This document shows, in pieces, positions 1 through 64,000 of a stretch of 64,000 nucleotides of DNA; within the stretch, counting starts at the first letter, position 1; each line of letters begins with the position of its first letter. The stretch spans positions 1,984,001 to 2,048,000 of the forward strand of contig NZ_UZAC03000001.1 of assembly GCF_900538055.1 (NCBI RefSeq), written 5' to 3'. The DNA comes from Pasteuria penetrans. Lineage in GTDB: Bacteria > Bacillota > Bacilli > Thermoactinomycetales > Thermoactinomycetaceae. The position numbers and the translations under genes were made by a program. A model generated the notes under the pieces. That model saw nothing but the letters and a program-made list of their open reading frames with translations. It ran no database searches and was not told the DNA's origin.

Positions 1-743
1 CTTACCTCGTATCTCAAGGAATCTTCGTTGAAATTTTTTCGGATGATTTCACCCTCGTCATTTAACAAATTCCTATTCTCATCGAGATGGGTGGATTCCA
101 CATTATTTTCGCTGAAAAAGTAAACAGACTCTTTGTTATTTTCTGAGGTCACAGCTATTGTGGGGGTGGGTACATTTTTGGCCCAAAGACGCATAATGTA
201 CCCAAGATGTTCACCTGTTTTCTTGTGTAGTATTGGGTAGGAAACAAAAAATCCAGGAAGGGGGACCCTTAATACTTCCTTTAATCCATCATGTATATTA
301 CCTCTTTTTACATCTATTTTACATAATTTTGCTTTGTCCAACCTATCACTTATCATTTGGTGAGCTTCATGTGTATGAAGATCGGATGAGCCCATAGTAG
401 CTGACGAAACCCTTGTAATGAAGGTGGAGCGAAGGGGCTAATGATCCCGGCGAGGATAGTAGAACGATAACTTTAGTGGGAAATCTACCTGTTCATAATA
501 TATTTTAATCCACCGAAATATTGTAATAAGTTTGACATTATCTCCCGAAGGAGAACCACAAATATATCTTGGTACTTCAGATTCAAAGAGGGCCCTTGGG
601 GTAGGGCGGGACCTCCTAAAAATACATGGTGAGACTTCCTCAGAGAATTTACATGCGTGATGGAATGCAATTATGACCCCGTCCACAAAATAACGTTGAG
701 GAACAGATATCGGAACGGACAATATCCACCGGCAGTGTACCAC
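1..743 (-). pseudogene. Broken hypothetical gene, 3' end outside the window
   Basis: The minus-strand frame is open from about 743 down to base 1 except for one TAG at 438-440. The part below 395 (possible ATG at 395-393) has a natural composition: a charged stretch, then a segment containing GFFVSYPILHKKTGE, then an acidic Asn-rich tail that runs off the window. The part above 440 looks like a related upstream piece. The stop falls inside a short group II intron fragment (380-447), so the simplest reading is a gene interrupted by intron debris. I do not recognise the family and infer no function. It could instead be two unrelated short frames joined by chance. Confidence 0.35.
380..447 (+). 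mobile_element. Group II intron fragment (domain I end / ORF-proximal segment)
   Basis: This stretch (core CCCTTGTAATGAAGGTGG, then AGCGAAGGGG) aligns with the segment just upstream of the maturase in the complete introns of this window, for example the reverse complement of about 13,040-13,110 and plus strand 16,695-16,745. Only about 68 bases remain. No maturase or 3' domain lies next to it. Confidence 0.6.
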
Positions 744-977
744 GCGGATCGATACCCTGACAATGGTCCCAAGGATATTTTTTTATTTTCATTGATACGA
801 AATAAATGATGCGAGTGGATCAGAATGGATTGGACTGTACTCCAAAAATTTGGTGTTTTGACTCCGGAAGGATCTTTTTTATTTTTTCTTCCGATTCCCC
901 GGACAAAAATTCCTCCCCTCGGAGGAGAGGAATGAGGATGAGTATTTCCTTATTATTATGATAAATTGTTTCTTCAT

Positions 978-1000
978 AAAAAAACGCCCAGAGGGCGTCC
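978..1000 (-). terminator. Intrinsic terminator of the YitT array
   Basis: Read on the minus strand it is GACGCCC-TCT-GGGCGT followed by an uninterrupted run of Ts. It lies about 125 bases beyond the stop of the first YitT gene, so it should end leftward transcription of the array. The surrounding 744-1124 stretch holds no other gene that I can support. Confidence 0.75.
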
Positions 1001-1124
1001 ATTTTTGTATACTTTTCCCTAGCATTACCGTTGAGGGGGTGGAGGGCCCCTCGCGAGAATTTCGTCTGAATCGGGTACAGATGGATCTCGGGGAATCTAT
1101 GCGGAAATAGGGAACACAATGGAT

Positions 1125-2201
1125 TTACAAGCATTTCTGGTGGATTATGTGGTAATCCTTGCGGAACCGGAAACGTGTGGATGGGAACTTACCCGGATTG
1201 GTAGTTTCCTGGGATGGATGTAACCCTGGGGGTACAGCATGGGTTTCTAATGTAAATCCTCTACCCGAGACATCACGAGCATTTTGTACCACCATGAAGG
1301 CCTGTGGATCCTCACGGCTGACGATTTTTTGTAACAAGGGCAATTCCCGTGGGGATAGGGCGATATACAGCACTCTTTTTCTATCCCCTGTGTAGGCCCC
1401 CTTTCCATTCAATATGGTTACACCGCGTCCTATTTCTTTTTGGATCTGGGCGATCATAGAGGGAGCTCGTCGGGATACGATGGTTATCGTATGAGAACTA
1501 TTGAAACCCTCTAGGATCCACCGTATTACAGTGGAATAAACGGGGATCTCCGCCAGGGTATAAAAACCATTATGGAGGGATCCATTTTGCTTATAGAGGA
1601 TATAGAAGGAAGAGAGAATTACGATAAAATCGAGGATAAGGAGCGTGTGGCCTAATTTCATGTTCGTAAAGTGGCGGTTGATAAGGGCTATCAAATCGCC
1701 TCCGGCGGTGTTTCCACCTGTTTTAAAGGTGATTCCTAGCCCTAAGCCAAGGAGTGCACCCCCAAAGAGAACGGTTAGCCATGGGTCCTTGATGTGATAA
1801 TTGTGCATATTTTGTAGAATAGATGTGCATCGTAGGCCTATTTTCAACATAAAGATACCCGTTATAGAATGGAGAACAAAGTGGCGTCCTAGGAGCGGAA
1901 ACCCTAGGAGTAGGAAAGGGATATTGAGAAGAAGAACGAGGGTGCCCTCGTCCCATTTGTGCCAAACATAGTTGATGAGTATAGCAATGCCCGTGAAACC
2001 ACCGGCAGCGAATTTGGCAGGTTTGAGAAAGAAGTAAACGGCAACACCGATCAATAGGGAGGCAAAGAAGAGGATGCTAAGATGTCGTATGAGATACAAC
2101 CAAGTCTTCAGTTTCGCTAGTTTCTTGATATCACAAACTAAACCCTTTCCCTCCTCCTTTAACATCAGCAGGAGGTTTTTTTCTTCCATGCTTTTAGTCA
2201 T
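1125..2201 (-). CDS. YitT family membrane protein (copy 1)
   Basis: Member of the YitT family: a hydrophobic domain (YitT_membrane, formerly DUF161) followed by a cytosolic DUF2179 domain; the transported or sensed molecule is not established. Of 358 residues, 1-36 form a charged cytosolic lead, about 37-240 contain membrane segments with the family motifs GGFTGIAIL (67-75) and GGNTAGGDL (162-170), about 240-312 are DUF2179 (VTILNGKGAYTG at 261-272), and 313-358 are a basic tail longer than in the neighbours. The start at 2201 has an AGAGGA-like site upstream. It is the last gene before the terminator at 978-1000. Copies 4, 5 and 6 share its long N-terminal lead and form one subgroup with it. 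Confidence 0.9.
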   Translation of the reverse strand: MTKSMEEKNLLLMLKEEGKGLVCDIKKLAKLKTWLYLIRHLSILFFASLLIGVAVYFFLKPAKFAAGGFTGIAILINYVWHKWDEGTLVLLLNIPFLLLGFPLLGRHFVLHSITGIFMLKIGLRCTSILQNMHNYHIKDPWLTVLFGGALLGLGLGITFKTGGNTAGGDLIALINRHFTNMKLGHTLLILDFIVILSSFYILYKQNGSLHNGFYTLAEIPVYSTVIRWILEGFNSSHTITIVSRRAPSMIAQIQKEIGRGVTILNGKGAYTGDRKRVLYIALSPRELPLLQKIVSREDPQAFMVVQNARDVSGRGFTLETHAVPPGLHPSQETTNPGKFPSTRFRFRKDYHIIHQKCL

Positions 2202-2723
2202 TCACGATCGTCCTCTCTACCTCCTATTTTTGGAACATTGTTGGGGGGGAGGGGGGCTTCTTCATACGCAGGTTAAGGTAATTTTGGGGTGGGAAACTGA
2301 TTTTCTATAATAGAAACTCAGTTTTGTGATTTCATCACACCTATACCCTATTGTTTTAGTATAGTCGTTACCCAATAGTAATTTCAATTGTATATGTTAT
2401 ATTTATTTTATAAATGTACAGAAAATATTGTTCCATGTTGATTTAGAGGAAGATGTGCTTAGGACATACAACGTGTATAGTTCGGGAAGACATTCCCCCC
2501 TTTTATATTATACTATTTCAACGGATAGTTTTGTAGAATGAATTGAATCCTGCTTGATTATGGTGTTTGTGTCCATAATGGTGACAGCAGCGGTTATCGT
2601 TCCCACCGCACCATTTTTATTTTTAGTATCTATTAGCGGTGTTATTTTTTACAATAAATCCACCCATTCATGATCTGTGTATACTAATTTTTATCAAAAA
2701 TATCATACACCAGTATTCAGAGG
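2202..2723. other. AT-rich intergenic gap in the YitT array
   Basis: About 520 bases between YitT copies 1 and 2. I see a G-rich run near 2240 and AT-rich sequence from 2300 to 2700, but no open frame with natural composition, no clear terminator and no strong promoter. It should contain whatever promoter drives copy 1 leftward. Confidence 0.4.
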
Positions 2724-3617
2724 TCATTCGAACAGATGGGGAAGGGATATTTTTTTGAGATACTTCGAGGACCCCCCCCCTTCTACCATATGAGCACGGT
2801 GGACGATGATCAAACTCTCGGGGTCTAAGGATGTCACAAGACGATAAAGTTTTGCCAGTTCATGCTCAAAAAGAACAGTATATAGAACCTCCTGGGGGTT
2901 TCCTGTGTAAGCCCCTTTACCGCTTAGGATTGTGGCGCCCAGGTTCATTTTCTCTATAAGCTCATGTTGGAGGAGGGGAGCGGAACGGGAAATGATGGTA
3001 GCGGTACGACAGGGTTGCAGTCCGCCCCCAAGAATAAAATCGATGACACGGGCAACGATTACCATTTCGATAAGTGTATACATGGCGCGTTCGAGGGTGA
3101 GTGTATAGGCGGAAATCAAGAGGATAAGAATATCCCATAGGAGGATGACTTTCCCAAGTGATAGACGTGTCCGACGGTGTATAATTTGTGCTATGATATC
3201 CCATCCCCCGGTGGTACCACCGGCTTGGAAAACGAGCCCACAACCTATACCGATGAGAACACCAGCATGGAGGGATGAGAGGACAGGGGAATCCTGTAGG
3301 CCGAAAGGGTTATCCCCTAGGTAGGAGATAATTTCTAATGAAAATGCCATGCAAATGATGCCGAATACAGAGTAGAGAAAGGATTTCTTCCCAAGTATTT
3401 TGTATCCTAAACCTAGGGGGAGAATGTTCAAGAGGAAGAGGAGGTAGCTGAGGGGCCATCCGGTTCGATAATGGATGAGTAATCCCAAACCTGCAAAGCC
3501 CCCCTCTGCCAGGTTGGAGGGAATAGAAAAGGCGTGTATACCAAGCGCCATTGCCATGGTTCCGATCATAATACCGATCAAGTCCCGTACATAGGTGATT
3601 TGGATGACTTGTCGCAT
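2724..3617 (-). CDS. YitT family membrane protein (copy 2)
   Basis: A short-type member of 297 residues without the long N-terminal lead of copies 1, 4, 5 and 6. Membrane segments run from about residue 12 to 215. The signature GGTTGGWD lies at 133-140, and the DUF2179 part carries GATILSGKGAYTG. An AGAGGA ribosome site lies about eight bases before the ATG. The gene and roughly 160 bases upstream are repeated almost unchanged at 4787-5830 (copy 3). Copy 2 keeps the conserved Asp (140) that copy 3 has lost, so it is probably the functional partner of the pair. Confidence 0.9.
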   Translation of the reverse strand: MRQVIQITYVRDLIGIMIGTMAMALGIHAFSIPSNLAEGGFAGLGLLIHYRTGWPLSYLLFLLNILPLGLGYKILGKKSFLYSVFGIICMAFSLEIISYLGDNPFGLQDSPVLSSLHAGVLIGIGCGLVFQAGGTTGGWDIIAQIIHRRTRLSLGKVILLWDILILLISAYTLTLERAMYTLIEMVIVARVIDFILGGGLQPCRTATIISRSAPLLQHELIEKMNLGATILSGKGAYTGNPQEVLYTVLFEHELAKLYRLVTSLDPESLIIVHRAHMVEGGGSSKYLKKISLPHLFE

Positions 3618-3866
3618 TTTTTTTCCTCTTTTTATCCAATAGGTAGTGATTGTAAAAAATTACCGTTAATTTTTGACCCTATTTTGAAAGGGTGAAGAGG
3701 TTTTTTTTTATCGTTTTGCATGGAACAAACTTTTCGAAAACAGGGCATATATTTTTCTAAGTAGGGGTTGTGGGGTGCATCGACGAGGCCCGGGTATAAA
3801 TGACGTGTTTTCTGTAGGTGTTTCTTCCCATGGATTATGGTTCTCTACATAGTGGGGGTATTTTCT

Positions 3867-4496
3867 GTCGTCGGGTAGGGGGGCGGTATCTCAGCCAACC
3901 CTCCCACAGAACCACACGTGCTACTTTCGCATCATATAGCTCTTTTATGGTCTCATCTTCCTATGGTTCCATAGGGTTTGGCTCATTCAGAACCACAGTC
4001 CCCTGCTGTGTTCTATCCGGGTTTTGATTTGATGTTGCCTGGTCCAACCCACGATCATCTCCTCATCTCAGATTGTGTGTCTAGTTTAGATTCATCGTGT
4101 CTAACCTACGATCACTTCCTTGTTTCGGATTGTACGTTGGCTGGTTCAGGCCGGACCCTTCAACCTGGCTAGGGGCGTCCAGGTGTCCTCTGTGCAATAG
4201 TCTCTTGTGGTTCCTTAGGAGGGGGGCCCTAAATCAAGGTCCCTTCCTTTCTGCGCACCGGATATGCCCCCAGGAACCGTAGATTGGTTCGTCCCCCATG
4301 CTTCGTTCCGTGGTTCGCCCTACGAATCCCCCTGATTTACATCGGGGAGGAATCTTTCGTCCTTACCCTTTCCTAGAACGATCACCACCCTTGTTCCTTA
4401 CAACAGCAGCCCTGGGCGGTTTGAAACCTGCCTACCCCCTACCGATTTCGGGGGGCCCATCCCCCCATCCCTCATAAATAGGGACACGACATACAC
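3867..4496 (-). mobile_element. ORF-less, degenerate group II intron
   Basis: On the minus strand this starts with GTGTATGTCG at 4496, runs through domain I sequence matching the two introns at 11.6-14.2 kb, and ends with a domain V/VI region (plus strand 3890-3950) and a CGAC-type 3' end at 3867. It is only about 630 bases long and has no maturase, so it could move only with help from a maturase in trans. Point changes in domain V suggest it is dead. The exon next to its 5' end is a YitT gene fragment (4497-4726), so it inserted into the end of a YitT gene. Confidence 0.8.
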
Positions 4497-4726
4497 AAAA
4501 GACCTCACGTACGTTTCCCACCGTAACAAGAGCTGTGGGATCGGTATCCCCCACGAAGGTACGAGGGGTTTTTAGACCGTGGGTAGGCACTATCATGATA
4601 AATGATATCACGTTGTTGGCGGGTATAGGAGCATTCCGTTTTTTATTTTTTGTGGGATTGCGCGTGTCTGGGACGAGATGATGGTTACTATATGTGGGGA
4701 ATCGAAATTTTCCAGGATCATCCTAT
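4497..4726 (-). pseudogene. YitT family gene fragment (copy 7, DUF2179 part)
   Basis: The DNA aligns base by base with about 5920-6180, the DUF2179-coding end of YitT copy 4, with shared runs such as AAGAGCTGTGGGATCGG. It has small deletions, including loss of most of the segment around the GAYTG-type motif, and no usable start. It is the 5' exon side of the ORF-less group II intron at 3867-4496. This shows the array once had at least seven members. Confidence 0.8.
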
Positions 4727-4730
4727 CTCT

Positions 4731-4771
4731 ACAATATTATTTTTATTGAAAATATATAAAAATAATATTGT
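4731..4771. repeat. Perfect 16-bp AT inverted repeat behind YitT copy 3
   Basis: The arms ACAATATTATTTTTAT (4731-4746) and its exact reverse complement (4756-4771) are separated by nine bases. It lies 15 bases downstream of the stop of YitT copy 3 and could fold in the transcript as a weak terminator or 3' end stabiliser. The stem is almost purely A/T, so intrinsic terminator activity is uncertain. Confidence 0.6.
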
Positions 4772-4786
4772 AATGCAAAATTAGAG

Positions 4787-5680
4787 TCACTCGAACAGGT
4801 TGGGAAAGGATATTTTTTTGACATACTTCGAGAATCTTCCCCCTTTTACCATATGAGCACGGTGAACGGTGATCAGACTCTCGGGATCTATGGATGTCAC
4901 AAGATGATAAAGTTTTGCCAATTCATGTTCGAAAAGAACAGTATATACAACCTCCTGGGGCTTTCCCGTGTAAGCTCCCTTGCCGCTTAGGATTGTGACA
5001 CCCAGATTCATTTTCCTTATAAGCTCATGTTGGAGGAGGGGAGCGGAACGGGAAATGATGGTAGCGGTACGACAGGGTTGCAGTCCTCCCCTAAGGATAA
5101 AATCAACGACACAGACAATGATTACTATTTCGATGAGTGTATACAGGGCTCGTTCGAGGGTGAGTGTATAGGCGGAAATCAGGAGGATAAAAGTATCCCA
5201 TAGAAGGATGACTGTCCCGAGGGATAGGCGTGTCCGTCGGTGTATGATTTGCGCTATGATACCCCAGCCTCCGATGGTACCACCGGTTTGGAAGACCAGT
5301 CCACAACCTATACCAATGAGAATACCAGCATAGAGGGCTGAGAGGATAGGGGAATCTTGTAAACCGAAAGGGTTATCTCCCAAATAGGAGATAACTTCTA
5401 AGGAGGATGCCATGCAAATGATACCGAATACAGAGTAGAGAAAGGATTTCTTTCCAAGTATTTTGTATCCTAAACCCAAAGGGAGAATGTTCAAGAAGAA
5501 GAGGAGGTAACCGAGGGGCCATCCGGTTTGATAATGGATGAGTAATCCTAAACCTGTAAAACCTCCCTCTGCTAGGTTGGAGGGAATAGAAAAAGCGTGT
5601 ATAGCAAGCGCCATCGCCGTGGTTCCGATCATAATAACGATCAAGTCTCGTATATAGGTGACCTGGATGGCTTGTCGCAT
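4787..5680 (-). CDS. YitT family membrane protein (copy 3, recent duplicate)
   Basis: A near-twin of copy 2: 297 residues from the ATG at 5680, which has the same AGAGGA ribosome site. An in-frame upstream ATG at 5713 would add 11 residues but has no such site. The duplication includes the upstream leader with an ACCCT/AGGGT hairpin. Most differences are conservative, but the signature reads GGTIGGWG (133-140), with Thr136 changed to Ile and Asp140 to Gly. Asp at that place is kept in every other copy in the array (GGNTAGGD, GGTTGGWD, GGNTGGTD, GGNTAGVD, GGNTGGVD). The copy is intact as a frame but may be losing function. Confidence 0.88.
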   Translation of the reverse strand: MRQAIQVTYIRDLIVIMIGTTAMALAIHAFSIPSNLAEGGFTGLGLLIHYQTGWPLGYLLFFLNILPLGLGYKILGKKSFLYSVFGIICMASSLEVISYLGDNPFGLQDSPILSALYAGILIGIGCGLVFQTGGTIGGWGIIAQIIHRRTRLSLGTVILLWDTFILLISAYTLTLERALYTLIEIVIIVCVVDFILRGGLQPCRTATIISRSAPLLQHELIRKMNLGVTILSGKGAYTGKPQEVVYTVLFEHELAKLYHLVTSIDPESLITVHRAHMVKGGRFSKYVKKISFPNLFE

Positions 5681-5819
5681 ATTTTTTCCTCTTTTTATCC
5701 AATGGGTAGTCATTGTGCAGAATTATCATGAATCTTTGACCCTCCTCTGAAAGGGTGAAGAGGGTTTTCTTTCATTGTTTTGTTATGGAACAAACTTTTG
5801 GGAAACAGTTGCATATTTT

Positions 5820-6839
5820 CTAAGAAAGGGTGGAGCGTACGGATGGGTCTGGGGTGGACGTGGTTTCTGGAGGGGTTTCCTGGGGGCTATGATTTTTCAG
5901 TGGGGGAAATTTTATACCCAAAACCTTACGTACGCTTCCCACTATAACAAGAGCTGTGGGATCGGTATCCCCCACGAGAGTACGGAGGGTTTTTAGCTCA
6001 TGGGTGGGTACTACCGTATAGATAATATCACGTTGCTGATGGGTATAGGAGCCTTGTCCTTTCAATACGGTGGCGCCATGATTGAGTTTTCCGTTTTTTA
6101 TTTCTTGTATGATCACGCGTGCCTGGGATGAGATGATGGTTACTGCGCGCGAGGAATCAAGATTTTCTAGGATCACCTTAATGACCAAGGTATAAACTAG
6201 CATATAGGCTAGGGTATGGAGAAATTTCTTTAGGCCCAGGTAGTACAGGGCGAAGGAAAGTACGGAGGCATCACAGGCAAAAAGCGTCCAATTCAATGGA
6301 ACACCGGCAAAACGCTTTACCATGAGGGCTACCAAGTCGGTTCCCCCGGTATTACCACCAACGCGCAACACCGTGCCCAGACCCAGTCCCATCATAGCAC
6401 CACCGAATAGAACCGTAATCCAGGGGTCATGGACATGCCAGGATGTAAAAGATTTTAGGGGACTAGTGAGGTGAAATGCAAGGGAGATAAGGGTGACACC
6501 GAGCACGGTATGGAAAATGAGCCGATATCCGAGGAAGGGGATGCCGAAAAGCACCAGGGGGATATTCAACCACGGAACCACATATTCTATGTCTATTCCA
6601 TTCATGTAGTTGATTAATATAGCAATCCCTGTAAAACCACCGTCACCAAAACGGGCGGGTACAACGAAGAAATTGACGGTTGCGGCTATGAGTAGGCAGC
6701 CCAAGAAAACGGTGGATACATGGAGGAGAATGTTTGGCCACGTTTGTGGCTTCCGCAATTGTCGGAGATCCTTGGTAAAAACCTCCCACTCCCTGGCCAT
6801 ATATTGTTTCATAGTAGTTTGGGGCATCCTTCTGGCCAT
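5820..6839 (-). CDS. YitT family membrane protein (copy 4)
   Basis: A long-type member of 339 residues. A cytosolic lead of about 35 residues precedes the membrane domain, which contains GGFTGIAIL and GGNTGGTDL. The DUF2179 domain has GATVLKGQGSYT, a slightly divergent form of the GAYTG motif, and a Pro/Thr-rich tail of about 30 residues ends the protein. A GGAGATGAGAGAGG-like site precedes the ATG. Its last 60 bases overlap the leader that was copied with the copy 2/3 duplication. It is the closest match of the copy 7 fragment. Confidence 0.9.
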   Translation of the reverse strand: MARRMPQTTMKQYMAREWEVFTKDLRQLRKPQTWPNILLHVSTVFLGCLLIAATVNFFVVPARFGDGGFTGIAILINYMNGIDIEYVVPWLNIPLVLFGIPFLGYRLIFHTVLGVTLISLAFHLTSPLKSFTSWHVHDPWITVLFGGAMMGLGLGTVLRVGGNTGGTDLVALMVKRFAGVPLNWTLFACDASVLSFALYYLGLKKFLHTLAYMLVYTLVIKVILENLDSSRAVTIISSQARVIIQEIKNGKLNHGATVLKGQGSYTHQQRDIIYTVVPTHELKTLRTLVGDTDPTALVIVGSVRKVLGIKFPPLKNHSPQETPPETTSTPDPSVRSTLS

Positions 6840-7006
6840 GGGCCTCTCTCATCTCCGTTCTCTCGCTCTGTCGTGTATTGTAGGATTTTATTCCCACACC
6901 ATAGATTGGATACATTCCCGTGTTGTGAATCCTATTCCATAATGGAATGGAAGGCGGGGATTTAGATGTTGTCCCCGCCTTCTGGTCCTATCGAATTTGT
7001 AGTAGT

Positions 7007-8017
7007 CTATGCTGACTGTTTGTGGGGTTTAGAGGGCGGTGCCGGTGCCTTCGGTTCTTCCATTGTGAACCCTTTGCCCGAGATATCGCGGACATTTTGC
7101 ACTACCATGAAGGCCTGTGGGTCTGCTTGGTTGACAATCTTTTGCAGCAGTGGCAGCTCACGTGGGGACAGGGCCACGTATAGAACTTCCCTTTCGTCGC
7201 CTGTATAAGCCCCGCGTCCATTCAGTATAGTTACACCACGCCCCATTTCTTTTTGGACCTGGGTCGTGATTAGGTGGGCTTGTCGGGAGATAATGGTCAC
7301 TGTTTGGGATACGCTGACGCCCTCTAGAACCAAACGTGCCACGGTGGAGTAAATGAAAATCTCAACTAAGGTGTAGAAACCATTATGCAGGGATCCATAT
7401 TGTTTGTAGAGGATGTAAAAAGAGGCGAGGACAACGGAGGAGTCGACAAAGAGGAGTGTGTACCCCAGTTTCATGTTTGTGAAGTAACGGTTGATGAGGG
7501 CCACCAAATCGACCCCGGCGGTATTACCACCGATCTTAAAAGCGATTCCGACCCCTAGACCGAGGAAACCCCCACCAAAGACAACAGCAAGCCACGGGTC
7601 GCTGACATGGTATTGATGGAGGTCTCTCAGGAAGGAGGTCCATTCTACTGCTGCATACAATGCAGCGATACCGGTGAGAGAGTGGAGAATAAAACGACGA
7701 CCCAGGAGCGGTAATCCTATGAGGAGAAAGGGGACGTTAAGAAGGGTGGTAATTTTGGCGATGCTCAATCCATTGGGCCATACGTAGTTGACGAGCATAG
7801 CGATGCCGGTAAAACCACCGCTGGCTATTTTGGCGGGCTTGAAGAAAAAGTTGACGGCGATACCAACCAGGAGGAGAGCGAAAGAGAGGATGGTAAAGTG
7901 GCGGATGAGGTATAACCAAGTCCTGGCTTCAGATAGTTTTTTGACATCATCAACCAAACCTCGCCATTCCGCCTTTAGCATGGGCAGGAGGGGCTTTTTC
8001 TCTGCATTTGCAGTCAT
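7007..8017 (-). CDS. YitT family membrane protein (copy 5)
   Basis: Long-type member of 336 residues, most like copy 1: both have a lead ending in KTWLYLIRH or RTWLYLIRH, then GGFTGIA, GGNTAGVDLVALI and a DUF2179 domain with VTILNGRGAYTGDE. The C-terminus is a short Ala/Pro/Lys-rich tail. About 165 bases separate it from copy 4. That could allow either read-through or a separate promoter, and none is evident. Confidence 0.9.
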   Translation of the reverse strand: MTANAEKKPLLPMLKAEWRGLVDDVKKLSEARTWLYLIRHFTILSFALLLVGIAVNFFFKPAKIASGGFTGIAMLVNYVWPNGLSIAKITTLLNVPFLLIGLPLLGRRFILHSLTGIAALYAAVEWTSFLRDLHQYHVSDPWLAVVFGGGFLGLGVGIAFKIGGNTAGVDLVALINRYFTNMKLGYTLLFVDSSVVLASFYILYKQYGSLHNGFYTLVEIFIYSTVARLVLEGVSVSQTVTIISRQAHLITTQVQKEMGRGVTILNGRGAYTGDEREVLYVALSPRELPLLQKIVNQADPQAFMVVQNVRDISGKGFTMEEPKAPAPPSKPHKQSA

Positions 8018-8730
8018 TGTACCATCATATCCTTTCTATCTCGACCTCCGGAATTCCGTCCCAGGAGGGGGAGGAAGTAGGATGGAGGGTTTTATCTTGT
8101 TATAGGAGTAGACACCGTTTTTGTACGGCTTGTCAACCCCTCCCATAAAAGTCGGAATCATTTGTCACTCACTAGGGGCCAAGGACGAGGGTGGAAGTTG
8201 GGGTTCACAGCCGATTGCGTGGATTAGGGCCAGAATGGATAATTCTATATGTGATACTTTGTATAGGCATGTGCGGATGAAATGTATAGTAATTTATATT
8301 TATGAAAGAAAATTCTGAAGATATTTTGGGTGTTCCCCCGTGTTCGCAGGAAATCCAATCTAGTGATGATTCCCAGGGGTTGAGATACCACCCATGCAGT
8401 TGGGTCCTCCTTGTTTGGGCCATCCTTCAGGATTTTTTTCTGTCGTTTTTCTAGTTTGGGTAGGAGTATGCAGTAAACTTTAGAATGATGCAAAAGCCTT
8501 GTTTATGATCAAGGAAAAGGATCGGAATGATCACACGGCATTTTTGTCCGTGGTTCTGTGAATATAACATACTATATTGTGGCGGATATCCATTTAGGGT
8601 TGTCTGCTGAAAATCGTTCTGGGGGAGGGGATTCTATTGATTTTCTTTTGTACGATCGTGAATGTCATCAGGACCCACCTCCTCCGTGGATGGAACGGAG
8701 GATAGAAGAGGGTTTGCTGAGAAATGCTGG
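8018..8730. other. Non-coding gap between YitT copies 5 and 6
   Basis: About 710 bases. From 8731 down to roughly 8590 a second minus-strand frame continues the YitT copy 6 reading for a few residues (VTSISQQ, like VTIISRQ in copy 5) and then diverges, so the right part is the decayed 3' end of copy 6. In the rest I see no gene, RNA or repeat that I can support. Confidence 0.4.
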
Positions 8731-9444
8731 TTACACTACGGTGCGGGAACGATGGAATCCTTCGAGGACAATTCGCATGGTGGTGGTGTAAACGAGGATG
8801 TTGGCGAGTGTGTAAAGAACGGTTCCAGTGCCTAGTTTATACCAGGCGAATAGGATTACAGAGGAATCGAAGGCCCAAATCGTGTAGTTGAGCTTGATCC
8901 CGGTAAAGTAACGGTTGATGAGTGCTACGAGATCCACACCCCCGGTATTTCCCCCCATTTTGAGAGCAAATCCGGCGCCTAGACCGAACAGGAAACCGCC
9001 AAATAAAATGGAAATCCACTCATTTTGGACGTGATATTGGTGGAGATTTTGGAGGGGTTCCAATATTTTTAGACAGAGGTAGAATACAGAGATCCCAGCC
9101 GCTGAATGCAGGACGAACCTCCTTCCTAGAAGGAAAAAACCCCAGATAACGAAGGGAACATTCATATAGAAATAGACATCGGAGATATTGGTGTGGAACA
9201 CATAATCGAGAAGGAGGGCTATACCGGAGAAACCACTTGTGCCTAAGGTGGCAGGCTTGAAGAACAAATATACAGCGAAACTCATGAGCGTGCAACATAA
9301 GAAGAGGATCAATAGATAACGAAACAGGTCCATCCAAGCCTTTGGGTTACGAAATTGAAGAATATCTTCCCACAGGCCATGTATTTCAATCGATAGCCTT
9401 TTTCCCATACGCATCTTTTCTGCACCAATGTCCGATGAAGTCAT
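8731..9444 (-). pseudogene. YitT family gene, truncated by frameshift (copy 6)
   Basis: The frame starts at the ATG at 9444 behind a GGGTGG ribosome site and runs through the whole membrane domain, with GFSGIALLL and GGNTGGVDLVALI. It stops at ...HRSRTVV, exactly where DUF2179 should begin. One frame over, the sequence continues as VTSISQQ, matching VTIISRQ of copy 5, and then loses similarity. So an indel near 8730 removed the cytosolic domain. A membrane-only product of about 238 residues could still be made. The frame is also open upstream to 9507, without a better start. Confidence 0.8.
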
Positions 9445-10310
9445 TGATATCCACCCACTTTGTGAAGTTGTTGATCTATCCACCCCGTTTGTGAAGAATT
9501 GGTCCAATGCCTTGATTCCTTATTTTTAGAAATTTACGGTATTGGCACAAATTACAGTGACGGAAACAATCGTCATCTCAACTGCGTCCTTTTTCATGTT
9601 TATGGCTTCTACTGTCTCGTTGGTCCTGTTGGCCTAAGGATAGTAAAATCCGAAAATGCATGGTACCAACGGTGGCACAATGGTGGTAGATGGATGGCTT
9701 CACGGGCTGCTAATTTCCTATTTAGAATGGCCCACTACGGACGGAATAGGATCTCAAAACTGGAGCATTTTCTATGGGCGGGTTCAGAATTCGAAGTATC
9801 CTTTTCCCCATTATAACGACTTTGTATAGTATTCTCAATCGGAAGATGGGGTGGTTTTACGGTATTTTCACTATTTTTTGGTTGAGGCGTGGTAAAAAAA
9901 CGGTTTTTTTATGCCTCAAAGACTAACATTTTCTTATTTCTTCCAATTTCATCCCATTGCTTCATAACGGTTGTGTTTCCAAAAACTCACTAGGATCAGG
10001 ATGATAGGATTTTTGTTCATTTAGTAATTATTTTCTATAATAACAGAACCCCTATTTTTCGAAAAGGGGATGATGGGGTGAATTTATGGTATGCGCTTCC
10101 TACAGGACGGAAGGGTTGACGGACCAGTTCCTGATACGTGTGGTGTATGTGGGATTATATGGGGGGACGGTTACTGATTCCCACCCATTAGTATAGGGCA
10201 ATTGGAGGATGAAGGGGGGGAGTTAGGAAGGATTGATGCTACCGAGGGATCTAGGTCGAACGTGGGGGATGTGTGTGTGGGCGTTGATTTTTTACTCGGA
10301 ATAAGGGAGT
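9445..10310. other. Gene-poor stretch with one AT hairpin
   Basis: No supported gene in about 860 bases. At 9884-9917 GAGGC...TAAAAAAA faces TTTTTTTA...GCCTC, an imperfect inverted repeat that could terminate transcription in either direction. The remainder is mixed AT-rich and G-rich sequence without recognisable signals. Confidence 0.4.
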
Positions 10311-11315
10311 TTATGAGGATTTAGCCTGCGCCATAACATGGACCATCAACTTTTCCAGAGACTTTTTGTAGAACTTAAATGAGTTACTCCAGGTCCATTT
10401 TTCTGTCTGGATATAACCAAAATTGTTTTCTAAAAATTTTGTAAATTCAGGGTACATCCCGGCATTCTTCAATCCCTTTACTCTCGGTTCATTGGATCCC
10501 ATGCCGTCAAAGTCAGATCCAAAGAAAAGGTAATCTTCACCACCCAGTTCAAGAATATGTTCAATGTGTTTTCGGACCGTATCATAGGTACTCTTTTTGG
10601 GGTTTTTTCCCAATATAGGTGGGTAGAGCGCGAGTCCGAATAGGCCTTTGCGCCTGAAAAGTTGTCGTAGTTGTTCATCTGTCAAGTTGCGGGGGTGATC
10701 AAAGACATGCCTGCTTGCGGAGTGGGAAACAAGGATAGGTAGGGTAGGATCGGCGAAATTCAGGACGTCTCGGAAGGTTTTGGGACCTGCGTGGGCTAGG
10801 TCTAAAATCCAGGGGCCCTGGTGGTTTGCCATGGAGGTTAACAATTCTCTCCCCCATGGTTTTAAACCGGTGTCGTTAGCAACGTGGCAACCGCAAGCAG
10901 CTTCATTTTCAAGGTTCCAAGTCAGACCAATTTGGCGTACACCTGCCTCATGAAGCCATGCCAGAGAGTTAAGGTCACCCTGGAGGCCCTCAACGCCCTC
11001 GATAGCAAGTAATCCCCCCGGGGCCCTGGATTGGAGTAATGTATGAAAATCCGATCCTTTTTGTAATTTTATGACCCCTTGGGCGGTGAGTTGCGTCCGA
11101 AACAATCTTAGTTGGTTGCGTAGAACCGATCGTCTCTCCGAGAACGGTACCTTTTGGGGATCAAAAAAGAGGGGATAAACAGCGGCTTTGACCCCCCCCC
11201 TACGTTGTTTGGCCAGTGAAGCTTCCAGGCTTCGCTCTGCCTCGACGAGATCTTTGCTCTCCTTCTCGGTTTGCCATAAACGCCATAACACATCGATATG
11301 ACCATCAAGCCACAT
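10311..11315 (-). CDS. Membrane dipeptidase-type peptidase (family M19)
   Basis: Zinc-dependent dipeptidase of the renal dipeptidase family, 334 residues, which cleaves dipeptides and in some members dipeptides containing D-residues. Metal ligands are visible in the expected order: DGHIDVL at the N-terminus (His and Asp), the bridging Glu in EGVEGL (about 120), His in DLAHAG, His in VSHSAS, and the Asp motif GSDFDG near 270. No signal peptide is seen, so it is probably cytosolic. It stands alone between the YitT array and the mobile island. The start at 11315 has a GGGG stretch eight bases upstream. The family assignment is firm; the substrate is unknown. Confidence 0.93.
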   Translation of the reverse strand: MWLDGHIDVLWRLWQTEKESKDLVEAERSLEASLAKQRRGGVKAAVYPLFFDPQKVPFSERRSVLRNQLRLFRTQLTAQGVIKLQKGSDFHTLLQSRAPGGLLAIEGVEGLQGDLNSLAWLHEAGVRQIGLTWNLENEAACGCHVANDTGLKPWGRELLTSMANHQGPWILDLAHAGPKTFRDVLNFADPTLPILVSHSASRHVFDHPRNLTDEQLRQLFRRKGLFGLALYPPILGKNPKKSTYDTVRKHIEHILELGGEDYLFFGSDFDGMGSNEPRVKGLKNAGMYPEFTKFLENNFGYIQTEKWTWSNSFKFYKKSLEKLMVHVMAQAKSS

Positions 11316-11408
11316 GATCAGTACCCCGCTTTCTTTTCATAGTGTTTTTTTCCTTGCGATTTCACAGTCTGACTCCATCATATACCCATATCCCTGTATG
11401 GTGATTTT

Positions 11409-11446
11409 GGGGACGGTCAGATCTTTCTGTACGGAACCTCTGTACG
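11409..11446 (+). repeat. Solo terminal inverted repeat of IS-B
   Basis: These 38 bases, beginning GGGGACGGTCAGATCTTTC, are identical to the left end of the complete IS-B element at 30,415. The element itself is absent. The sequence passes directly into an IS-A end (GGGACCGTGCAG at 11447), so one element was cut away at the junction with the other. Confidence 0.85.
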
Positions 11447-11611
11447 GGGACCGTGCAGTTTCTTGTGGGGAATGCCCTATCTATGAATCTAGTCTCACCT
11501 TTTCGTAAAGCAATTGAGTAACATAATAACATTTTGTTATGACACTGTTCCTGTTTTGGTATCCCAGGGGTATTTATCTTATTTCATATGAATTTTTATA
11601 AAATTTTCACT
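11447..11611. mobile_element. IS-A terminal segment
   Basis: Starts with the IS-A end GGGACCGTGCAGTTTC and continues with about 140 bases that recur at 20,530-20,668, 26,684-26,847 and 29,694-29,830 (shared core TAACATAATAACATTTTG). No transposase is attached. It is the 3' exon of the nested group II introns that follow. This block and the maturase gene are repeated in inverted orientation at 25,295-26,847. Confidence 0.75.
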
Positions 11612-11647
11612 GTGGAGTAGGGCTGGCATCTCAGCTAACCCTCTCAC

Positions 11648-13518
11648 GTCGAGTAGGGCTGGCATCTCAGCCAACCCTCTCACAGAACCACACGTAATAC
11701 TCTCGCATTATGCGGCTCTTATTGCCCCATCTTTGCTTCTAATACGTGCCAGTGGGCGAACAGGTCCCCGTACTTTCCTCGTATATACTGGATCCACCTT
11801 CGAGCCTTTCGCCTGCTACCGAGCTTCTTGTACTTCTTTCTGGCCCACCAGGCCAAAACGTTGTCATCGAAGCTACGTACTAAAGCTTTCCTCAGATGTG
11901 AGGGATAAAAGGCACCATAGTAGTTCACCCAGCCCCTCAATATGGGATTGGACATTTCCGCCACCTCATGCAATTCCATGTCTGGCCTCACGTGTTTTCT
12001 TATTTCCTTCCCCCGTTTCGCTATCTTCTTCCTCGATTTTCGGCTGATGGCTGGATTGTATCCCAGAAACCTTCTTCTCCCCACGCGGGTTACGGCCTGA
12101 CGCGGGCAAAACGTGAACCCCAGGAAGTCAAAGGATGTTCCTTTGTGCTTCCCCGTCTTCCAGCCGTCCTTGCAGTAGAAGATTTTGGTTTTTCTCGGAT
12201 GCAGCTCCAAACCACACTGAGCCATTCTCTGTTGCAATTCTTTCAGAAGATTTTCAGCTTGGGCTTGATTTTCACAATGAAGGATCACGTCATCCACATA
12301 TCTTTCAAACTCAATATCTGGATGATGTTCCTGCAACCATCGATCTAGGGCATAGTGCAGGAACAAATTGGCCAGTAGGGGACTTATTACACCCCCTTGT
12401 GGTGTGCCCTTAGTCCTTTCTTCGATAGTTCCATCGGGTAGTTGCACCGGGGCTTTTAGCCATCTCTCACAATAACGGAGCATTCTTTTATCAATGCCAC
12501 AATGCTCCAATGCTCTGATGAGCAGGTCATGCGGTATATTGTCAAAGAATCCCTTTATGTCAAGATCAATCCCCCAGGCATATTTCCAGCAGCGTCTCCT
12601 ATTCTTATCTACCGCCTCCAAGGCAGATTTCCCCGGGCGACATCCGTAAGAATCGGAAACAAAGCGTGGTTCCAGAAGGGGTTCGAGTCGGTTCCTAACT
12701 ACCGTCTGGGCTATCCTATCTCCTATTGTGGGTATTCCGAGAGGTCTCTTCCCACCGTCTGGCTTCGGGATTTCCACCCTTCGGACCTTGGGCGGGAAAT
12801 AAGACCCTGCATTCATTCGGTTCCATATCTTGTATAGGTTTTGCTTTATCTTGGTTTCAAATTTGGCAATAGATACCTTATCTATCCCATATGTTCCACC
12901 ATTGTGCTTAACCTGGAACCATGCATCTAGTACCTCCTGCTTTTTGATATCGCCCCTGGACGGGTTACGATCTGATGTTGCCTGATCCAACTTCCGATCA
13001 TCTCCTTATTCCAGATTGTGCGTTGGCTGGTTCAGGCTGGACAATTCAACCCCTTCGCTCCACCCTCATTACAAGGGTTTCTTCACTACTATGAGTTGAT
13101 CCGACTCTGTTCACGGAGGCCTTGGTATATCCTTAGCCCTTTACACCTGGCTAAGGCCAGGTGTCCGTGCGACAGTCTCTCGTGGTTCCCTATGAGGGCC
13201 TAAATCAGGTTCATTCCATCTGTGCACCGGATGCCGCCAGGACAGTAGGTGGTTCGCCCTCCATGGCTTCGTTCCAAGGATAGGTTCCGATACCCTTGTT
13301 TCGACATCGACTGCGCCTTTCGGTGCTTTCCCCCAATGGTTCGCTTTACTAATCTCCCTGATTCACACCTGACAGGATTCTTTCGTCCTGCCTTTTCCCA
13401 GAACGCTCACCACCGTTGCTCTTTACAACAGCAGCACTGGGTGGTTTGAAACCTGCCTACCACCAGCCGATTTCGGGGGGCCCCTCCCCCATCCCTCATA
13501 GAGCACGACACGACGCAC
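11648..13518 (-). mobile_element. Inner group II intron of the twintron, with maturase
   Basis: A complete intron of 1871 bases. It has a canonical GTGCG 5' end at 13,518, domain I, a maturase gene in domain IV (12,990-11,719), domain V (GAGCCGCAT...GAGA...) and a 3' end ...CTACTCGAC at 11,648. It sits inside the outer intron exactly one base after that intron's domain V. Its domain I is closely similar to that of the outer intron, so it invaded a relative. To free the outer intron RNA, the inner one would have to splice first. Confidence 0.88.
11719..12990 (-). CDS. ltrA: Group II intron reverse transcriptase/maturase (intron A)
   Basis: Protein of 423 residues encoded in domain IV of the inner intron. 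It assists splicing and reverse transcribes the intron RNA during mobility. Reverse transcriptase motifs are in order: GKRPLGIPT, SYGCRPGKSA, GIDLDIKGFFDNI, GTPQGGVISPLLANLFLH and the catalytic YVDD (about 251-254). The maturase (X) domain follows, with NPILRGWVNYYGAFYP near 350. There is no HNH endonuclease domain after it, as in classes that insert at hairpins or replication forks. It starts with TTG at 12,990 behind a weak CGGAAG site. An inverted copy at 25,304 is identical apart from a nonsense codon and few other changes. Confidence 0.95.
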   Translation of the reverse strand: MDQATSDRNPSRGDIKKQEVLDAWFQVKHNGGTYGIDKVSIAKFETKIKQNLYKIWNRMNAGSYFPPKVRRVEIPKPDGGKRPLGIPTIGDRIAQTVVRNRLEPLLEPRFVSDSYGCRPGKSALEAVDKNRRRCWKYAWGIDLDIKGFFDNIPHDLLIRALEHCGIDKRMLRYCERWLKAPVQLPDGTIEERTKGTPQGGVISPLLANLFLHYALDRWLQEHHPDIEFERYVDDVILHCENQAQAENLLKELQQRMAQCGLELHPRKTKIFYCKDGWKTGKHKGTSFDFLGFTFCPRQAVTRVGRRRFLGYNPAISRKSRKKIAKRGKEIRKHVRPDMELHEVAEMSNPILRGWVNYYGAFYPSHLRKALVRSFDDNVLAWWARKKYKKLGSRRKARRWIQYIRGKYGDLFAHWHVLEAKMGQ

Positions 13519-14326
13519 AGAACCACACGTAATACTCTCGCATTATGTGGCTCTTATGGTCCCATAGGATTTTGTCCATTCAGAATCCCAGTCTGGTGTT
13601 ACGTTCTCCGTACTTCCCTCTGCTGTGTTCTATCCGGATTTCGATCCGATGTTGCCTTGGTCCAACTGCGATCATCTCCTTGTCTCAGATTGTGCGTCCA
13701 GTTAGACCCATCGGGTCTAACCCACGATCATCTCTTTGCTTCGGATTGTACGTTGGCTGGTCCAGGCAAACCATTCAACCCCTTCGCTCCACCCTCATTA
13801 CAAGGGTTTCTCCACTACTATGAGTTGATCCGACTCTGTTCACGGAGGCCTTGGTATACCCTTAGCCCTTTACACCTGGCTAAGGCCAGGTGTCCGTGCG
13901 ACAGTCTCTCGTGGTTCCCTATGAGGGCCTAAATCAGGTTCATTCCATCTGTGCACCGGATGCTGCCAGGACAGTAGGTGGTTCCGCCCTCCATGGCTTC
14001 GTTCCAAGGATAGGACCCGATACCCTTGTTTCGACATCGACTACGCCTTTCGATGCTTTCCTCCAATGGTTTGCTTTACTAATCTCCCTGATTCACACCT
14101 GACAGGATTCTTTCGTCCTGCCTTTTCCCAGAACGCTCACCACCATTGCTCTTTACAACAGCAGCACTGGTCGGTTTGAAATCTGCCTACCACCTGCCGG
14201 TTTCGGGGGGCCCCTCCCCCCTCCCTCATAGAGCACGACACGACACACAGGTCCTTGCGCGGAAGACGAACATTGTGTTGTAGTAAGATCCATCCTGTTT
14301 ATGGTACGTACAAAACAACAAAAAAT

Positions 14327-14349
14327 CCGTAATGTTGTCAACATTACGG
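14327..14349 (-). terminator. 23-bp palindrome, minus-strand terminator
   Basis: CCGTAATGTTG, one central base, then CAACATTACGG. On the minus strand it is followed by TTTTTTGTTGTTTT, so it should act as an intrinsic terminator for leftward transcripts entering the twintron's 5' exon. On the plus strand it lies about 180 bases before the IS-A transposase and could also limit expression. Confidence 0.6.
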
Positions 14350-14531
14350 ATAAGATGGAACAAGGTTCCATTACCATGGACAAAGCAATCTGATCAACAA
14401 ATAGGGCACGATCGCACGATCTGCAGTGAAAAAGAATGAAGCGTTATTATGTAAAAAGGGGATGACTCATGCCCCCTATCTCTGATAGAATATTGATCAC
14501 CAACAAACAATAAACTCAGAGGAGGGAAAAC

Positions 14532-15872
14532 ATGAGCATCCACACCCATAATACAACATTATCAGGAAAAATCAATATCCAAAAAGAAGAGTCATGGATA
14601 GCTAGAAATTCGATGAAGATAGGCGATCGGTCCATTGACTCCCCGTATTGTGGAAAAACACTGAAAAGTACGTGTCCCTTCTGTCATAGCCATAATGTCT
14701 TAATAGATGAGAAACTGATTCTAACCGATAGGACCATAATGGCAATGGCAAACGAAAAGCTGGCCCTAGCCAACGAGACAATGGCAATGGCAAACGAGAA
14801 GCTGGCCCTAGCTAACAAGGCAACGGCAATGGCAGCAGGGAATAAGGACACAAAATGGTCTGCGGTAGCCGGTGAGATTGGAAAATTACATAGTACGAAT
14901 CCGTCCCCTGCCCCCCAAGAAACGGAACCCAATCCACTGATCGAGGATTCTCCATCCATAACTTTGCGTGACGGAAAAGATAAAGGTCCGGGGAATGCAC
15001 GATCCGAAGGGGATGGATATCATCAATTGCACGATCCAAAAACTCGGGATCGATTCTTACGTGCTCAACGTTTTTTCGATGATCTCAAGGAGGGAATTAC
15101 CTCATGGGGTCCCAAGGAGTGGGAGGAATCTAGGCATCTGATTGAGAAACTGCTATTATTGTGTTGCCCATCGAATCACAAGGAAAAAACGAAGGATTCC
15201 CTTCTCCTGAATGACGTTACTAGCCTTATGTTCCATCACGACGGTGGTAGTATTTTGGTGCGGGCGCTGATTGGATTGTTGAAAAACGCATGGATCCCAG
15301 AGATAGACCCTCTAACCGACCCAAAGACTTGGAAACCCGTTGTCGAGGACCTATGTAACTTACGCATGCGTGTAGATCGAACCCTCCATTGTCTGAAATA
15401 TCCCCAGGATGAGGGGAATGGGGTCTATCATCGCGGATACAGCACACTGTTTGGGGAACTAGATCTAGAGGTTCCTAGGACAAGATGGGAATTTTCACCG
15501 TACTTGTTACCACGTTATCAGAGTGCAAAGAATACCCTCAAAGATTTCATTTATTGTCTTTATCTTCCAGGCTTCTCCTTGCGAAATAGTAGCAAACTCC
15601 TGAAGGAAAGGTTCAACCTTCAGACGCCCCCGGAAACGCTTTCGCAGTGGCTGCAACCCTATTACAACGATGCTATACAATATTTCGAAAGGGATCTTAG
15701 CACGACAGTATATACAGCCATAGGTATGGATACCCTCTTTGTTCCCATTCGGGAGGAGGGTCGTTATGTTTCGAAGGCGATCGCAGTCAGCACGGGTATC
15801 ACGGCAGAGGGGAGGCGGGATATAATAGGGATCACCCCCTCGCCTGATGAGAATGTGGAATCCTATGATTAG
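14532..15872 (+). pseudogene. IS-A transposase, N-terminal part (IS256/Mutator type)
   Basis: This is the 5' part of a transposase gene whose 3' part lies at 19,530-20,243. The ATG follows a GGAGGG site. Residues 1-60 include a CPFCH zinc-finger-like pair. Residues 75-105 hold three near-repeats of an 11-residue motif (MANEKLALAN). From about 310 the Mutator core begins, with the first catalytic Asp in IGMDTLFVPIREEGRYVSK. The frame ends at ESYD just before the expected LKERGL segment, which resumes 3.66 kb downstream. The gene was split by a composite insertion carrying intron B and a DDE transposase. The N-terminal extension is much longer than in classical IS256. Confidence 0.82.
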
Positions 15873-16285
15873 CATATAGAGGGTGGCTAACGAAAGGGAT
15901 ATACATTTTTATTTAAATAAAGTTTATATAGTATTTTATTATATCATTCTATTTTTATTCATATTGATTGTTTCTTTATATATGCAATATGAATTTATAT
16001 GTCAAGAATGTTGCTCTCTCCGGCCCCACAGTTGGCGTAAACGAATTGGGGGCCTTTTTCCCATGAAACTAAATAGTACTAATTTTCAGTTATGGAAAAT
16101 GCAAAAAATCCCTCTTGAGGTATCTCCCCGAGCGGATCGCTGTGTCCATTATTGTAAAATATATGTAATATAATAAATTTTTGCTTATTACCCTATACAT
16201 ACGATTACTCTTTTGTTATAATTTGAAAAAATATATCTATGAAAATAAGGGAGTAGACATAGATGTCCTATCCCATAGACGATAT
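15873..16285. other. AT-rich left part of the insertion in IS-A
   Basis: This 410-base stretch separates the broken IS-A transposase from intron B. A 96-codon plus-strand frame at 15,883-16,173 has a hydrophobic start and a CQECC motif, but there is no ribosome site and I would not call it a gene. It is probably the left arm of the element that brought the transposase at 18,214. I found no matching terminal inverted repeats at the two ends of the insertion. Confidence 0.35.
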
Positions 16286-18158
16286 GTGTGTCAAGAAGTC
16301 GGTCAAGAGATGAAGGTTGCTCGGCCCTTCGTAACCGGCTGATAGGTAGCAGGTTACAAACCGCCTAGTGCTGCTGGGGTTAAATGCCTTGGTTGTGAGC
16401 GATCTAGGAAAAGGCAGGGCATGACCCTGTCAGGTGGGAATCGGGGAGATCAGCGAAAGCGAACCGTTCGAAGACGCATCGAAAAATGTAGTCCATGTCA
16501 AAACCGATGTGGGTATCGGACGTCGGGATGAACCGTGGGGGGCGACCTATCTTCTGCCCCGGTGGCATGCGGTGTATAGGCGGGATGAACCCGATTTAGG
16601 CTCTTGATCGGAACTTGAGAGATCGTCGTACGGCGTCTGGCTGTCGCCAGATGTAAAGACCGAGGGCTAACCGAGGTTCCGTGCACGAAGTCGGATCAAC
16701 CCATAGTAGTGTAGAAGCTTCTGTAATGGAAGTGGAGCGAAGGGGTTGAATTGCCTGCATGTTTCAGAGAAGTACAGCAACTTGGATGGAAATTACCGGA
16801 AGAGGAGACTGGTATGAAGCAAGCAACATCGGACCAAAATCCAGACAGATACAATATACAGCAGAAAGAGGTACTGAAGGCGTGGCATCAGGTAATGTCT
16901 AACGATGGAGGTCCTGGAGTGGATCAGCAGACGATTACCGCATTCGCATACGATCTGAGAAGTAATTTGTATGTGATATGGAATCAACTCTGCGCAGGAT
17001 CCTACTTCCCCTCCAAGGTTAGGCGTGTGTGGATTCCCAAGTCATGCGGTGGAAAAAGGCCACTTGGCATACCCACGGTAGCAGACCGGGTAGCCCAGAC
17101 GGTAATAAAGAATCGGCTTGAGCCTCTCCTAGAGACCCACTTTCATGGAGATTCCTATGGATGTCGCCCCAAGAGATCAGCGCATCAGGCGTTACGTGTA
17201 ACCCGTGAGCGCTGTTGGGAGTACGACTGGGGAATCGACCTCGACATAGTGGGCTTCTTTGACAACATTCCGCATCACCTCATTTTGAGGGCCCTTGAGC
17301 ACGTTGGGGCGGATAAAGTAACGTTACTCTATTGCAAGAGGTGGCTTAAGGCACCGGTATTATTACCTGATGGGACGAGCGAGGAAAGGGTTAAGGGCAC
17401 GCCGCAAGGTGGAGTCGTAAGTCCCCTCCTGGCCAATCTGTTCCTGCACTACGCTTTTGATCAATGGATAGAAACGGAGCACCCCGATATACGTTTTGCG
17501 AGGTATGTAGATGATATTATCGTCCACTGCCGGAACAAAGCGCAAGCTGAACATCTTCTTTCAGAAATTCGGCAAAGATTGGCAGAGTGCGGGCTGGAAC
17601 TGCATCCGGAGAAGACCAAAATCTTCTACTGTGAAGATGATAGGCGGAACGGGAATCATGATGTTGTTGCCTTTGATTTTCTAGGGTACGCATTCAAGGC
17701 CCGTGAGGTCAGAAGTCGTCGTACAGGGGTGAGATTTGTGGGTTTCGTACCAGCCATAAGCCAAAAATCTAAAAGCAAGATAGCTAGGCAAGTTGGGAAG
17801 CTGGGCATCCCAAGTAGAGTGGGCATAGATCTGGAGGAGATAGCAAACCTTCTCCATGCCAAACTCATGGGATGGCTTACCTATTATGGCGCCTTCTACC
17901 CTTCGGCCATTAGGAGTTTCTTGCGTGACCACATCGACCAAGTTCTGGCTCGATGGGCCACGAAGAAATACAAAAAGCTGAACAATTGGAAAAAGGCCCT
18001 GAGATGGGTTCGATATATACGGGGAAAGTACCGAAGGCTGTTTGTACACTGGCATCTGAATAGGACAAGATCCTAATGGGGCAATAAGAGCCGTATAATG
18101 GGAGACTATTAAGTACGGTTCTGTGAGAGGGTTGGCTGAAATGCCAGCCCTACTCGAC
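16286..18158 (+). mobile_element. Complete group II intron (intron B)
   Basis: Intron of 1873 bases with 5' end GTGTGTCAAG at 16,286 and 3' end ...CTACTCGAC at 18,158. A maturase gene lies in domain IV and a domain V hairpin (GAGCCGTAT...) at about 18,088-18,122. Domain I differs clearly from intron A. The 5' exon ends in GACGATAT; a truncated copy at 23,668-24,107 sits behind GGCGATAC (minus strand). The shared CGATA is therefore the likely recognised exon sequence. Confidence 0.88.
16814..18076 (+). CDS. ltrA: Group II intron reverse transcriptase/maturase (intron B)
   Basis: Protein of 420 residues, start at the ATG at 16,814 (MKQATSDQN). This aligns with the start of the intron A protein; the frame is open further upstream. 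Motifs are GKRPLGIPTVADR, SYGCRPKRSA, GIDLDIVGFFDNIP, GTPQGGVVSPLLANLFLH and YVDD at the active site. The maturase domain has LMGWLTYYGAFYP, and no endonuclease domain follows. It is the same class as intron A but clearly divergent. The frame is intact, so it may be the only active maturase on this side of the island and could serve ORF-less relatives in trans. Confidence 0.95.
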   Translation: MKQATSDQNPDRYNIQQKEVLKAWHQVMSNDGGPGVDQQTITAFAYDLRSNLYVIWNQLCAGSYFPSKVRRVWIPKSCGGKRPLGIPTVADRVAQTVIKNRLEPLLETHFHGDSYGCRPKRSAHQALRVTRERCWEYDWGIDLDIVGFFDNIPHHLILRALEHVGADKVTLLYCKRWLKAPVLLPDGTSEERVKGTPQGGVVSPLLANLFLHYAFDQWIETEHPDIRFARYVDDIIVHCRNKAQAEHLLSEIRQRLAECGLELHPEKTKIFYCEDDRRNGNHDVVAFDFLGYAFKAREVRSRRTGVRFVGFVPAISQKSKSKIARQVGKLGIPSRVGIDLEEIANLLHAKLMGWLTYYGAFYPSAIRSFLRDHIDQVLARWATKKYKKLNNWKKALRWVRYIRGKYRRLFVHWHLNRTRS

Positions 18159-18213
18159 AAGTAATTTTCCAGATCTTCATGGGAAATTAGAAAGAAAAAA
18201 GAGAAGAGAACAG

Positions 18214-19233
18214 GTGAGGAAAAAGAAACCCAATCTTTCAGAACAGCCTTGGGAAGATCATGAGGGCATAGGGGCAGAAGAAAAAAGCCGACTGCTTATG
18301 CTGCAGACATTAGCTACCACGGTCTACGGTTTCCCGAATGAGGAGAAGTCAAGCCGTACCCGTGTGATCGATCACCATGTGTCGATATTGTGCTGTTTCG
18401 TTATGGCTATCTGGAATTTACAAAGTGAAAGGGAATTAATAAATATTATAAATGGAAATAAAATGATAAGAGATATTATAGGGATTACGAAAGGGTTTAG
18501 TCGATCATTATATGATAAAAACATTAAAAAATGTATTGCAAAAAACGGAGAAACAATAATTTTTAACCTATTAGAACTTCTTAGTGAAGAAGATCAGAAG
18601 GTTATATTGTCGGAAATAAAGGAAAAATATCTTTTCTTGGATCAAGTGATTGTGTCGACAAGCAGACGGGCGAAAGATACGGCCACCCTTCGGAACTATA
18701 AGGGCTTTCACAGGGGAATAGGAGTAACCGTGGTGGCAACCATGGACGGCAGAATACCGTTGGTATTGGCCATGGGCCCCGCAAATTTAGGCGAGGTTGA
18801 AGCGTCCTGTTTACTGATCCCCGAGATATCAACCTTAGGATGTAGGGGCCTAGTAGCAGACAGTGCTTACGACGTACATGATCTGTTCGAATTATGTAAA
18901 CAACACGGTTTGAAATTACTGGCTGGATATAATAAGAGAAGAGCCAAAACACCGAACTCCATCACCAGTCCACTGCGAAAGGAGAATTTTTATCGACTAC
19001 AAACAAAGGGATGTAAGGAGTTAATGAAAAAACGTTCATCAGGAGAGCATTGTTTCACAATACTAAAGCATACAATGGGGCTAGATAAACATAGACCAAC
19101 GTCATATAATCAGGCATTCATGCTAATTGTCTCATATATGATGACTATATGTTTTGATAGTATGATTCAGAAAAAGAATAACATAAACATAAGAAAGTCC
19201 CCGGGTAGACGTTTTTACCAGCAGATTTCCTGA
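18214..19233 (+). CDS. DDE transposase (IS4/IS5 type)
   Basis: Transposase of 339 residues. The GTG at 18,214 follows an AAGAGAACAG purine stretch, just 56 bases after intron B. The catalytic triad is readable: Asp in FLDQVIVSTS (about 143), Asp in GLVADSAYDVHDL (about 227), and Glu in RSSGEHCFTILKHTMGLD (about 283). This spacing is typical of Transposase_11 domains of IS4/IS5-like elements. The N-terminal half is Lys/Ile-rich. It is probably the passenger of the element that split the IS-A transposase. Terminal repeats were not identified, so the exact element limits stay open. Confidence 0.82.
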   Translation: MRKKKPNLSEQPWEDHEGIGAEEKSRLLMLQTLATTVYGFPNEEKSSRTRVIDHHVSILCCFVMAIWNLQSERELINIINGNKMIRDIIGITKGFSRSLYDKNIKKCIAKNGETIIFNLLELLSEEDQKVILSEIKEKYLFLDQVIVSTSRRAKDTATLRNYKGFHRGIGVTVVATMDGRIPLVLAMGPANLGEVEASCLLIPEISTLGCRGLVADSAYDVHDLFELCKQHGLKLLAGYNKRRAKTPNSITSPLRKENFYRLQTKGCKELMKKRSSGEHCFTILKHTMGLDKHRPTSYNQAFMLIVSYMMTICFDSMIQKKNNINIRKSPGRRFYQQIS

Positions 19234-19529
19234 AGGGGGCACCGATCTAATAATTTAAAATTTTCAAAAAACTATCAGAACATCCCGGTACGCACTATGA
19301 TGGTAATATTTTACATAATAAGGAAGAAAAACCCTGGGATGAACTGGATAATTCCAATGAGCAGCAATTTCCAATTACATTGACGGTTGTACCAAGAAGG
19401 TACCTTGATTTTAGATTGTTATGTTCATCTTAATAAACTATATGTATATTTTATTTCTATAAATATTATTACACAATATCGATATCAATAAACATTTTTT
19501 TGGGTAGTAATACTTATAGACGTAAATAG

Positions 19530-20243
19530 GAGGGGGCTGTTCGCACCCCTCATATAGGGAAACTAAAGGAACGGGGCCTGAATGTCAACGATATACGTAT
19601 CGTTACCACAGATGGGCATAGGGTTTTTCCCTTAGTTGTACGCAAGCATTTTCCTCACCATACGGTTCACCAACGATGTTACGTTCACGCGATTCGTAAC
19701 ATCATGAATGCAGCTCCTAAGAGTATGAAGAAGGAAATGGCTAAGGACGCTTCTTACGTCTTACGGTCTGGGGATATGGGACAGGCACTAGAACGGTGGT
19801 CTGAGTGTGCAGGGAAGTATCGGTTTGGAAATAAGGCGACGTGCGAAGCATGGGAAAGGCTCAGTCCTAAAAAAATCTCCCTGAGCTTACAAGCGGCATC
19901 CATAACCCAAAACCCCATACTTCTGCCCTATATACTGTCCACGAACTACACGGAATCGCTGAATGCTTTGTTTCGTGAGAGAACGAATAGCAAAAAAGGT
20001 GGATTCGTTGGTCTTGAGGTAGCGATGAAGGAATTGATGCTTACCGCTTTCTATTGGGTGGGGAAACAAAAAGAAAACCCCAACCCATTGCCTGTCGAGG
20101 ATCTTCTTTCGATCCCTGCTGACTACGAGTCCGAAATTTCGAACGGAGAACCTCTCCCCACCACGGCTTATGACTTTCATCCCCTCTTATGCACGGAACA
20201 AGGGCAGGGTTGTATGGACGATGTCCATACCCTTGATTTCTAG
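19530..20243 (+). pseudogene. IS-A transposase, C-terminal part
   Basis: This continues the gene begun at 14,532. The open frame after the TAG at 19,527 encodes KLKERGLNVNDIRIVTTDGH with the second catalytic Asp, then the conserved CYVHAIRN, and the third catalytic residue in TNYTESLNALFRERT. All three acidic residues of the Mutator triad therefore survive across the two halves, and excision of the insertion could in principle restore the gene. A damaged inverted copy of the last third lies at 30,119-30,414. Confidence 0.82.
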
Positions 20244-20668
20244 CTAGCACCTTTCGGGGAAAATCCGTCTAAGGCGCCACGACGGTTTTTCCCCGGGAAA
20301 CTCCCTCCATCCGACGAGTTCTTCCACGGAACGGAAGTACCATATTCCTTCTCAAGAATCCCACCGCCTAGTTCTGGGGGTAACCTATGTGGTACAATTC
20401 TTCCAGCATCAGACTGGGTATCCGCCGCCCATCTCAATATCCATTATACCCCTAAATCTCGCAACGGCCTATCCAGCCCATTATTTTCTGAATTTACAAT
20501 AAATTAGCGATTAAAGGAAACACCTTATAAATATAAGATAAATCCGCCGTGGATACCAAAACAGGAACAGTGTCATAACAAAATGTTATTATGTTACTCA
20601 ATTGCTTTACGAAAAGGTGAGACTAGATTCATAGATAGGGCATTCCCCACAAGAAATTGCACGGTCCC
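20244..20668 (+). mobile_element. IS-A right end
   Basis: The non-coding tail of IS-A ends in ...TGCACGGTCCC at 20,668, the reverse complement of the ends at 11,447 and 29,694. Together with 19,920-20,243 it is matched in inverted orientation by 29,694-30,414, so the roughly 9 kb with the surface-protein genes lie between inverted IS-A arms. Confidence 0.75.
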
Positions 20669-20840
20669 GTAATGTAAAGGATGTATTTAGTGCTGCTGTG
20701 AAAAAATAGTGATAACATTACGTTGTTGGTGGGTGTGAATTTTGGGGTTGCGTTCGATCGCTTGCATAAGTTCTTTTAGATATTCCTTTTGGGGTATGGT
20801 TCAATGTTTGCATGATATTTTCTGCGAAAATATAGGAAAT

Positions 20841-20864
20841 AAGGGACCGTTGAAACGGTCCCTT
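20841..20864 (-). terminator. Intrinsic terminator of the surface protein gene
   Basis: Perfect ten-base stem AAGGGACCGT / ACGGTCCCTT with a four-base loop, 15 bases beyond the minus-strand stop at 20,879. The following minus-strand sequence is ATTTCC, so the T tract is weak. Confidence 0.65.
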
Positions 20865-20878
20865 CCAAAGTGGTAGTC

Positions 20879-22570
20879 TTATTTCTTTGAGGCCGTTCTA
20901 CGTTTACGGAGGTAGAATAGGGCGGCTCCACTTATGAGAGCTGTTGCGGTTGCTAGCCCAATGATTTGTGGATAATCAGTAGCCGTATCAGCCAACCCCT
21001 TGGGATTGTCCATGATGGGTACATTTTCTGCGGGTATACGTTTTCCCATAGGGGGGTACCCCCCTCCCCCTGTGTTCATTATTGCGGGTCTTTCCCCCCC
21101 AACGGCCCTTCCAGGCCCCCAGGGCTGATTCATGTGGATGATTCTTCGATAGGCCGAGGGTCCTAATTCGTCGATCCTGTTATAAACCCGGACACTATCT
21201 CTGTAGAGACCATTATAGATGGATTGGGCTACCGAGAAGAGAGGTTGACGAAGTATGGCCTTCATAAAGCATTGCTGCCTAGCTACAGCAGTCGTACCGG
21301 TTATATTGATAAAGGAGCGGCCAAAGGGAATCTGGAAGGGCAGGGTCGAATTCTGTAGGGCATACCAGATAGGCCGCCCCCAGAAACGCTGGTCGGGTCC
21401 GTAGTACGTTTGGCCCAGCAAGGAAAGACCACGGCTTTCTACCCAATTTTGAATCCTGTTGAATGCTGTGCTATTGGGGAGAATGGTATAGTATCTGTTT
21501 CCTATATTGAGGGGAAGGTTGGCAATATTGTCCAGGGCGAAACGGTTGAAACGTATACTACCGTTCCCCATAGTGTTGATAAAATTGGGTCCGTAGGTAG
21601 CTATGGGGAGAAAACTGTTTCCATGGAGATCGTACGTGTTATACCCGTATTCATAGGATCCATAGGAGTTATTCCAGTATCCATTTCCATAGGAGTTATT
21701 CCAGTATTCATAGGGTCCATAGGTGGGATCCCAGTATCCATTTCCATAGGAGTTATTCCAGTATCCATAGGGTCCATGGAAATTGTCCCCATATCCATGA
21801 AATCCGTAGGGATAGATTCCGTGTCCATGAGATCCATAGGAATTGTAAATTCCATTGTTACCATTGTAGTTATTATAATTATTTATATTGTTTATTATGC
21901 CATGATTCCTGTTTAGGACACCTTGATTGGTGATGTTGATACTGTTATCCGTGGCATTGTAGTTGTTATGGTTTCCTTCTACGTTACCTACCTTGTTGAC
22001 ACCGGTAGAGTTGATGTGGTTGCTATGGTTATCCTTGTTGTTGATCTCCTGTTGGATAGAGGAGGTAATTCCCGGGTGGGTATCCCTATCATCAGAGGGA
22101 TTCGTGGGGTTGTTGTGGTCCATGATCCCCGCATGATTGTTGTTGATTTGGGAGTTCAATCTGTTGATGTTGTTTATGACTTCCTTTTTATCTATGCTGC
22201 TGTTGGAAATCCTGTCGTCTCCTTTACCGTTCATTGCTCCATAATTGGTGATATCCCCGTGGTTCATCAATTCTTGTCGTTCCATACCACTAGGTCCCCC
22301 GGGTGGATTTTGGATCGTAGTTGACATAGTAAGGGAATTGCTAGGACCATTCCCGTTCCCAATTGCCCCTCCATTGCTGGGATTACCCATGCTGTAGTTA
22401 CCCACGTTGGGATTACTTGTATTGGGGTTACTTGTGCCGGGATGACCCAATGGGAGAGCAAGCGATGTGGGGGAGCAGAGGAAACTACTACCCAGCATAC
22501 ATGCGATTGCTACACCCGCTGATATTTTTTGAAGAGGGCATTTGTTGGCTGATTTTTTCGTTTGGGACAT
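20879..22570 (-). CDS. Asn/Gly/Tyr-rich exported protein with cell-wall anchor-like C-terminus
   Basis: 563 residues. An excellent AAAGGAGG ribosome site precedes the ATG. Residues 1-38 form a signal peptide (Lys-rich start, hydrophobic core, SLA/LPL cleavage region). Residues 40-230 are Asn/Gly/Ser-rich low complexity. About 235-330 are Tyr/Gly/Asn repeats built on NNSYGNGYW and YGPYEYW. About 335-480 is a more ordered part with aromatic residues and one Cys. The end has GLADTATDYP, a hydrophobic stretch of about 18 residues, then LRKRRTASKK. That architecture matches a sortase substrate, with LADTA in place of LPxTG. The function is not recognisable; a surface or spore-associated filament or adhesin is an inference from composition only. 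No sortase gene is in the window. Confidence 0.85.
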   Translation of the reverse strand: MSQTKKSANKCPLQKISAGVAIACMLGSSFLCSPTSLALPLGHPGTSNPNTSNPNVGNYSMGNPSNGGAIGNGNGPSNSLTMSTTIQNPPGGPSGMERQELMNHGDITNYGAMNGKGDDRISNSSIDKKEVINNINRLNSQINNNHAGIMDHNNPTNPSDDRDTHPGITSSIQQEINNKDNHSNHINSTGVNKVGNVEGNHNNYNATDNSINITNQGVLNRNHGIINNINNYNNYNGNNGIYNSYGSHGHGIYPYGFHGYGDNFHGPYGYWNNSYGNGYWDPTYGPYEYWNNSYGNGYWNNSYGSYEYGYNTYDLHGNSFLPIATYGPNFINTMGNGSIRFNRFALDNIANLPLNIGNRYYTILPNSTAFNRIQNWVESRGLSLLGQTYYGPDQRFWGRPIWYALQNSTLPFQIPFGRSFINITGTTAVARQQCFMKAILRQPLFSVAQSIYNGLYRDSVRVYNRIDELGPSAYRRIIHMNQPWGPGRAVGGERPAIMNTGGGGYPPMGKRIPAENVPIMDNPKGLADTATDYPQIIGLATATALISGAALFYLRKRRTASKK

Positions 22571-23667
22571 TAGGAAGGCCTCCTTTTATTATGAGTAAGT
22601 AGTAGTACATATATAGAAGTTTATATATTACATGAGGGTATGAAGTTTTTTATTATGATATGTCCTAAATAAATTTAATAAAGTTTTATTCGATGAACCT
22701 ATTAAAACATGGGCGAGAATAGTATACAACAGGTTATAATTTACAAAATTAATCATGATTTATGTAAGAAATCATATCATTATTATGTATACACCTTTTG
22801 TATTATAAAAATAGGTTGCTTTTCTTTTGCAATCATCACTTCTATTGCATAAGGTTGAAGAAGGTCAAGGATTGTGATTCTCCAATGAATGCCCATTCTA
22901 TTCAATTGTATTGTAATTTAAATTTTTATTATAAATCATCATACTACTAGTATTATCTAAATAAAAAATGGGTTATAATGAAGATTCCTGTAAAAGTATT
23001 CTAAATATAGAATTAAAGGAAAATAATATTATATACATATTTAATTATTATATAATATTTTTTATACACGGGTTCATCGGTTCCACTCTCCCTTACTTCT
23101 TCTGGTGATAACGGAGACAGAAAAGGGCCGTAATCTAACGGACAATCCCGCTTATGGGGGCAAACCCATGTGAATACATAGATCCGGCTTCCCGATAGGG
23201 AAGAGGGGTGTGTCTAAGATGAATGGTACTACTCTCGCATGGTACTCCTTAGTGTCTTTTATAGTTTTCAGGGCAATCGCTTTGTAATAGAAAATATCCT
23301 ACCCGCAGATCTCCATATCAAACGCTTATGTTGTTTCCGGATCGGAGGGTTCCTGGAACCCTCCTGTGCGATCCCCCCAAAAGCAATTTTCAGGGGGAAG
23401 GGGGTTCTTCCCTGTTGGCATCCCGTAGATTCCTAAGGAAGCAGGCTATAGGAGGATGACCATCCCATTCACCGGATACGGTCCTTCATTGAGAATGGCC
23501 ATCCTAGGGCCGTGATGGGCGTTGGTAACACGATCGGAGGAATCAAAGGGTTCTGCGACCCTGTAAGCGGAAGGTTCCTCCAAACCTGATCCCCTAGGCG
23601 TCCGGATGTTCTGGGGGCCCGTATCCAACATAAAAGATTTCCCCCATACCCTTCCATCCACGTCCTA
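22571..23667. other. AT-rich upstream region and GC-rich unknown block
   Basis: 22,571-23,090 is very AT-rich and should hold the promoter of the surface protein gene (minus strand). From 23,100 to 23,667 the sequence becomes GC-rich, with several short direct and inverted matches such as ATGACCATCC/ATGGCCATCC and GGGTTC...GACCC. No frame looks like a protein. It resembles structured or degraded mobile DNA but matches neither intron A nor intron B. Confidence 0.35.
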
Positions 23668-24107
23668 TACAGAAGCTTCTACACTACTATGGGTTGATCC
23701 GACTTCGTGCACGGAACCTCGGTTAGCCCTCGGTCTTTACATCTGGCGACAGCCAGACGCCGTACGACGATCTCTCAAGTTCCGATCAAGAGCCTAAATC
23801 GGGTTCATCCCGCCTATACACCGCATGCCACCGGGGCAGAAGATAGGTCGCCCCCCACGGTTCATCCCGACGTCCGATACCCACCTCGGTTTTGACATGG
23901 ACTACATTTTTCGATGCGTCTTCGAACGGTTCGCTTTCGCTGATCTCCCCGATTCCCACCTGACAGGGTCATGCCCTGCCTTTTCCTAGATCGCTCACAA
24001 CCAAGGCATTTAACCCCAGCAGCACTAGGCGGTTTGTAACCTGCTACCTATCAGCCGGTTACGAAGGGCCGAGCAACCTTCATCTCTTGACCGACTTCTT
24101 GACACAC
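23668..24107 (-). mobile_element. Truncated group II intron B copy (domain I only)
   Basis: On the minus strand, 24,107 to 23,668 reproduces bases 16,286-16,724 of intron B with few changes, beginning GTGTGTCAAG. It stops just before the maturase region, and domains IV-VI are missing. The 5' exon is an IS3-type transposase gene on the opposite strand (24,109-24,738), so the intron landed antisense inside that gene. A 5' portion of an intron without its 3' end points to later recombination, because failed reverse transcription normally loses the 5' end. Confidence 0.85.
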
Positions 24108-24108
24108 G

Positions 24109-24738
24109 TATCGCCTCTGTAAGGAGGAGGGACTTCTCCGTTATCGGGGGAGGAGGCGTCGTTCCTCCCCGCCTGCCCACAGAGCCTACGAACGGCACAT
24201 AACGGCTTCTAACCAGCTTTGGGAGATGGACATCCAGCATGAGCGACTTCCCAATGGTACTCCAGTTTTCGTTCTGAGCATCCTCGATGTTTTTGATAGG
24301 GTTGTTGTCTTCTCTGACAGCTACCTATCCTGTAAATCAAGGGATGTAGTGAAGGCAGTTCAAACGGCCCTGGATCAATATGCTGAAAATGGAGAGGATA
24401 AGCCCGTACTACGGACAGACAATGGTTCGCAATTCATCAGTCATGAGTTTCATGGATTTATCGAAGCAGAAGGAATCTATCACGAACGAATACCTGTTCA
24501 ATCACCCAACCACAATGCACACATCGAATCCTATCATAGCCTTGTGAGGGTCAATTTTTTTGAGAGGTTTGAGTTCTGTGATTTCAAAGAGTTTCATAAG
24601 GAACATGCTGCATTCGTAAAACATTACAATGAGGAATATTGTCATGGGAGTTTGGGAAATTTGACACCCCACGAGTACAGAAAAATTATGAAACAAGTCC
24701 CATCTGGGGAACGATCTAGAGTTGTAAAAGTGATCTAA
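24109..24738 (+). pseudogene. IS3-family transposase (orfB) fragment
   Basis: The frame begins at the intron junction with YRLCKEEGLLRYRGRRRR. It continues through NQLWEMDIQHERLPNGTPVF (first catalytic Asp), RTDNGSQFIS (second Asp) and NAHIESYHSLVR (catalytic Glu) to an ordinary C-terminus ending VVKVI. All three catalytic residues remain, but the N-terminal third and orfA are cut off by the inserted group II intron relic. An internal ATG at 24,226 would not restore a working enzyme. Confidence 0.88.
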
Positions 24739-25294
24739 ATACAATATTAAACTTTCTATTTAATATAAAAATAAAAAGACATATTTTTTTATCATTAACA
24801 TATATGTTTAACATAATAAAGACGTTATATAATGAAATTATTATTTATTTAACTCGTTCTCGCCATTATTTCCCCCCTCTATTCATTATCCCCCCACATA
24901 CTAACGGCTTCGGGTGGTATCAACTTGTTGATAACCACGCGAGGCAGTTGACTGCGTCTGAGAAAGGATGGTAGAGATGGTGGGATGCACGGTAAAGAAG
25001 ACACAGGGACGAAACAATCCCTTGAACCGTTCTCCGGTATTCCTAAATGGGTTTTCCCATGGGTATTGTTGTAGCCGCCTACACCCCGCGGGCGCGGGGG
25101 GAGATTGTGACATCGGTTGATGAATTGGGAGGCAGTGGGAAAGGGATGATCACGGGCCTAAGGGGACGAACAAGTTATGAATGATAAATTAAGGAGTTAC
25201 TATATAAAAAATGGGGATTGATCCTGCTCCGTACCCCCACAGGGAAGATGTTGAACTATTGGACCGTGGTGGACCCAAAACCGGGGGTTGAACC
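24739..25294. other. AT-rich gap between IS3 remnant and maturase copy
   Basis: The left half is over 75% A/T by eye. The right half is GC-rich with a short minus-strand frame (24,901-25,113) that lacks convincing composition. I see no gene, no terminal repeat and no matching intron 5' region here, so the following maturase copy is 5'-truncated. Confidence 0.4.
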
Positions 25295-26847
25295 GATCGG
25301 AAGTTGGATCAGGCAACATCAGATCGTAACCCGTCCAGGGGCGATATCAAAAAGCAGGAGGTACTAGATGCATGGTTCCAGGTTAAGCACAATGGTGGAA
25401 CATATGGGATAGATAAGGTATCTATTGCCAAATTTGAAACCAAGATAAAGCAAAACCTATACAAGATATGGAACCGAATGAATGCAGGGTCTTATTTCCC
25501 GCCCAAGGTCCGAAGGGTGGAAATCCCGAAGCCAGACGGTGGGAAGAGACCTCTCGGAATACCCACAATAGGAGATAGGATAGCCCAGACGGTAGTTAGG
25601 AACCGACTCGAACCCCTTCTGGAACCACGCTTTGTTTCCGATTCTTACGGATGTCGCCCGGGGAAATCTGCCTTGGAGGCGGTAGATAAGAATAGGAGAC
25701 GCTGCTGGAAATATGCCTGGGGGATTGATCTTGACATAAAGGGATTCTTTGACAATATACCGCATGACCTGCTCATCAGAGCATTGGAGCATTGTGGCAT
25801 TGATAAAAGAATGCTCCGTTATTGTGAGAGATGGCTAAAAGCCCCGGTGCAACTACCCGATGGAACTATCGAAGAAAGGACTAAGGGCACACCACAAGGG
25901 GGTGTAATAAGTCCCCTACTGGCCAATTTGTTCCTGCACTATGCCCTAGATCGATGGTTGCAGGAACATCATCCAGATATTGAGTTTGAAAGATATGTGG
26001 ATGACGTGATCCTTCATTGTGAAAATCAAGCCCAAGCTGAAAATCTTCTGAAAGAATTGCAACAGAGAATGGCTCAGTGTGGTTTGGAGCTGCATCCGAG
26101 AAAAACCAAAATCTTCTACTGCAAGGACGGCTGGAAGACGGGGAAGCACAAAGGAACATCCTTTGACTTCCTGGGGTTCACGTTTTGCCCGCGTCAGGCC
26201 GTAACCCGCGTGGGGAGAAGAAGGTTTCTGGGATACAATCCAGCCATCAGCCGAAAATCGAGGAAGAAGATAGCGAAACGGGGGAAGGAAATAAGAAAAC
26301 ACGTGAGGCCAGACATGGAATTGCATGAGGTGGCGGAAATGTCCAATCCCATATTGAGGGGCTAGGTGAACTACTATGGTGCCTTTTATCCCTCACATCT
26401 GAGGAAAGCTTTAGTACGGAGCTTCGATGACAACGTTTTGGCCTGGTGGGCCAGAAAGAAGTACAAGAAGCTCGGTAGCAGGCGAAAAGCTCGAAGGTGG
26501 ATCCAGTATATACGAGGAAAGTACGGGGACCTGTTCGCCCACTGGCACGTATTAGAAGCAAAGATGGGGCAATAAGAGCCGCATAATGCGAGAGTATTAC
26601 GTGTGGTTCTGTGAGAGGGTTGGCTGAGATGCCAGCCCTACTCGACGTGAGAGGGTTAGCTGAGATGCCAGCCCTACTCTACAGTGAAAATTTTATAAAA
26701 ATTCATATGAAATAAGATAAATACCCCTGGGATACCAAAACAGGAACAGTGTCATAACAAAATGTTATTATGTTACTCAATTGCTTTACGAAAAGGTGAG
26801 ACTAGATTCATAGATAGGGCATTCCCCACAAGAAACTGCACGGTCCC
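25295..26847 (+). repeat. Right arm of a 1.55-kb inverted repeat
   Basis: Bases 25,295-26,847 are a near-perfect reverse complement of 11,447-12,999. The arm includes the intron A maturase, the domain V/VI ends of both inner and outer introns in tandem, and the IS-A end ...CACGGTCCC. It lacks the whole intron 5' half. Because the shared segment includes non-intron DNA on the IS-A side, it arose by copying or recombination rather than by retrohoming. Confidence 0.88.
25304..26575 (+). pseudogene. Group II maturase with one nonsense codon (intron A copy)
   Basis: Same 423-codon gene as 11,719-12,990, but codon 354 is TAG (26,363-26,365) where the other copy has TGG, in NPILRGWVNYY. The stop cuts the protein inside the maturase domain; the reverse transcriptase domain with YVDD would still be made. 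Downstream codons remain intact to 26,575, so the mutation is recent. With no intron 5' domains in front, the copy cannot move as an intron. Confidence 0.9.
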
Positions 26848-26998
26848 GGGAATATGCTCCCGTTATGCCGCTTCAGGTCTATTATACCAGGGGGCCTAAT
26901 AGTTATTACCTGATAGGGGGTGAGTTGCCTATCCCCACTCCCGAGACTGAACCCCCAGGTCCGATATGCGGCCAAGATCCAGAAACTGCACGGTCCCG
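26831..26998. repeat. 150-bp segment between two copies of an IS-A end
   Basis: AGAAACTGCACGGTCCCG occurs at 26,831-26,848 and again, in the same orientation, at 26,981-26,998. The DNA between them is GC-rich and contains no frame. It could be a footprint of a second IS-A copy or of slippage between ends. Confidence 0.7.
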
Positions 26999-27015
26999 TA
27001 TTTGTTTAAAAACAC

Positions 27016-27044
27016 TTGTTTATTCTTTATAAACATGTTATTAT
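27016..27044 (+). promoter_or_regulatory. Possible sigma-A promoter of the DTSRPPE repeat gene
   Basis: TTGTTT (27,016) and TATTAT (27,039) are spaced by 17 bases, about 70 bases before the likely start. The surroundings are AT-rich, so a chance match is possible. Confidence 0.35.
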
Positions 27045-27113
27045 TTTGGTGTGGGAGTTAATTTCAGGATCATCCCACAATATATACAATAAAAATAGGA
27101 GATGTTATATATA

Positions 27114-27932
27114 GTGAATAATTTTTCTAAAAATTCAAAAAAATCGATAGCTAAACTGGCTGCCCTCCTCGCTGCCGGAAGTATGTTCGCAGCTTATTCT
27201 TTGCCATTGTCGTTTGTAAGTGCAGATGATACGAGTAGACCACCTGAAGATACGAGTAGACCACCTGAAGATACGAGTAGACCACCTGAAGATACGAGTA
27301 GACCACCTGAAGATACGAGTAGACCACCTGAAGATACGAGTAGACCACCTGAAGATACGAGTAGACCACCTGAAGATACGAGTAGACCACCTGAAGGAAC
27401 ACTTACAAAAAAACAAATAGTTGATAGCTTCCAAGTTTTTGAAAATAAGTTGAAAGGAATACATGAAAAATCTTTGAAGATTTTAAATGATAAGAAGCTA
27501 ACAACGAAAGAGAAAAAAGAAAGTATTAAACAATTGAAAAAGGAATTGGCTGAATTAAAGGAACAAAATCCAGATCTTGCTAAGCTCGCGAATGTGAAAA
27601 AATTGATAACCAAAATTAGTAGAATACAGGAAAAAATTTATACCAGAGATCAAGTTAATAAAATCCTTCAAGAAACAGCGGATGATATCCAAGATAGCAT
27701 TGATAAAATAAAAAGAAATAAAGTAGAAATTAATGGTAAATCGGAGGAAGAGGCAGTGAATAAATATCGTGAAATGTATCGTGAAGCGGATGATTTTTTA
27801 CGGGGTATTCATAATAACCATGAGAATGATCCTGGTAAGTGGAACCTTCATCATGGAATAAGTGCACAAAGGAAGGCAGAACTCGATAGAAATGCAAAAA
27901 CGGAAGCTGACAAAATACTCGCAGGAATTTAG
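27114..27932 (+). CDS. Exported protein with eight DTSRPPE repeats and a helical domain
   Basis: AGGAG lies directly against the ATG at 27,102 but 12 bases before the in-frame GTG at 27,114, so I prefer the GTG (272 residues). The N-terminus is a signal peptide (Lys-rich, then AALLAAGSMFAAYSLPLSF, cleavage after VSA). Immediately after cleavage come eight perfect copies of Asp-Thr-Ser-Arg-Pro-Pro-Glu. About 180 residues of Lys/Glu-rich helix follow, with a DPGKWNLHHG motif near the end. No membrane anchor is seen, so it is probably secreted. The repeat looks like an extended spacer or ligand region. I recognise no family. It has an AT-rich codon use unlike the housekeeping genes. Confidence 0.8.
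   Translation: MNNFSKNSKKSIAKLAALLAAGSMFAAYSLPLSFVSADDTSRPPEDTSRPPEDTSRPPEDTSRPPEDTSRPPEDTSRPPEDTSRPPEDTSRPPEGTLTKKQIVDSFQVFENKLKGIHEKSLKILNDKKLTTKEKKESIKQLKKELAELKEQNPDLAKLANVKKLITKISRIQEKIYTRDQVNKILQETADDIQDSIDKIKRNKVEINGKSEEEAVNKYREMYREADDFLRGIHNNHENDPGKWNLHHGISAQRKAELDRNAKTEADKILAGI
27228..27395 (+). repeat. Eight perfect 21-bp tandem repeats
   Basis: The 21-base unit GATACGAGTAGACCACCTGA(A) repeats eight times without a single change, inside the exported protein gene at 27,114. Because 21 is a multiple of three, copy-number change alters the length of the protein without shifting the frame. Confidence 0.97.
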
Positions 27933-28020
27933 CAGGAAGTTGATGGCGTTGATTCAAATTGCGGCATTTTCAGCAATACAACGCAGGGTCGTTTATCCAC
28001 AAGGGATTTAGCGCGGAATA

Positions 28021-28053
28021 CCCCCCCCCCCCCCCCCCGGGGGGGGGGGGGGG
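28021..28053. repeat. C18-G15 homopolymer palindrome
   Basis: Eighteen Cs are followed directly by fifteen Gs, flanked by GCGCGGAATA on the left and TATTAGCGC on the right. The whole therefore forms an extended imperfect palindrome. It lies about 90 bases after the stop of the repeat-protein gene. It could be a very stable hairpin, or partly a sequencing or assembly artefact at a homopolymer pair. Confidence 0.8.
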
Positions 28054-28109
28054 TATTAGCGCATAAGGATTGCTGCGGAAATAGTCAATGCCATGAACAT
28101 GATGCCAAC

Positions 28110-28164
28110 AATTAGCCAAACAGGGGGTTCATACTCATCGGACGGAATACCTGTTTGGCTAATT
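28110..28164. repeat. 14-bp inverted repeat in the gap after the repeat-protein gene
   Basis: AATTAGCCAAACAG (28,110-28,123) and its exact reverse complement (28,151-28,164) are separated by 27 bases, with a T-rich stretch after the right arm. It could terminate transcription from 27,114 or protect the mRNA end. The rest of 27,933-28,426 is AT-rich and holds no gene. Confidence 0.6.
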
Positions 28165-28426
28165 TTATCGTCATTTTTCCATGGGCTTGAGGACAGAACC
28201 TCGTTTTTATGCTTTCACCTACTATTTAATATGATCATATTAAACAGTAAATGCATGTGATTATAATAAGTAAAAATTAAGTTATATAATTAAAAATAGT
28301 AAAGTAAGAAACCGTGAGAATGGTTTTTTTAGATTCATAGCCATATATGGGAATGAGTACATCGATGATCAATTTTTAAATTATGATAATTTATAACATA
28401 CATTCAGAAGGGCCGATCATTGAATT

Positions 28427-29503
28427 ATGAAGGTAATTTTCTGTATTTACAGGCTTACTGTCAAACACTATTTCGTTCTTTTCACTGGCAGTATTTTTAC
28501 ATTCAACATATTTTTATCAGGAATGATGGATGTGTCTAGGGCATCATCAAATTCATCGCTATCGAAGTCATTTTCATCCATGTCGGGTGATTCATCCTCA
28601 TTAAAAATACCTCAGGAATTTCCCCTACCATCATCTGTGGAAGGGGTGCAAAGTGATACGGCAGCAGTATCTGTGGATGAAGGGGGATCCAAAGGTGATG
28701 CTCCCCGGAATAGGATGAAGGTATTAAAACCAGAATCCGAGGAAGCTCGGGATCATTTTTATGAAGGAAAATTATCAGGGGATTCATCCAGAAATATGTT
28801 AAAAGAGTTGGAATCGAGGAGGGTAGAGCTGGAGAAAATAAAGGATGAGATGCAAAAAAAATTATCCGATAAAGAAAAGGAAGTGGAGGATAGTACGAAT
28901 AAATTGCGAGATAAGATGAAATTACTCAGGAAGTTGAAGGAAAAAAATAATGGAGTAGGTTCAGATGATGTAGCAGAACAAATAAAAAATCTGATGATAG
29001 AGATTGAAATCATCAGGGATAAGATATTCAAAAAAGAAGCTATTTTGGTTAGGCTGAGGGATGAAATTACAGAAAAAGATAAAATTATTAGAATTATTAT
29101 AGATAAAGGTAATAATATTGAAAAAAAATATACTATAATTGAAAATGCCAAACCAAGTTCAGCAGTAAGGAAATGGACGAGGACCGTTAGTACCCAAGAG
29201 GTGCCTAATTCCTGCGCGGTTCGAGCCACTCATAATGGGTGTGGTCTAACGGGGGCAAGGGGTTATCAAGTAACGGGGACCGTCAATACCCATGGGGTGT
29301 TGAATTCTTGCATGGGTACGACAGGCATTGTTTGCAACGGAGGCAGGCCAATGAAAGCGAGTACAGACGGTGCTATGGTCGCATCAGGTCCCTCTGAATT
29401 TTTTCAAGAGATGGGGATAAAGGCAGGGAAAATCGGTAGAGAGGTCGTGAGTGAAGTTAAGTATTACTTTCAATATGTTTTTAATATTTTCAATATATCT
29501 TAG
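28427..29503 (+). CDS. Exported coiled-coil protein of unknown function
   Basis: 358 residues. A hydrophobic N-terminal segment at about 12-33 could act as signal peptide or membrane anchor. Residues 36-110 are Ser/Asp-rich and probably disordered. About 115-245 form a long Lys/Glu coiled coil with heptad-like spacing. The last part has two related segments, RTVSTQEVPNSC and GTVNTHGVLNSC, each followed by further Cys/Gly residues, then a helical tail. Four Cys in this region could form disulfides outside the cell. The codon and base composition is AT-rich like the repeat protein upstream. I do not recognise a family. Shared export, helical character and position suggest a pair with the protein at 27,114. 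Confidence 0.7.
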   Translation: MKVIFCIYRLTVKHYFVLFTGSIFTFNIFLSGMMDVSRASSNSSLSKSFSSMSGDSSSLKIPQEFPLPSSVEGVQSDTAAVSVDEGGSKGDAPRNRMKVLKPESEEARDHFYEGKLSGDSSRNMLKELESRRVELEKIKDEMQKKLSDKEKEVEDSTNKLRDKMKLLRKLKEKNNGVGSDDVAEQIKNLMIEIEIIRDKIFKKEAILVRLRDEITEKDKIIRIIIDKGNNIEKKYTIIENAKPSSAVRKWTRTVSTQEVPNSCAVRATHNGCGLTGARGYQVTGTVNTHGVLNSCMGTTGIVCNGGRPMKASTDGAMVASGPSEFFQEMGIKAGKIGREVVSEVKYYFQYVFNIFNIS

Positions 29504-29507
29504 ATAT

Positions 29508-29693
29508 GTGCGCCAAGCTAGGTGCATAAGAGATAAGGGCGGGCCCCTAGGAATCGACCGGTAGGTGGTGAATTTCAAACTGCCCCAACGCTGCTGATGT
29601 TAAGAAGGTTGCATCCCAAATTTGGTGTCACCCCCCAAAAAGATGATTTCAGGTTCCTTATCCTTGCTCATGAATCGCTCCTCTGGAAGGTAT
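29508..29693 (+). mobile_element. Group II intron 5' fragment of a third subtype
   Basis: Starts with a canonical GTGCGCC five bases after the stop of the coiled-coil gene. It shows the domain I features of introns A and B in diverged form, for example ATTTCAAACTG...CGCTGCTGATGTTAAG against ATTTCAAACCG...TGCTGCTGTTGTAAAG. It is cut at the IS-A end at 29,694. Part of its right half resembles 40,040-40,100. Confidence 0.6.
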
Positions 29694-30414
29694 GGGACCG
29701 TGCAGTTTCTTGTGGGGAATGCCCTATCTATGAATCTAGTCTCACCTTTTCGTAAAGCAATTGAGTAACATAATAACATTTTGTTATGACACTGTTCCTG
29801 TTTTGGTATCCACGGCGGATTTATCTTATATTTATAAGGTGTTTCCTTTAATCGCTAATTTATTGTAAATTCAGAAAATAATGGGCTGGATAGGCCGTTG
29901 CGAGATTTAGGGGTATAATGGATATTGAGATGGGCGGCGGATACCCAGTCTGATGCTGGAAGAATTGTACCACATAGGTTACCCCCAGAACTAGGCGGTG
30001 GGATTCTTGAGAAGGAATATGGTACCTCCGTTCCGTGGAAGAACTCGTCGGATGGAGGGAGTTTCCCGGGGAAAAACCGTCGTGGCGCCTTAGACGGATT
30101 TTCCCCGAAAGGTGCTAACTAGAAATCAAGGGTATGGACATCGTCCATACAACCCTGCCCTTGTTCCGTGCATAAGAGGGGATGAAAGTCATAAGCCGTG
30201 GTGGGGAGAGGTTCTCCGTTCGAAATTTCGGACTCGTAGTCAGCAGGGATCGAAAGAAGATCCTCTACAGGCAATGGGTCGGGGTTTTCTTTTTGTTTCC
30301 CCACCCAATAGAAAGCGGCAAGCATCAATTCCTTCATCGCTACCTCAAGACCAACGAATCCACCTTTTTTGCCATTCGTTCTCTGTAGTTCGTGGACAGT
30401 ATATAGGGCAGAAG
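29694..30414 (-). mobile_element. IS-A fragment, inverted, with damaged transposase end
   Basis: This is the reverse complement of 19,920-20,668. The transposase part (30,414 to 30,119, minus strand) has a 28-base deletion that removes TESLNALFRE, and with it the catalytic Glu, and shifts the frame. The piece ends exactly where IS-B begins. The expected remainder of IS-A is not found on the other side of IS-B. Confidence 0.85.
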
Positions 30415-30455
30415 GGGGACGGTCAGATCTTTCTGTACGGAACCTCTGTACGTAA

Positions 30456-30486
30456 AAAACCCTGCTCCAGCAAGGAGCAGGGTTTT
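30456..30486 (+). terminator. Subterminal hairpin at the left end of IS-B
   Basis: AAAACCCTGCTCC, five-base loop, GGAGCAGGGTTTT. It is a full intrinsic terminator just inside the end repeat. Rightward transcripts coming from outside would stop before the transposase. Confidence 0.8.
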
Positions 30487-30913
30487 ATTTGTTTAAAAAT
30501 GTTAATTGGGAATCCAACCCGAATCCTGTATCTATCTATTCAGGACCTGTTTATAGTAATTTTATATCTATATTAAACGATGATATTGTTTGTTTGTTGT
30601 AAAAGTTCAGAATTTTTTTGTACAAATAACATCGAATTACGAAAACCATAATATTCAACCCTTGTCAAGGTAGATCTTTGCAATTGTCCGTGAGGCCAAA
30701 TTCATATAGAAATACGTCTTGCAAAATATAATCTCACAGTGTATATTGTAGCAAATGTTCGCTGTTATTACCGAAATGATGGTAAAGGGAATGGGAAAAA
30801 ACATGGTTCGCAAGAAATCGCACACAAAAGAGTGCCCAAATACTTCACACCCTATTGTCTAAGATATTCAAACCCACCAAAGTCTAAACATACTTTCGAA
30901 AGGGGAGGAAGAA

Positions 30914-32950
30914 ATGAGCACTCCACGTCATTGTACCACAATTTCCCGAAAAGACAACCCGTCAAGCCAGCCCCTTTTTCATGTTTCACCTCTGCAGTAC
31001 AGCTATGGGGACTTCATAGCCAGCGGGGATCCAACGCAATTGAAATATATTGTTGAAGAGGCAAGAGAAATAGAGAATTCCCCGCTTACTCCTGTTGAAC
31101 AAAGGGATAGGGTTAGGAAAGTAAGAGAATCCCTCTGCGCGTTGTCAGAGGAATTCGAACGTGAGGAAGCACCCCCCTCCCGGCCCAATGATCGTAAACA
31201 GGGTTTTGAACAGCAACAGTCGAAAGAGGGGGAGGACCCTATTGCTGAAAAATGGTGTCCAAAGCCCAACAATGAGTCATTGAAAGAACAAAAGGAGGAA
31301 AACAACGCTAAGAGGGGGGGATCCAAAGCCCAGGGGGAGAGAGCAGCGGTAATCTGGAAGAGAGACCAAAAGCTCTTAAGGATATTATCTACAGATGCAA
31401 TCTACGGATCAGACGACATAACAGTGTCTAAGGAGGAACGTGAGATAGCTTCCCACCTGGCAAAAGCCGCTAAAATTTGTTTAGGGGATAACGACATGGC
31501 TGTTCGAATGCACCAGTTTATTACTACATATCCCAAACAATCCACAAGGATGTTTCTCTCTACGTTCATCAGAACCCCACTAACGAATCATAGGGTGGAT
31601 GATATTGAAGAGGAGTTTTGTACAAACGGTTTAAAGCACGCTATAGAGCTAGGTTTGTGCTTTGAGCAATGGTATAACCATGGAATGATACCTGGAAACT
31701 CTCGTAATGGGTTCACCATTCGTGAACGAAACGGGTTGAAAATACGCATTCCTCAATTGCGTGAGGCCGTTACCACTCAAATGATTGGCGATTCGGGTAT
31801 TTTGGGATATCGTGATCTCAAATTAGTGGAAGGTTCTTGGATAAGAGGCATATCATTTCAGAGTATATCCGAACTCTTGTATGAGGCAAGGGGTATCGAG
31901 ATCTCGCCATCCACTCTAAAATCCCATATCCAACCTCTTTATAACAGGCTAGATTCTTTTGGTAACCAGGATTTGAGCGGTTACAAATGTTTTGGCATCA
32001 TGTTGGATGCCTCCTATGATCACACTGACATCATCACCCATAAGGGTAAGAGGAAAAAGAAGCGTAAACGGGGAAAACCCGTACTTACAGCCCTCGGGAT
32101 CTTCATAGATGACGAGGGCATCAAGCTGGTATATTTGGGTTGTAAGAGCGTGGACAGTGAATCTACCGACAATTATGCCCTGCTTGTTGGGGAACTGGTG
32201 AAGCGGGGTTTCTCTACAAAGAATGTGGAGTTAATGTTGAGCGACCGTCATCGGTCGTTCGCCGGTTTACGAGATAAGATATTTCCGCAAGCCGAGCTGC
32301 ATTACTGCGGTGTCCACCTCACTCGTAACCTAGGAAAAAAGATCCCGAAATGTTTGAAAGGACCATTGGGATCGGTGTTTTTGAAGGCAGCTTACTGGGT
32401 CTTAAAAGGCACCACCAAGGAAGAGGTTTGGGAAAGATTTGGGCTTCTCAAGTCCGCCCTCGAGTCCACCTACGGTGGTGAAATGAAAGACTCTATAGAA
32501 TACTTATGTGTAAATATAGAATCACATACGAATGTTGTCAAGTTTTTTAGTAATCCAGAAATTATTAGGGTTTTATTGAATACTAATAGGATTGAGAGTA
32601 TGAATAGGCTCATAAGCCGCTGGGCTGATTGGAAAGGTGGATTTCGCAGCACAGAGGAACAAGAGAGAGCAGCCCACATAGCTGGACTGAGGATGGAAAA
32701 ATCCCCCCTTATTTTCCCATTCAAGGAAGGGGATCTAATCCTTGATGAAGAAATTTCTGATAAGGAAAAATGTTTTGAGTTTAGAATAGGGCGTGTCGAG
32801 AAAAACTGTCGGAGTCTTATGGAGATATGTATAAAGGGATGGAAAGGAGATTGCCAAGAATTGGGGAACATCCTTGCCTCGTTGGCAAAACAAACTATTG
32901 AATGTTGCAATGGGCTATTATGGATACGGCATAATCAGCTTTTGTTATAG
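30914..32950 (+). CDS. IS-B transposase (Mutator/IS256 type, enlarged)
   Basis: 678 residues behind a GGGGAGGAAG ribosome site. Residues 1-150 are polar, with Pro/Ser and Glu-rich stretches and no known domain. About 150-330 form a helical region including a likely DNA-binding part (SFQSISELLYEARGIEISPS, the usual helix-turn-helix position in this family). The catalytic core has Asp in FGIMLDASYDHTD (about 366), Asp in LMLSDRHRSF (about 448) with the family's CGVHLTRNLGKK, and Glu in NTNRIESMNRLI (about 560). A basic KGKRKKKRKRGKP insert lies between the first strands. Typical IS256 transposases are near 400 residues, so this one carries an extra 200-250. The frame is intact, so the element may be active. 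Confidence 0.88.
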   Translation: MSTPRHCTTISRKDNPSSQPLFHVSPLQYSYGDFIASGDPTQLKYIVEEAREIENSPLTPVEQRDRVRKVRESLCALSEEFEREEAPPSRPNDRKQGFEQQQSKEGEDPIAEKWCPKPNNESLKEQKEENNAKRGGSKAQGERAAVIWKRDQKLLRILSTDAIYGSDDITVSKEEREIASHLAKAAKICLGDNDMAVRMHQFITTYPKQSTRMFLSTFIRTPLTNHRVDDIEEEFCTNGLKHAIELGLCFEQWYNHGMIPGNSRNGFTIRERNGLKIRIPQLREAVTTQMIGDSGILGYRDLKLVEGSWIRGISFQSISELLYEARGIEISPSTLKSHIQPLYNRLDSFGNQDLSGYKCFGIMLDASYDHTDIITHKGKRKKKRKRGKPVLTALGIFIDDEGIKLVYLGCKSVDSESTDNYALLVGELVKRGFSTKNVELMLSDRHRSFAGLRDKIFPQAELHYCGVHLTRNLGKKIPKCLKGPLGSVFLKAAYWVLKGTTKEEVWERFGLLKSALESTYGGEMKDSIEYLCVNIESHTNVVKFFSNPEIIRVLLNTNRIESMNRLISRWADWKGGFRSTEEQERAAHIAGLRMEKSPLIFPFKEGDLILDEEISDKEKCFEFRIGRVEKNCRSLMEICIKGWKGDCQELGNILASLAKQTIECCNGLLWIRHNQLLL

Positions 32951-33677
32951 AAAATGGCTACAATGGTTTGATACGTCCTGGTGGTATCCGGCTTACCACC
33001 GTACCAGATTCCCCGGTGTCCTCTTAGCCCACATTCCTGATCCCCTCGGGGGAAGAATCTAGGGGATCCCGTAGGTGATGTACGGAATTCCTGAATGTAG
33101 GTTCGATTAGATTCTGGGGGCGTCACTGTGGGTACCCCTGTTGGTCCCCCGGTTTATCAAGGTCCCATGAGTATACAAGGATCTCCGAAAACAGGTGCCA
33201 CTGCCTCCCTGGGTTTCGGATTCCCCGCGCAAGGGTCTGTACAATTTAGGCCCAGTCCTGATCCGGATACCGCAGCTGTTAGCGATTTCCCGCTGGTCTC
33301 TCCCTAGGTTCCACAAGGTCTGATACACACCACCGGGGTATGATATGGGTGCCAGTGGAACTTCCCAATCCCCTGGGTCTAATGGAAGGGACGGAATCCC
33401 TAACACTGCAATGCAAGTGTGCAAGTGTTACCAGGCCTTTGGGAACCCCCAACAAGATTTTACAGGCCTCACAAGTACACATTATGGGGATCATCATCAT
33501 CTGAATCTGACACGATAGGGGCAATCCTTGTATCATATTCATAATTATCAAATAAAAATAACAATATAAATGCATCTATGAATATATATTAAATCATACC
33601 CAATGAGGCCTGAAAGGTATAGAGAAAGATAGATACAAGGGTTCGGGTTGGATTCCCAATTAACATTTTTAAACAAA

Positions 33678-33709
33678 TAAAACCCTTCTCCTTACTGGAG
33701 CGGGTTTTT
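33678..33709 (-). terminator. Subterminal hairpin at the right end of IS-B
   Basis: AAAACCC...CTCC / GGAG.CGGGTTTTTT, the less perfect counterpart of the hairpin at 30,456. It has T runs on both strands, so it can stop both outward leakage from the transposase gene and inward read-through. Confidence 0.65.
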
Positions 33710-33863
33710 TGACGTATGGAGGTTCCGTACAGAAAGATCTGACCGTCCCCGTTTGCTCTGTTTGCAGGAATTCGTTACGATGGAGGGAATCTATCGTAAG
33801 GGATGAGGAAAATTTTCGGGGTGTTCCCTGATTATCAATTTTGATTCAACTAGGAGAGAAAAT

Positions 33864-34223
33864 ATGGATTCAACTGTGAAGGATTCATCAACATCCACAT
33901 TATCTTCCTTCCAAAGGGAAGTAGATCAGTTTCTACAGCAGTATAAGGAGGGATACTTCCCTCCCCTGGCTCTGCTAGCACGGCTGACCGAGGAAGTAGG
34001 GGAATTTGCGCGTGAGATCAATCACCAGTTTGGTCCCAAAAAGAAAAAGCCTGAAGAGCCAGTAGGATCCCCTGCCGAAGAGCTAGCAGATATTCTTTTC
34101 GTTGTGATTTGTTTTGCTAACGTCCTGGGAGTGGACCTGGAACAAGCTTATCGAGAGGTCATGACAAAATACCGTGTTCGCGACTCGCAGCGTTGGACAC
34201 GCCGTACCAGTGAGCTACCCTAG
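33864..34223 (+). CDS. MazG-like nucleotide pyrophosphohydrolase (YpjD type)
   Basis: 119 residues; hydrolyses nucleoside triphosphates or related nucleotides to monophosphates, probably as house cleaning. The MazG metal-binding helices are seen as LLARLTEEVGEFAREI (about 37-52) and EELADILFVVICFAN (about 74-88), carrying the ExxE and ExxD residues. The ATG follows AGGAGAG. It opens the operon ypjD-dapB-cca-birA-panB-panC in the order known from B. subtilis, and it lies only 113 bases from the right end of IS-B. The assignment is firm, the exact substrate is not. Confidence 0.9.
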   Translation: MDSTVKDSSTSTLSSFQREVDQFLQQYKEGYFPPLALLARLTEEVGEFAREINHQFGPKKKKPEEPVGSPAEELADILFVVICFANVLGVDLEQAYREVMTKYRVRDSQRWTRRTSELP

Positions 34224-34311
34224 GCGCAATTTTTGTAGTTATAAAAAATAATTTGCTGACAATCACATAAAATAGAGCGTTCTTCACAATAGAAACAGGG
34301 TGGTGATTGTT

Positions 34312-35109
34312 ATGACAATCCGAATTGCCGTGGCAGGTGCCCATGGTTGGATGGGGCGTGAGGTGGTGCGTCTCATCGACCGCGAGCCCAATTTTGAGTT
34401 AGTCGCAGCGGTATCCCCTTCGCAGGCAGGCCAATTGGTTCATAGGACGATAGGTGCTGGTCCCCCATCGATGGTTTTCGTCGCAAGTGTACAGGATGCA
34501 TTATCCTCTGCCGATGTCCTGGTTGATTTTACCCATCCTGGGGTGGTGCAGAAGCATATCGAACTGGCCCTTGAGGCCGGTGTAAGGCCGGTGATTGGGA
34601 CATCCGGTTTGAATGAAGCCCTTGCAGACCGGTGGGCTGACTATTGTGAGCAGCGTCGAGTAGGTTGTGTCATCGCCCCCAATTTTGCGATTGGTGCCGT
34701 TCTGATGATGAATTTTGCTGCGCAGGCCTCCCGTTATCTCCCCCACGTGGAAATCATTGAGGCACACCATGATCAAAAGTTGGATGCTCCCTCAGGCACA
34801 GCGATTAAGACATCCGAAATGATCGCCAGCCGCCGACCGGCTCTAGAGCAGGGCCATCCAGAGGAGAAGGAAATTCTTCCAGGTGCCCGTGGTGGTTCCA
34901 CACATGGTTTTCGTATTCATAGCGTGCGTTTACCCGGTCTCTTCAGCCATCATGAGGTTCTTTGTTCAGGGGCAGGACAATTGCTAACCATTCGTCACGA
35001 TGCGTTGAATCGTGAGGCTTTCATGCCTGGTGTTAAGTTGGCAGTGGAGAAAGTGGTTCACTTGAAGAACATGGTGTATGGGTTAGAAAAATTATTGTTC
35101 TCCCCCTAA
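34312..35109 (+). CDS. dapB: 4-hydroxy-tetrahydrodipicolinate reductase (DapB), copy 1
   Basis: Reduces 4-hydroxy-tetrahydrodipicolinate with NAD(P)H in the lysine/diaminopimelate pathway. 265 residues from the ATG at 34,312, preceded by GGGTGGTG at good distance; an in-frame GTG at 34,300 is less likely. The nucleotide-binding GAHGWMG is at the N-terminus, followed by VDFTHPG, IGTSG and APNFAIGAVLMMNF. The catalytic block HHDQKLDAPSGTA has its His and Lys. The C-terminus LTIRHDALNREAFMPG is typical. In B. subtilis mgsA and two bacillithiol genes follow dapB; here a second dapB takes their place. Confidence 0.96.
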   Translation: MTIRIAVAGAHGWMGREVVRLIDREPNFELVAAVSPSQAGQLVHRTIGAGPPSMVFVASVQDALSSADVLVDFTHPGVVQKHIELALEAGVRPVIGTSGLNEALADRWADYCEQRRVGCVIAPNFAIGAVLMMNFAAQASRYLPHVEIIEAHHDQKLDAPSGTAIKTSEMIASRRPALEQGHPEEKEILPGARGGSTHGFRIHSVRLPGLFSHHEVLCSGAGQLLTIRHDALNREAFMPGVKLAVEKVVHLKNMVYGLEKLLFSP

Positions 35110-35205
35110 CAGAATTTCATGGTCCGCGTCGATGATCCTCGTAAGGGGATTTTCAAGCGGGCGGGTTTCTTTGTTTCTTCGGGGCAGGTGTGGGATATAG
35201 CGGGG

Positions 35206-36033
35206 GTGATAGGAATCGTTATAAGGATAGCCATAGCGGGTGCTAGTGGTCAGATGGGTCGCAAGGTAGTTCATTTGGTAGATCGTGAGCCTATGTGGAA
35301 ATTGGTGGCCGTTGTATCCCGTACAAAGGCGGGTTGTACCCTGGGCTCTGTGATTGATGATGTTGCGGGGCCTTCCTCTGGTCTTATTTTTCTTGATAGC
35401 GTAGAGAAGACTTTACAGGCAACCGCTTGTGATGTTCTCATCGATTTTACCTCTCCTCAGGTTGTCCAAAGGCATATCGAACTGGCCCTCAGGGCCAGAG
35501 TCAGACCTGTTGTGGGGACAACAGGATTGGATCAAAAGGTCCTGACGGAGCTGCGAAAGCTTTGTCTTCTTCATAGGGTGGGTTGTATTGTTGCACCTAA
35601 TTTTTCCATAGGTGCTGTTCTCATGATGATTTTTTCTGCCCACATTGCACAATATATGCCTCATATAGAAATCATCGAATCCCATCATGATCGTAAACGA
35701 GATGCGCCCTCTGGAACGGCTATCAAAACATCAGAATTGATTCTCCATCATCGTCCTGAGATTTCCACACAACAGGGGGGAGGGGAACAACGGGGGAAGT
35801 GGGCATCCGTGCGTGGAGCAGCTTATCAAAATTTCCGTTTACATAGTGTTCGTTTGCCATCCCTGGTAGCTCATCAGAAATGTCTTTTTGCCCGATCAGG
35901 GGAGATGATGACCATTCGCCATGACTGTTGGAACCGGGAGGCTTTCATGCCTGGTATTCGCCTGGCTGTTTTGAAGGTGATGAGGATACAGGGGATGGTC
36001 TACGGATTGGAAAACCTATTGGATTTTACCTAA
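35206..36033 (+). CDS. dapB: 4-hydroxy-tetrahydrodipicolinate reductase (DapB), copy 2
   Basis: Tandem paralogue of the previous gene, about 275 residues. It keeps GASGQMG, IDFTSPQ, VGTTG, APNFSIGAVLMM and the catalytic HHDRKRDAPSGTA, so it should be an active reductase. The start is unclear. The segment matching the ATG and ribosome site of copy 1 has no ATG, and the nearest usable codon is the GTG at 35,206. The frame is open back to an ATG at 35,119, which has no ribosome site. Divergence from copy 1 is large (roughly half the residues by eye), so the duplication is old or one copy was acquired. An insertion of about ten residues (TQQGGGEQRG) lies after the catalytic block. Confidence 0.9.
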   Translation: MIGIVIRIAIAGASGQMGRKVVHLVDREPMWKLVAVVSRTKAGCTLGSVIDDVAGPSSGLIFLDSVEKTLQATACDVLIDFTSPQVVQRHIELALRARVRPVVGTTGLDQKVLTELRKLCLLHRVGCIVAPNFSIGAVLMMIFSAHIAQYMPHIEIIESHHDRKRDAPSGTAIKTSELILHHRPEISTQQGGGEQRGKWASVRGAAYQNFRLHSVRLPSLVAHQKCLFARSGEMMTIRHDCWNREAFMPGIRLAVLKVMRIQGMVYGLENLLDFT

Positions 36034-36124
36034 TTGATTTTCAACGTTTCATCGTACGTAATTATGGGCAGATAGGACGGAGGGGGATATAAAAAATGAT
36101 ACAGGGGGCGGGGTGGTTGAGCCA

Positions 36125-37336
36125 ATGGATAGAAGGCGGGCCGCTGCCTTTCAAGTTCTGGCCGTTCTGGAAAAACGGTCGTTTTTGGCGTATCTGGTAG
36201 GTGGATGTGTACGTGATATACTGAGTCATAAGGTCCCACTGGATTATGACATTGCCACCTCTGCTTTACCGAATGAGGTCCTCTCCTGTTTCCCTCACAG
36301 TATCCCTACAGGTATCCAACATGGTACAGTAACTGTGTGCGTAGATGATACCTTCATTGAAGTGACAACCTTTCGTACGGAAGCAAAGTATTTGGATCGT
36401 CGACGCCCCAGTCAGGTCACTTTTGTTACCTCCCTCGCAGATGATCTCTCGCGGCGCGATTTTACCATCAATGCTATGGCTATGGACAGGCGCGGTAACC
36501 TCTATGATTATTTTGGTGGACAGGAGGACTTGCGGCGTTTGCGGTTGCGTACCGTGGGCCCAGCTAGTGATCGTTTCCGCGAAGACGCCCTGCGGATGGT
36601 CCGAGCAGCCCGATTCGTGACCCAGCTGGGTGTGACAGTGGACCCTGTGGCGGAACAGGCGATGCTGGCTTTGCGTAATCTTTGCCGTCATCTGGCGGTA
36701 GAGCGTACGGTAGCCGAAATAGAAAAGATGTGGAAAGCTACCAGGCCGGCAGGGGGGGTTAGAATCCTCTTTCGGTGTGGTCTTACCTCGGCCCTTCTTC
36801 CTTTTGCCCATTGGCCGGAGACGGATGTGGATCTCATTCCCCTGCTGGATAGGGTGCAAGATGTTGATGTGCGCTGGTGCATTTTGTTGGCCTGTTTTTG
36901 TACCACGGCGGAGCAGGTGGCTTCCCGTTTACGCGCACTGAAACTATCCAATATCAAGCGTGCCCGAATTGGTACTTGTTATCATCTCTCCGAACGGGTA
37001 CAGCCCTGGGAACCCGTTCATGTGAAGATGTGGTTGCTCAAAGAGGGGTTGGAGTCGGTACAGCGTGTAGCCTTGTTTGCTTATCATTTAGGTAGACTTA
37101 CACGGGAGGATGTGCGTCGGGTTCCCCTCTGGTGGGATGAACTTCATATTCATACGATCCGCCAACTCCGTGTGACTGGGGGGGAGCTACTTCAGAGAAT
37201 CGGGAAGGAGCCGGGACCCTGGGTTCGATCCGTTTTGCAACAACTCTTTGAAGAGGTGGCCCTTGGACATTTACCTAATGACCCGGAACGTCTATTTTGG
37301 AAAGGGGAGCGTTTGTCTCGTGATCATTCCATCTGA
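36125..37336 (+). CDS. cca: CCA-adding tRNA nucleotidyltransferase
   Basis: Adds or repairs the 3' CCA of tRNAs. About 403 residues from the ATG at 36,125; a GTG at 36,113 is the alternative, and both follow G-rich sites. Class II features are present: LVGGCVRDIL then the metal-binding LDYDIAT (DxD), the RRDFTINAMAMD motif, FREDALRMVRAARF, and template motif-like residues after it. It sits between dapB and birA as in B. subtilis, and its end overlaps the likely birA start by 17 bases, so the two are translationally coupled. Confidence 0.95.
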   Translation: MDRRRAAAFQVLAVLEKRSFLAYLVGGCVRDILSHKVPLDYDIATSALPNEVLSCFPHSIPTGIQHGTVTVCVDDTFIEVTTFRTEAKYLDRRRPSQVTFVTSLADDLSRRDFTINAMAMDRRGNLYDYFGGQEDLRRLRLRTVGPASDRFREDALRMVRAARFVTQLGVTVDPVAEQAMLALRNLCRHLAVERTVAEIEKMWKATRPAGGVRILFRCGLTSALLPFAHWPETDVDLIPLLDRVQDVDVRWCILLACFCTTAEQVASRLRALKLSNIKRARIGTCYHLSERVQPWEPVHVKMWLLKEGLESVQRVALFAYHLGRLTREDVRRVPLWWDELHIHTIRQLRVTGGELLQRIGKEPGPWVRSVLQQLFEEVALGHLPNDPERLFWKGERLSRDHSI

Positions 37337-37940
37337 TGAGGATAGGGATCTTGCAGGGTTCGCTGTTTTGTCCCGTCTCTCAACCCGTTGGTTGGGTAGG
37401 AATTATTTCCATTACAGTGTAACTACCTCCACGCAAGATGAAGTTTTCCGGCGGGCGAAACGGGGACAGGGGGAGGGGCTTGTTGTAACAGCGGATCGCC
37501 AGATTTCTGGGAGGGGGCAACATGGTAGAATATGGCATACGTTTCCGCAAACTTCCCTTTCCTTCAGCTTTTGTTTACCCCGGGGGTGCCTGACGACCGG
37601 GGCACAACCCCTTCCCTATCGGGTGTCCCGTATAGTTTCTGCGACGATTGGAACCTGTATAGGGAAATCCCCGGATGTGGTATTTCCCAATGATGTTACC
37701 CTAGCGGGAAAAAAGGTGGCAGGCATCTTGGTGGAAGTCAGGGATCAGTGGGCGATTGTAGGGATTGGGATCAATGTAAATACACCTGAGAAAGATTTTC
37801 CTTCGCCCTTGTCCACGCGGGCAACCTCTTTGTCCGAGATGAACGGGAAAGGTTGTTCTCGTCGGGTACTCTTCTTGCAACTCCTGTCCAATTTGGAGAG
37901 GGATCTGTATTCCCTCGCGGGGGGGGAAAGTTATGGTTGA
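37320..37940 (+). CDS. birA: Biotin-protein ligase without repressor domain
   Basis: Attaches biotin to acyl carrier domains such as that of acetyl-CoA carboxylase. With the GTG at 37,320 behind AGGGGAG the product has 206 residues. It begins directly with the catalytic fold: STQDEVFRRA, then the adenylate-binding GRGQHGRIW, VFPNDV, KVAGILVE and IGIGINVN. B. subtilis BirA is about 325 residues because of an N-terminal winged helix that represses biotin genes; here there is no room for it. The usual KWPND reads VFPND, a noteworthy change of the Lys. The end overlaps panB by eight bases. Confidence 0.92.
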   Translation: MIIPSDEDRDLAGFAVLSRLSTRWLGRNYFHYSVTTSTQDEVFRRAKRGQGEGLVVTADRQISGRGQHGRIWHTFPQTSLSFSFCLPRGCLTTGAQPLPYRVSRIVSATIGTCIGKSPDVVFPNDVTLAGKKVAGILVEVRDQWAIVGIGINVNTPEKDFPSPLSTRATSLSEMNGKGCSRRVLFLQLLSNLERDLYSLAGGESYG

Positions 37941-38799
37941 GGTTTCAGCAGGTAGGATAACGGTGCGTACTTTGACACGTATGTATGAACGGCGGGAACC
38001 GTTAGCGATGGTTACTGCCTATGATGCGCCTACAGCGTACTGGGCGGAGAGGGCAGGGGTTGATATTCTCCTCGTAGGGGATAGCGTGGGGTCTGTCGTA
38101 TTGGGTTATGAGACAACGGTCCCCGTAACTATAGAAATGATTCTCCACCACACGAGGGCGGTTGTACGTGGGAGCCGGCGGGCCTTGGTAGTGGCGGATG
38201 TTCCCTTTTTGGTCGCCCATTTTTCATTGGACAGGCTTCTTGACTGTATAGGTCCCCTATTGCAGGATGCTGGTGCAGTGGCTGTTAAGATTGAGGGAGG
38301 GAGTTCAGAGATTGTTCATAAGATTTCGTGTATTGTGAAGGCGGGTATTCCTACAATGGGGCACATTGGTCTGTTACCGCAAACAGTTCATTGCCTGGGG
38401 GGCTATTGTGTTGTGGGGAGGGAGGAGGATTCCGCCGATCGTTTGTTGAAGGAGGCATCCTCCCTAGCGAAGGCCGGGGTATTTGCTCTTGTGCTTGAGT
38501 GTGTTCCAGAATCCTTAGCAAAGCGGATTGCGGAGCAAAGCCCAATTCCAGTGATAGGAATTGGTTCGGGCCGCTATTGTCATGGCCAAGTCCTTGTTTT
38601 GCATGACTTGTTAGGAATGACAATGGGGTGTGTCCCCTCCTTTGTGAGGACCTATGCCCATATCGGTCAAGCTATGGAGGAAGGTATTCGTTTGTATGTG
38701 GAAGATGTGAAGGCGGGCCGTTTTCCTGCAGCGAAGCATACCTTTCCTATTACTGTTACCCGGGAGGCCTCTGCTGCCACAGACAAGGATGGAACTTAG
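37933..38799 (+). CDS. panB: 3-methyl-2-oxobutanoate hydroxymethyltransferase
   Basis: First committed step of pantothenate synthesis: ketoisovalerate to ketopantoate with methylene-tetrahydrofolate. 288 residues, ATG overlapping the birA stop. Diagnostic stretches are VTAYDAPTAYWAERAGVD, LVGDSVGSVVLGYETT (metal ligand Asp), VAVKIEGG, MGHIGLLPQ, ECVPESLA and VIGIGSG. Length and motifs are normal. Cytosolic; works with panC downstream. Confidence 0.97.
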   Translation: MVEVSAGRITVRTLTRMYERREPLAMVTAYDAPTAYWAERAGVDILLVGDSVGSVVLGYETTVPVTIEMILHHTRAVVRGSRRALVVADVPFLVAHFSLDRLLDCIGPLLQDAGAVAVKIEGGSSEIVHKISCIVKAGIPTMGHIGLLPQTVHCLGGYCVVGREEDSADRLLKEASSLAKAGVFALVLECVPESLAKRIAEQSPIPVIGIGSGRYCHGQVLVLHDLLGMTMGCVPSFVRTYAHIGQAMEEGIRLYVEDVKAGRFPAAKHTFPITVTREASAATDKDGT

Positions 38800-38952
38800 G
38801 AAATGGTGAGGGGGCAGGATGAAATGGGGGTGGGTTTCAACTTTACATAGGGGAGGGGAATCGATCTACGGTTGCTTCCCCTAAGGGTTCGGCTTGATTC
38901 CAGTGGTCCCTTTCCCGAAGGTGTACCCATGTTATTGTGGAGGGTTGTCCTA

Positions 38953-39861
38953 GTGAAAGTGTGTACTTCTGTTTCTGATTTTCATACATGTAGACGATCT
39001 TGGGCCAAGGGCGTGAAGGTGGGTTTTGTTCCTACTATGGGTGCGCTACATCGAGGTCACCGGTTTCTGTTGAATCAAGCTCGTCGTGAAAACGATCGTG
39101 TTGTTTTATCTGTGTTTGTCAATCCCTTGCAGTTTGGTGAGAATGAAGATTTTGATCGTTATCCGCGGAATTTGGTTAGGGATCAGGAACAGGCTCGTGC
39201 AGAGGATGTGGATCTCTTCTTCGCCCCCTCAGCTGAGGAATTGTACAGGGATTCCCATGCCACACGTGTTGTTGTGGATCGCATTTCAGAGGGTTTATGT
39301 GGTGACAGTCGTCCCGGTCATTTTGATGGGGTGGCCACTGTGGTTTTTATGTTGTGTCAACTGGTTCAGCCCCATTCCCTTTATCTGGGACGAAAGGATG
39401 CACAGCAGATGGCTGTGATAGAACAAATGGTGGAGGATCTTCATTTGCCTCTTCGTGTGAGGGGGATTCCGACGGTACGAATGAAGGACGGTTTAGCTCT
39501 TAGTTCACGAAACCGTTATCTCACCACGGAAGAGAGGAGGTTGGTTTTCTGTTTTTATCGTTCTTTGAAATGGGCGATGGTGAATGTTTTCGATAAGGGG
39601 GGATTTCTAGCGCGTTCTGATTCGCATACTGTGAAGGATGTGGAGGATTTCTGTCGGTTCGTGCTGATGAATTCTAGTCTGAAGGAATTACCCTCGTTTA
39701 CTGTGGAATACGTGGCTCTACGTACTTATCCAGGATTGGAGATACCCAGGGATTTATTTGTACGTCCTTTAGTTTGTTTGGCGGCCCTATGGGTAGGTAA
39801 CACACGTTTGATTGATAATATTTGGGTTACCCGTATAGGTTTGCGAGATATGTTAGAATGA
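38953..39861 (+). CDS. panC: Pantothenate synthetase
   Basis: Joins pantoate and beta-alanine with ATP. I choose the GTG at 38,953 because GGAGGG lies nine bases upstream; the frame is open to 38,872 without a good site. About 302 residues. Motifs are PTMGALHRGH (HxGH nucleotide site), VFVNPLQFG, the pantoate-binding GHFDGVATVV, GRKDAQQ and LSSRNRYLT (KMSKS-like loop). The C-terminal part is a little longer than usual and rich in Phe/Arg. panD, which would supply beta-alanine and follows panC in B. subtilis, is absent. Beta-alanine must therefore come from elsewhere in the genome or from a host. Confidence 0.95.
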   Translation: MKVCTSVSDFHTCRRSWAKGVKVGFVPTMGALHRGHRFLLNQARRENDRVVLSVFVNPLQFGENEDFDRYPRNLVRDQEQARAEDVDLFFAPSAEELYRDSHATRVVVDRISEGLCGDSRPGHFDGVATVVFMLCQLVQPHSLYLGRKDAQQMAVIEQMVEDLHLPLRVRGIPTVRMKDGLALSSRNRYLTTEERRLVFCFYRSLKWAMVNVFDKGGFLARSDSHTVKDVEDFCRFVLMNSSLKELPSFTVEYVALRTYPGLEIPRDLFVRPLVCLAALWVGNTRLIDNIWVTRIGLRDMLE

Positions 39862-39879
39862 TATTTTTGGAAATGAATT

Positions 39880-40060
39880 CTATGCAAAAGCTGGCTTTTA
39901 GCCCAACTCCGGGTTGGGAATGTCGTTGGGTAGCCCTTGCTTCAGGGATAATTGAGTCTACTTTTCTTCCTAAATAATTTAGTTTGTTTATTCAGTTGAT
40001 GGTACACGGGCCCACGGTTGCATTCCCCATGCGGTATCATCCCCAAAATAGGCAAGTGTA
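39880..40060 (+). repeat. Degenerate dispersed repeat (copy 1)
   Basis: Similar by eye to 63,705-63,840, with the best blocks TTAGTTTGTTTATT and GTACACGGGCCCA (GTACACGAGCCCA in the other copy). Both copies lie behind the last gene of a housekeeping block. Its nature is unknown; it may be an old intron or IS end. Confidence 0.45.
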
Positions 40061-40158
40061 GGTTCTTTATTCCTGCCCGTGAATCATTCCCCGGGGGTAT
40101 TTTCTAATCAATACTCATGAAGAATACAAAAATTAAAACTCATGGGGGCGTGTGTACT

Positions 40159-40485
40159 AAAGGAAGAAGATTGCTAAGTAGGGGAAGGAAATAGGGAGAC
40201 ACGTGAGTCCAGATAGGGAACTGTCCGAGGTGACAAAAAGGTCCAATTTCATATGGAGAGGCTGGATGGATTACTATAGCGCCTTTTTGATCCCTCGCAA
40301 CTGAGAAAAGCTTTATACAGATGTTTTGTTTTGGTGGGCTGAAAAGAAGTACAAGGAGCTCCATCAATGGCATGCAAAGGGACTACAGATGGATCCGGTA
40401 TATATCCGGTATATAGAAGGAAGGTATAGGGACCTAATAATGCGAGAGTATTCCATGTGGTTCTGCAGGAGAGGGTTTGAAAGGA
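40159..40485 (+). pseudogene. Group II maturase C-terminus and domain V remnant
   Basis: The DNA follows codons of the intron A maturase from about SRKKIAK through NPILRGWVNYYGAF to RKAL, with indels and stops in every frame. It then jumps to a domain V-like stretch (AATGCGAGAGTATT...TGTGGTTCTG) and a cut domain VI. The host gene or spacer between panC and the next gene was evidently the site of an old insertion, in the place where panD lies in B. subtilis. Confidence 0.75.
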
Positions 40486-40495
40486 GATTTTCAGA

Positions 40496-41974
40496 ATGAA
40501 CATGTTTAGAACAGAAAAGGGAATGGCTAGGAAATTGGTCCTATTTCGCTTATGGATGGGTTGCAGCATTCCCATGGTGTATGGGAGTTTGTTGTTCATG
40601 GCATCTTCTTTGGTTGTTGCTTCCAATGAGCAAGAGAGGCAGGGAGAGGCCAATGAACGGGATCAGATGGCTCAGGCCATTCAGAGAGAGCAAATTGCTA
40701 GGGCTGAGGCTTATCAAGGGGAGCAGCAAGGTGATGGGTTACATAGTACCCAAGCAGGAACGAGTTCCCAGGGACATGGATGGACATCACAATCATCAGG
40801 ATCAGGGGGGCAGCAGCAAGGTGATGGGTTACATAGTACCCAAGCAGGAACGAGTTCCCAAGGATATGGATGGACATCACAATCATCAGGATCAGGGGGG
40901 CAGCAGCAAGGGCAGAAACTGAGGGAGTATGCGCGTTGGATAAAGGAGTTTGCAAGTGGACTATCGCGTGGGGAAAGGAGAGAGTTTCTGCTTAGGTTAT
41001 CGGTTTCCGCGCGGCATGATTTTTTGGAATTTCTATCTAAGGATATTCGGGAAGGGTATTTAAGATTGCTTTCATCAGAGGAACGGGGACAGCTAGGTGA
41101 ACTGGTGGGACGGGACTTAAGAAGGTCATGGGTATGGGATCCGGATAATTATAGAGGTATAGGGCGTCTTATGGAGGATATTTTTCAATGGAATAGTGTG
41201 AAAGGACGACCACAACAACAGCCGGGGGGGCACGGTGCTCAACGGGGATTGGATCCCAATCCATCGACCTCCGGTATACAACCATACAGCTGGTCCCAAC
41301 AACAACCAGCAGGGCATAGTGGTCATCTGGAATTGGATCCCAATCCATCGACTTCTGGAACACAACAGGGGAATCAGCAACGAGGGCAACAGCAGCCAGA
41401 ACATATGGATGAAGAGAATAGGAATTTCTTGGAGAATAGGAATCTCTTGGAGCAATTTGCAGAACGGGAGAAACAGATAAATATGAGAACGAGTTCTCTA
41501 GGATATGGAGCATCACCACAACTACCCGGATGGATACCAGGGAATACGATATCTGGTCCGGTTCATCCTTCAAACGTGGGAACCAGCTCCCCAGGACATG
41601 GGGCATTACCGCAACCACCCGGATGGGTATCAGGAGATCTAACGTCTGGTCGGAATAACCCTTGGGCACCATCATGGAGATTGTTGGAATGGCTGGGGAA
41701 CCCCTCCTATTTCTATTGTTTATTAGAGGGTCCAGTTGCGGGTTGTTCGGGTGGCGTCCCCCTCCCCACCGGAAATAGAGAGCTCATTGGCCAATCTAAC
41801 GCAAGCACAGAGGGACCTGTAGAAGATAGTGCGTACGGCGACGAGCATGCACCAACCCCGGCAGGGAGGGGCAATACGAACGATAATGATGTGCGAGCAA
41901 CGGAGAATGCAAAGGACAGTGACTTTCATAGAACAACAGAGAACGTACAGAAGCCCCCCAACCCAGAGTTATAA
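40496..41974 (+). CDS. Exported Gln/Ser/Gly repeat protein
   Basis: 492 residues; AAGGAG lies ten bases before the ATG. Residues 10-43 form a signal peptide ending near VVAS. After a Gln/Glu-rich stretch come two perfect-frame 30-residue repeats (QQGDGLHSTQAGTSSQGHGW and following; period 90 bases). An Arg/Leu-rich helical domain of about 100 residues follows (LSRGERREFLLRL...). Then come two copies of a unit ending LDPNPSTSG, and two copies of a unit with TSSLGYGASPQLPGW or TSSPGHGALPQPPGW. The tail is acidic and Asn/Thr-rich. There is no anchor or known domain. The repeats and export suggest a surface or host-facing protein, which is inference. It begins eleven bases after a maturase relic. 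Confidence 0.8.
   Translation: MNMFRTEKGMARKLVLFRLWMGCSIPMVYGSLLFMASSLVVASNEQERQGEANERDQMAQAIQREQIARAEAYQGEQQGDGLHSTQAGTSSQGHGWTSQSSGSGGQQQGDGLHSTQAGTSSQGYGWTSQSSGSGGQQQGQKLREYARWIKEFASGLSRGERREFLLRLSVSARHDFLEFLSKDIREGYLRLLSSEERGQLGELVGRDLRRSWVWDPDNYRGIGRLMEDIFQWNSVKGRPQQQPGGHGAQRGLDPNPSTSGIQPYSWSQQQPAGHSGHLELDPNPSTSGTQQGNQQRGQQQPEHMDEENRNFLENRNLLEQFAEREKQINMRTSSLGYGASPQLPGWIPGNTISGPVHPSNVGTSSPGHGALPQPPGWVSGDLTSGRNNPWAPSWRLLEWLGNPSYFYCLLEGPVAGCSGGVPLPTGNRELIGQSNASTEGPVEDSAYGDEHAPTPAGRGNTNDNDVRATENAKDSDFHRTTENVQKPPNPEL
40724..40903 (+). repeat. Two 90-bp direct repeats
   Basis: Units at 40,724-40,813 and 40,814-40,903 differ at only a few bases (for example GGACATGG against GGATATGG), and a third unit begins at 40,904 (CAGCAAGGGCAG) before diverging. 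Each encodes 30 residues of the exported repeat protein. Confidence 0.9.
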
Positions 41975-42635
41975 TAGGAAGGAGTCCCATATTGGAAGCC
42001 GGTTCATTCCCTTTTTGACCCAATCGAGATTAGGATCCATAGTTTAGTAATTATGTAAAAAATGGGAACACTGGGAACACAGGGTCAGGTCCCAAATATA
42101 TATTTTTATTTTAATAAAATAAAAATATTTCAAATATCAATACACGATAGAAGTCCTAGAGACAGGGGAGATCCTTTATCTGAAAATCTTATCCAAAGAA
42201 TTTGTACCTACAACGGGATACTATCATTAATAATTAGGATAAGTATATTATTATTAATCATAAAAATAGGACCCCCTCTAGGGTCTTCTGGTTCTGTACC
42301 CGTTGAAATTTCGTAGACCTGGATTCATTGAACCCCACCGGTTCCTACGGGGCAAGGATGGACGCGAGGTGGGGTCAAAAAAACAGAAAATAGTGTAATT
42401 TCTGGTACGCGATGTTGAAAATATGATATAAAATCATATTCAATAGTCAAAATACCAAAATATTATTTTTATTTGCAATATTTATAATTTATGATTTTTT
42501 TGTGAACGCGGGCCACATCCAAATTTTTCATTGCGCTTTTGGGGACAGGATGATTACAATGACCCCAGGATGGGTGATTCAGGGAGATGGTGTGGTGGGA
42601 GAAGGCGAACCAATTACAATAAGGGGAAGGTACTA
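41975..42635. other. AT-rich spacer before the cysteine desulfurase
   Basis: Contains an AT palindrome near 42,101-42,128 (ATTTTTATTTTA/TAAAATAAAAAT-like). A possible hairpin pairs ACCCCACC (about 42,332) with GGTGGGGT (about 42,366) and is followed by a run of As. No gene is supported. The hairpin might belong to an untranslated leader. Confidence 0.4.
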
Positions 42636-43832
42636 GTGAACTTAGAAATCACTACCCAGGGTCCAGGGAAGAAAGGGCCACCGTTTACGAATCACCCCAT
42701 TTACTTGGATCATGCAGCGGGGACATCCTTAGCACCAGGGGTCCTTGAGGCAATGTTACCCTATCTTACAACAACCTGGGGTAATCCTTCCAGTCCACAT
42801 CATTTTGGGAGAAAGATGCGTAATGCTCTGGAACAAGCCCGTTTCTCCCTGGCAAAGGCCATGGGGACACAGCCAGAGGCAGTAACTTTTGTGAGTAGCG
42901 GTACGGAGGCTAATCATCTTGCCCTGCTAAGTCTGGCTACTATGGCGAAGCAAATGGAGAGGAACCATTGTATCGTTTCCCGTGCAGAACATGTCTCCGT
43001 TCTTAGACTTATGGAGAAGCTAGAAACTCAGGGACTCTCTGTCACCCGATTGTCGTTATCCCCGCGGGGGGAGATTTCCCTGAAGGTCCTGGAAGAGGCA
43101 CTGTTGCCCACTACAGGTTTTGTTTCCCTCCATTACGTCAATAACGAGACGGGGGTTCTGCAACCGCTGAGGGAGATTGCTAACCTCCTACAGAAGAGGG
43201 ACATAGGGTTGCATACAGACGCTGTTCAGGCTGTGGGATTGGTCCCTATAGTAGCCTCCCATTATCCCAATACCATTTTTACGCTAGCGGGTCATAAGAT
43301 AGGGGGACCGGCTGGAACAGGGGCCCTACTTCTTCCCCCTACCCTCACGGCCTCCCCGCAGCTTCTTGGTGGGCATCAGGAACAGGGAAAACGAGCAGGC
43401 ACAGAAAACACATCAGGTATTGTTGGTCTCGCCCATGCCCTCCAATACGCCGTCACCCGTAGAACGGTCCATCGGAGGCATTTGATAGCCCTGAGGGAAA
43501 GATTTTTGGCTCTATTACGTGAGGGAGGGGTGTCCTTTCAAGAAAATGGTGACCCTGATCTTACACTTCCCCATATTCTCAACCTCAGCCTGGCCAATCA
43601 ATCTGCACCTTCATTCTTCATCCGTTTAGATTTGGAGGGAGTTTCCTGTTCGACGGGATCCGCCTGTTCAGCGGGGGCATGGAAACCATCCCATGTACTC
43701 ACAGCGATGGATTTACCCGCGGAACGTATTTCTTCTGCTCTTCGGTTTAGCTTTGGCCCATCAACGACATTACAGGAGGTATCGGTTGCGGCACAAAAGG
43801 TGGTTCGTGTATATCATTCCGCATCCCCATAG
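42636..43832 (+). CDS. iscS: Cysteine desulfurase (IscS/NifS, YrvO-like)
   Basis: PLP enzyme moving sulfur from cysteine to tRNA-thiolation and iron-sulfur partners. The GTG at 42,636 follows GGGGAAGG; the open frame upstream has no good start. 398 residues. The family start IYLDHAAGTS is followed by SSGTEANHLALL and HYVNNETGVLQP. The PLP-binding Lys is in LAGHKIGGPAGTGALL. The mobile catalytic Cys loop is SCSTGSACSAGAWKPSHVL. In B. subtilis yrvO is followed by mnmA/trmU; here recD2 comes next, so its usual tRNA-thiolation partner must lie elsewhere. Confidence 0.94.
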   Translation: MNLEITTQGPGKKGPPFTNHPIYLDHAAGTSLAPGVLEAMLPYLTTTWGNPSSPHHFGRKMRNALEQARFSLAKAMGTQPEAVTFVSSGTEANHLALLSLATMAKQMERNHCIVSRAEHVSVLRLMEKLETQGLSVTRLSLSPRGEISLKVLEEALLPTTGFVSLHYVNNETGVLQPLREIANLLQKRDIGLHTDAVQAVGLVPIVASHYPNTIFTLAGHKIGGPAGTGALLLPPTLTASPQLLGGHQEQGKRAGTENTSGIVGLAHALQYAVTRRTVHRRHLIALRERFLALLREGGVSFQENGDPDLTLPHILNLSLANQSAPSFFIRLDLEGVSCSTGSACSAGAWKPSHVLTAMDLPAERISSALRFSFGPSTTLQEVSVAAQKVVRVYHSASP

Positions 43833-43894
43833 GGATTCTGGATACGTGGCTACGGTTGTTTTACAGTGGGAGTAGTAATGGGGGGGAGGGGGGA

Positions 43895-46153
43895 ATGACC
43901 AGATCAACCACCCATGGAAATACATCAGAGGATTTCATCCGTGGTACACTGGTTGCTGTTCTTTACCATGACGAAGCGACTCACTATAGTGTATTTAAAC
44001 TCTTCGTAGAAGAGGCAAAACCTGTCATCGACCAAAATCGTATTGTGGTCGTGGGTAGTTTGGTGCGACCGGAACGTGAACAAGTTTACATCTGCTATGG
44101 TATGCTAACGGAGCATCCGCGTTATGGTGTTCGTTACCATGCTAATAAAATTTTACGCTCCCTGCCTCAAACGCAACAGGCTGTGATCGAGTATTTATGT
44201 AGTCCACGCTTCCCGGGAATTGGTTTGCGAACGGCATCGCGTATTGTGGAGGAGTTGGGAAACCAGGCCCTGGAACTGATTCTACAGGATCCCAAGGTCC
44301 TAGAAAAGATACCCAGCTTACCACGGATCCGGGCTGAACAATTGGTCACAGTATTGGAAAAGGAACACTCTCAACAAAACATACTTCTTTTTTTACATGG
44401 CCTTGGCCTTAGCTCGCTCTTTGTTGCGAAGATATTTGAAAAATATGGGGAGGAAGCAGAAAATCTCATTCGAAATAATCCCTATCGTCTCATAGAGGAT
44501 GTCGAGGGAATTGGTTTTGTAAAGGCGGACGATATTGCCTCCCAATGCGGGATCCCGCCACATTCACCCTTTCGATTTGAAGCAGCCGTTCTATGGTCCT
44601 TAAAGAGAAAATCGCAGGAACAAGGGCACGTTTTTTTACCAGAGGAGGATTTACTCGTATCTGTCCAACAAATCCTAGGGAGTTCTTCCTTTCGACAATA
44701 TTTTCCCCCGGATGTTCGTTTTTCGCTCCTGTCCGGCCTATGGAGTCAGCGTCGCGTGATTGTGGAGGGGAAGCGATATCATTTGCCCCATCTCTATCGT
44801 GCCAGCTTGGAATTAGCCACCCGTATCCAGGTTATGCTGACGCGCGAACCATCAGAAGATCTTCCCCCCAAGGAACTATGGAATTCCCTTCTGGAAGAGG
44901 CTGAGGGGGAAAGTGGAATTTCCTATGCCCCTGCGCAGAGGGAGTCCCTACGGATGGCCTGTGTGGAACCTTTATCCCTCCTGTTAGGGGGACCAGGGAC
45001 CGGAAAAACCACCGTGCTGCGTTCTGTTTGTCATCTTTTAACCACCATACTACCTAAACACACGGGAAGCAAAGATGTTCGCATTCTGTTAGCAGCCCCC
45101 ACAGGACGGGCTGCTAAGCGTCTACAGGAATCCACTGGAATGAAGACAACAACTATCCATAGTTTACTTGGTTGGCGGGGCGGGCAAACTTTCCAATATA
45201 GTGCTGAGAAGCCACTAGAGGGAGACTTTCTCATCGTTGATGAAGTTTCCATGTTGGATATTAGCCTTGCATATCGTCTCTTTGTCAGTATCCCTGAGGG
45301 GATGAGGGTGCTTCTGGTAGGCGATTCCCACCAATTACCGCCTGTGGGTCCGGGAAATGTATTGCAACAGCTGATACAAATTGCCACCATTCCCCGAGTG
45401 ACCTTGGAAACCATTTTCCGTCAGCAAGAGGGATCCTCCATTGTTCAATTGGCTGCTGATATGCAAAAGGGCAAGCTCAACCTCAATGCATTGACGGGGC
45501 AAAGTGATTGTTATTTTTTCCCCTGTAGTGGCAATCAGGTGGCCGAGTTGGTGGTTCGTGTGGTAACCCGTGCCATTCGTAAAGGACACACACTACACGA
45601 TGTTCAAGTATTGGCCCCTATGTACAAGGGGATCGCCGGAATTGATCATCTGAACCGTGATCTCCAGGCTGCTTTGAACCCGAAGGACGCTGATAAGGGC
45701 GAAATTACGGTATCCGAAGGTTTGGTGTTACGCCGAAAGGACAAGGTACTGCAACTTGTCAATCATAACAAACATCCCGTTTGTAACGGGGAAATGGGTT
45801 TCGTTAGTTATGTGGATGAGGAGGCCGTGCGGGACGAACCGGTTGTGCAGATCACCTTTGAGGATGGTTTGCAGGTTCCCTACTTGCGAAACGAGTTGAA
45901 CCAGTTGACTCTGGCTTACGCCTGCTCTGTACATAAAGCGCAGGGTTCGGAATTCTCAGTAGTCATTCTTCCTGTGCTGGCGTTTCATGGTTGTATGTTG
46001 CAACGCAATCTTCTGTACACGGGGATTACAAGAAGTAAGAATACATTAGTAATATGCGGAGAATTGTCTGCCTTTAGGACAGGAATAAATCGGCAAGAAA
46101 ATGTAATTCGTTATGATCGATTAGCGCAGCAGATCATAGCATCCATGTGGTAA
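43895..46153 (+). CDS. recD2: RecD2-type ATP-dependent DNA helicase
   Basis: 5'-3' helicase of superfamily 1B acting alone in DNA repair and replication fork maintenance in bacteria without RecBCD. 752 residues from the ATG at 43,895, behind GGAGGGGGG. Helix-hairpin-helix elements are seen in the N-terminal third (FPGIGLRTASRIVEELG, DVEGIGFVKADDIA). Helicase motifs follow: GGPGTGKTT (Walker A), APTGRAAKRL, LIVDEVSMLD (Walker B), GDSHQLPPVGPG, APMYKG, VHKAQGSEF and YTGITRSK. Complete and normal in length. yrrC is its B. subtilis counterpart. Confidence 0.96.
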   Translation: MTRSTTHGNTSEDFIRGTLVAVLYHDEATHYSVFKLFVEEAKPVIDQNRIVVVGSLVRPEREQVYICYGMLTEHPRYGVRYHANKILRSLPQTQQAVIEYLCSPRFPGIGLRTASRIVEELGNQALELILQDPKVLEKIPSLPRIRAEQLVTVLEKEHSQQNILLFLHGLGLSSLFVAKIFEKYGEEAENLIRNNPYRLIEDVEGIGFVKADDIASQCGIPPHSPFRFEAAVLWSLKRKSQEQGHVFLPEEDLLVSVQQILGSSSFRQYFPPDVRFSLLSGLWSQRRVIVEGKRYHLPHLYRASLELATRIQVMLTREPSEDLPPKELWNSLLEEAEGESGISYAPAQRESLRMACVEPLSLLLGGPGTGKTTVLRSVCHLLTTILPKHTGSKDVRILLAAPTGRAAKRLQESTGMKTTTIHSLLGWRGGQTFQYSAEKPLEGDFLIVDEVSMLDISLAYRLFVSIPEGMRVLLVGDSHQLPPVGPGNVLQQLIQIATIPRVTLETIFRQQEGSSIVQLAADMQKGKLNLNALTGQSDCYFFPCSGNQVAELVVRVVTRAIRKGHTLHDVQVLAPMYKGIAGIDHLNRDLQAALNPKDADKGEITVSEGLVLRRKDKVLQLVNHNKHPVCNGEMGFVSYVDEEAVRDEPVVQITFEDGLQVPYLRNELNQLTLAYACSVHKAQGSEFSVVILPVLAFHGCMLQRNLLYTGITRSKNTLVICGELSAFRTGINRQENVIRYDRLAQQIIASMW

Positions 46154-46351
46154 GAGGTTTTTTGTATGTGCAATCCGTGCTTCCCCATACTAGTGGTGAC
46201 GGGGAGGTGGATATTTCGATGCGTGTACCCGGGATCTCATAATCGGCAGGCCTGGGGGTTCAATGGACAACTGGGTCGGGGTAAGAACGGATACCCCTGC
46301 GCCGTTTCAGGCTCCACTTCCAATGGTGCACGCTGGAGGAAGGGAAGGAAT

Positions 46352-46555
46352 GTGTTGCGTTGTCCTAATTGTAATTCACACGATCTTGGCAAGGTAGGAA
46401 CCAATCAGTTGTACTGTTGGCACTGCTTTATCGAAATGACTACTGAAAATGATCGAATTTCCTCTGTTTATCAAGTGGAAGAAGACGGTAGTCTTAGTTT
46501 GCTCAATGACCTATTCCCAGAGAGTGCGGTGGGAGGCGATTCTACCCATTTGTGA
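46352..46555 (+). CDS. Small zinc-ribbon protein
   Basis: 67 residues from the GTG at 46,352 behind GGAAGGGAAGG; the frame is open 186 bases further upstream but composition and ribosome site favour this start. CPNCNSH and YCWHCF form a four-Cys zinc ribbon in the first 30 residues. An acidic segment follows (VYQVEEDGSLSLLNDLF) that looks like a conserved tail. I recall similar short proteins next to this locus in Bacilli but cannot name one with certainty. A role in nucleic-acid or protein binding is only suggested by the ribbon. Confidence 0.7.
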   Translation: MLRCPNCNSHDLGKVGTNQLYCWHCFIEMTTENDRISSVYQVEEDGSLSLLNDLFPESAVGGDSTHL

Positions 46556-46686
46556 TGGGTTAGGGTGGATGAATTTCATTCCTTTGGATCCCGTGTTGTT
46601 GTCCCTTGTATTGCAAAAATTATGTGCCCTGGATCTTTGTAAACAGTATCCTTCCAGACCACCCGAACCCTCAAGGGGATGGAAAA

Positions 46687-46965
46687 ATGAAGATCACGAC
46701 AAACAACATGTTGAGTGGTATAGCCAACGGCAATGCACTGGGCAACGTGGGGAAATTAAACTTGTTCACCTGGGTTCTGGGCGGGTTGGCTTCCGTTGCG
46801 GCTGTTCGTATGCTCTGGTCGCGATGTGGTAAGAGTAACAAGGGTAAAGGTTGCGATTTCAAACCAAAACACGGTCCAAAACACGGTCCAAAACCGAAAC
46901 ATTCCCAGCAGAGTGGTGGGAAACCCATCATGTTGGTGCTGTTCTATGGAAATGACAGTAGATGA
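46687..46965 (+). CDS. Small membrane protein, paralogue A
   Basis: 92 residues; the ATG follows CAAGGGGATGG. One membrane segment (about 22-42) is framed by LFTWVLGGLASVAAV and ends with RMLWSRC. The rest is a basic cytosolic or external tail with a KHGPKHGPKPKH repeat. The motif TWVLGGL.S....RM.WSRC recurs in the next gene at the same place, so the two are paralogues. They are probably co-transcribed with the zinc-ribbon gene and end at the terminator at 47,367. No family is recognised. Confidence 0.7.
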   Translation: MKITTNNMLSGIANGNALGNVGKLNLFTWVLGGLASVAAVRMLWSRCGKSNKGKGCDFKPKHGPKHGPKPKHSQQSGGKPIMLVLFYGNDSR

Positions 46966-46996
46966 ACGTTCTGGGCCCATTCGAATCACCAGGGGG

Positions 46997-47278
46997 ATGA
47001 GGAAAATGAACAACATGACCAACAGTGTGACGAGCGGGAGAACGAATGGGATCACAAACCATAGTGCAATGGGGGGTTGGACAAGAAAAAATATGCTCAC
47101 CTGGGTTTTAGGTGGGCTGGTTTCCATTATAGCTTCCCGTATGATTTGGTCGCGGTGTAAAGGTGGGAGTTATGATCTCGGATCTAAACAGTGGTGGATT
47201 AATTTTGCCAGGGCATGCTGTAATAGAGGATCCAGGGGTTGTGGTTTTACCAAAAACCTTTGCCGTTTCATACGATAG
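46997..47278 (+). CDS. Small membrane protein, paralogue B
   Basis: About 93 residues from the ATG at 46,997, with AGGGGG immediately upstream; the ATG at 47,006 has a better-spaced GATGAGG and is an alternative. The membrane segment carries MLTWVLGGLVSIIASRMIWSRC, matching paralogue A. The tails differ: this one has several Cys and Arg (ARACCNRGSRGCG). Thirty-one bases separate the two genes. The motif is the only hint of function; the conserved Cys next to the membrane could bind metal or a partner. Confidence 0.7.
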   Translation: MRKMNNMTNSVTSGRTNGITNHSAMGGWTRKNMLTWVLGGLVSIIASRMIWSRCKGGSYDLGSKQWWINFARACCNRGSRGCGFTKNLCRFIR

Positions 47279-47366
47279 ATGCCGTTTCATACGATAAAAA
47301 AATTATAAATATTGAAGACGATTGAGAAGATCAATGAGGGTTGGAAGGCAAAAACTTGGGATACCT

Positions 47367-47397
47367 AAAAGGCAGCGGTTCTTCCCCGCTGCCTTTT
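47367..47397 (+). terminator. Strong intrinsic terminator
   Basis: AAAAGGCAGCGG, seven-base loop, CCGCTGCCTTTT: a 12-base perfect stem ending in Ts. It ends the recD2-to-paralogue-B transcript. The remaining spacer to 47,683 is AT-rich without a gene. Confidence 0.9.
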
Positions 47398-47683
47398 ACC
47401 ATTTTTATCATTCTCCTATCTAAGATGCAGCCGTTCCTATTCTAGTGGTGTCGGATGTTGGATCCGTTGATCCTGATTCTGATCCTTATCGCTAAGGAAA
47501 TTCATTTTGGTTCCGAACGGGGGTCCTTGGTAGGTAACCCACCAAGATTTTCAGAACCTCTTATAATTTTGTTTATTATAAAAATTTAATATGAGTAGCC
47601 GCAAAACAGACGCAACACTCGATTGATTGCAATTTTATAGTATACATTTTAATTATATATAAAATAATTATTTTTAACAGATA

Positions 47684-48020
47684 CTAGGACCATGATAGCA
47701 TTAGATTTACCTGCAGAGAACCCGTGAGGAAATTACTTTTCTGCCATTTAGGGACAATTACCCGGGTACGCAGGTTTTTCAAATCCCATATCTGAAGATC
47801 ATTTTGTATTATTTTCTCATCTGTCCATCTCGTGAAGGTGGTAGTTATCCATATACCCCTCACTCCCATCCCAAGGCAAGCTTCCTGCTGCAATGGATTC
47901 ATGTTTCCGAATATTGGAATCCCCTTTTCTGCAACTATCCCCCCTATTCCCCGTACCAGGGTGTACGAGCATAAAAACCATTCCCCCCTCGTACCCTAAG
48001 TACAAATCTTCGTGCGTCAA
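47684..48020 (-). pseudogene. Frameshifted hypothetical gene
   Basis: Two minus-strand frames join into one natural-looking protein. The first runs from 48,020 (TTG) with LYLGYEGGMVFMLVHPGT; then, one frame over, RGIGGIVAEKGIPIFGNMNP and a following part with ACLGMGVRGIWITTT and a basic end. The shift falls in a G-rich stretch near 47,950 (GGGGAATAGGGGGG), a typical slippage site. I do not recognise the family. It points away from the AI-2E permease gene. It could be a real pseudogene or a sequencing indel. Confidence 0.55.
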
Positions 48021-48058
48021 CCCGGGGAAGGCCGAATGGTGAAGAAAGGGTGATAACG

Positions 48059-49156
48059 GTGCAGTGGCTCCATTCGAAAATGTTTCGCCTCTCTGCAGGG
48101 GCCCTTTTATTCTCCCTACTCATCATTTGTTGGTCCCAACTGACCCCTTATCTCTATGGTATTTGGTCGATCAGTCGAACCGTGCTAAAACCCTTTCTCC
48201 TTGCAGCCCTCGTTGCTTATTTTTTGCATCCGGCTATCGCGTGGTTTCGTGGGTGGGGCATACCCCACACAATGGCCATTCTAACTGTGTATGCATGCCT
48301 GATTTGCTTTCTTGTTGTGCTTTTTATGCTCACGTTACCTACACTGGAATTCCAACTTGAGGAACTTCTGCGACAATTCCCCAATTGGAATCTCCGTTTA
48401 CAGGATTTTTTACAATCCTTTCAAAACCATGGCAAAAAAATCCTTCCCCGTGTGGTTTGGGATGGCATCAATAATTTCAATGGTCACATGCAGACATCCC
48501 TCACCCGCTGGGTAGAGGGTATGATCAATCGCATAACCGATGTAGTGGATAAGTTGTTCATGGTCCTCATTATCCCTTTTCTTTCCTTCTACATGCTCAA
48601 AGATGCTCGTTTGATCCAGCGGTATTTTTTACGTGCCCTGCCTGTAGATTGGCGTAGGACGGGCCTACAGATTCTCCGAGACCTTGATTGTGTGCTAGGT
48701 CAGTACATACGGGGCCAGTTTCTCATTTGTATGCTCGTTTTCATTGCCACCTATCTTGGTTACGTTCTGATCGGTCTTCCCTACCCACTCCTGCTTTCCG
48801 CCCTTGTAGGCATTACGAATGTCATTCCCTACTTTGGGCCCTTCATTGGGGCATTACCTGCCCTCATTGTTTCCCTGTTGCTGGCTCCTCAATTGTTGGT
48901 TCCCGTTTGCATCGTTAATTTGTTGATCCAGGTTGTGGAAGGTAATCTCCTATCGCCCCATATCATAGGACGAACCCTAGATTTGCACCCCCTCACAGTC
49001 ATTTTCGTTCTCCTCTTAGGCGGGGAGATCGCGGGGATTATGGGTTTGCTCCTAGCTATCCCCTTTACCGCCATGAGTAAAGTGATCGTAGGCCATTTGA
49101 TCCACCATCGCGCCCGCAATAGGCGTGTGCCTACCTCACCCCCTTTTGAGGCATAA
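48059..49156 (+). CDS. AI-2E family permease (YrrI-like)
   Basis: About 365 residues; the GTG at 48,059 has GAAGAAAGGG at good distance. Membrane protein of the AI-2E/PerM-type family, with hydrophobic segments at about 10-80, 150-190 and 210-340 and the family's amphipathic middle part. Characteristic stretches are LVGITNVIPYFGPFIG and the C-terminal HPLTVIFVLLLGGEIAGIMGLLLAIP. The transported substrate is unknown for the Bacilli members; the family name should not be read as proof of autoinducer export. It precedes alaS, as yrrI does in B. subtilis. Confidence 0.92.
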   Translation: MQWLHSKMFRLSAGALLFSLLIICWSQLTPYLYGIWSISRTVLKPFLLAALVAYFLHPAIAWFRGWGIPHTMAILTVYACLICFLVVLFMLTLPTLEFQLEELLRQFPNWNLRLQDFLQSFQNHGKKILPRVVWDGINNFNGHMQTSLTRWVEGMINRITDVVDKLFMVLIIPFLSFYMLKDARLIQRYFLRALPVDWRRTGLQILRDLDCVLGQYIRGQFLICMLVFIATYLGYVLIGLPYPLLLSALVGITNVIPYFGPFIGALPALIVSLLLAPQLLVPVCIVNLLIQVVEGNLLSPHIIGRTLDLHPLTVIFVLLLGGEIAGIMGLLLAIPFTAMSKVIVGHLIHHRARNRRVPTSPPFEA

Positions 49157-49183
49157 TAGATTCCGAGGGCTGATGTCTTATTA

Positions 49184-49213
49184 TTGCATTGATGGAAAGA
49201 TCCGGCTTATAAT
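49184..49213 (+). promoter_or_regulatory. Sigma-A promoter of alaS
   Basis: TTGCAT and a perfect TATAAT are separated by 18 bases, 184 bases before the chosen alaS start and just after the permease gene. The leader between them is G-rich. It shows no T-box anti-terminator (no GGTGGNACCGCGG), so tRNA-responsive control is not evident. Confidence 0.6.
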
Positions 49214-49396
49214 GAATGCCTAGGATGGACTTGGTCTGTGTTTATAGTAGGGGTGGGTGGATTAGGATGGGCACTCCGCGTTGTTTTTTGTGGGTTCCCC
49301 TATGTTGGTTTGAGGGAGCTCCTTTTCCGTGTGTTTTCTCTGTGGCAGTCACTGAAGAGTGCCGGTAGGGGAATCAAGAGATGGGGGGGTCGGGTT

Positions 49397-52036
49397 TTGC
49401 AAACGGATGTTCTTTGTCGACGTTTTCTAAGGTTTTTCTCAGAGCGTGATCATCGAATACACCCCAGCGCATCCCTTGTACCGAAGGATGATGCCAGTTT
49501 ACTCTGGATCAACAGTGGCGTGGCCGCCTTGAAGCCTTACTTTGATGGGAGGGAAACGCCTCCCCATCCACGTATAGTCGGTGTGCAGAAGTCCCTCCGT
49601 ACCAATGATATTGAAAATGTGGGTTTTACTGCTCGACATCATACTTTTTTTGAAATGATGGGCAATTTTTCCATTGGGGATTACTTCAAAAAGGAAGCAA
49701 TCGAGTGGGCTTGGGATTTTCTCACATCAACGCAGCATGGATTGGATTTACCAAAGGAAAGACTCCATGTAACTGTTCATCCAGAGGATCACGAGGCTTA
49801 TGAATTTTGGAAAGGGGTAGGTGTGGCCAGTAAGAGGATTTATCGCGTTAAGGAAAATTTTTGGGATTTAGGCGTGGGTCCAAGTGGTCCTAATACAGAA
49901 ATTTTCTATGACCGTGGTCCTGAATGGGGGGATCAAGAGGGGCCAGATACGGATGGCGATCGTTTTCTTGAAGTATGGAATTTGGTGTTTTCCCAATATA
50001 ATCACCTTCAGGATGGTAGTTACATACCATTGCCTCGTAAGAATATTGATACGGGAATGGGATTGGAGCGTATGGCTGCCATAGTACAGGGGGTGAAAAC
50101 AACGTACGAAACGGACCGTTTTACCCCCATCATAACGGCCATGGCTACAATCGCACGGGTGCGGTACGGTGAGGAGGAATCTGTGAACCGTTCGATTCGC
50201 GTCATTTCCGACCACATCCGTACCCTGACTGTGGCCATGGCCGATGGAGTTCTACCCTCTGCCGAAGGCCGTGGTTATGTGCTCCGCCGTTTGCTGCGTC
50301 GCGCAGTTCGTTACGGTCGTTCCCTAGGGGTAGAGCGTGCTTTTTTGCGTGATTTGGTTCCTGTTGTGATTGCTACCTTACGAACTTCCTATCCCATGCT
50401 TACGGAAAGGGAATCCTGGATTGGTGATATCATTACGGGTGAAGAGGAAAGGTTTCACAACACATTGAGAGAAAGTTTGGGGCGGCTTACCCTTTTGATA
50501 GAGACACTGCGCAAGCGTGGTCAGCATACGTTATCGGGAGAGGATGCTTTCTGCCTCTACGACACTTATGGCCTTCCACTGGATGTCACTGTTGATGTCC
50601 TACGAGAACATGGTTTGCGTGTGGATGAAGAGGGTTTTTCCAAAGCCATGGCAAAACAGCAGGAGCGAGCGCGTACGGCTCGGGGGCAAACCCCATCAGG
50701 TATCCAGGTTCAGAAGATTTCTAACCCTAAGGGGGGTATACCAGCTAGTCGTTTTGTAGGTTATACTAGTATGAACTACACGTCGCGGATCCTGGCCCTT
50801 TGGAAGGGGGGGGAACCTGTATCACAACTCTCCATTATGGAGGAGGGTGTGGTTGTTTTGGACGCTACGCCCCTTTATGCACAGGGGGGAGGGCAAGTCT
50901 TTGATCAGGGTTGGTTGATCGGAACGAAGGGTAAGGCACGTGTGGTGCGGGTGCTAAAGGGTGAACAAGGGGAATATCAGCACCACGTACAAGTGCAGAA
51001 GGGTTGTTTACGGGAAGGGGGATCCGTCCAGGCCACAGTGGATGCCACACGACGTCGTGACGTTTCTCGTAACCACACAGCCACCCACCTTCTTCATCGT
51101 GCCTTGCGGGAAATTTTAGGCCCCCATGCCACACAGGCTGGTTCTGATGTGAATCCTGATCGGTTGCGATTTGATTTCCCCCATCCGGGTCCGCTCACCA
51201 GGGAAGAACAGCAACGGATTGAGGATCATATCAATGCAGTGATTGATGCGGATTTACCTGTGCAAACCTTTACAGACACCCTAGAGGAAGCCAAACGCCA
51301 TGGTGCAATGGCCCTCTTTGGCGAAACCTATGGGAAAAAGGTGCGTGTTGTTCAGATCGGAACGGATAATCTGGAACTCTGTGGTGGTACACATGTGGGG
51401 AGAACCGCTTCCTTAGGTTCCTTCCTACTGGTGGGGGAGGCTGGAATTGGTGCTGGCATACGACGTATAGAGGCCGTGACGGGACACGAGGCCCGGCTGC
51501 AACTGTTCCGCGCCCGGCGGGAATTACGTTCTCTGGAGAAGCATTTGCAGACCTGTCCAGGGGGAGCGGAACAACAACTGCTCGCCTGGAAAGAGCGCAT
51601 GGGGCAATTGGAAATTCAGGTCCGACGTATGAAAAAGGAGCAGCTAGAATATCAGGTTATTCCCCGTGTATTGAAAAAAACACGTTTCCTCGGTGATTTA
51701 CCTCTACTCGCCGTGCAGTTAGAAAAACAGGTAGATGAAGAACAATTCCTCTTTCTCCTGGACCGTTTACGCGAACATGTTTCGGGTGTGATCGTGCTAG
51801 GTAATGTTACGGGTCATCGTGTACAGTTACTGGCCTCTGTGTCCGAAGAATGGGTTGAGAGGGGTATTCGTGCGGATCACCTGTTGCGGGATGTAGCACA
51901 ACGGTGTGACGGTCGTGGAGGGGGTAAACCCCATATGGCACGTGGTGGTGGAAAGAGTGTTGATCGTTTGCCGGATGCCTTGAATTACGTAGCTTTCTGG
52001 TTGGAGAAGTACCGTGGAAATGAGGGGAGGGAATAG
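49397..52036 (+). CDS. alaS: Alanyl-tRNA synthetase
   Basis: Charges tRNA-Ala and clears mischarged Ser/Gly. I choose the TTG at 49,397 because a GGGGGGG site lies about nine bases upstream. It gives 879 residues, about the length of the B. subtilis enzyme, whereas the open frame to 49,238 adds a hydrophobic stretch foreign to the family. The catalytic core has SASLVPKDDASLLWINSG, RTNDIENVG and RHHTFFEMMGNFSIGDYF. The editing zinc site is HTATHLLH plus CGGTHV. The C-terminal oligomerisation part ends with GGGKPHMARGGG. Complete. Confidence 0.95.
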   Translation: MQTDVLCRRFLRFFSERDHRIHPSASLVPKDDASLLWINSGVAALKPYFDGRETPPHPRIVGVQKSLRTNDIENVGFTARHHTFFEMMGNFSIGDYFKKEAIEWAWDFLTSTQHGLDLPKERLHVTVHPEDHEAYEFWKGVGVASKRIYRVKENFWDLGVGPSGPNTEIFYDRGPEWGDQEGPDTDGDRFLEVWNLVFSQYNHLQDGSYIPLPRKNIDTGMGLERMAAIVQGVKTTYETDRFTPIITAMATIARVRYGEEESVNRSIRVISDHIRTLTVAMADGVLPSAEGRGYVLRRLLRRAVRYGRSLGVERAFLRDLVPVVIATLRTSYPMLTERESWIGDIITGEEERFHNTLRESLGRLTLLIETLRKRGQHTLSGEDAFCLYDTYGLPLDVTVDVLREHGLRVDEEGFSKAMAKQQERARTARGQTPSGIQVQKISNPKGGIPASRFVGYTSMNYTSRILALWKGGEPVSQLSIMEEGVVVLDATPLYAQGGGQVFDQGWLIGTKGKARVVRVLKGEQGEYQHHVQVQKGCLREGGSVQATVDATRRRDVSRNHTATHLLHRALREILGPHATQAGSDVNPDRLRFDFPHPGPLTREEQQRIEDHINAVIDADLPVQTFTDTLEEAKRHGAMALFGETYGKKVRVVQIGTDNLELCGGTHVGRTASLGSFLLVGEAGIGAGIRRIEAVTGHEARLQLFRARRELRSLEKHLQTCPGGAEQQLLAWKERMGQLEIQVRRMKKEQLEYQVIPRVLKKTRFLGDLPLLAVQLEKQVDEEQFLFLLDRLREHVSGVIVLGNVTGHRVQLLASVSEEWVERGIRADHLLRDVAQRCDGRGGGKPHMARGGGKSVDRLPDALNYVAFWLEKYRGNEGRE

Positions 52037-52151
52037 CTTCTATCCCTCTGTATTGTCATTTTATGTTAGGGGGGAACAAAAAGTAGAAAGGATTCATAGG
52101 GGGTGATTCCTTTTGCAGGGAAGGCATAGCAATAGAGAAGGGAGGAGCACC

Positions 52152-52460
52152 ATGGATGAAACCAAACGTTTTCGATTTTTCGGAGAGAGGGAAGTGAGTC
52201 CTGGGGAGGTATTACGCCATGTGTATCAGGTGCTGGAAGAGGATAGCAACTATGATGCCATGACGCAAATGGTGGGTTATTTGTTGACCGGTGAATTAGC
52301 CTACATTCCTCGGAAGAATGATGCACGCGCCTGGATTAGCAAAGTAGAACGGGATAAATTGTTGGAGGAGTTATTGCAGTATTATCCGGGAATTGTCAAT
52401 ACCAGTACAGGTCTTACATCAAGGAAGTCAGAAAATGGCAGCGATTCAACCAAGGGGTGA
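52152..52460 (+). CDS. ireB: IreB family protein (UPF0297, YrzL-like)
   Basis: 102 residues from the ATG at 52,152, which follows GGGAGGAG. The family core is RFRFFGEREVSPGEVLRHVY, then QMVGYLLTGELAYIPRKNDA and KVERDKLLEELLQYY. In Enterococcus IreB is a phosphorylated regulator acting with the IreK kinase in cell-wall stress; here no kinase is nearby. Thr near the N-terminus (DETKRF) could correspond to the phosphorylated region. The gene overlaps ruvX and is part of the alaS-ireB-ruvX-yrzB operon. The C-terminal extension of about 20 Ser/Asn-rich residues is unusual. Confidence 0.92.
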   Translation: MDETKRFRFFGEREVSPGEVLRHVYQVLEEDSNYDAMTQMVGYLLTGELAYIPRKNDARAWISKVERDKLLEELLQYYPGIVNTSTGLTSRKSENGSDSTKG

Positions 52461-52938
52461 CCATTTGCAAATCGAAAAGACCTCCCGCGTTATGGGGTTA
52501 GATCTGGGGGATCAGAGAATTGGTGTGGCCATGAGTGATTCCCTCCGTCTAACAGCCCAGGCGATCACCACTCTTTCCCGGGTAGCAGGATGGTATGAGA
52601 AGTTAGACAAGATTATGCAGGCATATCAGGGGGAAGTGGAAAAAATTATTGTAGGCTTGCCTATTCAATTGGATGGCTCCGAGGGAGACAGAGCAAGATC
52701 CTACCGCCGTCTAGCACAGCGTTTGGCAATCCGATATCAATGTCCGGTTGATTTGTGGGATGAACGATGTTCGACACGGGCGGTGGAACGCGTTTTAATT
52801 CAAGGTAATGTAAGTCGTCGTGATCGCCGTGGACTTACGGATCGTTTAGCTGCCGTGTGGTTTCTACAAGGATATCTCGATGCCCAGAGGGGGCATGCAA
52901 ATCAAAACAGTGGGGGTGGGCGAGATGAAAAACAATAG
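52435..52938 (+). CDS. ruvX: RuvX/YqgF family nuclease (YrrK-like)
   Basis: Putative Holliday-junction resolvase-like RNase H-fold nuclease, linked in several bacteria to 16S rRNA 5' maturation. 167 residues from the ATG at 52,435, which lies 26 bases before the ireB end. The conserved part starts at VMGLDLGDQRIGVAMSD (first catalytic Asp), continues with IIVGLPIQLDGSEGDRA, and ends with WDERCSTRAVERVL and a late Asp in LTDRLAAVWFLQGYLD. All catalytic acids are in place. Confidence 0.92.
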   Translation: MAAIQPRGDHLQIEKTSRVMGLDLGDQRIGVAMSDSLRLTAQAITTLSRVAGWYEKLDKIMQAYQGEVEKIIVGLPIQLDGSEGDRARSYRRLAQRLAIRYQCPVDLWDERCSTRAVERVLIQGNVSRRDRRGLTDRLAAVWFLQGYLDAQRGHANQNSGGGRDEKQ

Positions 52939-53230
52939 GGTTGATGAGGAAGCGATAGGTGATCATGTGCTCATTCCTAATCGGGAAGGTAAGGAGGAGG
53001 GATTTGAGGTACTATTTGCTTTTGTGCAGGAAGACACGGGAAACAGATATATGATGGTTTCCCCTTTGGAACCAACTGCTGAAGAAAAGGAGTCCGACGA
53101 GCAAGATGTCTATGCCTTTCGTTATCGTGAGGAAGGGGATCGTTTGGTGCTCTTTTTTATCGAAGACACCAAGGAGTGGGATATTATTGAGGAAATGTTT
53201 CAATTGTTTTTGCAACAGAACCACTCCTAA
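52925..53230 (+). CDS. yrzB: DUF1292 protein (YrzB-like)
   Basis: 101 residues, acidic, start at the ATG at 52,925 overlapping ruvX. The typical parts are FEVLFAFVQEDTGNRYMMVSP, then VYAFRYREEGD and IIEEMFQLFL. The function of the family is unknown. It closes the ireB-ruvX-yrzB trio exactly as in B. subtilis. About 195 bases without features follow before mltG. Confidence 0.88.
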   Translation: MKNNRVDEEAIGDHVLIPNREGKEEGFEVLFAFVQEDTGNRYMMVSPLEPTAEEKESDEQDVYAFRYREEGDRLVLFFIEDTKEWDIIEEMFQLFLQQNHS

Positions 53231-53425
53231 CCCCTCAGAATATGTCCAGGGGGGCGGGGAATCTGGATAGGGAAAAGGGGTAGAACATGGACAAGCCAAA
53301 AAAGTTTTTCTTCTATAGGATGATAGATACATAGGATAGTTGTTACGGTAACCCAAAGACCACATGAACGATCCTTCAAAAAGGGGGAAATGGGGGAATT
53401 ATGCATAGGAGTGAGGTAGGGCAAT

Positions 53426-54547
53426 ATGTACAGGAGGAAACACACTACCCGTCGTACTAGGTGGATCATGGCCCTTCTCGTGAGTTGGTTACTGTTGGGA
53501 AGTTTTTTTTTCTATTACGGATTAGGATCGGATACGCGTTCTCGGATCGTATACTTACAAATTCTCCCTAAGACGTCAACGAAAAAAGTGGGTGAGATAT
53601 TAGAAGACGTCGGTGTGATACGGGATAGGTTTGCTTTCTATTCCTACGTTGCCTTTCTCCGTCTGCTCCCCGATCAGATAGTGGACCGAAAACGGGTTTC
53701 TATCCAGGCTGGTACCTATGCTATTTGGCCGGATGAGCAATTGTGGGATGTTATGGACAAGCTGGAAAAAGGGAGAACTTCGGTGCACAAGCTTATTGTT
53801 CCTGAGGGTTCCAATGTGATGGATATTGCTATGAGTTTGGAGAGGCATGGCTATGATCCCAAACAATTCCTGAGGGCCCTACGGGATCGTCGGCCTTTCT
53901 ATGAATTCGAGTCCTATATCGGCTATGTAAAGGGAAAAAAATACCAACTCGAGGGGTTTTTGGTGCCCGCCACCTATCCATTATCCTTCCCAAGGACCCC
54001 CTCCTCGGAAACACAATTGGTAGACGATATGTTGAAGAAGTTCCAAGTGGAATACTGGGAAGGTCTCCATCTTAAGGAATATCTATATTCCTCATCCAAT
54101 AATAATAATTTTGATTTGAATGAACTGATCACCATTGCCTCCCTGGTTCAAGGGGAGGGTAAAATCATTGCTGAATATCCTAGGATTGCTGGGGTTATCC
54201 TCAATCGGCTTCGACAGGCTGGGAAATATAGATATCTATCCATTGACGCCGCCAATCTTTATCCCTTTCGGGTTCGTGGTGAATTCATCACAGCTATGCG
54301 ATCTCGCGAAAAAAATTCCGACGATCCCTATAACACCTATAAAAGAGCGGGTCTGCCTCCCGGGCCCATTGGTAATCCTGAGATCCAGGCCGTCCAGAGT
54401 GCCCTATCACCAGAGGAACACAATTTTCTGTTCTATGTATTGCGTTGTGATTCCTCGGGTCTGCATAGCTTTGGCTCCACATTAGCGGAACATGATCGTT
54501 TGGTTCGTCAGAACCAACCCTGTCCCCCTGCCGCTGCGAGCCAATGA
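53426..54547 (+). CDS. mltG: Endolytic transglycosylase MltG (YrrL-like)
   Basis: Cuts nascent peptidoglycan strands at the membrane. 373 residues, ATG behind GAGGTAGGG. One membrane anchor spans about residues 13-33; the rest is outside. YceG-domain marks are LEGFLVPATYPL (usually LEGYLFPDTY), IASLVQGEGKIIAEYPRIAGV, LSIDAANLYPF and YNTYKRAGLPPGPIGNPEIQ. In most members the central block reads ASIVEKE; here the first Glu is Gln and the second is kept. Whether this touches catalysis depends on which Glu is the proton donor. The tail after residue 355 is unrelated Pro/Ala-rich sequence. Confidence 0.92.
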   Translation: MYRRKHTTRRTRWIMALLVSWLLLGSFFFYYGLGSDTRSRIVYLQILPKTSTKKVGEILEDVGVIRDRFAFYSYVAFLRLLPDQIVDRKRVSIQAGTYAIWPDEQLWDVMDKLEKGRTSVHKLIVPEGSNVMDIAMSLERHGYDPKQFLRALRDRRPFYEFESYIGYVKGKKYQLEGFLVPATYPLSFPRTPSSETQLVDDMLKKFQVEYWEGLHLKEYLYSSSNNNNFDLNELITIASLVQGEGKIIAEYPRIAGVILNRLRQAGKYRYLSIDAANLYPFRVRGEFITAMRSREKNSDDPYNTYKRAGLPPGPIGNPEIQAVQSALSPEEHNFLFYVLRCDSSGLHSFGSTLAEHDRLVRQNQPCPPAAASQ

Positions 54548-54605
54548 CGTCCCAGTTTTCCTTCATTACAGGGATTCCATACAGGGATTCCGTAATCAAC
54601 AATCA

Positions 54606-54657
54606 AAAACACACCTCGTTATTCCGGAACGTGGAGAGGAAAACGGAGGTGTGTTTT
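54606..54657. terminator. Bidirectional terminator between mltG and the ion transporter
   Basis: Arms AAAACACACCTC (54,606-54,617) and GAGGTGTGTTTT (54,646-54,657) enclose 28 bases. It serves the two convergent genes, with T runs on both strands. Confidence 0.8.
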
Positions 54658-54670
54658 CGTATGGAAAAAT

Positions 54671-56053
54671 TTATAGGATATATCGTAGATATAGGTAGAT
54701 GTGTGCTAATAGGAGTGACAACACCGTGACGGGTAGCCCTATCCATAGGAACTTCATGTAACTGACTTTATGACCTTCTCTTTCCGCCATCTGGGCCACA
54801 ATGACATTGGCGGAGGCCCCAATGAGGGAACCATTTCCCCCTAAACAGGCCCCCAGGGCGAGGGACCACCAGACACGATCAAAAACTGGATCGGATGGTG
54901 AAATATGGAGGTGACCGGCTATCTCCTTTATGAGTGGTATGAGGGTGCTAACGAAAGGGATATTATCAATGGTGGCTGATGTAATACCCGAGATCCACAG
55001 TAAAAGGGACGCTGTGAGGGCTGTATCCCCGCCCGTGAAATCAAGAGCATATCTGGCTAGATCTTTGATAATTCCCATTTCTTGTAACCCGCCCACAAGT
55101 GAGAATAAACCCACAAAAAAGAAAACAGTACCCCATTCGATATCTGCTAGAATCTTTTCCGTTCTTCTGTGGGGTTCCACGGTCCAAAGCATTAAAATGG
55201 TTGCACCCGTGATGGCAAATACGGCAGGATCGATGTGGGTAACGGTGTGGGAAAAGAAACCTAAGAGGGTTAGTATCAGTATGGTTAGGGATCGGAACAA
55301 CAACTTAGAATTACGGATGGCATCCTTAGGTTGCAATTTCATGATCTCTTGCCGTCTCTCTGGTTCCACCTGCAATTTTTTGCGGTAAAGGAAATAGAGG
55401 AGTCCCATGATCACACACAATATGAGTAGGGCAATGGGCCCCAGATGGAAAAGAAAGGAGTTAAAAGTGAGATGGGCATTATTCTGACCAATCATAATAT
55501 TAGGGGGATCCCCGATGAGGGTAGCGGTTCCCCCGATGTTAGAGGTGATGATTTCTGTGAGAAGAAAGGGTATGGGGGAAATACGAAGCATTTTCGTCAG
55601 TGAAAGGGTTACGGGTACAACGAGCAAAACTGTGGTGACATTATCCAAAAAGGCGGAAGCAACGGCTGTGAAAAAACCTAATAAAACCAATAAGTAGCGC
55701 GGTTCTCCCTTGGCATATCGTGCCAGGGACCACGCAATGGACTCGAATACACCGCTTTTTTGTGTGATACGAACGAGGATCATCATACCAATAATGAGAA
55801 CAATGGTTTTCCAGTCAATGAATTGAGATAGGGCCTTATCGAAGTCTAGAATGCCTGTAAGTACCATACAGGAGGCCCCTGCGAGGGCTAACATGGCCCG
55901 ATCAAATTTTTCCGTGATCATTACTGCGTAAGTAACCAAAAAAATGACAATAGCGCCGACCATCAAAAAGGGGGAACCCTGTTCCCCGAGGACCCCAGTT
56001 GCACCATGGGTCGCCTCTGTAGCAGCCGAAGCTATCCTGTTTATCGCTAACAT
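54671..56053 (-). CDS. ArsB/NhaD-type ion transporter
   Basis: 460 residues from the ATG at 56,053, seven bases after GAGGA; a GTG at 56,068 is the alternative. Membrane protein of the ion transporter superfamily with about eleven segments in two repeats. The signature pairs are LDNVTTVLLVVPVT with GGTATLIGDPPNIMIG in the first half, and ATIDNIPFVSTLIPLI with GGNGSLIGASANVIVAQMAE in the second. Candidates are arsenite, Na+/H+ or dicarboxylate transport. There is no arsenic gene nearby, so arsenite is not supported by context. Convergent with mltG, sharing the terminator at 54,606. Confidence 0.92.
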   Translation of the reverse strand: MLAINRIASAATEATHGATGVLGEQGSPFLMVGAIVIFLVTYAVMITEKFDRAMLALAGASCMVLTGILDFDKALSQFIDWKTIVLIIGMMILVRITQKSGVFESIAWSLARYAKGEPRYLLVLLGFFTAVASAFLDNVTTVLLVVPVTLSLTKMLRISPIPFLLTEIITSNIGGTATLIGDPPNIMIGQNNAHLTFNSFLFHLGPIALLILCVIMGLLYFLYRKKLQVEPERRQEIMKLQPKDAIRNSKLLFRSLTILILTLLGFFSHTVTHIDPAVFAITGATILMLWTVEPHRRTEKILADIEWGTVFFFVGLFSLVGGLQEMGIIKDLARYALDFTGGDTALTASLLLWISGITSATIDNIPFVSTLIPLIKEIAGHLHISPSDPVFDRVWWSLALGACLGGNGSLIGASANVIVAQMAEREGHKVSYMKFLWIGLPVTVLSLLLAHIYLYLRYIL

Positions 56054-56252
56054 GAAGTAATTCCTCACTTTATGAAATTTTCAGATGACAACTCTGGTCA
56101 TCCTCGTTTCCTTTATTTTACCTGTCCTATACAAGAATCCCAATAGTCAATTTCCTGTGTGCAAGGGGGGTATTCAGAAACCCGTGTCGGGGAAAATCCC
56201 GCTGATTGATTCGTTCTGAACAGGGGCATGAAAATTAAGGAGGGGATTGTGG

Positions 56253-57401
56253 GTGCAAGGGAAGACAGGAATTTTCTCCAGCCTGCTGTTGAGGTGTTTC
56301 GAGAGGGAACACCCCCAATCCTGGGGAGCACTTGCTTATTGGTTGAATTTGTTTTTTCAGGATTCCCCCATAGGAGGAGAGGATGGTATCAGGGACGACC
56401 CTCTTTCTACTATTGATTCCCTTGTTTCCCTCACAGAAATAATGCAAGAAAGGAGCGGGGACTGGTATAGCGATGCCCACCCCTATATCAGGGACATAGG
56501 GAATATCAATAATACCTCATTATATAGGAAAATAGCCAGTATCAGTTTAGCCCTGAAGTCCTCCCCTCCCTTATCACCTTTTCTTTATGTACTTCATCAG
56601 CAACATATGTTGTTACAATGGAATACATCGAATGCATGGCGTCCCCCCCAACATTCTTCTTCCAAGCGTTGGGGCCAAAAAGGAAAAAAGCGTACGAGTG
56701 TAGGGGAAAAGGTACGCTGGGCTACCGTACGGCCTAAACGTAGGGATGGTATATCCCTATATCATACCTGGATTTGCCATCAAGATGGATTGTGGTACGG
56801 TGAAACGCAGGAAGCGGTGGATCAACCCAATACCTGGATCAAGAATGTTGCCCTTCGCGGCCAGAGGGTCTGGAGGGATCTTTATGAAAGTCGGGGGGAT
56901 GGGTCTGGATTGACATGGTTGAAACAATGCATATGGGTAGGTAATCATAGGTTAGGCAGCGAAGAAAATCGCATGTTTCTACAAAACAGTGGACAAAAAT
57001 TCATTGTTCAACGATCCCATGAGGAACCTGTTGTACAACGGATGATGCAATATGCTGGGAAGCACCCCCAGTTTTGGCACTCTTGCAATGGAATATGTAG
57101 GGTACAAAATATGGGAGAATGGGAAACAGGGTTGCAAAGTGTGGTTCTATCCTTTTCCCGGAATAGAGTACCTATTCCTCATCAGGTATTGAGTACCAAT
57201 GTATCCTTGGGGGAGGAATTATCCCATTGGTTTCATGTTTTCTTCCGTTGGCAGGAAAAGATGGCCGGCTTTGTGGTCCTTCCTCTGTGGAAGCAGTCAA
57301 TTGATCCCACCCATGTTGCCACCGCCTCGCATCGACGAGGATATTCTATCCTACTCTATTTGTATACCCTGTTGCTAGAGAGAACCCAATGCAAGTCATG
57401 A
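56253..57401 (+). CDS. Hypothetical protein, Trp-rich
   Basis: About 382 residues; the GTG at 56,253 has AAGGAGG eight bases upstream, and an in-frame TTG at 56,247 is closer than ideal. I do not recognise it. It has no signal peptide. It is unusually rich in Trp, Gln and His, with a basic middle stretch (SSKRWGQKGKKRTS at about 140) and a mainly hydrophilic fold. A final hydrophobic segment (SILLYLYTLLLE) ends the protein. Divergent from the ion transporter gene with a 200-base spacer. The clean ribosome site and long frame make it a real gene. Confidence 0.7.
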   Translation: MQGKTGIFSSLLLRCFEREHPQSWGALAYWLNLFFQDSPIGGEDGIRDDPLSTIDSLVSLTEIMQERSGDWYSDAHPYIRDIGNINNTSLYRKIASISLALKSSPPLSPFLYVLHQQHMLLQWNTSNAWRPPQHSSSKRWGQKGKKRTSVGEKVRWATVRPKRRDGISLYHTWICHQDGLWYGETQEAVDQPNTWIKNVALRGQRVWRDLYESRGDGSGLTWLKQCIWVGNHRLGSEENRMFLQNSGQKFIVQRSHEEPVVQRMMQYAGKHPQFWHSCNGICRVQNMGEWETGLQSVVLSFSRNRVPIPHQVLSTNVSLGEELSHWFHVFFRWQEKMAGFVVLPLWKQSIDPTHVATASHRRGYSILLYLYTLLLERTQCKS

Positions 57402-57641
57402 TTAGCACCAGGTTGTACTTGATAATTCATTAAATATTTTTAACTAAGTAAAAATATTTAGCTTAATAATTAGTTAATAATTCAAAATATTATATAAATG
57501 CGAAAATGTGACTATAAGTATAGACGTTTTTGTTTATAAGGTTTAAAATCATCATATGAGGGTTTTTATTCCTATTAAGTTACTGTTAACCCAGTTAGGA
57601 ATATAAATTTTTTTCAACAGACGTATCACTAATTATAATTC

Positions 57642-58214
57642 ATGGAGGATACTTACTTGAAAAGGAAACAATATTCAACAGAGCTCAAGCAGCGAATTAT
57701 TAAGGAAACATTGCGTGTAGGAAATGTTGCACAGGTGGCCCGTGAGAATAATCTACCCGTACAGCTATTATATCGTTGGAAAAAGGAAGCCACTCTTCAT
57801 AATCGAATCGCTCCCCATAGTAGGGGTATTTCCAATACCATGGTAGCAACCGTTAAGGTTTTGCGGGACGATTATGAGAGATTGAATCAGGAAATGCGGA
57901 ATCTGCAAGATGAGGTCAATGAACTCAAGGAAAGTATGAAAACACCAGCGGGGTCCTCTTCCTCATCTACACCCTCATCCGTTTCCCCGTCCCCGACGGT
58001 ATCGGAGGATGCCATAAGAGAAGGGAATACTTCTCAAAAGGATACTCCCAAGAAGATGATGACCTCTTTTGTAAAACCTATTATGCCCTCACAGTCCTTT
58101 CCCAAGGGTTCATCTTTTCATGAAGAACCCCCCTCACAGTCATCCCCTCAGGTTGATCCGCCCCGGCAATCTACCATTTACCGTGCAGAATTTCCCAAGA
58201 AACGTTGGACGTAG
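57642..58214 (+). CDS. Transposase-like HTH protein with coiled coil and disordered tail
   Basis: 190 residues. Residues 5-52 are a helix-turn-helix of the IS3 orfA kind (KQYSTELKQRIIKETLRVGN, then NNLPVQLLYRWKKE). About 65-100 is a short coiled coil, where orfA proteins have their leucine zipper. The final 90 residues are a Ser/Pro/Gln-rich tail with no counterpart in transposases. No orfB and no inverted repeats lie nearby. It may be a domesticated DNA-binding protein or a lone orfA remnant. There is no clear ribosome site before the ATG. Confidence 0.65.
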   Translation: MEDTYLKRKQYSTELKQRIIKETLRVGNVAQVARENNLPVQLLYRWKKEATLHNRIAPHSRGISNTMVATVKVLRDDYERLNQEMRNLQDEVNELKESMKTPAGSSSSSTPSSVSPSPTVSEDAIREGNTSQKDTPKKMMTSFVKPIMPSQSFPKGSSFHEEPPSQSSPQVDPPRQSTIYRAEFPKKRWT

Positions 58215-59332
58215 TTTTCATATTATAATATTTGGGGTTATGACGGTGAGAAACTTACTATTTTCCCTTTCCTATCCTATGGGATATACCACCATAGAAG
58301 ACTGATGGGGGGTACTCGGGAAAAGATTCCCATTGTTCCCGCAGGGCTAGAATTCCCAGTTTCTCGATCCATTTCTAATCTCCCCATGGGGTTTCCCCCA
58401 TTTTATCTTCTCCTTACCCCCTTGGGGGAAGAAACGAAGGAGCACAGGAATCTAGATTCCATAGTTCCCCAACCCTTCGATGATCCGATATCTCATTTCC
58501 CCCAAACGATGGTGCTATGAATGGGGATGTATATGACGAGGGGTGCAAACATCCCCTTCTCATTATACGTCCATTACGTCCATAGGTGTCGCTATACAAA
58601 ATATGGGTTTGTTGAAGTTCACATGTTGTACAATATATTTGTATAAATAGAATGTACATATACTGTGTCATTTACTATACTATGATGGAGTTGTAGATCC
58701 TCCCAAAGTGTAAGCAGCCCGATTTTTTCTCCCCCCAAGGTTGATTCGAAAGGATGGGGTTTCCTTTCTTCCTTCTAATTTCCCGCTTGTAGATCCAGAG
58801 GGTTACTCAATGTTATCTATACCCGGGCGGGATTAGGATTGTGAGAGGAGCAGTCTGGGTGTGTGCGATCATTGGGATGGTAAGGATTGCTCCACTCCAG
58901 TATACCGTAGTACGGTAATCAATGAGCCCAGTGGTAGTGGAAAAGGGGCAAGGGGATTTTTCGATGGGTGGGAATTTGCATCAGGGCTTTTCGAAGGACT
59001 ACTGGGTGTGTATCATGTAGGAGAATGGTGTACGGAAAGAAACCCCCCATTTTAGTTTGCAGATGGCGGGATAGAGCTATCCACCCTGTTAGGATTTAGA
59101 TATTTCGGACATCAAGGAATCTAAGGTACGTCTTCCTTTATTTTATTCTGTGATGATGCTGGTGCAGGGTAAGGATGACGGCCAAAGCCACTGTTCCAGC
59201 CACGTCATTTTTTACTCCCACAGACATGAGTCCAGTAGATATGGATGGGAGGCGTAGTTTTGTTTTTACACTAACGTTTACGATATACTGTGACGGTTGC
59301 CAGACTCATAGGGATCGAAGGTGGATTTCTCC
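58215..59332. other. Gene-poor stretch upstream of rluB
   Basis: More than 1.1 kb without a gene I can support. In B. subtilis spmA and spmB precede rluB; I could not find recognisable parts of them. Short frames exist at 58,305-58,520 and 58,861-59,055, and a minus-strand frame near 59,150-59,300 contains GLMSVGVKNDVAGTVALAVI. None has a ribosome site or family resemblance. The region probably includes decayed genes. Confidence 0.4.
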
Positions 59333-60049
59333 ATGAAGGGGAGACTACAAAAGATCATGGCGCGATGTGGTTGCGGATCACGTCGTACTTGTGAACATTT
59401 GATTGCTACAGGTTGTGTGAAAGTCAATGGACGGGTGGTTTGTCAACAGGGTATGTGTGCCGATTCCCTTCGTGACGTGATTACGGTGCGGGGAAAGAGG
59501 ATAGAGCCCCAGGGTCTTCGTACCCTACTATTTTATAAACCCAAGGGAGTCATTACCACCCTACACGATCCTCAGGGTAGGCCAACGGTGGCTGATTTTT
59601 TTTCCTCCCTCCAGGAACGATTGTACCCGGTCGGACGTCTAGATGTGGACACGGAAGGTCTTTTGTTGATGAGCAACGATGGGGCGCTAACACAACGAAT
59701 TTTGCATCCCCGTTATCGCTGTCCCAAAGTCTATCATGTAACCGTATCCCACCCGCCCGCGAGGGCTGCTCTGCGTCGTCTTGCCCAGGGAATTTGGCTG
59801 GAGGACGGGAAAACGGCACCGGCTGATGTTTTTGTTCACTCTGTGGATTCTACAGGGATTTGCCTCAGACTAACCCTCTATGAGGGTCGTAAACGACAGA
59901 TTCGGCGTATGTGTACGGCCATTGGGCATCCTGTACTCAAACTCATGCGGGTTCAAATCGGTTTTCTACGGGCTAGAGGCTTGGGTGTGGGTCGATATCG
60001 AGAATTGACGGACCTAGAAATCCGTTGGTTGAAGGGTTTACTGGACTGA
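59333..60049 (+). CDS. rluB: 23S rRNA pseudouridine synthase (RluB type)
   Basis: 238 residues from the ATG at 59,333, nine bases after GAAGGTGG. The N-terminal S4 RNA-binding domain has RLQKIMARCGCGSRRTCEHL. The RsuA-type catalytic core carries PVGRLDVDTEGLLLMSNDG with the catalytic Asp, then YHVTV, GRKRQIRRMC and a normal C-terminus. It modifies the large ribosomal RNA. It heads the block rluB-resB-resC, with only some 60 bases to resB. Confidence 0.94.
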   Translation: MKGRLQKIMARCGCGSRRTCEHLIATGCVKVNGRVVCQQGMCADSLRDVITVRGKRIEPQGLRTLLFYKPKGVITTLHDPQGRPTVADFFSSLQERLYPVGRLDVDTEGLLLMSNDGALTQRILHPRYRCPKVYHVTVSHPPARAALRRLAQGIWLEDGKTAPADVFVHSVDSTGICLRLTLYEGRKRQIRRMCTAIGHPVLKLMRVQIGFLRARGLGVGRYRELTDLEIRWLKGLLD

Positions 60050-60110
60050 GTTCATAGATATGCTACAATGGAAGAGAGGGATGGGTGATTGTGGTGGGGG
60101 TGTTACTATT

Positions 60111-61706
60111 TTGCGAGAATGGGCTAAATGTAGTTGTGGACACGCAAACCCACCGGGAACCCTTTTGTGTGAGTCCTGTGGTCATCCTCTGAGCGCCGAG
60201 ACCGAAGAATTGCACAAATTTTCTGCCGCCATGCGTTACGAGGGTGTATCACGTCGTTCCCAATCCTTTTCTTGCTCTTGGGTGGATAGGATCTGGTCCT
60301 GGCTTTCCTCTGTACGGACGGCTATTCTTTTGATTTCGGTTACGGCGTTAGCAGCGGGGCTGGGTTCCTTCTTGCCGAGGGAGGATTCTTTTTCTATACC
60401 TATCTCCTCTGAGGCAGTGAGGGAGAAAATGAAGTTCGCTGCCTACAGCAGTGAATATGGTTTTATAGGTCGTTTGTTTTACAAGTTAGGATTAACGGAC
60501 GTATACGTTCAGTGGTGGTTTCTCGTTCTTTTGTCGTTGATCTGTTTGTCGTTGATCGTTTGCAGTCTGGACAGGGTGGTACCCCTTTACCGGGCCCTAC
60601 ATAAGCAGAGCGTCAGCAAGAGTGTTCTATTTTTACAGTTGCAAAAGTATACCCATTGTGAGGTAGTAACCGATGGGGAAACAAGATTGGCGACCTTGGG
60701 GGAGGCTTTGCGACGTTTGCGGTATCGTGTTCGCCGCGAAGGGGGGGCCTTATTAGCAGAAAAAGGACGTTGGAGTCGGTGGGGTCCTTATATCAATCAT
60801 GTGGGTCTGATTCTCTTTTTTTTTGGTGTAGCCCTACACGTATTGCCAGGTTGGTATTTGGATGAGTCAATCTCTCTTCCTACGAGGGGGGGAAGGGAAA
60901 TCATTCCTATTCCCGGTACCCGCTATGCAATCGGTAGTGGTGGAAATTTCCGCGTGGAGTATCATGGGGATGGAAGAAACCCGAAGAGAATACGTACAAG
61001 TCTCGTACTGTACTCCTTTCATCCGGAAACATCACAGCTGGATTCCCGTCCGTTGAAGGAAGGGAACATAGAGGTTAATGAGCCCTTTCGGTATAAGGAA
61101 TTGAAACTATTCCTTCAACCAAACCAAGGAAAAGTTCCTGATTTACGTCTACAGGTGAGGAATCGATCGGATGGATCAGTTTTGGGTACCTTTCCTCTAT
61201 CTCAGGGAGGTGAGGTGAAGGCAGGGGTGGAATACCCCATGAACGATGGGTTTCGTTTCAGGATCCTGCAGTCCCTCCTTGATTCGAACGGTATTGTAGG
61301 GGAGGTGCTAGCACCCGGTCACAAGGCTGGGGAGGGGGAACGTTTGGCATACCGTTTCAATTTGAATACACAACAATTGAATGAGCATTTGTTTCCTGGT
61401 GCCCCGAGGAACTATGAGTTACGTTTTGATGGTATAGAATGGTACTGGGGAAATTCTACGATAGTGGCTCACATAGATCGGTCCTTACCCGTTATTTTTG
61501 GGGGCGGGTTGATTTGTGTGATAGGTCTCTTTGTGGGATCCTATGGCCAACATCGTCGGGTCTGGTTGCGGCTGAAGGGGGATACGTTGTACCTTGGTGC
61601 CTATACCAACAAGTTTGGTATAGGATTGGAGCGGGAGTTGAATGCCTTGCCTCTAAAAGTGGGTGGGTCTATCACAAGGAAAAAAGTGGAGAAAGGGGGA
61701 GAGTAG
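60111..61706 (+). CDS. resB: Cytochrome c maturation protein ResB (Ccs1)
   Basis: Part of the system II heme delivery and attachment complex at the outer face of the membrane. I prefer the TTG at 60,111 (531 residues), preceded by GGTGGGGGTG, because it places the zinc ribbon CSCGHANPPGTLLCESCG right at the N-terminus as in B. subtilis ResB; the ATG at 60,060 adds 17 residues. Membrane segments follow at about 75, 145 and 225 and near residue 475, with a large extracytoplasmic domain between the last two. Segments such as SLIVCSLDRVVPLYRALHKQ are characteristic. resA, the thiol-disulfide partner that lies between rluB and resB in B. subtilis, is missing. Confidence 0.94.
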   Translation: MREWAKCSCGHANPPGTLLCESCGHPLSAETEELHKFSAAMRYEGVSRRSQSFSCSWVDRIWSWLSSVRTAILLISVTALAAGLGSFLPREDSFSIPISSEAVREKMKFAAYSSEYGFIGRLFYKLGLTDVYVQWWFLVLLSLICLSLIVCSLDRVVPLYRALHKQSVSKSVLFLQLQKYTHCEVVTDGETRLATLGEALRRLRYRVRREGGALLAEKGRWSRWGPYINHVGLILFFFGVALHVLPGWYLDESISLPTRGGREIIPIPGTRYAIGSGGNFRVEYHGDGRNPKRIRTSLVLYSFHPETSQLDSRPLKEGNIEVNEPFRYKELKLFLQPNQGKVPDLRLQVRNRSDGSVLGTFPLSQGGEVKAGVEYPMNDGFRFRILQSLLDSNGIVGEVLAPGHKAGEGERLAYRFNLNTQQLNEHLFPGAPRNYELRFDGIEWYWGNSTIVAHIDRSLPVIFGGGLICVIGLFVGSYGQHRRVWLRLKGDTLYLGAYTNKFGIGLERELNALPLKVGGSITRKKVEKGGE

Positions 61707-61858
61707 GGCTATATAGGTAGGCAAGCAGGTGATTGTCACGGAAATTGGTGTTCGTTCTTTTAGTTAGAGTTTGGGTAAGGATCATAGTGGTTCGGGACGG
61801 TGGTTTTTTCAGTAGGCCAGGGGACCACTGTGGGGAAAATTAGGGGGGAAAATTCCCT

Positions 61859-63085
61859 ATGGAACAATGGATGGATAATCTGTTATTGGCGGCTTTTTTT
61901 TTCTATCTGGCAACTTCCATTATGTTTTTTGCGGCGGCGACATCAAGTGCAGCGACTCCTCGTCCGAATGGAAACAAGAACGAAGAACGTAGACCCTGGC
62001 AACGTTGGGCTGTGGTTTCCCTTTCCATTGGACTGCTTTTACACATATCTAGTTGGGTAATCCGATGGATTGTCAATGAAACTTTTCCTATTAGTAATCT
62101 TTTTGAATTTTTCTCATTTTTATGCTTGACTATCACCCTATTGCTGTTGTTCCTTTTACGCGTTTATCCTGCCGCAGCTGCTTCCCTGGGGTCTATTGTC
62201 ATGGCTTTGGTAACAGCTTTTATGGCTTATGCCGTTGTTACCCTGCCCCGTGATATTATGCCCCTTCCTCCCGCGTTGCAAAGCTATTGGCGTTGGATTC
62301 ATGTTCCTAGTGCCTGTGTGGGTTCAGCAGCTTTTATTGTGGGATCAATGGCTGGGGTTTTGTATTTGTTGCGTACATTGGATCCCGCCCAGTCTAGTTC
62401 CCGTAAGGTTAGGTATCTAGAGGTTTTTTGGTGGAGTTGTCTGTCATGGATAGGATCTGTTCTTATGTTCTATGTGGGTAAAGTATTAGGTTATCAGGCC
62501 CATTTTGAATACATAGCTGAGGATGGTCAGGCGCAGGACATCACCTATAGGTTCCCTGCCTTATTAGGACCTTCAGGGGGACTGACAGATGCCTCTGCTG
62601 ATTTCTGGCACGGGATCTGGATTGAGGTTCCTAGCTTTTGGGGTGCAGATAGGGTTTCCCAAGCCAATACTTTTGTATGGGCTTTGTTAGTCGGGGGTGT
62701 GCTATATGGTATCCTTCGTTTCGTAGCACGCAAGCCCCTATCCTTGGTGTTGCGTTCCCGTGTTCAATATTTGTCCCCAGATCGCCTAGATGAGTTGGAG
62801 TACCGTGCTATTGTTATGGGTCTTCCTATTTTCGCTCTAGGTGCGCTTTTTTTTGCATCCATATGGGCAGAACAGGCCTGGGGTAGATTCTGGGGCTGGG
62901 ATGCTAAGGAAGTTTGGGCAGCGGTTACGTTTGGGTTTTATAGTGTCTATCTTCATTTCCGTCTCTCGCGAGGGTGGCACGGTACTCGTTCGGCATGGTT
63001 GTCCATTGCCGGTCTCAGTATTGTTTTGTTCAATCTCCTGTTTGTGAATCTTGTGATTCCTGGTCTTCATAGTTATGCTGGGTGA
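61859..63085 (+). CDS. resC: Cytochrome c maturation protein ResC (CcsA)
   Basis: Heme-handling partner of ResB, 408 residues; GGGGGGA lies about nine bases before the ATG. Around eight membrane segments are seen, with the tryptophan-rich WWD heme-binding motif WGRFWGWDAKEVWA near residue 345. The conserved His residues lie in YLHFRLSRGW and the terminal GLHSYAG. The N-terminal third is as in Bacilli. About 150 bases separate it from resB. It is followed by degenerate pieces of itself. Confidence 0.95.
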   Translation: MEQWMDNLLLAAFFFYLATSIMFFAAATSSAATPRPNGNKNEERRPWQRWAVVSLSIGLLLHISSWVIRWIVNETFPISNLFEFFSFLCLTITLLLLFLLRVYPAAAASLGSIVMALVTAFMAYAVVTLPRDIMPLPPALQSYWRWIHVPSACVGSAAFIVGSMAGVLYLLRTLDPAQSSSRKVRYLEVFWWSCLSWIGSVLMFYVGKVLGYQAHFEYIAEDGQAQDITYRFPALLGPSGGLTDASADFWHGIWIEVPSFWGADRVSQANTFVWALLVGGVLYGILRFVARKPLSLVLRSRVQYLSPDRLDELEYRAIVMGLPIFALGALFFASIWAEQAWGRFWGWDAKEVWAAVTFGFYSVYLHFRLSRGWHGTRSAWLSIAGLSIVLFNLLFVNLVIPGLHSYAG

Positions 63086-63226
63086 TCGCTGTATAATAGC
63101 AGGGGGCATGATACTGTGGTTTGGACGGTTTGAACACTGACTATATTCTTGTTTTCTTTCGTTTGTGTTTTTAAAAGATGTGTTTTTTCGTTGGATACTA
63201 GGAGAAAGCGCTCGGCAACAGGGGCC

Positions 63227-63511
63227 ATGATAGGAGCTATAGTAGCAGGAGGCATAATAATATGGGCAAAAAAGGATCTGTTGGAATGGGGGGGTTGGGA
63301 TTGGGATGCTGAGGAAGTTTGGAGATTGGCTTCGTTTTTATTTTTTTCATATGGTTTTTTGTCTTCATTGTTTCATTTTAATGGTATTCATTTTCCTTTC
63401 TCGCGGGTTCCTTTCACGCGAAGGTGGTCCATTGTTTGGTCCATTGCTATGGTAATTGTCGGTTTTACTATGAGCCTCGCGAGCGGTGGTTACGTTCCCC
63501 TTATCTCCTAA
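63227..63511 (+). pseudogene. Partial resC duplicate (WWD segment)
   Basis: A frame of about 95 residues (open from 63,149; ATG at 63,227) reads MIGAIVAGGIIIWAKKDLLE and WGGWDWDAEEVWRLASF, then two membrane segments. It aligns with the last 95 residues of ResC at protein and DNA level (GGGATGCTGAGGAAGTTTGG against GGGATGCTAAGGAAGTTTGG). The N-terminal 300 residues are missing and the terminal His motif GLHSYA has become GGYVPLIS. It is probably non-functional, though a small membrane protein could be made. Confidence 0.75.
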
Positions 63512-63545
63512 TCGCCTGGATGAGTTGGAGTACCGCGCTATTGCC
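63511..63545 (+). repeat. Second resC duplicate fragment
   Basis: ATCGCCTGGATGAGTTGGAG and the following bases match 62,781-62,815 inside resC (DRLDELEYRAI) with three changes. It begins directly at the stop of the previous fragment, so more than one partial duplication of resC has happened in tandem. Confidence 0.8.
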
Positions 63546-63653
63546 ATTGTTTTTTCGTTTATACAAAGTATGATACTATTTGCTAGAAGCCATCAGCACT
63601 GAGAAAGAATTGCCAGAGGTTCATTCAAAAGGAGATACCAACTGATCCAGGAA

Positions 63654-63695
63654 AGAAAGAAACGCCCCTGCTTTTGGAAGGGGGCGCTTCTTTCT
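63654..63695. terminator. Terminator after the resC duplicates
   Basis: AGAAAGAAACGCCCC and GGGGCGCTTCTTTCT form a 15-base stem with one mismatch and a 12-base loop. It should end the rluB-resB-resC transcript. Confidence 0.75.
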
Positions 63696-63704
63696 AAACT
63701 CGGA

Positions 63705-63840
63705 TCTTGGCCAAACTTCGGACCTGGAATATCCTTGGGCGGTTTTTGCCTAATTCTGGATTGCAAGGATGAATTAGGTGGGGCCCACTTTTCCCCATAA
63801 TTAGTTTGTTTATTTTGTTTGTTGTACACGAGCCCATGCC
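63705..63840 (+). repeat. Degenerate dispersed repeat (copy 2)
   Basis: Second copy of the sequence at 39,880-40,060 (blocks TTAGTTTGTTTATT and GTACACGAGCCCA). The rest of the window to 64,000 is AT-rich and holds no gene I can support. Confidence 0.45.
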
Positions 63841-64000
63841 AAAGAACATTTGTCTCTATTAATTTATAAAACAAATAGAAACAAAAGTATGCGCTTTTTT
63901 CTATTATGTATATAAAATAATTGAATGAATTTTTATTTTATGTGTATTAAACACTATATTAATATTATGAAACATTCCGGTAATTTACCCCCTGATCGTT

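Follow-up and report, generated by a model that had tools for sequence, protein, structure and literature searches.

The window, a stretch of 64,000 nucleotides (C1:1984001-2048000) from a genome of 2.52 Mb in four contigs, contains an intergenic group II twintron. It lies entirely on the minus strand, in the order 5′ exon, outer intron, inner intron, outer domain VI (DVI) and 3′ exon. The outer element is an ORF-less group II intron (14248-13519 and 11647-11612, minus strand), which is split one base past its domain V (DV) hairpin. Its 5′ part (13519-14248; domains I-V and one base) begins with GTGTGTCG at 14248, after a 5′ exon ending at 14249 with ...CGCGCAAGGACCT, and gave an RF01999 match at 14097-14220 (85.6 bits). 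The outer DV, a 34-nt hairpin of the form GAGCC...GGTTC (13520-13553), was found by the genome search (C1:1997498-1997555) and by folding; scored alone, it reached 38.8 bits, as compared with 58.5 bits for an uninterrupted paralogue. The insert is a complete intron of 1,871 nt (13518-11648, minus strand) with an RT-maturase gene; its first bases at 13518 are GTGCGTCG, its last bases at 11648 are CTACTCGAC, and a near-identical copy is present at C1:1418822-1420692. The displaced outer DVI (11612-11647) is followed by the 3′ exon AGTGAAAATTTT. Both introns have ends that match GUGYG...AY (GTGCG...AC for the inner and GTGTG...AC for the outer intron). Rfam models detected D1-D4 modules in both introns and a complete DV/DVI in the inner one (11648-11720; RF00029, 56.3 bits). 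RF00029, RF01999 and the DV/DVI fold together place a group II core, consisting of the DV hairpin, DVI and D1-D4, in each intron.

The inner ORF (11719-12990, minus strand) is intact and encodes 423 aa, with RVT_1 and GIIM domains above gathering and a TIGR04416 match of 392 bits, above the cut-off. The domain search found no endonuclease (HNH) domain in this protein. A scan of genome contigs yielded relatives in other genomes with at most ~56% IEP identity, and the best relative of solved structure was the GsI-IIC RT, a class C enzyme. The inner intron may belong to class C by its nearest solved RT, but it has an EBS2-like region and shows no preference for hairpins. The usual RT motif in group II introns is YADD; both maturases of the window (11719-12990, minus strand, and 16751-18076, plus strand) carry YVDD.

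Divergent from the twintron, a Mutator-family transposase-like ORF (PF00872; 14532-15872, plus strand) contains the repetitive N-terminal stretch MAMANEKLALAN. At 16286-18158 (plus strand) lies a complete B-type intron that encodes a maturase of its own (441 aa). Its EBS1, GTATCG, matches CGATAT; its 3′ exon reads AAGTAATTTTCC, and the start of this exon recurs at C1:313755. A second copy of the twintron's 3′ part, truncated on its 5′ side, occupies 25295-26682 (plus strand). It comprises the end of the inner ORF, DV, DVI and, at 26647-26682, the outer DVI, and the 3′ exon of the twintron recurs behind it. The truncated 5′ part of a B-type intron (23649-24107, minus strand) faces this copy. 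The facing pieces and the reuse of the twintron's 3′ exon suggest recombination through introns.

Excision of 13518-11648 rejoins GGTTCT|GTGAGAGG, a normal DV/DVI junction, and leaves an outer intron of 766 nt (730 + 36). The uninterrupted paralogue at C1:308756-309519 is identical to this rejoined intron at 752/766 positions, with no difference across the junction, and its exons equal those of the twintron (5′ CGCGCAAGGACCT, 3′ AGTGAAAATTTTATAAAAATTCATATG). When folded, the rejoined DV-DVI segment formed the two expected hairpins, and one base close to the 3′ end was bulged. The outer tail reads GGGTTAGC, as does the paralogue, and the inner DVI reads GGGTTGGC; the diagnostic base lies in GGTTAGC of the outer tail versus GGTTGGC of the inner DVI. 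This base assigns the 36-base tail to the outer intron and rules out a duplicate of the inner 3′ terminus. Together with the paralogue, it identifies the tail as the displaced outer DVI and the event as an insertion at GGTTCT|GTGAG. The preliminary description had placed a complete intron between the outer DV and DVI and had held that its removal restores their junction. Both statements were borne out by the paralogue and the fold, and the twintron was confirmed as real at the level of sequence.

EBS1 was located by aligning the 5′ ends of all introns and by pairing; it occupies intron positions 231-236 in A-type introns. The inner EBS1 GGAACC (13283-13288) paired at 6/6 positions, including one G-U, with the IBS1 GGTTCT (13519-13524), which is the 3′ strand of the outer DV plus one base (T13519). 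Thus, the pairing of the inner intron with the outer DV that had been put forward for checking was found, as was a target within the conserved core of the intron's own family. The outer EBS1 GGGTCC (14013-14018) likewise paired at 6/6 positions with GGACCT at the end of its own 5′ exon (14249-14254). Between the two introns, EBS1 and target differ in step, with matching changes on both sides. This covariation, together with the paralogue, excludes a chance origin. Among 33 distinct pairs of intron and exon, EBS1-IBS1 pairing averaged 5.15/6 versus 3.73 with permuted partners, perfect pairs numbered 17 versus 3.1, and 0/20,000 permutations were as high as the observed value, which is somewhat favored by the register having been picked per family through inspection of pairings. 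Two points weigh against guide pairing. The putative EBS2 is a variable segment around intron position 200 that changes with the EBS1 class; it paired at 5/6 positions at one site class and poorly elsewhere, and EBS2-IBS2 pairing is weak or unclear. Moreover, the inner IBS1 does not follow the DV stem but is part of its 3′ strand, a position that might hinder access.

Other EBS1 classes also have recognizable targets. Class GGCACT matches AGTGCT in D1 of introns, GTCCCG matches CGGGAT near intron position 302, GGTCCT matches TGGGCC in the maturase ORF (5/6), and GTATCG matches CGATAY at sites outside introns. The classes with intron-internal matches imply that the inner intron is the domain V class of a larger intron-homing set.

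The insertion point is used repeatedly in the genome. Full-length reading covered ~0.8 Mb, in stretches around the detected DVs. The inner intron exists in three full-length copies (C1:1997518-, C1:1420692- and C2:20267-), each of them directly behind a DV, with one extra base at C2:20267-. Three further A-type introns with the 5′ end kept (C1:1568362+, C1:648125- and C2:14624-) are also found behind a DV. The search for other introns interrupted at the same point, which the preliminary description had called for, was therefore positive. GGTTCT is carried by ~49 scored DVs, and an estimated 1,750 further GGTTCT hexamers lie outside introns. Of six insertions whose IBS1 is exactly GGTTCT, four are at a DV; another insertion behind a DV, C2:20267, is off by one base. 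Were every site equally open to insertion, such a concentration would be unlikely to arise by chance (about 1e-5 by our own estimate). Insertions into introns may be over-represented through survival at harmless sites rather than through targeting. RF00029 gave at least 117 matches at E ≤ 0.001, 90 of them above gathering, a lower bound from 150 scored candidates out of 350. A survey of representative genomes arrived at a maximum of 101 introns (PMC8919778), a number counted differently from our 117 matches, many of which are fragments. Among the genomes of 30 relatives, the inner intron was matched, weakly, in one other genome only. The DV|GTGYG junction pattern gave three matches in its own genome and 0 in 397 other genomes sampled from the phylum.

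Behind 15 DVs, at least two DVIs are joined without gaps, with six at C1:1418822 and four at C2:37472. Many of these loci carry an A-type tail and then a B-type tail. Such an order cannot come from slippage. At 846846, 1309507, 1346784, 1568996, 2106091 and C4:1678, the upstream sequence is B-type and turns A-type before the tails. The switch at C4:1678 falls inside DV, the 5′ strand being B-type and the 3′ strand A-type. Such a chimaeric DV is the product expected of DV-DV recombination after an A intron has nested behind a B DV. Some of the B/A switch points are at non-homologous positions, which points to further deletion in some cases. A few loci consist of tails only (C1:2107404, C1:2182507 and C4:72629), as further deletion would give. 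The sequences at C1:2182507-2182577 and C4:72629-72699 form an identical repeat, shared by the chromosome and a small contig, of two stacked DVIs (A then B) with no DV. Against an origin by nesting, the 5′ exon of some double-tailed introns is something other than a DV (C1:1032575+). Overall, the most fitting interpretation of the 15 stacked loci is that introns nested there and were later lost by recombination, with the extra tails as scars.

Two other origins or uses of the extra DVIs were weighed. Slippage or template switching could simply have doubled the 3′ end in tandem, in which case the extra DVI would not be a displaced outer end. Tandem identical tails are indeed known at C1:1418822, and a few tails stand without any DV. 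At the twintron, however, the tail is unlike the inner DVI and equals that of the paralogous outer intron, the upstream half of the outer intron is present with its own 5′ end and exon, and doubled tails elsewhere often derive from two families, A then B. We regard a duplication as extremely improbable, and the comparison with the paralogue rejects it at the twintron locus; the identical tails of the six-tail array are possible duplicates and could stem from slippage of a 36-bp repeat. The preliminary description had named two observations that would speak against nesting. A tail that merely duplicates the 3′ end was not what we saw; tails standing alone do occur, at the three degraded tail-only loci, although at the twintron the upstream half is in place. 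According to another explanation, stacked DVIs are more than scars: they would offer a choice of 3′ splice sites, and introns with extra tails could move as a unit. In Clostridium tetani C.te.I1, four 3′ splice sites are in use, and a different DV/VI repeat determines each of them (PMC4424553). The double-tailed A introns at non-DV exons (C1:1032575+) would fit, and both tails are kept in the tail-only copies. The repeat unit here is nevertheless DVI without DV, decay is frequent among the outer tails (at C2:37472, those of the four-tail array show 3 to 5 differences), and the studied locus is intergenic. We consider this function rather unlikely.

The choice of target has its own competing explanation. 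The preliminary description had supposed that the inner intron recognizes a stem-loop with a short motif behind it, in the way class C introns use terminators; DV would then serve as a terminator-like hairpin. Every DV target is a hairpin of about -11 kcal/mol, and the nearest solved RT, GsI-IIC, belongs to class C. However, the best hairpins ending 4-12 nt before 47 insertion sites outside recognized introns were not stronger than those at 300 random non-intron positions (mean -3.1 vs -2.8 kcal/mol, p = 0.20), so the class C trait of inserting downstream of hairpins or terminators was not seen. One of the 47 sites (1568362) is a DV missed by the mask; its inclusion favors the hairpin idea, which still fails. 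Several A-type relatives also occupy hairpin-free sites with a good IBS1 (e.g., 124500, 389250, 1383373 and 1595677), and EBS1 pairing is sufficient for the choice of site. Stem-loop recognition is therefore very unlikely. Judged from these alignments and counts, the six-base EBS1-IBS1 pairing explains the target choice.

With the above results in hand, we infer the mobility, priming, splicing and order of events as follows. The twintron very probably arose through retrohoming of the maturase intron, whose EBS1 GGAACC fits the 3′ strand GGTTCT of DV. The target of the inner intron would be the DV/DVI junction of related introns, where the spliced inner lariat RNP would reverse-splice into GGTTCT|GTGAG on the DNA of the outer intron. 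Priming was probably provided by the replication fork, since an endonuclease domain was not found. The outer branch-point domain would then be kept from its catalytic domain until the inner intron is spliced out, which would restore GGUUCU^GUGAG exactly. Because the outer DVI stays apart from DV until this removal, splicing should be sequential, through the intermediate GGUUCU^GUGAGAGG to the joined exons GGACCU^AGUGAAAA. Every insertion supplies a fresh DV/DVI target, and nesting can therefore repeat. The outer and inner DVs are direct repeats, and recombination between them would delete the interior and leave one extra DVI. Rounds of nesting and DV-DV recombination would thus yield the stacked tails. 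The self-propagating nesting proposed in the preliminary description holds insofar as each insert carries a new target, but the extra copies were apparently lost by recombination, and mainly DVI scars remain. More tentatively, the inner element may be a hyperparasitic lineage specialized on DV, with an EBS1 that complements a conserved core, including that of its own RNA, and with DVI scars as the record of its invasions; we hold this as a possibility somewhat short of probable.

Homing of introns into related intron ORFs was reportedly described, by the title of the work, for Methanosarcina acetivorans by Dai and Zimmerly in 2003. In that organism, nested homing into group II introns reaches up to five deep, with deletion by homologous recombination (PMC4424553). 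The present case shares the repeated site-specific homing into introns, the recombinational loss and the lack of coding exons, but here the host is a bacterium, the target is the DV/DVI junction instead of intron ORFs (again by that title), and stacked DVIs mark past events. In Thermosynechococcus elongatus, ORF-less introns insert into DIV, at the ORF start, of ORF-bearing ones (Mohr et al. 2010, PMC2882425). There too, a family evolved for one conserved site in sister introns, EBS families set the targets, and many introns are ORF-less; here, in contrast, an ORF-bearing intron lies behind the DV of an ORF-less one, and EBS1 fits the catalytic domain. The bacterial group II twintron of Trichodesmium erythraeum was shown to splice sequentially in vivo (PMC4649490), an order that is predicted here. 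It differs in residing in a protein gene, in combining two distantly related ORF-bearing introns, in being a single case and in its insertion point (PMC4649490). In the chloroplast twintrons of euglenids (Copertino and Hallick 1991, cited in PMC4424553), too, inner introns can be situated within or close to the 3′ catalytic domains; in petG of Eutreptiella, three nucleotides separate an internal twintron from the external 3′ splice site that follows it (PMC5572947). Those introns are organellar and degenerate, and neither EBS1-to-DV matching nor DVI arrays are described for them (PMC4424553, PMC5572947). C. tetani C.te.I1 resembles our loci in its repeated 3′-terminal domains (PMC3919590, PMC4424553), but its DV/VI units serve alternative splicing, whereas here DVI alone is repeated, as explained by nesting. 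Our literature search, which was thin on subscription journals, found no report of a bacterial intron with a DV-matching guide or of DVI scar arrays. Twintrons and nested homing with deletion are already known; the DV/VI target and the DVI scar arrays appear to be new.

Few bacterial twintrons are well resolved. In this genome, a natural series leads from the empty site through a fresh insertion and same-point nesting in several introns to recombined chimaeras and to scar arrays with as many as six DVIs, which makes the idea of introns breeding on introns testable. It also raises the puzzle of how an intron works when its exon guide complements its own catalytic DV.

Nesting of B-type introns was observed as well. 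In the clusters at C1:637784-641594 and C1:2104557-2106200, the insertions are at positions 87 (AGTGCT) and 302 (CGGGAT) of B-type introns. About ten ORF-less B-type introns, head to tail and nested, are packed within 6.8 kb at C1:1851374-1858163. Where one intron follows another head to tail, the junction CTCGAC|GTGTGTC offers no match to EBS1 (2/6). The array could have been built by insertion after insertion, if the first bases of the intron themselves recreate the site.
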